From Desulfovibrio sp. (GTDB taxonomy: Bacteria; Desulfobacterota; Desulfovibrionia; Desulfovibrionales; Desulfovibrionaceae): a stretch of 32,418 nucleotides of DNA. Location of the stretch: assembly GCA_017454325.1 (NCBI GenBank), contig JAFTDG010000094.1, positions 1 through 32,418 of the forward strand, written 5' to 3'. Below, one piece after another: positions 1 through 32,418 of this stretch; the first letter of the stretch is position 1, and the number at the start of each line of letters is the position of its first letter. Under the pieces are notes generated by a model. That model was given only the letters and a program-made list of their open reading frames with translations, made no database searches and was not told the origin of the DNA. Both the position numbers and the translations under genes were made by a program.

Positions 1-908
1 ACAGGGGGAGTTGCATTATCTTCTTCTGCAGGCAGGCGTTCTGGTGCTGGCTCAAGCGGAGAAATGGGGTGACCGTCAAAATCTTCTGCTACGGCAAAAA
101 AATCCTCAGTATCGCCCTCTTCCCTAGGGTCACGCTCCGTGGGTTGAGCCGTAGGCTGTGTGCCCGATATTTCCTCCACGTCCATATAAATATCAGGCAA
201 TGGCTCCCTGGCAGAACGCATGGCACTGATGCGCTCTCTCCAGCGCGCGAGCAGCAGCATCAGCTGCGCATGCAGAGTATGCAAGCCCTGTGGCAGGTTC
301 CTGAAACGCGCGTTATCAGTACCATCGGTGGCAGAACCACCAGCCTGCTGCCATTTCGCCAATATGCTGCCCACACCAAACCGAGCGTGCAGCCAGGCAC
401 CCAAGGAACAGAGCAGGCCAAACCAGGAAAAATTCCAGGCCAGTTGTATGCCCACAAGACCGACAAAAATCCAGACCAGTGCGGAACCGCCGGGGCTGAG
501 ATATTTTTGCGCGTTGCCATGCAGGGCATTGCCAACCATGCCTCCACCCCACAGATCTCCCAATGTCAGATCAAAGGCAGACGAGAGCACAAGCAGACAG
601 ATGGTCAGTAGGAAAAAACCAATCCACCGCGTCCAGTGAAGACTGCAGGAAGGAAAAACATAGGCAGCCCCCAGTGCTGCAAAAATCAACGGGCAGAGAT
701 ACGCTGTAACCCCAAGAACATCATTGAGAAAACCAGCAGTATATGCACCAAACAACCCCGCCTTGTTATGTACCGCCACAGTCCCGCTGACCACATGGTT
801 GAGGCTGGGGTCCTCAACGCTGAAAGTGAGCAGGCTGAGCAGCAACAACAAGGCCCAGAAAAGCAAAAAAAGGCCAAAAAACTCGCGACCAAACCTAGGG
901 GTGTCCGT
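1..908 (-). CDS. ftsK: DNA translocase FtsK, N-terminal membrane part (partial)
   Basis: The reading frame runs without a stop from just after efp to the left edge, giving about 302 residues of the N-terminus. It begins with a hydrophobic segment (FFGLFLLFWALLLLL), followed by further membrane segments (for example WIGFFLLTICLLV, and ALVWIFVGLVGIQLAW) and then a proline- and acid-rich linker (ERLPAEEDNA). That is the four-helix membrane anchor plus linker order of FtsK/SpoIIIE chromosome translocases, which act at the division septum. The motor and gamma domains lie outside the window. The start is odd: between the efp stop and the first membrane helix there is no ATG, GTG or TTG in frame. 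The best candidate is an ACG at 906-908, seven bases behind a strong GGAGGG. The family call is fairly sure; the start is not. Confidence 0.8.
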
Positions 909-915
909 AGCTCTA

Positions 916-921
916 CCCTCC
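916..921 (-). promoter_or_regulatory. Strong ribosome binding site of ftsK
   Basis: GGAGGG on the minus strand lies nine bases past the efp stop codon. Seven bases further is ACG in the ftsK frame, the ideal distance for an initiation codon. This site is the reason for choosing 908 as the ftsK start despite the non-standard codon. Confidence 0.6.
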
Positions 922-929
922 AGCAGGAA

Positions 930-1487
930 CTATTCGCGCCCCAGATATTCCTTGGTACGCGTATCAACCTTGATACGGTCACCCTGATTGACAAAAATGG
1001 GAACCTGAACAGTGATGCCGGTTTCCAGTTTGGCGGCCTTGGTCACGTTGCTCACGGTATCTCCCTTGGCACCAGGCTCTGTCTCCACAACTTCAAGCAC
1101 AAGACTCAGCGGGATGTCTATGTCCAGCGGATTGCCCTTGTACAGGAGGACACGACATTCCTGGCCGTCCTTGAGGAAACCCTCTTTCCCACCGGTGGCT
1201 GTGGTGGGCATTTGCATCTGCTCATAGGTGGTCATATCCATAAAAATAAGGTCGTCATCCTGCCGATAAAGGTATTGCATGTCACGCGTTTCTAGGTCGG
1301 GTTTGCCTACTTTGTCACCCGAACGGAATGTGATGTCCTGCATCCTGCCCGTGAGTATGTTACGCAATTTCGTACGGACCATTGCGCCACCCTTACCGGG
1401 CTTAAAATGCTGAAAATCAACTATTTCATAGGGCGTTCCCTCAACTTCAATTTTCAGCCCCTTGCGAAAATCTGTGGTAGAATACAT
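930..1487 (-). CDS. efp: Translation elongation factor P
   Basis: This 185-residue protein has the usual EF-P length and opening ([20 protein letters not shown]). EF-P binds between the P and E sites of the ribosome and relieves stalling at consecutive prolines. The loop FKPGKGGA carries a lysine at about residue 32, equivalent to the modified Lys34 of E. coli EF-P. No epmA/epmB-type modification gene is seen in the window. The start is the second of two adjacent ATGs, because AGGAGG lies five bases before it and only two before the first; longer in-frame versions upstream lack support. ftsK follows 21 bases downstream on the same strand, so the two are probably cotranscribed. Confidence 0.97.
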
Positions 1488-1509
1488 CATTTCCTCCTGC
1501 ATTACACTG

Positions 1510-1538
1510 CATATGCTTGAACAACCTGCATTTGCCAA
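1510..1538 (-). promoter_or_regulatory. Possible efp promoter
   Basis: On the minus strand TTGGCA (1533-1538) is separated by 17 bases from CATATG (1510-1515), followed closely by the efp ribosome binding site. The -35 matches five of six consensus bases, but the -10 matches only three. It is a weak candidate chosen mainly for spacing and position. Confidence 0.3.
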
Positions 1539-1657
1539 GTTCAACGAGTACGGCTAGTCTGGACAGGAATATATTGGATTACAAGCCGAAATAGTTTATT
1601 TCTTCAAAAAATCTCTTATTGTCAAGCTATAAAGTTCATGTAAAACATGAGGTTTTT

Positions 1658-2251
1658 ATGCCGGCAACGCTACTTCTTGAAGCCACTGTGTACACAGCTA
1701 AACAACTTGCTGCCAGAACCGAAGCCCAGATAGCCTTCGCCGGGCGTTCTAATGTGGGTAAATCTTCATTGATCAATGCTCTGGCAGGCCAAAAAAAGCT
1801 GGCAAAAGTAAGCTCCACTCCCGGCAAGACCCGCTCCATCAATTTTTTTCGTGTAGAACCATTTGGCTTTTATCTGGTGGATCTGCCAGGCTATGGCTAT
1901 GCGCGCGCAAGCCATGGCGAGCGTGAAAAATGGGCTTCTCTGCTGGAGCACTATCTGACAACAGCAACCAATCTCAGGGCCCTTGCCCTGCTTCTGGATA
2001 GCCGCCTCCCTCCACAGCGGCTTGATAAAGACCTCGCCGCCTTTGCCCATGCGCATGCTATCCCCCTTCTCCCCATATGCACCAAGGCAGATAAGTGCAC
2101 GCAACGTGAGCGGGCTGCCCGACAACATGAATGGCAGGACATACTCGGCATACGCCCTGTACTTACCTCGTCCAACACCCGCCTGGGAATAGACGCCTGC
2201 TGGGAAATCCTGCTGGAGACAGCCTCAACGCCCCTTGTCTCCACGAGCTAA
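1658..2251 (+). CDS. engB: Ribosome biogenesis GTPase EngB/YsxC
   Basis: This 197-residue protein belongs to the TrmE-Era-EngA-EngB-Septin GTPases and is needed for large ribosomal subunit assembly. The P-loop GRSNVGKSS is at about residues 29-37, the switch region STPGKT at 53-58, the G3 motif DLPG at 75-78 and the G4 motif TKAD near residue 144. The ATG at 1658 was chosen because GAGG lies five bases upstream and EngB proteins normally start about 25 residues before the P-loop; an in-frame TTG at 1619 would add 13 residues without a ribosome binding site. The gene is divergent from efp. Its last 27 bases overlap the 3' end of the convergent glycosyltransferase-like gene. Confidence 0.95.
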
Positions 2252-3241
2252 GCCCAAAGATGCCTGACCTGTTACCTCCTGCAGCCAGGCACAGTATTCC
2301 GGGTACCTTGCCTTGAGAATGTGCAGGGCATGTTCTTCTGCCATAAGGTAACGGCGGGCTGTTACCTTGCCCGTGCCGACCCAGTGCTTGAGATGGCGGG
2401 TCAAATCCACATGCCGGGCATACATGCCCTGAGCATGCATGCCCCGGAACCATTCCACACCGATATCCAGACAAATGGGGCCGCACTGCCGGTAGGCCCC
2501 GGGGGGTAACACGGAGCCCCTAGGAATGCAAAGGGGACGGGCCCGTTCCAGATCAAGAAGGCATGCCCACTCATTGATGCGGCATTCTGGCAGGGGCCAT
2601 GGCTGTAGATCAAAGATACCGGCGAAGCCCTGATCATACGGACGGGCAAATATATTTCTGCTATGTGCTTCCCTGTACAGACGACACAACTGCTCGTAGT
2701 CTGGACGAAAATCCCGGTACGTCTCTGGCGTGCAAGGGCTGCTGCCCATAACCTCGCCTGCAAGTTCCGGGTGATGTGCCGGGCAGTTCCAGCATTGCCC
2801 CAGATGACCGACAGCCACAGCCTCTCCCATGGAATCTAGCAGAAAGCCAAGGACATCATTGAACACAAAAATATCATTGTGCATCAAAAACAGCATGCGA
2901 CGTTTGCTGTGTTCAAAGGCGTATTGGTAGCGTATGCCAAACCGGTAGGAAGCATCATCCAGGCGAGACGTATCCGCCGCCTTGAGATCCAGCCAGTGCT
3001 CCGGCTGGAATACGCAACACCGCTCTCCCAGTTGCAAGCGCAAGTACCGGGCCACCAGATACGGACTGACAGAATCGTACTGCGAGCCATATGGTTCGTA
3101 TTGCAGCCATACCGTATCCACATGCTGACCGCTGTATTGCAGCAGCGAAAGCAGCGCCAGCGAGGTTTGGAACGGTTTGGCGAATATATTTATTGCCACA
3201 TCCACGCGTTCCGCAAGGTTCTGCCCTGCCGGGGCTGGCAT
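2225..3241 (-). CDS. Putative GT-A-type glycosyltransferase in the LapG operon
   Basis: This 338-residue soluble protein has no signal peptide. Its N-terminus ([20 protein letters not shown]) resembles the beta strand and first helix of GT-A glycosyltransferases. A hydrophobic strand ending in HND ([14 protein letters not shown], about residues 116-129) sits where these enzymes carry a DxD metal/nucleotide-binding motif. Other family landmarks are weak, so the substrate cannot be named. It is the third gene of the LapG/HD-GYP operon: its ATG shares one base with the stop of the receptor gene (TAATG), so translation is probably coupled. A role in modifying a surface polymer or the adhesin is possible but only inferred from context. 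An uncharacterised family protein remains the alternative. Confidence 0.55.
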
Positions 3242-6200
3242 TACGCTTCCTCGCTCATGGCATCGGTCACGGCACGCTGCAAATCTTCTTCCGGTATTGC
3301 TGACAGCGCATCGACCACATGCTGGTCAAAACCGCTATTCTGCCTGAGCAGGGCTATAGCCTGCGATGACGGCATGCCTGCCCGGTATGCCCTGGCACTT
3401 ACCATGGCGCAGTAGGCATTGACCACTGCCAAGGCGCGCGCATTGGGCGTTATTTCTTCTCCCTGGAGATGCCGTGGCTGCCCAGTGCCATCCATGCGTT
3501 CGCCCATCTGGTAAACAGCTTCCGGCACTGGCAGGCTGAACTGCATGTCACGCAGAATATTATACGCGTATTCCGGAGCGCGATTGACCTCGCTCTGTTC
3601 CTCGGCAGTCAGACTCCCCTTCTTTGTCAGCAATTCTCTGGGCACAAATATCTTACCCACCTGTGAAAGCCTGGCAGCAAAACGCAGAGTTTCTCTATCC
3701 TTATCAGGCAGATTCATAGACGCAGCCAGCAGGTTTGCCACCTTCTCCATTTTGAGGGAATGCCCGACCAGATTGGTATCAACGCTTTCAATGGCACGTA
3801 CCAGGGCAGCCATACTATTGGCTTGCCGCTGGCGGGCAGCCTCTGCACGGCGACGGAATTCCGTAATATCCTGGAAAATGCCTACGCAACCGCTTGGGCC
3901 TTCTGCCTGTGCAGCATTTTTTTCTTCAAAGGGGAAGAGCGATACGCGGTATAAACGTGTTTCCTCATGCTGTGGTACGGATATTTCAAGACTGCCCTCA
4001 TTCCCCTCGGCATCCACACGCTTCATGCCTGCTACCAACGCACCTGCTGCCTGTGCCGGCAACACCGCATCAACAGGCTTACCTATGATGCTCTCTTCCG
4101 TTGTACCTGCCAATAGGGCAAAAGCGGGGTTGCACATCTGCACAAGGCCTTCGCCATCCATAAGCATAAGCCCGGCCTGCAGGGAGGCGTTGATACTGTC
4201 GAGCAATGCTTTCTGGCGACGGGCCACTTCTGCACGACGACGGAACTCTGTGATGTCCTGGAAAATGCCTACGCAGCCGCCACGTACCGAAACGCCCGTC
4301 TGGTCTGACCTTTTTTCTTCGAAGGGAAAGAGCGTCACGCGGTACAGACGTGTGCCACCTGTGCCGGGCACGGATACCTCCAGGCTGCTTTCACGCCCAC
4401 CTGTGCTGATCTGCTCCATGCCAGCAAGAAGACTGTTGGCCGCCTGCTCGGGCAGGATAGAAGCAATGTGTCTGCCCACAATGGCCGTTTCTGCCCTTTC
4501 TGCCATGTTCCCAAAGGCTGGGTTGCACATCTGTACGCAGCCCTCGCCATCCATAAGCATAAGCCCGGCCTGCAGGGATGCATTGACACTGTCGAGTAGG
4601 GCTTTCTGCCTGCGGGCCACTTCCGCACGGCGACGGAATTCCGTAATATCCTGGAAAATCCCCACACAGCCGCCGCGTACAGGGGCGTCGGCCTGGTCCG
4701 CCTTCTTCTCCTCGAAAGGAAAAAGACTCACACGGTACAAACGCGTATCATCTTCACGCGGGACGGAAATTTCAAGACTGCTTTCACGTCCACCGGAACG
4801 AAGGTCCTCCATGCCAGATAAAAGTGTATTGCCTGCAGCAGCAGGCAGCAGTGAGGTAATGGCCGTACCAATAATATCGGTATCTGCCCTGCCTGCCATC
4901 TGGCCAAAGGCGGGGTTGCACATCTGCACAAGGCCATCTGCATCCATAAGCATGAGCCCGGCCTGCAGAGAAGCGTTGACACTGTCGAGCAGAGCTTTCT
5001 GCCTGCGGGCCACTTCCGCACGGCGACGGAATTCCGTAATATCCTGAAAAATCCCCACACAGCCGCCATGGACAGATGCTTCGGACTGCCCGTCCTGCCT
5101 TTCTTCAAAGGGAAAGAGTGTCACGCGGTACAAATGCATGTTCCCCCCGCGCGGCACGGATATTTCCAGGCTGCACTCGCTTCTGCTTGCATCAAACTGC
5201 TGCATGCTTGCACGCAGCTTTCGAGCGGCCTCTGCGGGCAGCACTGTGTCAATATCCGCTCCCTGAACAGCATCTTCAGGGGCATCCGCAAGCTGCACAA
5301 AAGCAGGATTGCACATCTGCACCTGGCCTGTTCCATCCATAAGCATGAGCCCGGCCTGCAGAGAAGAATTAACGCTGTCAAGAAGCATCTTTTGCCGTCG
5401 GATGAGCTTGTACAACCGTTGGAAACGAAGGGCTGTGGCCCGGTGTGACCGGCTCACCAGCGATGCCCAGATAAATGCCAGCAGCAGGGCCGCACCGAGG
5501 CTTCCGAGTATGCCCAAACCGTAAATTTGTCGGGCTTGTCCCTGAACCAGTTCTTCAACAATGGCAGCAGGGGCTTCTATGGATACAAGCCACCCAAGGC
5601 CTGTCAGGCGATTACCCAACGAATAGGTATCTCCTTCGCCCACCAGAGCCTTTCTACGTTTGAAAGGTAAACTGCCGACAGTATTCTCCAGGTGGGCAGA
5701 TTCCACAGACAGCTCTCCATCACGCTGGACAATGGCTTCCCATCCGGTGGTACCGTACTGTAAAATAGCTGGCAGCAAGTCCTTATGCTCCTGCCTCAGA
5801 GAAAGGATATTGGTCAGGGCTTTATCCATGGGAACAATGGCCAGCAGCGCCGCAACAGGGGCATTGTCACCTCGGCCCAGAACCTCGAACATGGGATCAG
5901 CCACACACAGAACAGGGACATTATCACGCATGCGTACAGTCCCATAGGCAGTTGCTTTTGTGCGCATGGCCTCGCCAACAAGGGCAATATCCTCATCGGA
6001 AAGGCGGGCATCCCCCTTGGGTGCAAGCAATGGCAAACCATCATGGGTAACGATGCGTGCAGAGACCCACCCCTTGCTGTGGATGAAATCCTGCAGCAGA
6101 TCCTGCATATAGCGCATCTGTTCAGCAAGAGAGACAATGGCCTCATCAGAACTCTGGGTGGCATCCGGAGCTGTAAGACGCTGTAGCCCATCACGACCGA

Positions 6201-6501
6201 GGCTGCGTACATCCATGGCAAAAAGGCGGAAAATTTCCGCACTGCTTACGAGCCGCAGCTGATCTGTAAGACCGGTATTCCAGGCATGAATAGCATCCAG
6301 AGCTTTATCTACCCACGATTGCTGCAGCTCGCGCTGAGCATTTTCGATATCCTGCGTAACATTTTTCAACTGCAGCGTACAAAGGCCATACGCCACTGCT
6401 GCAGCTACGATGAGCAGGCACAATCCCACCGAAAAGACAGCGGCCTTTTTCAAGCGATAGCGCCCCACATCTGCACGCTCATTCGGTTCCTGCATATCCA
6501 T
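3241..6501 (-). CDS. Membrane receptor with four PAS repeats and degenerate HD-GYP domain
   Basis: About 1086 residues. A membrane helix lies near residues 18-42, then a periplasmic region of about 280 residues (Cache-like by position and length), a second helix (GILGSLGAALLLAFIWASL), then four PAS units of 129-131 residues separated by RAEVARRQKALLDS linkers. The last 195 residues are an HD-GYP domain whose signature is broken: the expected LHDIGK reads LSQVGK, the HHER motif reads QMGER, and DGTGYP reads DGTGQP. The metal-binding residues are therefore largely lost and phosphodiesterase activity is unlikely; c-di-GMP sensing without hydrolysis is the natural inference. The gene starts 11 bases after the LapG-like protease gene. 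ATG at 6501 was chosen with AGGA upstream; an in-frame TTG at 6510 is possible. LapD in pseudomonads does the equivalent job with degenerate GGDEF/EAL domains. Confidence 0.88.
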   Translation of the reverse strand: MDMQEPNERADVGRYRLKKAAVFSVGLCLLIVAAAVAYGLCTLQLKNVTQDIENAQRELQQSWVDKALDAIHAWNTGLTDQLRLVSSAEIFRLFAMDVRSLGRDGLQRLTAPDATQSSDEAIVSLAEQMRYMQDLLQDFIHSKGWVSARIVTHDGLPLLAPKGDARLSDEDIALVGEAMRTKATAYGTVRMRDNVPVLCVADPMFEVLGRGDNAPVAALLAIVPMDKALTNILSLRQEHKDLLPAILQYGTTGWEAIVQRDGELSVESAHLENTVGSLPFKRRKALVGEGDTYSLGNRLTGLGWLVSIEAPAAIVEELVQGQARQIYGLGILGSLGAALLLAFIWASLVSRSHRATALRFQRLYKLIRRQKMLLDSVNSSLQAGLMLMDGTGQVQMCNPAFVQLADAPEDAVQGADIDTVLPAEAARKLRASMQQFDASRSECSLEISVPRGGNMHLYRVTLFPFEERQDGQSEASVHGGCVGIFQDITEFRRRAEVARRQKALLDSVNASLQAGLMLMDADGLVQMCNPAFGQMAGRADTDIIGTAITSLLPAAAGNTLLSGMEDLRSGGRESSLEISVPREDDTRLYRVSLFPFEEKKADQADAPVRGGCVGIFQDITEFRRRAEVARRQKALLDSVNASLQAGLMLMDGEGCVQMCNPAFGNMAERAETAIVGRHIASILPEQAANSLLAGMEQISTGGRESSLEVSVPGTGGTRLYRVTLFPFEEKRSDQTGVSVRGGCVGIFQDITEFRRRAEVARRQKALLDSINASLQAGLMLMDGEGLVQMCNPAFALLAGTTEESIIGKPVDAVLPAQAAGALVAGMKRVDAEGNEGSLEISVPQHEETRLYRVSLFPFEEKNAAQAEGPSGCVGIFQDITEFRRRAEAARQRQANSMAALVRAIESVDTNLVGHSLKMEKVANLLAASMNLPDKDRETLRFAARLSQVGKIFVPRELLTKKGSLTAEEQSEVNRAPEYAYNILRDMQFSLPVPEAVYQMGERMDGTGQPRHLQGEEITPNARALAVVNAYCAMVSARAYRAGMPSSQAIALLRQNSGFDQHVVDALSAIPEEDLQRAVTDAMSEEA
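3840..5400 (-). repeat. Four tandem PAS-encoding DNA repeats (about 390 bp each)
   Basis: The same landmark (a sequence like CCGTAATATCCTG on the plus strand) recurs ending at 3873, 4260, 4653 and 5046, giving periods of 387, 393 and 393 bases. Long blocks, especially around the CATAAGC-CCGGCCTGCAG segment and the RRRAEVARRQKALLDS linker, are almost identical between copies, including at synonymous positions. Each unit encodes one PAS domain with the phrase SLQAGLMLMD. The reading frame is intact through all copies. Confidence 0.9.
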
Positions 6502-6512
6502 ATGTACCAATC

Positions 6513-7418
6513 CTACTTGATTTTACGGCCTTTCAGATGGGCCCATCGGCAGAACTCATTCACGGAATACTGTGGCATATACTGACGCAGACGTGAATGG
6601 GACAGCACGGCATTACTCAAATTGTCAAGTATGTAGGCGTCACCGTTATCATAGACGGCGAGCACGGCATGGGCAAAATTACGAACAGTATCCCTGACGA
6701 CCACAATACGCATATTCTCGGGTGGTATCCCCAATTCCTTGAGGGTGAAATACTTAATAATGCTGTAGTCTTCACAATCACCGGATTTTTTTAGGAACTC
6801 ATCCGGAATAGCCCAATAATCCTGCTGATGCCAGTTGACGATATCTTCCTTGTACGGCCATGTATTCCAAAAAGCATTGACATAGCGCAAACGCTCCATA
6901 AGGCCCTTGGGAGCCTTGGATTTGAAGCTACTCCAGGTGACATCGCGTTTGAAAACCTTGGTAGGCACAAAAATGGAAGATTGGCCATTACGTTTGAGCA
7001 GATCCAGCCATGCAGGCAGTGAGGCAAGAGGACGTTTGAACTCAACCGTACCGAAGAGCTGCACCTTATTGCCCTGTGCCGGTGCAGGAGCCGCTGCAGA
7101 TTGATTGGGCGCTGTATCCTTCGCCAAACCTTCATGGGAATTATCCGCATTGACTACTGCGGCTTCCACAGGTGGTACATCAGCGCCGGTGGCTGGTGCA
7201 GGTGCCCTTTGCTCCTTGCTGTCAGCTGTAGGGGAATGCTCAGGTGAAGAAGCCTCAATGCCAGTTCGTGACGTATCCTCTTCTTTTGCCCAGGCTGGTG
7301 AAAGCGCCCAAAAGCCAGCAATATGGCAGACCATGAGTGCTGTCATGGCATAGAAGGATGCTATGCTGGACAAAAGTGGCATTTTTTTAAGCATAGGCTT
7401 CTTATGACAGGATTTCAT
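6513..7418 (-). CDS. lapG: LapG-family periplasmic cysteine protease (BTLCP)
   Basis: Up to 301 residues: an N-terminal hydrophobic signal segment ending near AWAKEE (residue 44), a low-complexity Ala/Pro linker (about 45-118), then a bacterial transglutaminase-like cysteine proteinase domain. The catalytic triad is readable: Cys215 in SGDCEDYS, His250 in NFAHAVL and Asp265 in YILDNL. LapG enzymes cleave the N-terminus of giant RTX-type adhesins and release biofilm cells unless sequestered by an inner-membrane c-di-GMP receptor. The downstream gene encodes a receptor-like protein with a degenerate HD-GYP domain. No adhesin or type I secretion genes are in the window. The start is uncertain: Met1 (7418), Met9 (7394) and Met13 (7382) are all possible, and the terminator of the upstream gene lies only a few bases before Met1. 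Confidence 0.9.
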   Translation of the reverse strand: MKSCHKKPMLKKMPLLSSIASFYAMTALMVCHIAGFWALSPAWAKEEDTSRTGIEASSPEHSPTADSKEQRAPAPATGADVPPVEAAVVNADNSHEGLAKDTAPNQSAAAPAPAQGNKVQLFGTVEFKRPLASLPAWLDLLKRNGQSSIFVPTKVFKRDVTWSSFKSKAPKGLMERLRYVNAFWNTWPYKEDIVNWHQQDYWAIPDEFLKKSGDCEDYSIIKYFTLKELGIPPENMRIVVVRDTVRNFAHAVLAVYDNGDAYILDNLSNAVLSHSRLRQYMPQYSVNEFCRWAHLKGRKIK

Positions 7419-7424
7419 AAGGGA

Positions 7425-7448
7425 ATAAAAAAGCCGCGTAATGCGGCC
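7425..7448 (-). terminator. Rho-independent terminator after the 7476-7898 gene
   Basis: On the minus strand the stem GCCGC-ATTAC-GCGGC is followed directly by a run of six T. It lies 28 bases beyond the stop of the small hypothetical gene and just ahead of the lapG start, so it should separate the two transcripts. Confidence 0.85.
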
Positions 7449-7475
7449 ATGATATACGAAGTTTAGAGAAATAAA

Positions 7476-7898
7476 TCAATAGGCCTTAATGTAGTCGTCC
7501 AGATTTTCTGCAGAACAGTTCCTACTCACCCAAAAAGCAGAAGCCCATACCATAAGCGCGGTTGCCTGTGTGTCATCCAGTGTTTTGATTTTGGATTCCA
7601 AGCTCGATTTGCTTGCTCCATGACGAAGGTGGACATTATTTATGTCACACGCATCCGTCACACACAGCAATAAATACGAAAGCCGTGTATGATCGGGCAT
7701 AAGTTTCATATCCTTATGCGCTTCAACAATTGTTTTCAGCTCGGATGCGCTGAATATTTGCTTGATACTCGTGATTGCTCGAAAAAACGTATCAACGGCC
7801 CATGGAAGTATGAATTCCGCACCGGCACTTTTGGTACGAAAATAATCTTTCAGCCAGCGCTCTTGTTCTTCATTGATACGTGCTGCAACCTGTGGCAT
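7476..7898 (-). CDS. Hypothetical protein, possible N-terminal ribbon-helix-helix
   Basis: A 140-residue soluble protein that I do not recognise as a named family. Its start (MPQVAARINEEQERWLKDY) looks like the strand and first helix of a ribbon-helix-helix DNA-binding fold. The rest is predicted helical, with cysteines in LLCVTDACD and NCSAEN. The start at 7898 was chosen over an upstream in-frame ATG (7931) because the sequence becomes protein-like there and a G-rich stretch precedes it. It forms its own transcription unit ending at a strong terminator, divergent from cobT. A regulator of the neighbouring operon is possible, but nothing in the sequence shows it. Confidence 0.7.
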   Translation of the reverse strand: MPQVAARINEEQERWLKDYFRTKSAGAEFILPWAVDTFFRAITSIKQIFSASELKTIVEAHKDMKLMPDHTRLSYLLLCVTDACDINNVHLRHGASKSSLESKIKTLDDTQATALMVWASAFWVSRNCSAENLDDYIKAY

Positions 7899-8071
7899 GG
7901 TGCCCCCAGTACAAAATACTATCCGGCACATTCCATGCCGAAGTAAGGTTTATGCAATTTTTGCAAATGGATACACTACCCCATGAAAAATTTCAAGAAA
8001 AAATCTAGACTTTTTTTCTTAAAAATTACCATTCCCTGACTGGCTCAGCCGCACAGCTCCGACTTGCATAT

Positions 8072-9202
8072 ATGGGTAAGACAGGATACAAAAATACAAT
8101 GAATGCGACTGGCGTTACCTTAATGGAAGCTCTTTTTCCCACACTGCATATCGCTCCTTTACACCATAAATATCTGCATGCGGCACAAGCGCACCTCGAC
8201 AACTTAACCAAACCTCGTGGCAGTCTGGGGCGTCTTGAGGTCCTAGCTTCACGTCTGTATGCCATGGCTGAAGGGCGCACACCTCTGAACGTATCCCCCT
8301 CCATCATGCTTACTGTGGCTGGCGATCATGGCGTGGCTGCACAGCATGTTTCGCCGTATCCACAGGCGGTTACACGTCAGATGGTACAGAATTTTCTTCA
8401 TGAGGGTGCCGCCATCAATGCCTTATGCCGTGTTTCTGGCATGGATCTCCGCATTGTGGATGCTGGCTGCTGCGGTGGCCCTTTTCCCCACAACCCTATG
8501 CTCATCGACCGTCGTCTTGGCAACGGTACTGCCGACTTGAGCCAGGAAGCTGCCATGAGTCGTGCCACATGTCTGGCCGGCCTTCATGCAGGAATACAGC
8601 TGGCTCAGGAGTTGGCTGACGAAGGCTACCGCTGCATCGGTACGGGAGAAATGGGCATAGCCAACAGCACTTCGGCCACAGCACTGTACTGTGCACTCCT
8701 GGCCCAAGACCCGGCAGCCATGACCGGCCCTGGGGCCGGTGCAGACACAGCAATGCTGCGCCACAAAATTGCAGTAGTGCAGCGTGCATTAGCTGTTCAT
8801 GCCAGCGCGCTCAATGGTGACGTTATAGACATACTTGCTGCTTTGGGTGGTTTTGAAATCGTCATGATGGCCGGTATCATGCTGGGCGCTGCATCCCGAC
8901 GAATACCAGTACTTGTGGATGGCTTTATTTGCAGTGCTGCCTTTGTGGCGGCTCTTACTCTTTGCCCGGCCCTGGAAGGATATGCCATACTGGCTCATGC
9001 TTCTGCTGAGCCCGGGCACAGACGGGCCCTGGAAACCCTTCACTGCAACAGGGAATCGGCTACCCCGCTGCTGCATCTTGGCATGCGCCTTGGCGAAGGA
9101 ACTGGCTGTGCTGTTGCTTACCATCTGCTGCGCTGCTCGGCAGCCATCTTTAACGACATGGCCACTTTCATTTCCGCCGGAGTGGCAGATACATCATGCT
9201 AA
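8072..9202 (+). CDS. cobT: Nicotinate-nucleotide--dimethylbenzimidazole phosphoribosyltransferase
   Basis: Up to 376 residues. CobT transfers the phosphoribosyl group of nicotinate mononucleotide to dimethylbenzimidazole or another base, making the alpha-ribazole phosphate of the cobalamin lower ligand. Family marks are LTKPRGSLGRLE near the N-terminus, TVAGDHGV, GTGEMGIANST, TGPGAGAD and, near the C-terminus, MRLGEGTGCA, which contains the catalytic glutamate. Characterised CobT proteins are about 350 residues. The start is therefore uncertain: ATG at 8072, 8099 or 8123 all lack a clear ribosome binding site, and the last gives the most typical length. No cobalamin riboswitch is visible upstream. 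The 3' end overlaps the next gene by 7 bases. Confidence 0.95.
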   Translation: MGKTGYKNTMNATGVTLMEALFPTLHIAPLHHKYLHAAQAHLDNLTKPRGSLGRLEVLASRLYAMAEGRTPLNVSPSIMLTVAGDHGVAAQHVSPYPQAVTRQMVQNFLHEGAAINALCRVSGMDLRIVDAGCCGGPFPHNPMLIDRRLGNGTADLSQEAAMSRATCLAGLHAGIQLAQELADEGYRCIGTGEMGIANSTSATALYCALLAQDPAAMTGPGAGADTAMLRHKIAVVQRALAVHASALNGDVIDILAALGGFEIVMMAGIMLGAASRRIPVLVDGFICSAAFVAALTLCPALEGYAILAHASAEPGHRRALETLHCNRESATPLLHLGMRLGEGTGCAVAYHLLRCSAAIFNDMATFISAGVADTSC

Positions 9203-10200
9203 CCATATCCGATGCAAGCGAGAAGCGCATAAGCCAAGGCACCGATGCGCATGGCCAGCCTTCGCCTCTTTTACAGCTTGAGCATGTTTCTCAAAAATTT
9301 TTCACGCAGAGCCTCTGGAGAAAAAGAAAAACGCTGCTTGCGGTTAATGACGTTAGCATGTTCATAACCCATGGGGAAACAGTCGGGCTTGTGGGCGAAT
9401 CCGGATGTGGCAAATCCACCCTAGGGCGGCTCGCCTGCGGCTTATTGCAACCGTCTGAAGGGCATATTCTTCTGGATGGGCGTCCCTTGCCGCCGGCCGG
9501 GGCCCACAGCTGGGCTACCGGACGTATTCAAATGATCTTTCAGGATCCCGTTTCTTCGCTCAATCCAAGGCTGTGTGTACGTTCCTCCATAGCGGAACCA
9601 CTGGCAGCCAAACACGTTGGCCGTGTTGAAAGAAACAATATGGCTGATGCAATCCTGAGCGAAGTAGGCCTTGACGGACTTGGGAGCCGTTATCCTCACG
9701 AATTTTCCGGCGGTCAGCGTCAGCGCATTGCTATAGCCCGTGCCCTCATTACGCGACCGGACCTGGTCATTTGTGACGAGCCGGTTTCGGCGTTGGATGC
9801 CTCAATACAAGCACAAACGCTTAATCTGTTGCGCTCAGTACAAGAGCGTTTTGGCCCCGCCTACTTGTTTATTTCTCACGATTTGGCTGTAGTGGGTTTC
9901 CTGTGCAAAAGAATTATCGTCATGTATTTGGGAAGCATTGTTGAAGAAGGCTCCACGGAGCAGATTTTTACAACTTCCGCGCATCCCTATACCCAGGCAT
10001 TGCTGGCTGCCATTCCCAGCGGAGACGAGACAACGGAATATGCCCCCCCCCGGGAAGGAGAACTCCCTAATCCGCTTTCCCCTCCCACGGGCTGCCATTT
10101 TCACCCTCGCTGCCCGCATGCGCATGCTATCTGTCGTAGCGAGCCACCCACATGGAAGACTCTTGCCCCTGGCCACAGGGTACGCTGCTGGCTCGTGTAG
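9196..10200 (+). CDS. Oligopeptide/nickel-type ABC transporter ATP-binding protein (DppF/OppF-like)
   Basis: 334 residues with a complete ABC ATPase: Walker A GESGCGKST (67-75), Q-loop IFQDP, signature FSGGQRQR, Walker B VICDEP and H-loop ISHDL. The C-terminal segment CHFHPRCPHAHAIC is the oligopeptide-transporter extension seen in DppD/DppF, OppD/OppF and NikD/NikE. The substrate cannot be told from the ATPase. It is an orphan here: no permease, partner ATPase or binding protein is in the window, and the upstream neighbour is cobT, with which it overlaps by 7 bases. Nickel, cobalt or peptide uptake are all possible; pairing with cobT makes a metal or corrinoid link attractive but unproven. 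Its stop lies 7 bases from the end of the convergent pigment cluster, with no terminator between. Confidence 0.92.
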   Translation: MLTISDASEKRISQGTDAHGQPSPLLQLEHVSQKFFTQSLWRKRKTLLAVNDVSMFITHGETVGLVGESGCGKSTLGRLACGLLQPSEGHILLDGRPLPPAGAHSWATGRIQMIFQDPVSSLNPRLCVRSSIAEPLAAKHVGRVERNNMADAILSEVGLDGLGSRYPHEFSGGQRQRIAIARALITRPDLVICDEPVSALDASIQAQTLNLLRSVQERFGPAYLFISHDLAVVGFLCKRIIVMYLGSIVEEGSTEQIFTTSAHPYTQALLAAIPSGDETTEYAPPREGELPNPLSPPTGCHFHPRCPHAHAICRSEPPTWKTLAPGHRVRCWLV

Positions 10201-10207
10201 CAAGCAT

Positions 10208-11422
10208 TCACCAGTCTCTGGGTTTACCCACAGAGCTGCGGGGGATATCCGCACCAAAGTCATATTTTCCCGGCCGTTCTTCGTCACGCAACTGTGAGCG
10301 GGCGAAACGGATTAAGGATGCACGCAATTCCTCAGGGTCAGCATTTGCCTCGGGAACGACAAAAGCCTTCAACCTGAAGCCTTCCTCAACACGCATGAGC
10401 CGTACAGCGCAACTGTGTACACCGTCACAACGTTCAAGAACTTTGGCCACATGCTGGGGGTACACGTTAATACCACCCACCTGAACCGCTTTGTCGATGC
10501 GTGCTCCTGGTCGCAAATGACGATCATCCAGCCAGGTGACGGTATCCATCAGAGGATACTGACGCAGACCATCATCCGGCAAAAGGCGTTCCAGTGTGCC
10601 ACGCCCATTTCCCCTTCCCCGCCGAACATGGGGCAGTAACTCAAAGGGAGCATCCGGATGCTTTCGGTAACAAAATGCCCCGACTTCTGAAGAACCAAAT
10701 ATCTCAATAACACAAAAACCGTAATGCAACAGAGTTTGCAGTACTTCAGACGGCGTAGGGGAAGTCGCCGTAAAAACAGTGATGTCTGTCCCCCGTTTCT
10801 CTGCTCCGCATACCCAGTGTTGCAACGTCACGAATCTGCTCCATATAAGCGGAATGCTGATAACCATGTCTCCGGGGCGCATCTGCGCGGCAACTGCTGT
10901 CGGCAGTAAGGGCACAGTACGAAAAGGAATTCCCAGGCTTAACGGCAGCAAGAGTCCAAAGGTAAATCCATACATATGGTGCAGCGGTGCAGAAACCAAC
11001 GCTGCCGTTCTGTCTTCCACAAGCGGAGCAACACTGGTGATCTCCTGGCGCAAATGGCTTTCCCTGTGAGTGCAGGGTTTAGGCACTCCCGTTGTTCCAG
11101 AAGTAAAAAATGTGACAAGACGTTCCCCACACTCCCATTGTGCAAGTGCGGCCTTGGCAAGTTCACCACATGTTTCGTCTATGCGCGGCACAGGTACTTC
11201 CGTGTGGAACATGGTGTTGACCTGTTGCGTCACGTTTTCCACAGCTTCACGATCCAGCCCCAATGCTTCCCATCGCGATCTGCCAAATTCCTGTGTTGCA
11301 TGCGTGTCAGAAAAACATAACGACGTACGGCGCTGGATGACTGCCCGCGTCATGGACTGCACAATAGCTGTAAAAGCACAGAGCCCGAGATGCGGTATCC
11401 TCTCCAGTGGCCATGATTTCAT
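10208..11422 (-). CDS. Acyl-ACP/acyl-CoA synthetase of the aryl polyene cluster (ApeH-like)
   Basis: 404 residues of the adenylate-forming (ANL) superfamily. The P-loop FTSGTTGVPKP, the A5-like motif IFGSSEVGA, the hinge region RPGARIDKAVQVGG and the C-terminal catalytic lysine in SSVGKPRDW are all present. It is short for the family (usually 450-550), so the N-terminal subdomain is reduced. In aryl polyene clusters this enzyme is thought to activate the aromatic starter acid or a fatty acyl group and load it on an ACP. The start at 11422 forms an ATGA overlap with the stop of the preceding gene, preferred over the in-frame ATG 54 bases upstream. It is the last gene of the minus-strand cluster. 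Confidence 0.88.
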   Translation of the reverse strand: MKSWPLERIPHLGLCAFTAIVQSMTRAVIQRRTSLCFSDTHATQEFGRSRWEALGLDREAVENVTQQVNTMFHTEVPVPRIDETCGELAKAALAQWECGERLVTFFTSGTTGVPKPCTHRESHLRQEITSVAPLVEDRTAALVSAPLHHMYGFTFGLLLPLSLGIPFRTVPLLPTAVAAQMRPGDMVISIPLIWSRFVTLQHWVCGAEKRGTDITVFTATSPTPSEVLQTLLHYGFCVIEIFGSSEVGAFCYRKHPDAPFELLPHVRRGRGNGRGTLERLLPDDGLRQYPLMDTVTWLDDRHLRPGARIDKAVQVGGINVYPQHVAKVLERCDGVHSCAVRLMRVEEGFRLKAFVVPEANADPEELRASLIRFARSQLRDEERPGKYDFGADIPRSSVGKPRDW

Positions 11423-12330
11423 AGTGCACTCCGTGCCTGTACAACCACACCTCGCCCACCGCATGTTGAACGGCATAGACAGTCAACAGCGGCAGTCTCT
11501 CCCCTATGGATTGCTGCCAAGGCATGGACAACATCCAGTGCATGCGTCATGGGGCCATGCCCCCACTGAGGCTCATGGTCTGTTCCATTTTGCGAACACG
11601 CTGTGCCGGAAAGAAAAACCGAGATGCCCCGGTCTGCATCTGCTCCCCAAAGCGTACGCAGGCGTGGCAGGCCAGGCGTTTCGCACTTAAGGCAAAAAAA
11701 TGCAGCGCCTTCCGTCAGTGGCAGGCCATCACGAAATAATTGCGGGCAGCAGGCAGAAAAACGGCTGTCCACTTCGTCAACAACGCCGAGCAAGACAACA
11801 TCTGCGCGTTGCGAAGAAAGCAGGGCTGTCGCTGTGGTTAATGCACCAGCAAAGGAAAGTTCGAACTGCGAAACAGTAAAACACGGCCCATGGATACCTA
11901 GTAACAGACTCAACAGCCCTGTCCCCACATTATTTACGGCATGGGAGAACGCAGTAGGCGAAGACAGTTGGGGCCCGTTATCAATGATCGAATCCATGAA
12001 GTTCATGTTCATTTGGACACAGCTGAATGCTGTGCCCAGAACAAGTGCCATGCGGGACTCCATTGCCTCATGGGGCAGGCCGGCCTGCTGCAGAGCATCA
12101 AAGGCGGCCAACAGTGCCATTCGCGCATAAAAAGGAACGCGCCGCAGTTTTTTTGCAGGCAGATATGCGGCCAAACGTGCGATGTCAGGTCGAACCTTGT
12201 CAGCAGGTTCTGAAAAAGCAGGTGAAGCATGGGGCCAAGGCATATCCTTAACAATCTCAATGGAATCCTTGCCGCCAGTGCTGTGCACCACCCCTACACC
12301 TGTCACAGAGAGAAAAGGAATCGCTTTCAT
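11419..12330 (-). CDS. Ketosynthase-like chain-length-factor protein lacking the active-site Cys (ApeC-like)
   Basis: 303 residues, about 100 shorter than a full ketosynthase. The N-terminal thiolase half is recognisable (VLGTAFSCVQMN, NNVGTGLLSLLLGIHGP), but the nucleophile motif TVSAACASG is replaced by TVSQFELSF, putting Glu157 where Cys belongs. The first catalytic-His region (NAHGTAT) is missing, while a GHGPMTHALD segment near the C-terminus matches the second His region. It is therefore a condensation-inactive subunit that would pair with the ketosynthase encoded immediately upstream, as chain-length factors do in type II polyketide synthases and as ApeC does with ApeO in E. coli (from memory). 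ATGA overlaps on both sides point to coupled, near-stoichiometric translation. Confidence 0.85.
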   Translation of the reverse strand: MKAIPFLSVTGVGVVHSTGGKDSIEIVKDMPWPHASPAFSEPADKVRPDIARLAAYLPAKKLRRVPFYARMALLAAFDALQQAGLPHEAMESRMALVLGTAFSCVQMNMNFMDSIIDNGPQLSSPTAFSHAVNNVGTGLLSLLLGIHGPCFTVSQFELSFAGALTTATALLSSQRADVVLLGVVDEVDSRFSACCPQLFRDGLPLTEGAAFFCLKCETPGLPRLRTLWGADADRGISVFLSGTACSQNGTDHEPQWGHGPMTHALDVVHALAAIHRGETAAVDCLCRSTCGGRGVVVQARSAL

Positions 12331-13532
12331 CTGGCTAACCCCAGTACCAGGGCAGCATTGCCACCGCCGAATCCCAATGATGTCGACAATGCATACGGCC
12401 TTGTTACAGGCTGCACTTCGCGTGTCGGGGCAAAACCGATTTCAGGATCAGGTGTGACAAAGCCCTGCGTGGCTGGTACAAAACCACTGTGCAATGCAGC
12501 CAGGGCAAGAACAGCCTCCAATGCACCGGCAGCACCAAGAGTATGGCCCGTACCCCCTTTGCTGCCCCATACTGGAGTATGAGGCAGCAGGGCGTGCAGC
12601 ACCTGCCCCTCGACTCTGTCATTCTCCCGCGTAGCTGTGCCGTGGGCATTAACGAATGCAATATCCTCTTGAGATATTGCCGCTTGCGCCAATGCCAGGG
12701 CAATGGCATCACGTAATCCCCGCCCTTCTGGGTGTGGTGCAGTAATATGATACGCGTCTGACGCGCTGCCAAAACCCAATATGCGCCCCAATACAGGTGC
12801 ATTGCGACGTTTGGCAAAAGCAGCGTCCTCAAGCACCAATGCGGCAGCCCCCTCACCCAAATTCAATCCATTGCGATTTCTGTCAAAGGGGCGACACGGT
12901 GTGTCAGAAGAAATCATAAGGCGTGCAAAGCCAGTATGCGGCACAAGACTCAGGGCGTCAGCACCGCCGCAAATGGCACAGAAGCACTGGCCCGTGGCAA
13001 TGAGATCCGCAGCAATACCCACCGCATCCGCTCCGGAAGTACAGGCATCGGTAATGGTAAGGCGTTGCCCACAGGCGTCGGGCACCAGTTGCAGTGCAAG
13101 GTTGGACGAGAAATAATCCTCAATATCACCACCAGCTGTGGCGTCATTGCATTCTTTTACAGTGCCCGAGGTATCGGCGTTAGCAGTGAGGGTGCGGTTT
13201 GCTCTGTAAGACGCCAAAAAGTGTAATGCACTGCCAGCAGTGGTACCAAAGACTACGCTTGCTTCCCTTTGTGCCCACAGTGGCAATTGTGCCATAGAAA
13301 GTGCCTGAGTCACAACTTCATGCGCAAGACAATAGGTATCCCAGGCAGAATGCCTCCGCCTTCCCGGAAATAAGGCTTCACCTATGGAAAAAAAGGGGTA
13401 GGGAAGCGCCTGTTTATCAAGATGTTGAGAAGACGTAAGATGCTTTCGGGCATTTTCCAGACCGCGCAATGCAGCATGAGGATTTGTACCCGCTGCACAC
13501 AGACAAGCCATGCCCGTCACAACGACGTCCAT
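12327..13532 (-). CDS. Beta-ketoacyl-ACP synthase (ApeO-like), partner of the chain-length factor
   Basis: 401 residues with a full catalytic triad: Cys164 in TDACTSG, His297 in NAHGTAT and His330 in GHTLGAAG, plus Lys325 in the SKGG loop. This is the FabF-like condensing enzyme expected to extend the polyene chain by decarboxylative condensation with malonyl-ACP. It overlaps the chain-length-factor gene by four bases, so a heterodimer is likely. The start at 13532 has GAGGA seven bases upstream and begins with the typical MDVVVTGMA strand; the in-frame ATG 51 bases upstream would run into the ACP gene. Confidence 0.92.
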   Translation of the reverse strand: MDVVVTGMACLCAAGTNPHAALRGLENARKHLTSSQHLDKQALPYPFFSIGEALFPGRRRHSAWDTYCLAHEVVTQALSMAQLPLWAQREASVVFGTTAGSALHFLASYRANRTLTANADTSGTVKECNDATAGGDIEDYFSSNLALQLVPDACGQRLTITDACTSGADAVGIAADLIATGQCFCAICGGADALSLVPHTGFARLMISSDTPCRPFDRNRNGLNLGEGAAALVLEDAAFAKRRNAPVLGRILGFGSASDAYHITAPHPEGRGLRDAIALALAQAAISQEDIAFVNAHGTATRENDRVEGQVLHALLPHTPVWGSKGGTGHTLGAAGALEAVLALAALHSGFVPATQGFVTPDPEIGFAPTREVQPVTRPYALSTSLGFGGGNAALVLGLAR

Positions 13533-13539
13533 TGCTTCC

Positions 13540-13812
13540 TCAATTACCTGTCTGGCGTGAAAGAATGAAATCCGCCAAACCACGTATAGATGTAAATGCC
13601 TGTCGCGCTTCTTCAGCGTCAGCTATGGCGACGCCAAATTCCTTCTCAACAATGACAACAAGCTCGACAGCATCCAAAGAATCAAGCATCAAGCCCTTCT
13701 CTGTATCAAAAAGCGGAAGGTCAGAATCAATATCCTCCGGAGTAATGTCATCCAATCGCAAACCAGTAATAATAAGTGTTTTTAAGGAATTTTCTATGTC
13801 ATTTTTGGTCAT
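13540..13812 (-). CDS. Acyl carrier protein 1 of the aryl polyene cluster
   Basis: 90 residues, acidic and helical. The phosphopantetheine attachment serine is Ser45 in the motif LDSLDAVEL. It would carry the growing polyene or the starter unit. It is preceded by an AT-rich 72-base gap that follows the AT-rich hydrolase-like gene, and ends seven bases before the ketosynthase start. The ribosome binding site is weak (TAGGT). A second ACP is encoded at 23243, matching the two-ACP layout (ApeE/ApeF) of known aryl polyene clusters. Confidence 0.93.
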   Translation of the reverse strand: MTKNDIENSLKTLIITGLRLDDITPEDIDSDLPLFDTEKGLMLDSLDAVELVVIVEKEFGVAIADAEEARQAFTSIRGLADFILSRQTGN

Positions 13813-13831
13813 GTTTATACCTACATGTGTT

Positions 13832-13860
13832 ATTATATTGATAAGATAATCATGTATAAG
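13832..13860 (-). promoter_or_regulatory. Possible internal promoter before ACP 1
   Basis: The AT-rich gap holds a perfect TATAAT on the minus strand (13832-13837), about 20 bases before the ACP ATG. The -35 region at the right spacing (TTATAC or CTTATA) matches poorly. It could restart transcription after the AT-rich gene, but base composition alone may produce the match. Confidence 0.3.
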
Positions 13861-13884
13861 TTTTGCAATACTTCAAAAAATGTT

Positions 13885-15135
13885 CTATTTGCTGTAATAC
13901 CTTGATAATTCTGTGAGATAGGAGTTAAACAACAATGTAGCGTCACTATTGTCTATTCTACCATCAAGGAACATATCTGCGACCTTGCAAAATGACTCCA
14001 TTGGCTGCGCAAGATGAGGATTTGTACTGTCTATGGCTGCAAGGTAAATAAATAAGTTATTTGTTATTGCATTAAAACCTAATGTCAGTTTTAAGCCCAT
14101 ATTCTTCTGTAGATACCGCATCTGTATGCAGTCCGAAGGGGAATATACGTTGGAAAATATGAATATTTTTGATTGAAGAACGTTTTCTTGCAACATTGGC
14201 AGCAGATTAAATTGAAATGTATCTCTTTTTGAATTTATATCGTCATATTGTGATGTTATACTAACTTTATTAAAAATTTTATTAAAATAATCAAGTTTAT
14301 TCTCAAATTTGTAATATTGAAATATAGAAATCTGTGGACACAGTGCTATACATTTTGAATATTTAAGTAAATATGATATATAAATAGATGCAAATGCACC
14401 ATTTGAGCTGCTTATAAATGTAATATTATTATATTCTATATTATGAATATCACATATTTTTTTTATAATATCAAAAAGTCCATTGACAACAGAATCATCA
14501 CGAGTTCCATAATAAAAACAAATTGCTTTTTGTGCAAAATTTATTTGACGTGAAGGATCATCAATATATAAGCAATATCCATCAAATACTGAACTATATG
14601 TCTTCCTCATAAAAGAAGGATATGCACGATGGATAGCATATGCTGAAAGAAATACATACAATCTTTTTTTAGTTGATGGTAAAAGGCAGCATTCATAAGT
14701 AAATGAATGGTGATGTATGCTGAGTCTGTTGTAATGGGCTGTTGTCAATTCCGATAATTGTATATGTTTTGTACTGGTATTAAAGGCTACATATATATTT
14801 AAGCGTTCTCGTGCTAAACTTCCTTCTGAAAGCTCCATTTCCAAAAATAATCCGTCCTCTGTAAGAAAAAACGGTGAAGACGCGTAGAGTTTTTCCTGAT
14901 TTCGGATAAAATGGAGAAGAGGATTTTCTTCGTAAAGTTGGATGTTACGTCCTTTGAGAAATTTCTTATAATTAGCGATACTAAATTTCTTGCTTGGATT
15001 CCTGCCCTCTTTTGCTCCAAATTCAAGAAAATGTTTTGCAGGGTCAACCTGTGCCCGAAGGACATCCTGATTATTTTCCAGGTAGTAACCAGCATCAAAC
15101 AGCGGAGAACTACCCAGTAGATCCATATCATTCAT
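13885..15135 (-). CDS. AT-rich alpha/beta-hydrolase-like protein with N-terminal polysaccharide-locus repeat domain
   Basis: 416 residues, cytoplasmic, no signal peptide. Residues 10-52 (LFDAGYYLENNQDV, then DPAKHFLEFGAKEGRNP) are a repeat often found in front of glycosyltransferases and other surface-polysaccharide proteins. The centre and C-terminus resemble an alpha/beta-hydrolase family of capsule and Asp2-like loci: a pattern like F-R-x-Y...YIDDP, a YYGTRDD strand end, and a nucleophile elbow ISSSNGAF with candidate Ser244. It may be an esterase or deacylase acting on a glycan or on the polyene conjugate; no substrate can be named. By eye its G+C is far below its neighbours (runs of AAT, ATA and TTA codons), and it is not a standard aryl polyene gene, so acquisition is likely. 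A ribosome binding site (AAGG) supports the start. Confidence 0.72.
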   Translation of the reverse strand: MNDMDLLGSSPLFDAGYYLENNQDVLRAQVDPAKHFLEFGAKEGRNPSKKFSIANYKKFLKGRNIQLYEENPLLHFIRNQEKLYASSPFFLTEDGLFLEMELSEGSLARERLNIYVAFNTSTKHIQLSELTTAHYNRLSIHHHSFTYECCLLPSTKKRLYVFLSAYAIHRAYPSFMRKTYSSVFDGYCLYIDDPSRQINFAQKAICFYYGTRDDSVVNGLFDIIKKICDIHNIEYNNITFISSSNGAFASIYISYLLKYSKCIALCPQISIFQYYKFENKLDYFNKIFNKVSITSQYDDINSKRDTFQFNLLPMLQENVLQSKIFIFSNVYSPSDCIQMRYLQKNMGLKLTLGFNAITNNLFIYLAAIDSTNPHLAQPMESFCKVADMFLDGRIDNSDATLLFNSYLTELSRYYSK

Positions 15136-15162
15136 AATAAACCTTGCGATTACGCCCTCTAT

Positions 15163-16065
15163 TTATACCCACATATCATAAAAATTAAAAAACTGATATG
15201 GATAATTCTTTACTACAGCTTCCATGGCCCTTGCAAAACGTACAGCGTAGGGTCGAAAGGCATCAGGTTCACGGTGTGACAAACCTCTTGGCACGTCAAT
15301 ATGTTCTACATGCCAAACGGTAGCAAGCCCCTTTTCACGGACAGTAAACAGCATAAGCAGGTCTGCTCCTGTCGAGGAAGCTAGTACATAGGCACTCATG
15401 GGCAGGCAGATCTCGCCGCCCAAAAAAGGGGTTTTGACACAGTGGTGCATGGGCGTATGGGCAGGCAGTCGGTCTCCCATAAGGCACACAATTTCACCCC
15501 GTTTAAGCGCTGCCGACGCCTCTACCAGTGAACCAACTGGGTCGGATGCATCAATAACATGAAAAGGTTTGCCCTTTCCTCTCTCGAAATAATGCTTGTC
15601 TGGATCCCCAGGGGTTTTCATTTGCACAATGTTTACTGGCGTATCAAATTGCTCCAAACCCGCAAGACCTGTCTGCCATGTACCGATGTGCGCAGAGAGG
15701 ATAATACAGCCTTTGGGATTTTTCCCGGCTTCAGACAGACAATGATATGCATACGGAGCCGTTGCATGTAATAAAAAATGGCCGGTAATACCAGCTACCA
15801 TACGATCCAGCAGGATATTGCCAAAGGTCCAGTACAGACGATAGACATTGATAATATTATGTAAGGGACCGGCGTCTGGAAAACGATGGGCAAGATACGC
15901 CGTACAGCGATGTCGAACTCGGGGCAGAAGTGTATAATACAAAACTACAAAAAACAGAACGAAACGCGCAAAAACAACTAGTCTGCACCGTACCATACAT
16001 TCAAAAAAAGCGTAGCGAAATTTAGAACCCAGATTACGCATTGTTTCCGGGTATTCAACTGTCAT
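15163..16065 (-). CDS. LpxL/HtrB-like lysophospholipid acyltransferase
   Basis: 300 residues with an N-terminal membrane helix (VFARFVLFFVVLYYTLL, about 30-46). The catalytic-type motif is ILSAHIGTWQTG, where typical LpxL enzymes have HxGNWE, so the acidic partner reads Gln. A later GDR (LMGDRLPAH) and the C-terminal YPYQFFNFYDMW also match the family. In aryl polyene clusters a member of this family, sometimes fused to a glycosyltransferase, is thought to transfer the polyene to a lipid or glycolipid anchor at the inner membrane. Here the glycosyltransferase is a separate gene overlapping by 11 bases. GGGAG eight bases upstream supports the start. Confidence 0.85.
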   Translation of the reverse strand: MTVEYPETMRNLGSKFRYAFFECMVRCRLVVFARFVLFFVVLYYTLLPRVRHRCTAYLAHRFPDAGPLHNIINVYRLYWTFGNILLDRMVAGITGHFLLHATAPYAYHCLSEAGKNPKGCIILSAHIGTWQTGLAGLEQFDTPVNIVQMKTPGDPDKHYFERGKGKPFHVIDASDPVGSLVEASAALKRGEIVCLMGDRLPAHTPMHHCVKTPFLGGEICLPMSAYVLASSTGADLLMLFTVREKGLATVWHVEHIDVPRGLSHREPDAFRPYAVRFARAMEAVVKNYPYQFFNFYDMWV

Positions 16066-17218
16066 ATTGGCGCTCCCGAAGCCCGCGATAAATCACATAA
16101 GACAATGCTCCGACAGTACATCCGACCAGCAGTCCTAAACAAGGTGCAAGACAAAATCCCCCCAAAATCCAGTCTATCAGACGTTGAGGAGCCTCATAAC
16201 CAAGCGTACGGAGCGAAAATTCCGTTAGCCAGCTGCCATGACGGAGACGATATCCCACAAGGATTCCCAGGCCAGGCACGATTGGCGGCCAGGCAAGGGG
16301 AATAATTGCCAATGCACATATACGGTTCAGTCTAAGCCATCCTATGCACAACAAAAGCAGGATGCTCTGCACCCCAGGCAGAGGAAGTGAGGAAATAACC
16401 ATGGAAATTCCTGCGGAGCGTGCGAGCTCTGCAGGAGTGGCCTTATTTGATAGCAAACGGTGCAGCAATGCCATGGGATGCCATAAGGAAACCCTGCCAT
16501 CTGCAGCCACACTGCATTGCCTGAAAGGCACAGGAACAAGCGCACGCAAGGTAAGTCGAGTATTGAGCAGCGAAATGTTAATGTTATCCTTTAAGGAATG
16601 AAAATGTGATACACGCTCCTGTGCCGGCGGGTAATAAACGCGCACGTCAACCTCACGTATAGCAAATCCGGCCCATGAAGCACGCACAAGCACTTCAATT
16701 TCGAAGGCATAACCTTGCTCAGAAAGAGTAAGGCAGCCCAGCGCACAGAGCGGATACGCACGAAAACCACTCTGCATATCATGTACTGACACACCTGTCT
16801 GCACACGCATCCAAAAGGCAGAAAATGCACGTCCGAAACGTGATGCACGGGGTATATGCGGAACAGAGAAATCACGACAGCCAACAATAAATGCATCGGG
16901 ATACAACTGCACCATTTCCCAGATGCGTCCGATGTCTTCAGGATAATGCTGTCCATCCGCATCCAGCGTGATCATGTGGGTGGCCCCGGCATTTCTTGCA
17001 GCCCTGGCACCCGTCATCAACGCAGCCCCCTTACCTTGATTGCATGGATGACGTACCAGCAGTATTGGCAAATCCACCAGCGTTTCTGGCCCTCCATCTG
17101 AGGAGCCGTCGTCTATGACAATCACAAGTGAGCATTGATGCAGAGCCCGTTCGACTACATTGCGCAGATTGCTCTTATGGTTATATACGGGAATGACTAC
17201 CGCTGGTACGGATTTCAT
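16055..17218 (-). CDS. GT2 glycosyltransferase with C-terminal DUF2062-like membrane domain
   Basis: 387 residues. The GT-A domain is clear: VVIPVYNH at 7-14, IDDGSSDGG at 35-43, NQGKGAAL and the DxD motif DADGQHYPED at 86-95. It resembles dolichol-phosphate-mannose-synthase-type enzymes. The C-terminal 130 residues contain several hydrophobic segments (SILLLLCIGWL; CLAPCLGLLVGCTVGALSYVIY) with the small-residue and proline pattern of DUF2062. It may add a sugar to the lipid anchor of the polyene. The start forms an ATGA overlap with the thioesterase gene; an upstream ATG adding ten residues is less likely. Its end overlaps the acyltransferase start, so the pair is probably translated together. 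Confidence 0.9.
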   Translation of the reverse strand: MKSVPAVVIPVYNHKSNLRNVVERALHQCSLVIVIDDGSSDGGPETLVDLPILLVRHPCNQGKGAALMTGARAARNAGATHMITLDADGQHYPEDIGRIWEMVQLYPDAFIVGCRDFSVPHIPRASRFGRAFSAFWMRVQTGVSVHDMQSGFRAYPLCALGCLTLSEQGYAFEIEVLVRASWAGFAIREVDVRVYYPPAQERVSHFHSLKDNINISLLNTRLTLRALVPVPFRQCSVAADGRVSLWHPMALLHRLLSNKATPAELARSAGISMVISSLPLPGVQSILLLLCIGWLRLNRICALAIIPLAWPPIVPGLGILVGYRLRHGSWLTEFSLRTLGYEAPQRLIDWILGGFCLAPCLGLLVGCTVGALSYVIYRGLRERQYDS

Positions 17219-17691
17219 ACAGGAGTACCTTTTCGCCAGCTTGCACAAAACAGACGATAAAATTCTGGTTGTTCAAGGAGAAGATTTCCATCCAGGCCAA
17301 GCATAAGTTGTGTTGAGGAGGCCGTCGTCGTGATAGTACCTTCCGCATCTTTAATGCAATAGGTAAAGTCCAGCGTAGCAGCCTCATTCCACAGTAGCAT
17401 GGTATGAATGGCATAGGTTTGCCCATAGTACAGAGGCCGTCTGAAATCCAGCTGCAGCAATTTAACTGGAACTATGACATCATGTTCCAAGAAATCTGTG
17501 TAACTGATCCCATACCGTCGTCCCAAAGCCTCACGACCATCCTCCAGCCAGCTGGCATAATGCCCATGCCACATGATCCTGACTGCATCCACTTCTCCGA
17601 AACGAACAGTACGCTCCACGCAGACATGCAGCGCAGGCTCGTCCCCCCTGAGCTCATAGTTCTTGTGACGGACACGTCGATGCGGCCTCAT
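17215..17691 (-). CDS. YbgC-like acyl thioesterase (ApeK-like)
   Basis: 158 residues with a single hot-dog fold. The 4-hydroxybenzoyl-CoA thioesterase signature is VRFGEVDAVRIMWHGHY, with the catalytic-type Asp35 and His44 and then WLEDGREAL. It would release or edit acyl chains in polyene synthesis. AAGGAG seven bases before the ATG fixes the start at 17691; a longer frame reaches back to 17736 but lacks such a site. Its first 38 bases lie inside the dehydratase gene upstream, and its last four overlap the glycosyltransferase start. Confidence 0.88.
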   Translation of the reverse strand: MRPHRRVRHKNYELRGDEPALHVCVERTVRFGEVDAVRIMWHGHYASWLEDGREALGRRYGISYTDFLEHDVIVPVKLLQLDFRRPLYYGQTYAIHTMLLWNEAATLDFTYCIKDAEGTITTTASSTQLMLGLDGNLLLEQPEFYRLFCASWRKGTPV

Positions 17692-18034
17692 ACACGTCTC
17701 CTTCCAGCTGAAAACGGGCAGCCACGGCATCACCACAGAAAAGGACGCAGTCCCATAAACATGGTTTCCGACCGGGGTAAATATGAAGATCCATTTCAGT
17801 ATGCGGTCCTACTGGCATAAAAAATTTTGCCTGAGGCACACGTTCAAGCGTAAAGGCAGAAAAGCAGTCTTCCAATGTTATCTGAGCAAGCATGATTTGT
17901 ACAACTGCGGGAAGAACCGGCCTGCCGGGGAAATGCCCGGTAAAAACGGCACTCTTTTCACTAGAAAAAAAAGTGACGCGACCAGCCGCCATCGGGCAGT
18001 TGTTCAATCCTGCCAGATGCTGCGCGTACGGCAT
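17654..18034 (-). CDS. Hot-dog 3-hydroxyacyl-ACP dehydratase subunit carrying the catalytic His (ApeI-like)
   Basis: 126 residues. The FabZ/FabA signature GHFPGRPVLP is present with His34. The glutamate that normally follows (GVLxxEAMAQ in FabZ) is missing: the segment reads AVVQIMLAQ, one residue shorter. FabZ-type active sites combine His from one subunit with Glu/Asp from the other, so this protein probably needs the second dehydratase-like protein at 21643, which has the Glu but no GHFPG. In E. coli the equivalents ApeI and ApeP form a heterodimeric dehydratase, as I recall. It removes water from 3-hydroxyacyl-ACP to form each conjugated double bond. Confidence 0.88.
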   Translation of the reverse strand: MPYAQHLAGLNNCPMAAGRVTFFSSEKSAVFTGHFPGRPVLPAVVQIMLAQITLEDCFSAFTLERVPQAKFFMPVGPHTEMDLHIYPGRKPCLWDCVLFCGDAVAARFQLEGDVYEAASTCPSQEL

Positions 18035-18046
18035 TACGCATAATGC

Positions 18047-18571
18047 TCACGGCTGCTCAGCCTTTGCAAAAACGATGCGCATGGCCAGCCCGTTGTTATC
18101 TTCTTTATAGAGGCATTGCAGGCAACCTGCCTTGTGTTCAAAATCGGCTTTCCATCCACTTCCCGCCGCCTGCATTGCGTCGGAACTTTGCCGTTCTGAA
18201 GTTAATGCAGCTGCCACGCGATACATGGCCCGTCCCAGAAGATGTAGCAGATGCTTTTCTCGAGAGCGTTCTCCCAGTGCTAAGGTGCAGTTCAGGGTTA
18301 GCGTATCCGTATCTTCTGTACGAACATATGTACAGGTGCCCAGCGTACGCCCGTATGACAGTACAAGTACCAGCTTCCCTTCCCCTGTGCTCCCTAAAAA
18401 CATCTCTCCCTGCATTGGCAGAATATGCCCGTTGAGATGGACACGCATGGCAAACTGGCAGGACACAGGACTGGCAACATGCACAGGATACAGTACGGTA
18501 TCATTCCGTGCTGTGCATCCCAATACAAAAACGATACATACTATCGAGTAGAAAAGGCAAGGCAACTTCAT
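18047..18571 (-). CDS. DUF3261-like outer membrane lipoprotein (ApeN-like)
   Basis: 174 residues with a lipoprotein signal peptide; the lipobox VLGC puts the lipidated cysteine at residue 19. The mature part is about 155 residues and includes the phrase LVLSYGRTLGTCTY. Its position directly after the MMPL exporter and LolA-like genes matches the DUF3261 lipoprotein of aryl polyene clusters; I assign the family mostly by position and size. A role in receiving or inserting the polyene lipid at the outer membrane is inferred. The start forms an ATGA overlap with the exporter stop, and an upstream in-frame start adding 15 residues would spoil the signal peptide. Confidence 0.75.
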   Translation of the reverse strand: MKLPCLFYSIVCIVFVLGCTARNDTVLYPVHVASPVSCQFAMRVHLNGHILPMQGEMFLGSTGEGKLVLVLSYGRTLGTCTYVRTEDTDTLTLNCTLALGERSREKHLLHLLGRAMYRVAAALTSERQSSDAMQAAGSGWKADFEHKAGCLQCLYKEDNNGLAMRIVFAKAEQP

Positions 18572-20922
18572 ATTGTTGTTTCTTCTATTGGTGCACAAAG
18601 ACGCGGAAGCAGCCACAGTGCTGCAGGCGATTCAATAAGCAGCCCCCAGAAAATGACTTCCCCCATGCTCCGCAAAGCAGGATGCTGTGCCAGCGCGAGT
18701 AACCCCATACCTGTCAAAGTTGTGAGGGAAGAAACAAGAATTGCCCTCTCCACGCCTGTTCTCACTCCATTTGCCAAGTCATGAGTTACAAGGATGCCAT
18801 GATCCGCAGCAAGCCCCAACACCATCGGCATGGCAGCCATGCCAGCCAGCGTCAGAGAATGCCCAGATGCAGCCATCCAAGCCAGAATACAGCCAATGGA
18901 ACACAATGGTGGTAAAGATGCAAGTAAGGCTTGCCGTATGTCACGAAAGTCGAGAAATAACAGAACAAGACAAACCAGCCAAGCTACAGGTACAAGATGC
19001 TTCTCTTCTTCAAATTTTTGCAACAGCATTGACTCGAGACTGCCAGCATCAATGGCGGAAACATGCGTGGCCAAACGCGGCTCAAGGTAAGATATATCCA
19101 CATGCGAATCAGCGTACAGCAGGATTTGCACCTGGCTGTCAGGAGTATTTACAGGCATGTATGTATCCAGCAGGTCACCAAAACCGGCAGCACGAAGACA
19201 CTCCAGATCAAATGTTGCTACAGGGGCGCGCAATAGTTCCAAAAATGGATCGAATGCTTCGGCAGAGAATCCATAGTGTTTTCCTGCTGCCAGAATCTTC
19301 TCCCGCAGTTCAGCGCCATGTTCATCTATATATGTCATCCAGCGTTGCACATTGTTCCGTAGTTCTTCGGGTGTAGGCAAAAAGGCTGTAAGTGTGCTCA
19401 CAGATGTATGAGGAGCCTGTGCTCTAAACGCGGCTGCCATCTCCCGTGCGAGTTCCAGTGCTTCTTCACGCGTTTGGCCTTCCACCACAAAGGCATGCCT
19501 TTCACGCATGCCCCAAATATGCTGCAATGTCTGCGACTCCTGTTTCAGACGGGGCACTTCTGCTCCCATCGTACGCGGAGAAACATCAATACGCAGCAGA
19601 TGGTACAACCCCATGCCCACGCCAAGCAAAAAACAGACGCAGCATGTAACACGCCATAAAACAGGTAGTTGCCGTAACGCATGGGCACGGCGCTTATATA
19701 GCATCGGAGTGGCAAACCATGGGCATACCGGCAGTAAAGTGACAGCCAGAACAAAACCGACACCTAACGTCAGCAAAGCAAAACAGGCCAACTGGCGGAC
19801 GGCTGGAATGCCGGAAAACATCAATACAACAAAGCCAGAGGCGTTCAGCAGAAAACTTTGCAACAAAGGGGGTGAAACTATTGGTAAAATTTGTTCTGCC
19901 GGACGGCCACAACGCAGTGCAAAGTGCATATGTACGGCATAGTCCTCGGCCACGCCAAGCACAGAGGCACCGAACCCGAGGGCCAGTCCTGAAAGCACTG
20001 GATAAGCTAAAGACATGGTGGCAAGCGCGACCGTTGCCGCAAAGCACGGAAGGAGCAATAACCACACAGCGCCCGCAGACCGCACCAGCATCACATAGAT
20101 ACTGCAAAAACAGAGCAAGGAAATACCCACAATATTTGTCACATCCTGACGAATAACCCGGGCATTGATGGCACTGTGCTGCAGCCCCCCCACAACAAGA
20201 ACATGCATGTCAGGTGCAAGGTGAACACGCAAGGACCTGTCCAATGCGTCCATAAGACGTGTTGCGGCATCAACATTGTGGATGGAATGAAGAAAACGTA
20301 GTGTCAATAGCACATGTCTTTCATCGGCACTGACAGGATAGCCTGTAATAGGATCCGGCAGTATTGCAGTATCTGCACCTGTAGACAGCCTGGAAAGAAT
20401 GATGGAGCGTAAGCCTAGAGGGTCTGCACGCAGCCAATCCTTGGCAGGTCCAACAGTCAGCACATTAGCCAGCATGTTGCTTGCCAAAGCGATAGACTTT
20501 TCAATGTGCTTTGCTTCTGAAGCAAGGAGTAAATGACGGAGTGCTTTGTCATCAAAAAAATATGGCAAGAGCCCCATGACTGCCTGCGATTCTGGCATGT
20601 TCACAAAGGCAGGCCGTGCTAAATCTTTAGGAATATCTCGCGCAACAGCGTCTGCAACAGCGGTCAGCTCATATTTTTTCTCTGTGCTGTCGGTGGAAAT
20701 ATCTACGAAAAGCAAACGTGAAGCAGGAAGCACATCCATATTCCTGACTATTGTACGGGCATGTAGGTCATCATCAGGGAAAAATGGCAGGATACTCGTG
20801 TCTTGCCGCATATGTACTACAGTGCAGGCTGCAAATCCCCAGAAGAGGACAATGAATACGAAGCACAGAATTCTGTGTCTCTTGATGGCGTGGTATAGCG
20901 TAACAATACCATTTATGCCCAT
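18568..20922 (-). CDS. MMPL/RND-family lipid exporter (ApeM-like)
   Basis: 784 residues with the two-fold RND/MMPL layout. TM1 is at about 18-36, then a periplasmic domain of roughly 220 residues, a block of five helices (about 260-400), a second single helix, a second periplasmic domain and a final five-helix block. The proton-relay positions are readable: GVAEDYAVHMHF in the first block and GLAADHGILVTHDL in the second. No tripartite partners are nearby, fitting the MMPL proteins that lift lipids out of the inner membrane and hand them to periplasmic carriers. The LolA-like carrier gene lies directly upstream and a lipoprotein gene downstream, making an inner-to-outer membrane export path for the polyene. 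Confidence 0.92.
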   Translation of the reverse strand: MGINGIVTLYHAIKRHRILCFVFIVLFWGFAACTVVHMRQDTSILPFFPDDDLHARTIVRNMDVLPASRLLFVDISTDSTEKKYELTAVADAVARDIPKDLARPAFVNMPESQAVMGLLPYFFDDKALRHLLLASEAKHIEKSIALASNMLANVLTVGPAKDWLRADPLGLRSIILSRLSTGADTAILPDPITGYPVSADERHVLLTLRFLHSIHNVDAATRLMDALDRSLRVHLAPDMHVLVVGGLQHSAINARVIRQDVTNIVGISLLCFCSIYVMLVRSAGAVWLLLLPCFAATVALATMSLAYPVLSGLALGFGASVLGVAEDYAVHMHFALRCGRPAEQILPIVSPPLLQSFLLNASGFVVLMFSGIPAVRQLACFALLTLGVGFVLAVTLLPVCPWFATPMLYKRRAHALRQLPVLWRVTCCVCFLLGVGMGLYHLLRIDVSPRTMGAEVPRLKQESQTLQHIWGMRERHAFVVEGQTREEALELAREMAAAFRAQAPHTSVSTLTAFLPTPEELRNNVQRWMTYIDEHGAELREKILAAGKHYGFSAEAFDPFLELLRAPVATFDLECLRAAGFGDLLDTYMPVNTPDSQVQILLYADSHVDISYLEPRLATHVSAIDAGSLESMLLQKFEEEKHLVPVAWLVCLVLLFLDFRDIRQALLASLPPLCSIGCILAWMAASGHSLTLAGMAAMPMVLGLAADHGILVTHDLANGVRTGVERAILVSSLTTLTGMGLLALAQHPALRSMGEVIFWGLLIESPAALWLLPRLCAPIEETTI

Positions 20923-20935
20923 GAGAGCGTATTCT

Positions 20936-21643
20936 TTAATCGCCGACAGTATCCTGCAGAAGGTATGTATTGCAGTGGTCGGGTAGGGGCTCGTTTAAGT
21001 ATATATTTTTGAATGAAATGCGCACACTGTCACCATTGGACTCAACAAAGGTCAGACGAAGCACACGAGAGAAATCCGCAGAAAAAAGGACTTCCATCTT
21101 GGAGAAAAGAGATTGGCGTAAAGGATAAAGATGCAATTCTGGTATATTGGAATCAGGGCAGATAATGTGATACGACGATTGCAGCATAGCCGGGTTCAGG
21201 CGGACCCATTCAATCATATGCCGCAGAACGGCAGTCATGAGCATACGCCCTTCCTTATCTGCTGGGCGGCAGTTGTCCGGCGAACCATCCCAGAAGGCTC
21301 CCTGCCCATTCTTGAAAATGAAGCCTGACGCCAGTGGATGTGTATACCCCCAAAGCAGGCTGTCTCCCAAGGCATGCTTCTCATGACGTTCCGTTGAATC
21401 CCCCTTGCGTTTCAAGCAAAAGTATCCATTCGAGGTCAAGGGACGAGAAAGCAGGGACATACGCTTTTCCTGAACAAATTCCGCACGTAGTGTGCGTATT
21501 TGAGAACTGTATTGCGCAACCCTGTGCAGCATTTGAGCAGCCACAGTTTCGCTGTTTTGCGCCATTTCTGCAGCTGCTGCGCACTGCATAAGCAAAGCAT
21601 GAGCAAGCAGCAAGAGCAAGAATACACAGACAATGCTACGCAT
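20936..21643 (-). CDS. LolA-like periplasmic lipid carrier (ApeL-like)
   Basis: 235 residues with a cleavable signal peptide (MRSIVCVFLLLLLAHALLM, cleavage near AAAAE). The mature protein shows the LolA pattern IRTLRAEFVQEKRMSLLSRP followed by SNGYFCLKR and LLWGYTHPLASGFIF, that is, the outer-membrane lipoprotein carrier fold. In aryl polyene clusters such a protein is thought to shuttle the lipidic product across the periplasm between the MMPL exporter and the outer membrane. The start shares one base with the stop of the dehydratase gene (TAATG), and the exporter gene begins 13 bases downstream. Confidence 0.9.
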   Translation of the reverse strand: MRSIVCVFLLLLLAHALLMQCAAAAEMAQNSETVAAQMLHRVAQYSSQIRTLRAEFVQEKRMSLLSRPLTSNGYFCLKRKGDSTERHEKHALGDSLLWGYTHPLASGFIFKNGQGAFWDGSPDNCRPADKEGRMLMTAVLRHMIEWVRLNPAMLQSSYHIICPDSNIPELHLYPLRQSLFSKMEVLFSADFSRVLRLTFVESNGDSVRISFKNIYLNEPLPDHCNTYLLQDTVGD

Positions 21644-22062
21644 TATACGTTTTCAGGAATAAAAATTTTAAATGTCCCGCGAGCCAGGAGCTTCTTGCCG
21701 GCACGCACTTCTCCTTCTGCCACAACAATGCCGTTAAAAAATGCTTTTGTGTGTGTGGCAACAATGAGCTGTTGGCCAAGTCGCGCATCTCCCAGCACTT
21801 CCACATCGCGCAGAGCTGCCAGATACCCCACGGTAGGAATATGTTCCCCATTATCCCTGAGATTGGCTCCAGCCCCGGCAGCAAAACATTGGGCGAACAA
21901 TTCAGCAAAGGCTGCACGTTCCAGCAAACCATCAGAACGTAAAAAGGGATTACCCTGGCGCACACACACTGTTGCCCGGACTTCTTCCAAAGACCACGCT
22001 AAAAGCTCGTCCAGCAGAAGCATAGGCTTCCGATGCGGCAAGAGGTATTCCAGACTGTTCAC
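21643..22062 (-). CDS. Hot-dog dehydratase subunit carrying the catalytic Glu (ApeP-like)
   Basis: 139 residues. The opening LLPHRKPMLLLDEL is the FabZ N-terminal motif. The central helix ERAAFAELFAQCFAAG aligns with the FabZ segment LEAMAQ, so Glu54 is the probable acid residue. The GHFPG loop with the catalytic His is absent. This is the mirror image of the defect in the dehydratase at 17654, so the two probably form one composite active site as a heterodimer, as ApeI/ApeP do. It sits four bases after a lipoprotein gene and is coupled by TAATG to the LolA-like gene. Confidence 0.85.
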   Translation of the reverse strand: MNSLEYLLPHRKPMLLLDELLAWSLEEVRATVCVRQGNPFLRSDGLLERAAFAELFAQCFAAGAGANLRDNGEHIPTVGYLAALRDVEVLGDARLGQQLIVATHTKAFFNGIVVAEGEVRAGKKLLARGTFKIFIPENV

Positions 22063-22066
22063 GGGC

Positions 22067-22477
22067 CTAAAGTGTACTGATTAACAAATTTTTCTGAATA
22101 TCCTGATGTAGCAGGGAGACCCACTTATTGTAATGAGGATGAATACGGACACTGCCGTTCTTGGTTGTGTAATCCATGTTGACACTGCTTTTGTAGGTAA
22201 TGTCATAATGCGTGGATGTGTAGGGAATATCCACAACAACCGTATGTTTGCCCCGCACGACAATTGTGGCTTCGATCAAAGCGGAAGATGGTTCAGTAAT
22301 ACGCCAGCCACGCTCATAGCAGGCCTTGGCGATGGCATCGTGCATTTTTTTCTGTGTCATGCTGCTGGATGTATTTATCGGCACGTCATAGGCGAAAGCC
22401 CCAATCTGCTGACCCGCGCGGCAGGCACAAAGAGCAAAAACAGTTAGAAAGGCAACGTATAGAAGACGATAATGCAT
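22067..22477 (-). CDS. Small lipoprotein of the aryl polyene cluster
   Basis: 136 residues with a lipoprotein-type signal peptide (MHYRLLYVAFLTVFALCAC, lipidated cysteine about 19). The mature domain of about 115 residues contains MHDAIAKACYERGWRI and a beta-rich second half (VVVDIPYTSTHYDITYKSSV), reminiscent of small outer-membrane lipoproteins with a repeated helix-strand fold. I do not recognise a named family. The ATG at 22477 has GAGAGG five bases upstream; the GTG six bases earlier overlaps that site. It lies between the PlsC-like and dehydratase genes, so a part in export or anchoring of the polyene is likely by context only. Confidence 0.75.
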   Translation of the reverse strand: MHYRLLYVAFLTVFALCACRAGQQIGAFAYDVPINTSSSMTQKKMHDAIAKACYERGWRITEPSSALIEATIVVRGKHTVVVDIPYTSTHYDITYKSSVNMDYTTKNGSVRIHPHYNKWVSLLHQDIQKNLLISTL

Positions 22478-22494
22478 AAGCACCTCTCAAAAAT

Positions 22495-23262
22495 TTATGA
22501 ATATGCTTCTGCTGCTAACTGTGTAGCATACAACTGACGCACATAACGCATCATGGCCCTGTGCGGCAATGGGGTAGCAGCAAAATCCCTTGGATAGACT
22601 GCCTGCAAAAATTCCATACGGATACGCATTGGATGAAACAACTTTCCATGTGGCGGAAAAACATTAAAACTATTATGCACTAGAAGAGGTAACACAGGCC
22701 GCCCTGACTGCATTGCCAGATGAAAAGCACCAACATGAAAACGGCCCAATGCTCCGGTACGCGTACGATGTCCTTCCGGAAAAATGACAAGAGTAGCTCC
22801 TTCACGCAAGCGCTGTAAACAAACAGCTTCCACTTCTTCCGCTGGCAGATTTTCAGCATCAATATACCCGGCACTGCGCATGGCTGGTGCGAAAAAAAAC
22901 AACAGATGGAATGGCCAGTGTTTGGTCACCAGACATAAGTTGGATTGTTGTTGAGCACCAAGAAGATAAATATCCAAAAAGGACTGGTGATTGCATACCA
23001 GGATGGAAGCAGGATGCTGTACAGCTAAATCGTCATTGCGCAGACTGACTGGAAGCCAGGGGTGCAGCCAAAAAAGCATTGAACGTCCATAGCGCCATAT
23101 ATTTCTGCGGCAGACTGCTTGTACGCCGTGTAACGACAATTTGTGTACTATCGCCATTCCAATGACACAGGGATACAAGAACAGCGTCCACAGGATAAAG
23201 ATGGCATAGATGACCGCACTGGAAAGGATACGGCTGCACTTCTCACCGAATGGTTCCAGCAT
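22495..23262 (-). CDS. PlsC-like 1-acylglycerol-3-phosphate acyltransferase family protein
   Basis: 255 residues. Two hydrophobic stretches near the N-terminus (VIYAIFILWTLFLYPCVIGMAI) are followed by the NHxxxxD motif CNHQSFLD and the second block FPEGHRTRTG. Both are diagnostic of the glycerophosphate acyltransferase family. It is probably a cluster-specific enzyme that acylates the lipid carrier of the polyene rather than the housekeeping PlsC, but that is inference. The start at 23262 lies inside the ACP gene by 20 bases and has AGGTG eight bases upstream; a GTG at 23274 is an alternative. Confidence 0.88.
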   Translation of the reverse strand: MLEPFGEKCSRILSSAVIYAIFILWTLFLYPCVIGMAIVHKLSLHGVQAVCRRNIWRYGRSMLFWLHPWLPVSLRNDDLAVQHPASILVCNHQSFLDIYLLGAQQQSNLCLVTKHWPFHLLFFFAPAMRSAGYIDAENLPAEEVEAVCLQRLREGATLVIFPEGHRTRTGALGRFHVGAFHLAMQSGRPVLPLLVHNSFNVFPPHGKLFHPMRIRMEFLQAVYPRDFAATPLPHRAMMRYVRQLYATQLAAEAYS

Positions 23263-23503
23263 CCCGCAGTTCACCTATGAAGGTATAAATATCTCCCAAG
23301 GTCCGGATAGCTGCAAGAGACTCCTTGTTCTGCAGCTTAAAGTCAAAGGCCTTTTCAAGCACGATTACCATATCCACGATATCCAGGCTGTCCAATCCCA
23401 GATCGTCCCGGATTTTTGCATCGGGAACAAGTGCAGCCTGTTCCAGCTCAAATTCTTCAGCCAGTGCTGCATTAACCTTTGTAACAATTGTATCATTGTC
23501 CAT
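23243..23503 (-). CDS. Acyl carrier protein 2 of the aryl polyene cluster
   Basis: 86 residues. The phosphopantetheine serine is Ser39 in LGLDSLDIVDM, close to housekeeping AcpP and more canonical than ACP 1. CAGGTG just upstream supports the ATG at 23503 over an in-frame ATG at 23521. It lies between the ketosynthase gene at 23527 and the PlsC-like gene, overlapping the latter by 20 bases. The two ACPs of the cluster probably divide starter loading and chain extension; which does which cannot be told. Confidence 0.93.
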   Translation of the reverse strand: MDNDTIVTKVNAALAEEFELEQAALVPDAKIRDDLGLDSLDIVDMVIVLEKAFDFKLQNKESLAAIRTLGDIYTFIGELRDAGTIR

Positions 23504-23526
23504 ATAGGCACCTGTCTTCACCGACG

Positions 23527-24744
23527 CTATGGTTTATAGGTATCAAAAAGGACAACACAGTTACAACCTCCTAACGCAAAACTATTCTTGAGAATCGGTC
23601 CTTGCTTGGCGTGTTCTATTGCCGTGAGATGGCGTAGTCCGCCGCAGCGTGTATCAGGGTTGCGCAAGGCTCGTGTTGGAAAGTAAACAGATTGACGTAA
23701 CATTTCAACACAGAGGATGCTCTCTAATGCACCGCTTGCCGCCATGGTATGCCCCATATGCCCCTTTATGCTGCTTACAGGAGTATGTGCGCCAAACAGT
23801 GTGGCAATAGCTTGTCCTTCTGCTATGTCTCCGGCTTCTGTTGCCGTGGCATGTGCGTTAATATAGGCTACCTCGCCAGGACGAATATCTGCATCGTCCA
23901 GGGCAGTACGCATGCAGTCAACGATGGCAGCTGTATCTGGATTGGCTATGTTCCTGGCGGATGTGACCATGGCTGCGCCGCACACCTCCCCCAGAATGTT
24001 TGCCCCTCGCTCTCGGGCGCTCGTCAAGCTTTCCAACAGCAAGATGCCCGCCCCTTCACCGCATACAACTCCGCTGCGTTCAGTATCAAAAGGCCGCGAA
24101 GCCAGCTCTGGCACACATTCGTGTGAAGCAGCTCCCAGCCTGTCAAACGTAGCGGCCACCAGCAAATGGAATTCGTCTGCCCCTCCACACAGCATGAGCT
24201 GTTCCCGCCCCGATGCGATGGTCTCATAGCCCAGAGAGATTGCAACCAGTCCAGAGGCACAAGCTGCTGCCGGTGCCAAAGTACGCCCTGTACATGCACA
24301 TGCCAATGCAATGTTAGCGGCAACGGTGTGGCCCATAATTTTGAAAAAAGTCGTGCTGCGAATACTTTCCACGCTACGCTCGGCGAGAAAGGCCTCAAAG
24401 AAGTTGTGCAGCATGGCTGGGCTTCCTAATGTTGAGCCAGCAGCCACACCCATCCTGCGTTCAGGAGTACGCCCAAGACCTGATTGCTCCAGGGCCTCCC
24501 AGGCAGCAAGACAGGCAAAAACTGACATGGGCGACATACAGCGACGCAATTCACGAGGTATGCATTTTTGCTGCAATGGCGGCACGATGCCGGCAACCTG
24601 ACAGGCTACGCCTTCTAAGCAATATTTGGGCAAGGGGGTAAGCGCACAGCGATTGTTCCTCACGCCGTCAAGCATACAGTGTACTCCCTGTCCAAAGGGA
24701 GATATAGCCCCCATGCCTGTAATTACTACTCTTTCGCCGTGCAT
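23527..24744 (-). CDS. Beta-ketoacyl-ACP synthase II-like enzyme of the aryl polyene cluster
   Basis: 405 residues with an intact triad: Cys162 in AAACASGL, His298 in INAHATAT and His332 in GHMGHTMAAS, plus Lys327. It is FabF-like. The three active ketosynthases in this cluster match or exceed the number in E. coli type aryl polyene clusters, where ApeO/ApeC elongates and ApeR acts as a further homodimer. Its start lies 19 bases inside the 3' end of the FAD oxidoreductase gene, and ACP 2 follows after 23 bases. Confidence 0.92.
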   Translation of the reverse strand: MHGERVVITGMGAISPFGQGVHCMLDGVRNNRCALTPLPKYCLEGVACQVAGIVPPLQQKCIPRELRRCMSPMSVFACLAAWEALEQSGLGRTPERRMGVAAGSTLGSPAMLHNFFEAFLAERSVESIRSTTFFKIMGHTVAANIALACACTGRTLAPAAACASGLVAISLGYETIASGREQLMLCGGADEFHLLVAATFDRLGAASHECVPELASRPFDTERSGVVCGEGAGILLLESLTSARERGANILGEVCGAAMVTSARNIANPDTAAIVDCMRTALDDADIRPGEVAYINAHATATEAGDIAEGQAIATLFGAHTPVSSIKGHMGHTMAASGALESILCVEMLRQSVYFPTRALRNPDTRCGGLRHLTAIEHAKQGPILKNSFALGGCNCVVLFDTYKP

Positions 24745-26198
24745 GCCCTGAATTCCTTCAGTACCGTATTATGTCCAAAAGCAAAACCTACTGCCACTGC
24801 TGCGCTAACAATGCCGCCAAGCACTCCGGGCAGCAGAACATTCTGCCCAGCAAGAAAAAGGCCTGGGACACGGGTTGACGGAAATAGTGGCATACTGGTC
24901 CTCTGGTGGCTCACTCCATACAGGCTCCCTGTACTGCCATAGATCCAGTGGCGCATCGTCAGCGGTGTTGCAGCATCAATGATACGCCATGCTCCACGCA
25001 GTCCTGGCACTCGATATTCAATGGCAAGGCGCAAGCTCTCTACTGCCTGTCGTTTCCAAGCAACATAGCTGGAAGGCCGTGGCTGAGGATTTCCCTCAGG
25101 AAGATTGGCCGATGGAATGAATAATACAGCCATGACGGGCTTACGACCGTCTGCAGCCGGCCTGCCACAATAGACATAGATGCTGGATTTCGCCATTATG
25201 GCTGCCCAAGAAATTTCCGTATCACTTGTGGTCATTTCATAAGGGGAAGGCAGTAAAAACAGGCTTTCATCATCTCGCAGGGCATCGTACGTTTCTGCAA
25301 ACAACAGCAAGGCTGCATTTGTTTCTGGAAGATCTGCGATATGGTGCAGATAGGCAGGTCTGAGCAGCCCATGTGACAGCAATGACTGGAGCTGGGATGG
25401 ATGCCCTGTAAAAAAGCATCGTTCACAGGGCATACGCGTTCCATCATTCAGCACCACGCTATGTACGCCCTCGATTGTATCAGCTTCAATAGCATTCACT
25501 GCACAGCCGAGCCGCAGGGTAACGCCTGCTTCCTGCAGGGCATGCATCAGAGCATCCACTAGAGCTGCCCCCCCGCCATGCCAGCTGCCGCAAGACTGAA
25601 AATACGGTCCTGCTACAAGCGTGTAATCTCGCCAGGATGCCAAGGATGGGGGCACCCCGTACAAGAGACATCGTGAACTGAGCATGGCACGCAAATGGGG
25701 AGGAAATCCCGCCTTGTCCAAGTAATCGTTGAGGCATCCTGCATCTGCAAGTATACCTTTTGGTTCACTGTGAATGTCGGGATTCAAGTAGGGTGAAGAT
25801 GCAAGTTCCTGTGAAATAAGCAGCAAAAAATTTTCCATTGGTTTTCCAGAACCTGGAAACTGCCGCTCAGATGCCGCAACAACAGGCCGGAGCCCAGAAG
25901 GCAAACGGTATTCCTTGCCATCTGAAAACATAAAGACATCACTGTGTGACGTAGTGATGCCTTCAAGGGATGCTTCCACACCCAGAACACGTAGCCAACG
26001 TCGTAATATACCGTCCCGGTGAACGCCCCCTCCACAGTGAAAGCCAGTATCAAAGCGCAACTCGTTACGTTCAAAACCACGCAACAGTGGTGCAGCATGA
26101 TCACAGGCCTCAATGAGTGTTACACCATGTCCTTGTCGTGCTAACAACAACGCAGCAGTCATACCGGTAATGCCGCTGCCGATGACAACGCAGCGCAT
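24726..26198 (-). CDS. CrtI-like FAD-dependent oxidoreductase (phytoene desaturase/isomerase superfamily)
   Basis: 490 residues. The N-terminal dinucleotide-binding motif is VVIGSGITGMTAALLLARQGH (residues about 4-24), followed by an acidic ribose-binding Glu (LIEA). A central GGGAALVDALMHAL and a C-terminal FAD-contact segment (FLAGQNVLLPGVLGG, then AAVAVGFAFG) match CrtI-like desaturases, carotenoid isomerases and retinol saturases. In a polyene cluster it could desaturate, isomerise or oxidise the conjugated chain. It overlaps the downstream ketosynthase by 19 bases and shares one base with the end of the upstream ketosynthase, so it belongs to the same transcript. I do not recall it as a core member of the E. 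coli aryl polyene set. Confidence 0.85.
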   Translation of the reverse strand: MRCVVIGSGITGMTAALLLARQGHGVTLIEACDHAAPLLRGFERNELRFDTGFHCGGGVHRDGILRRWLRVLGVEASLEGITTSHSDVFMFSDGKEYRLPSGLRPVVAASERQFPGSGKPMENFLLLISQELASSPYLNPDIHSEPKGILADAGCLNDYLDKAGFPPHLRAMLSSRCLLYGVPPSLASWRDYTLVAGPYFQSCGSWHGGGAALVDALMHALQEAGVTLRLGCAVNAIEADTIEGVHSVVLNDGTRMPCERCFFTGHPSQLQSLLSHGLLRPAYLHHIADLPETNAALLLFAETYDALRDDESLFLLPSPYEMTTSDTEISWAAIMAKSSIYVYCGRPAADGRKPVMAVLFIPSANLPEGNPQPRPSSYVAWKRQAVESLRLAIEYRVPGLRGAWRIIDAATPLTMRHWIYGSTGSLYGVSHQRTSMPLFPSTRVPGLFLAGQNVLLPGVLGGIVSAAVAVGFAFGHNTVLKEFRACTAKE

Positions 26199-27412
26199 CA
26201 GCCAACCTCCAGAATGATGCAGGCGTTGGCACCACCAAAGCCTGCAGCGTTATTCATGACAACATGCGGGGGGTGTTCACGGCGTTGTGTCAGCACAGGG
26301 ATACCCATCGTGTCTGGGCCTGGTTCCTCATAATTGCGGGTTCCAGCAGTAAAACCTTCTTGGGCCATAAGAATAACGTAGGCAAGCTGCGAGGCTCCGG
26401 ACATCCAAAGTTCATGCCCTGTAAGGCTCTTGAGCGCCATGACTGGCGGGCAGGACGCACCAAACACAGCAAGCAGGTTTGCTGCTTCTGCTGCGTCCCC
26501 CAAAGGGGTGGAAGTAGCGTGTGCATTAATAAGATCAATATCTCGTGTCGTGAGGCCCGCATCCAGCAGCGCAGACTGCATGGCCCGCGCCAGGCCATGC
26601 TGGTCAGGCACTGTAAGTGAGGTACCGTCAGCGCTCCAGCCAAAGCCCAATATTTCACCCAGGATACGTGCGCCACGTTGCCTGGCCAAACTATACTCTT
26701 CAAGTACCAGGGCGGCTGCACCTCCACTGGGTATCAGTCCGTCCCGCTCCCTGTCGAATGGACGGGAAGCATCTTGTGCTGGGGAATGCGTCGAAAAGGC
26801 TCCAAGGCCATCAAATGCGCATACTGCCTGCCAATTCAGCTCTTGCGCTGCCCCACACAGCACTCTGTCCAGCCGTCCGAGGCGTATCTGATCGGCAGCC
26901 TGGCCAACAGCATAGGCACCGCTGGCGCAGGCGGCGCTTACCGTCCAACTGGGACCGGTATTGCCCAAAAGAACGTTGAGATTCATACTGATGGTAGAAT
27001 TCATGCCACGAAAAATATGTCCACTCCCCATTCCTGTTGTTGTACCAGCATACTCCAGAGCTTTCCGCTGCTCCAGCACGGATAATACTGTGGAATCATT
27101 GCCAAAGATTAGCCCACAGCGTTCGGAGCGCATATCAGTGACATCAAGGCATGCCTGTTCCAGTGCATCCAGTGCCGCAGCATAGGCTTGAACGGCGAAA
27201 TCCGGCATGCTCTTACGGTGCTTGCGCCCCAGATATGTGCCCGGGTCAAAACCTGAAATGCGTCCGGTCAGAGTACTGCGAAAGCCATGCTGCAACCTTT
27301 CCGGTTCTGAAACAATGCCTGAATGGCCATAGTACAAGGCCTCCGTAACTGCTGAACGTGTAAGGCCAAGCACTGAAACAAGCCCTACTCCGGTAATAGC
27401 AACACGTCGCAT
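26198..27412 (-). CDS. FabB/FabF-like beta-ketoacyl-ACP synthase (ApeR-like)
   Basis: 404 residues with Cys162 in SAACASGAY, His298 in NAHATSTP and His333 in TGHELWMSGA, plus Lys328. The GHELWMSG segment resembles FabB (KAS I), unlike the other two cluster ketosynthases. By its place next to the ketoreductase gene and its FabB flavour it is the best candidate for the ApeR equivalent, thought to act as a homodimer in early or separate condensations. It starts two bases after the ketoreductase stop. Confidence 0.92.
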   Translation of the reverse strand: MRRVAITGVGLVSVLGLTRSAVTEALYYGHSGIVSEPERLQHGFRSTLTGRISGFDPGTYLGRKHRKSMPDFAVQAYAAALDALEQACLDVTDMRSERCGLIFGNDSTVLSVLEQRKALEYAGTTTGMGSGHIFRGMNSTISMNLNVLLGNTGPSWTVSAACASGAYAVGQAADQIRLGRLDRVLCGAAQELNWQAVCAFDGLGAFSTHSPAQDASRPFDRERDGLIPSGGAAALVLEEYSLARQRGARILGEILGFGWSADGTSLTVPDQHGLARAMQSALLDAGLTTRDIDLINAHATSTPLGDAAEAANLLAVFGASCPPVMALKSLTGHELWMSGASQLAYVILMAQEGFTAGTRNYEEPGPDTMGIPVLTQRREHPPHVVMNNAAGFGGANACIILEVG

Positions 27413-27414
27413 GG

Positions 27415-28173
27415 CTACATATAGAGGCCGCCGTTAACGGAAAGAACTTGTCCCGTTACGTACGATGCCATAGGGGAACAGAGAAAACGCACACAACCAG
27501 CAACTTCCTCCGGGGTGCCCGGTCTCCCCAATGGCACATTCTTCATGTATTCCTTAAGAGGAAGCCCTTCCGTCATTGCAGTGGTAATAAAACCCGGGGC
27601 CACGGCGTTAACAAGTACATTGCGGCGCCCCAGTTCTCGTGCCAGGGCCCGCGTGGCCCCCATAAGTCCGGCCTTGGCCGTGGCATAGTTTACCTGACCT
27701 GCCATGCCCATTTGCCCAGATGTGGAGACAATGGTCACAATGCGGCCGCGTCGCGCCCGTTGCATCAGGGGAACGAGTTTGTGTGTTACATAAAAAAATC
27801 CATTGAGATGCACGTCAAGCACATCGTTCCACTGTGTGTCTGACATAAGTCCAAACATCACATCACGGGTAATACCCGCATTGTTGATGAGCGCAAAGGG
27901 TGTATGCAGTTCAAGCAAAGGGTCAAGCGCAGCATTGATGGCGGCAACGTCAGTCACATCAAAAGGCAATGTAACGCACTGTCGGCCCAGTGCCGTTATT
28001 GCCTGGCATATATCTTGCGCAGCTGCGCAATTGCTGCGATAATGCAGCCAGATGTCAAAGCCGTCAGCTGCCAGGCCCAGTGCCACGGCTTTGCCTATGC
28101 CCCCAGAACCGCCTGTAACCAGCGCAATGGGGGCTGTGTCACGATTTTCCTCTTGGGCTTGCATACTCGTCAT
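27415..28173 (-). CDS. 3-oxoacyl-ACP reductase, FabG-like (ApeQ-like)
   Basis: 252 residues of the short-chain dehydrogenase family. The NADPH motif TGGSGGIG is at 20-27, NNAG at 97-100, and the catalytic residues are Asn124, Ser150, Tyr163 and Lys167 (NYATAK). It would reduce the beta-keto group after each condensation before dehydration. The start at 28173 has AAAGGAAG directly upstream; an in-frame GTG at 28206 has no such site. It is the first gene of the minus-strand pigment cluster, divergent from the small lipoprotein gene; the promoter must lie in or near the 73-base gap, but no convincing consensus is visible. Confidence 0.93.
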   Translation of the reverse strand: MTSMQAQEENRDTAPIALVTGGSGGIGKAVALGLAADGFDIWLHYRSNCAAAQDICQAITALGRQCVTLPFDVTDVAAINAALDPLLELHTPFALINNAGITRDVMFGLMSDTQWNDVLDVHLNGFFYVTHKLVPLMQRARRGRIVTIVSTSGQMGMAGQVNYATAKAGLMGATRALARELGRRNVLVNAVAPGFITTAMTEGLPLKEYMKNVPLGRPGTPEEVAGCVRFLCSPMASYVTGQVLSVNGGLYM

Positions 28174-28246
28174 TCTTCCTTTAATGCTCAATAACAGGTA
28201 AGGCACATTTCAGGCTCATTCAAGACAACCGTAATGAAGGTAACAT

Positions 28247-28414
28247 ATGAAGACTGTTGCATTATGCGCGATAGCGATTTTTTTGTCCACGACATGTGCA
28301 TGCAGTTGGGTAGGCAGAACAGCCGGCAAGGCTCAGGCCAAGATGGAAAGGAAAATTGAGTCTGTGGAACACGGCTATAAAGAAGGCTATGCATCAGAAA
28401 CAAAAAAACGTTGA
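28247..28414 (+). CDS. Small lipoprotein, 55 residues
   Basis: A short gene reading MKTVALCAIAIFLSTTCACSW, then a lysine- and glutamate-rich tail ending ETKKR. AAGG lies six bases before the ATG. The hydrophobic signal ends in TCAC, so Cys19 (or Cys17) is probably lipidated. The mature part is only about 37 residues and mostly helical and charged (AQAKMERKIESVEHGYKEGY), like small entericidin-type lipoproteins. It is divergent from the pigment cluster and 32 bases ahead of the CgeB-like gene. No function can be assigned. Confidence 0.65.
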   Translation: MKTVALCAIAIFLSTTCACSWVGRTAGKAQAKMERKIESVEHGYKEGYASETKKR

Positions 28415-28446
28415 ACTGCAACACCGTTCTTTGCAGGTGGCGTCAT

Positions 28447-29466
28447 ATGCAAATTCTTTATATTGGTGGCTCCATGCTGCTGAGGGCATTGCGGCATCAG
28501 GGGCATTATGTCTTCACCGTCGGTATTGAAGACACATTTGATGTCGTCATCCATCACCCCTTTACGACGGCACAACTTTTACAGCGTATTGCTGATGCGG
28601 GATTTCACGCTGACGTTCTTTTCTACTGTGACAATGGCAATATGCCTTTGCTGCTTGACCCGCAGTATATACCCTTGCCTTCCATATGGTATTCCATTGA
28701 TACCTATTGCAATCCCTGGCACATTCCCTACGGGCATGCTTTTGACCTTGTCCTCGTAGCACAAAAGGATTTCGTTCGCCTCTTTGCAGATGAGGGCATG
28801 CAGTCTCACTGGTTTCCCCTTTTCAGCCAAACGCCATATACCGTATCTGCTGCAGAAAAACTCACGAGGGACATCCCAGTTTCCTTTGTGGGCACACTAG
28901 GGCACAAAAACAACCCTGAGAGAAAGCCATTTCTCAAGGCATTCCGTAAGCTACATCCTCTCTTCGTTCACTCTGGTGCTTTCATGCCGGTATTCACCCG
29001 CAGTCATATCGTACTCAACCAGTCTGCATTTTCAGAAGTCAATTTCCGATGTTTTGAAGCCATATCCTGTGGTGCGGCGTTGCTCACAGAGCGCTGTAAC
29101 AACGGTCTGGAAAATTTGTTCATCCCAGGAGAAGAAATACTACCCCCATATACGCGCGGTGATGCAGCCGGTGCTGCTGCAATTGCAGCTCAGGCTCTTG
29201 CCAGCCCGCAACGACTGAAAGAAATTGCCAGGGCCGGTCTTGCAGCTCTGCACGCCCGTCATACGGATACGATACGGGCCGCAATGCTCGTATCCCTATT
29301 TTCACACCTACTTGCCTCACGCGCACATGAGGCCAGGCTGTCGTGTGAACTGGAACGCCGTGATGCGCTGGTTCGCGGAGCATTCGGCATACTGGCCAGT
29401 GACCTTGACTCACCGCAACTGACAGCACACCGCAATTTTTATGCACGTTTGGCCACGCAACGATAG
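28447..29466 (+). CDS. CgeB-like (DUF3880-type) glycosyltransferase
   Basis: 339 residues, soluble, with a Rossmann-type start MQILYIGGSMLLRALRHQG. The second half has the conserved phrases ISFVGTLGHKNNPERKPFL-like (VSFVGTLGH), VNFRCFEAISCGAALLTERC and FIPGEEILPPY, which are the donor-binding half of GT-B glycosyltransferases of the CgeB/DUF3880 family. Many deltaproteobacteria carry these in flagellin- or surface-glycosylation loci; the acceptor here is unknown. AGGTGG nine bases before the ATG fixes the start, whereas the frame extends upstream to a TTG at 28411. It probably shares a transcript with the small lipoprotein gene. Confidence 0.8.
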   Translation: MQILYIGGSMLLRALRHQGHYVFTVGIEDTFDVVIHHPFTTAQLLQRIADAGFHADVLFYCDNGNMPLLLDPQYIPLPSIWYSIDTYCNPWHIPYGHAFDLVLVAQKDFVRLFADEGMQSHWFPLFSQTPYTVSAAEKLTRDIPVSFVGTLGHKNNPERKPFLKAFRKLHPLFVHSGAFMPVFTRSHIVLNQSAFSEVNFRCFEAISCGAALLTERCNNGLENLFIPGEEILPPYTRGDAAGAAAIAAQALASPQRLKEIARAGLAALHARHTDTIRAAMLVSLFSHLLASRAHEARLSCELERRDALVRGAFGILASDLDSPQLTAHRNFYARLATQR

Positions 29467-29540
29467 CCGCGACGCATAAAGCGGGATAAACGCCTTTCCT
29501 AGCCTGTGCACGAACCCTGCGAGAGTAGACACAAATCGCC

Positions 29541-29568
29541 TTGACAGGGCAGGACTGCACAGATAATC
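29541..29568 (+). promoter_or_regulatory. lysA promoter
   Basis: A perfect TTGACA at 29541-29546 is followed by the overlapping -10 candidates GATAAT (29562-29567, spacer 15) and ATAATC (29563-29568, spacer 16). It lies in the 158-base gap before lysA, about 57 bases ahead of the start codon. Confidence 0.6.
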
Positions 29569-29624
29569 ATCGAACCTTCCCATTTTGTCCCAGACTACCT
29601 ATATACACCATTTTGAGGTCAGTT

Positions 29625-30899
29625 ATGTCCGACGTACGTTCCACGTATACAGACAGTTGTGGTTTCTACGGTCGCCACACTCCCCACGAATTGGCAGAGA
29701 CCTGGGGCACACCCCTGTATGTGTATAATGAAGCCATCCTTCGCCGTTGCTGCCGTGATCTGAAGGCGCTCTCTTCCCATCCTGCCTTTGGTGTCAATTA
29801 TTCTGTTAAAGCCAACGCCAATCCATCTCTCTTGCGTATCATACATGATGAGGGTCTTGTGGTAGATGCCATGAGCCCAGGTGAACTGTATATGGATGAG
29901 CTGGCCGGCTTTAAGCGGGATGAGATACTCTACATCTCTAACAACAATTCTGAAGAAGAACTGCGTCATGCTGTGGCCCACAGCCATCTGGTCAGTGTGG
30001 ATTCTCTTGCACAGCTTGAAACCCTTGGCCGCGTAAATCCTAATGGCAGGGTAATGGTGCGCTTTAACCCAGGTATAGGTGCAGGCCATCATGCCAAGGT
30101 GGTTACAGCCGGCAAAGCCACAAAATTCGGTGTTGCTCCCGACGATCTTAATACCGTACTGAAACTTCTGTCACAGCATGGCCTTGTACTTGCCGGTGTC
30201 AATCAGCATATAGGCTCTCTGTTCATGGAAGCAGAAGGCTACCTTGCAGCTGCCAACGTGCTGCTTGCACTTGTTGAAGCCCTTCCTCCCCGCATGCTGC
30301 AACAACTCGAAGTCATTGATTTCGGAGGAGGCTTTGGCATACCTTATCATAAATATGAACAGGAGTCCCGCCTCGACATGGCTACACTTGGCGCAAGCCT
30401 GCACGCTCGCATCACTTCTTGGGCGGAACAATGTGGCTATACGGGACGTTTTCTTGTTGAACCAGGTCGCTACGTGGTTGCAGAATGTGGCATTCTGCTA
30501 GGTCGTGTGCATGCAGTTAAAAACAATGGTAACAAACGCTACGTTGGCACGGATCTGGGCTTCAATGTGCTTGTACGACCAGTCATGTACGACGCTTTTC
30601 ATGATGTAGAAATCTACGCAGCACAGCATAGGAGCGAACGTCAGGCACTGACGCAGACCATTGTGGGCAATATTTGTGAAAGTGGTGATATTCTTGCCAA
30701 AGATAGGCTGCTCCCCACTATGGAAGCTGGAGATATTCTGGGCGTACTTGACGCAGGGGCATATGGCTTTACCATGAGTTCCAATTACAACCAACGCCGC
30801 CGCCCCGCTGAAGTGCTTATTGGCCTTGACGGCACAGCACGGTGTATCCGCAGACGTGAAACCCTTGATGATTTAGCACGCTGCATTATCTCCCTGTAG
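29625..30899 (+). CDS. lysA: Diaminopimelate decarboxylase
   Basis: 424 residues, a fold-III PLP enzyme that decarboxylates meso-diaminopimelate to lysine, the last step of lysine synthesis. The PLP lysine is Lys62 in YSVKANANPS. The substrate and cofactor motifs follow in order: HIGSLF, DFGGGFGIPY, EPGRYVVAE, NICESGDI and GAYGFTMSSNYN. The ICESGD pattern supports diaminopimelate over ornithine or carboxynorspermidine substrates. GAGG seven bases before the ATG sets the start; the frame extends further upstream into the promoter region. The MATE exporter gene follows after about 45 bases. Confidence 0.93.
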   Translation: MSDVRSTYTDSCGFYGRHTPHELAETWGTPLYVYNEAILRRCCRDLKALSSHPAFGVNYSVKANANPSLLRIIHDEGLVVDAMSPGELYMDELAGFKRDEILYISNNNSEEELRHAVAHSHLVSVDSLAQLETLGRVNPNGRVMVRFNPGIGAGHHAKVVTAGKATKFGVAPDDLNTVLKLLSQHGLVLAGVNQHIGSLFMEAEGYLAAANVLLALVEALPPRMLQQLEVIDFGGGFGIPYHKYEQESRLDMATLGASLHARITSWAEQCGYTGRFLVEPGRYVVAECGILLGRVHAVKNNGNKRYVGTDLGFNVLVRPVMYDAFHDVEIYAAQHRSERQALTQTIVGNICESGDILAKDRLLPTMEAGDILGVLDAGAYGFTMSSNYNQRRRPAEVLIGLDGTARCIRRRETLDDLARCIISL

Positions 30900-30944
30900 T
30901 GGAAATACTGCACACGACAACCCAGTTACGTGATAGACAAGACC

Positions 30945-32324
30945 ATGCCCGCACAGCAGGACAACGCAACTGCGCCTGACCTGAGCGTAACGCCACGGGC
31001 CATCTGGCGTCTGACCTGGCCTCAGATGCTGATGATGTACCTGATGTTCTTCATGGGCTTTGTGTCTGTATGGGTAGCCGGACGCATCAGTGCCGATGTG
31101 CAGGCCGCATTGGGCCTAGTCAACCAATGCGGTATTTTTCTAATGGTTGTTTCTATGGCTGTATCAAGCGGTGCCACGGCTGCCGTAAGTCAATCACTGG
31201 GCGCACGCAAGATACTACGGGCAAAACGTTATATTACTGCCACCATAACCGGCTGTCTCATCCTCGGCCTCATTGTGGGCTTCCTCGGCTGGTTATGCAG
31301 CTCTGGCATACTTCACGTTATCATGGTGCCCGAGTCTATTCTGCCCCAAACACGAGAAATGTGGCTTGCCGGCTTGCCCGGCCTACCCGCACAATATCTC
31401 TACGCTGCTACAGGTGTCATGTTCCGGGCCACACGACAGGTATTACCCCCCCTGTGGGTAGCGGCCATTGTCTGTCTTTGCAACCTCATAGCCTGCCTCG
31501 GACTTGGCCTTGGCTGGTTTGGTATGCCAGCTTGTGGCTACCTTGGGCTTGTTTGGGCTAACGTAGCATCCCAATACCTTGGGGCTATTTGCAACTGCCT
31601 TTTGCTCATGCGTTCAGGCTATCTCAGCCGCAGGGCCTTACCCAACCTGCGTTGGCTCAAGCCTGCCCTGCCCTATCTGCTCAAGGTGGCCCTGCCTGCC
31701 GGTGCGGCATCACTTGTCTGGCAGTCAGGGTACATGGCTCTGTTCATTCTTGTAGCCTCGCTGCCTCACGACAGCGTCAATGCCCTGGCTGGGCTTACAG
31801 CTGGCTTACGTGTGGAGTCATTGCTTTTCCTTCCAGGCATGGCCTTCAATATGAGCGCCGCTGTGCTGGTTGGGAACAGCCTAGGTGAAGGCAAACCTGA
31901 ACAGGCCCGTCGCCTCGCCCTGAATATGACCGCTGTGGCAGCCGTCATCCTCACAATTGTTGCCATTGCACTTTGGCCATTCAGGCAGGAACTGGCAGCC
32001 CTGCTTGCACAAGAATCCGGCGCTCGGGCACAGATTGTGAACTACCTGACCTACAATCTTCTTTCCACGCCATTTTCCATTGCCAGCACGGTCATGGGGG
32101 GCGTCATGGTCGGGGCTGGGGCCACACGCTATAACCTGATGATTTTTGGAGGATCATTCTGGGGGCTGCGACTTCCATTGGGATGGCTGCTGGGGCATAT
32201 GCTCTGGGGCACAGCCTCAGGGGTATTTCTGGCCATGCTTATCTCACAAGTTGTGCAATCCTGCGTAATGATCCACGCCGTGCGTTATTGGAATTGGACG
32301 CGCTTTGCCATGCGAGCCCACTGA
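30945..32324 (+). CDS. MATE-family multidrug/toxin exporter
   Basis: 459 residues with about twelve membrane segments. The opening WRLTWPQMLMMYLMFFMGFVSVW and the phrase SSGATAAVSQSLGARK are typical of the NorM/MATE repeat, and the half-repeat LVGNSLGEGKPEQARR reappears near residue 310. These are Na+ or H+ antiporters that export cationic drugs and metabolites; some relatives flip other substrates. ATG at 30945 is preferred, with a GTG at 30930 in frame as an alternative; neither has a strong ribosome binding site. The spacing suggests cotranscription with lysA, but a separate promoter cannot be excluded. Confidence 0.9.
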   Translation: MPAQQDNATAPDLSVTPRAIWRLTWPQMLMMYLMFFMGFVSVWVAGRISADVQAALGLVNQCGIFLMVVSMAVSSGATAAVSQSLGARKILRAKRYITATITGCLILGLIVGFLGWLCSSGILHVIMVPESILPQTREMWLAGLPGLPAQYLYAATGVMFRATRQVLPPLWVAAIVCLCNLIACLGLGLGWFGMPACGYLGLVWANVASQYLGAICNCLLLMRSGYLSRRALPNLRWLKPALPYLLKVALPAGAASLVWQSGYMALFILVASLPHDSVNALAGLTAGLRVESLLFLPGMAFNMSAAVLVGNSLGEGKPEQARRLALNMTAVAAVILTIVAIALWPFRQELAALLAQESGARAQIVNYLTYNLLSTPFSIASTVMGGVMVGAGATRYNLMIFGGSFWGLRLPLGWLLGHMLWGTASGVFLAMLISQVVQSCVMIHAVRYWNWTRFAMRAH

Positions 32325-32410
32325 ACAAGCTATGCTTTCATACGGAGCCGTAACCATTGCGAACACTAGCGGCGCCGCACACATACACTGCCAATACACA
32401 AGGAGCTACC

Positions 32411-32418
32411 GTGAACAG
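32411..32418 (+). CDS. Start of a further gene (partial)
   Basis: AAGGAG at 32400-32405 followed after five bases by GTG AAC marks a likely start codon at the right edge. Only the first two codons and two further bases are visible, so nothing can be said of the product. Confidence 0.5.

Follow-up and report, generated by a model that had tools for sequence, protein, structure and literature searches.

The window, that is, the whole stretch of DNA analysed here, is the complete contig G000:C38 of 32,418 bases, and genes at both of its ends may therefore be cut by the assembly. Since dsrA is present in the genome, the organism is probably a sulfite or sulfate reducer. According to the gene identifications, the minus strand at the centre of the window is taken up by an aryl polyene (APE) operon. 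It comprises a ligase, ketosynthases, an acyl carrier protein (ACP), a lysophospholipid acyltransferase, a glycosyltransferase, a thioesterase, a dehydratase, an RND exporter, a LolA-like protein and further ketosynthases. Between the acyltransferase and ACP genes lies, as the earlier note had observed, an open reading frame on the same strand as the operon. It starts with ATG and encodes 416 aa. The features of this region are as follows.

13540..13812, minus strand: acyl carrier protein gene, adjoining the acyltransferase gene in insert-free relatives (gene identification, locus comparison)
13813..13884, minus strand: AT-rich stretch leading to the ACP start; the sister species G247 has a longer one (sequence, sister comparison)
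13885..15135, minus strand: AT-rich 416-aa gene, glycan-locus repeat domain plus divergent alpha/beta-hydrolase, CsaC/XcbB-like (ORF call, profiles, composition)
13966..14688, minus strand: hydrolase/acyltransferase core, residues 150-390 (family alignment, profile matches)
14014..14016, minus strand: His374, predicted triad base (invariant in 14/14 family members)
14131..14133, minus strand: Asp335, probable acid of the triad (kept in all seven closest members)
14332..14334, minus strand: Gln268, 24 residues past the nucleophile as in CsaC, Gln138 (Gln in 13/14 family members)
14404..14406, minus strand: Ser244, predicted nucleophile; its elbow reads SSSNG where relatives have G-x-S-x-G (CsaC Ser114 in the alignment)
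14881..15135, minus strand: N-terminal domain of two imperfect repeat units, residues 1-85, YYLENNQDV...HFLEFGAKEGRNPS (repeat matches in LPS/glycosyltransferase proteins)
15136..15162, minus strand: gap following the acyltransferase stop; its counterpart in the sister G247 measures 118 bp, ends recognisably shared (sequence, sister comparison)
15163..16065, minus strand: lysophospholipid-type acyltransferase gene of the APE operon (gene identification, locus comparison)

The earlier note had described the base composition and codon use of this gene and its flanking gaps as sharply different from those of all neighbours. For the gene itself this is borne out. In a G+C plot of the window, positions 13601-15000 drop to 27-37% against about 50-55% on either side. 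The gene has a G+C content of 32.3% (GC3 25.7%), whereas the 14 neighbour genes measured range from 41.8% (ACP) and 46.4% (acyltransferase) up to 55.3%. Its codon use lies 0.196 nats per codon from the pooled window, and all other genes lie at 0.14 or below except the ACP gene (0.40), a tiny sample of 88 codons. For the gaps the description holds in part: the G+C dip is present, but it is partly normal, because the ACP gene, which is AT-richer than the remaining neighbours in the window, also has a lower G+C content than the acyltransferase and ketosynthase genes in most of the gene-free relatives measured. Several relatives of the inserted gene are likewise richer in AT than the DNA around them; the unusual composition is therefore a habit of the gene family. 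The ribosome binding site claimed earlier amounts to a short AAGG about 8 nt upstream of the ATG. In promoter and terminator scans the numbers of sites were just slightly above those of shuffled sequences.

The gene splits two genes that are otherwise kept together. Of 30 other APE loci in the family, from several genera, 28 have a gap of only -10 to +79 bp between acyltransferase and ACP, and the absence of the gene from these related clusters locates the insertion point. The remaining two loci are one without an adjoining ACP gene and one (in G224) with an unrelated 275-aa gene at the junction. The stop of the acyltransferase gene and the start of the ACP gene abut or overlap in the gene-free relatives (for example ...TGGTCGCAATGATGACAAAA...), and judging from these overlapping codons the insertion interrupted what looks like acyltransferase-ACP translational coupling. 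The 416-aa gene is present in 2 of the 32 APE loci examined and is thus not a core APE component. The same gene in the same place was looked for in distant APE clusters and not found; apart from the window it occurs at this junction only in the sister species G247.

At the G224 junction (L056) the unrelated gene occupies positions 9574-10401 in a 1.2-kb gap, which brings the gains of an extra gene at this junction to at least two within the family. Insertion by a mobile element was considered for the 416-aa gene and rejected: no direct repeats flank it within the window, no transposase or integrase is found among the identified neighbour genes, and the phage records searched gave no match.

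In G247 the gene has the same place, strand and 416-aa length, and its product is 76% identical to that of the window (the acyltransferases of the two species are 89% identical). Both spacers differ in length between the two species, but their ends are recognisably common to both. The shared spacer ends, and the restriction of the gene at this junction to the sister, favour a single event, and one insertion in the common ancestor of the two species is the most likely history. Between the two species the gene has a dN/dS of 0.16 (0.09-0.30 in its neighbours), and therefore it is not decaying. Its dS of 0.81 exceeds that of the neighbours (0.18-0.64), and nucleotide divergence is highest over the gene, reaching 16-21% per 500 bases. 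This may be explained by faster synonymous change in AT-rich codons or by a later allelic replacement. Silenced foreign DNA on its way to decay could be suspected from the very low G+C content and the differing spacer lengths, but such a fate is highly improbable given this dN/dS and a reading frame that is unbroken and equally long in the two species. The glycan-type gene is a real, selected insertion in a conserved pigment operon, common to two sister species.

The two parts of the protein both have kin in surface-glycan loci. No Pfam family covers either the N-terminal repeat or the core. The repeat (residues 1-85) is found as tandem copies in large glycosyltransferase/LPS proteins from many proteobacteria, in agreement with the earlier assignment of this domain to surface-glycan proteins; the relatives returned by the related-locus search have this repeat alone in common with the window protein. 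For the core (about 150-390), relatives that are 16-34% identical over the whole alignment were found within the same genus and family. Their loci, with gene names read by eye, mostly contain glycosyltransferases, sugar dehydrogenases or other envelope-glycan genes, and these relatives presumably act on other surface glycans. In a tree of 14 family members, the window protein and that of G247 group with L041 and L081. Among 395 genomes across the phylum, a match at E <= 1e-8 was found only in the window genome and in G087, both of this genus. The window's own genome has no second copy of the gene.

Some family members are unusual. In L042 (8449-10539) and L080 (5536-7395) a left-handed-beta-helix acetyltransferase-like domain is fused to the core, after it in one protein and before it in the other. 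The L086 locus of G257 (4308-6671) has two divergent core relatives in tandem. The L079 member (7152-8174) has Asn at the expected position of the nucleophile Ser (GSNGGG) and is perhaps inactive.

Across the 14 family members, His374, Pro173, Arg177, Pro194 and Gly210 are invariant, and Ser244 and Gln268 are each kept in 13. The elbow of the window protein has Ser242 in place of the first Gly of the motif. In the close clade of the window protein, Asp335 and Gln338 are invariant (Asp335-x-x-Gln338), and distant family members have an Asp about 3 residues upstream, with a His after it. The earlier proposal of an alpha/beta-hydrolase-type core with Ser244 as the predicted nucleophile agrees with the conserved elbow and its alignment. 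A single-sequence AlphaFold model of the window protein had a mean pLDDT of 37, a confidence at which the fold is not interpretable.

Profile searches against the PDB provide the main clue regarding the function of the core. The full family profile matches SacC/CsaC, the capsule O-acetyltransferase of Neisseria meningitidis serogroup A (PDB 6YUO/6YUS), with E = 1.3e-4, and for a profile of the C-terminal half CsaC is essentially the sole meaningful match (E = 0.008). In CsaC the catalytic triad is Ser114, His228 and Asp198, and a fourth, unusual catalytic residue is Gln138, the Q138A mutant losing about 97% of activity (PMC7501274). In the C-terminal-half alignment, Ser244 corresponds to Ser114 and Gln268 to Gln138. 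In this weak sequence match Asp335 aligns with CsaC His201, three residues downstream of Asp198, and the alignment ends before His228, so that His374 is equivalent to it by order only. Arg148, which places the capsule acceptor in CsaC, has by residue count no Arg counterpart near residue 278, and the acceptor therefore probably differs from that of CsaC. Together with the shifted acid column, this points to a CsaC relative with a different acceptor, not an orthologue. A weak but specific match to the NCBIfam model of XcbB/CpsF (NF033892) was obtained for 6 of 7 family members; it is local around the elbow, covers about 77 of 291 positions and scores 21-22 bits, below the curated cut-off of 125.

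Other PDB matches were discarded. TALE repeats topped the profile searches, but at about 4 bits per repeat over many repeats, and they vanish without the pre-elbow helix. Elbow profiles of alpha/beta-hydrolases (helix + GSSGG + helix) thus collect many tiny matches that are summed, which is a trap for automatic annotation. Matches to Asp2 and AntI were weak and limited to the elbow.

Taken together, these observations suggest that a glycan-locus gene entered the acyltransferase/ACP junction once, in the ancestor shared with G247, and was kept by selection. Its product most likely follows the CsaC mechanism: an acyl group, probably acetyl, would be taken from a thioester by Ser244 and handed on to a sugar hydroxyl, with His374 and an acid (Asp335) activating the serine and Gln268 helping to position it. 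The most speculative step is that the acceptor would be the sugar moiety of the very APE lipid that this operon produces. The insertion and its selection are close to certain, and the common active-site residues and the kinship with glycan loci are likewise observed; transfer in place of hydrolysis, acetyl-CoA as donor and a sugar as acceptor are what we infer. For the full statement, a single ancestral insertion kept by selection and encoding a CsaC-like sugar O-acyltransferase, we estimate a probability of about 0.45.

The gene would then be a captured CsaC/XcbB-like sugar O-acyltransferase, its predicted substrate being possibly the APE glycolipid. The step to the APE lipid is based only on the location of the gene and on the published view that APE forms part of a larger glycolipid (PMC8253772); the open literature searched for a full structure of the APE lipid yielded none. 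That the operon captured a capsule-type acyltransferase which O-acylates the sugar of the polyene lipid, creating a new lineage-specific APE glycolipid, is accordingly put forward as a tentative idea with the odds against it. Nearly as likely is a role in another surface glycan. The enzyme could be an O-acyltransferase for LPS or capsule, to which the APE operon offers transcription only, and this too we regard as doubtful but worth considering: relatives lie mostly in glycan loci, none was found in other APE clusters except that of the sister, and the N-terminal repeat is typical of LPS and glycosyltransferase proteins. However, the position and strand in the operon have been kept in two species despite 0.2-0.4 synonymous changes per site in most APE genes, and the window's own genome has neither a second copy nor any other gene above the XcbB/CpsF cut-off.

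The earlier note had suggested deacylation or transfer of the polyene to a surface glycan, and the present data favour a CsaC-type acyltransferase acting on a sugar over both. An esterase with the same fold, using water as acceptor and stripping the APE lipid or another glycolipid of its acyl groups, would fit the majority of alpha/beta-hydrolases, and CsaC itself slowly hydrolyses acetyl-CoA when acceptor is absent (PMC7501274). It is nevertheless unlikely, since nearly the whole family keeps the Gln at +24 on which efficient transfer by CsaC depends, and since relatives fused to an acetyltransferase-like domain exist. Release of the polyene from ACP to a glycan or to water is less probable still. 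The gene adjoins the ACP gene, and AntI, faintly matched at the elbow, is a polyketide-pathway hydrolase, but that match is absent with the C-terminal-half profile, the APE operon already has its own thioesterase and acyltransferases, and it does without the gene in all other species examined save G247.

If the preferred reading of a CsaC-like sugar O-acyltransferase is true, the enzyme would give a Gln-extended CsaC-like group a member that can be characterised. The authors of the CsaC study noted that Gln138 is also conserved in uncharacterised proteins (PMC7501274), and the present family, with its conserved Ser, Gln and His, joins that group. One selected insertion of a glycan-type acyltransferase also lends itself to a clean with/without comparison, in which the window species or G247 has the gene and close relatives such as G200 lack it; this bears on whether the sugar anchor of APE is modified.

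CsaC and the window protein have in common an elbow of the G-x-S-x-G type, a Gln at +24 from the nucleophile with a Pro before it, a conserved His and kinship with glycan loci. In contrast to CsaC, the window protein has an extra N-terminal repeat domain, an acid shifted by about 3 residues and no retained Arg148; its gene lies within an APE operon, and the likeness is detectable by profile only. With XcbB/CpsF it shares the local elbow match, but this amounts to 21 bits with partial coverage. As for the operon, the ape cluster of E. coli CFT073 (PMC8253772) and that of the window share the ligase, ketosynthases, ACP, lysophospholipid acyltransferase, glycosyltransferase, thioesterase, dehydratase, LolA and RND exporter, whereas an alpha/beta-hydrolase gene of the window's kind does not appear in the part of the E. 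coli gene table considered.
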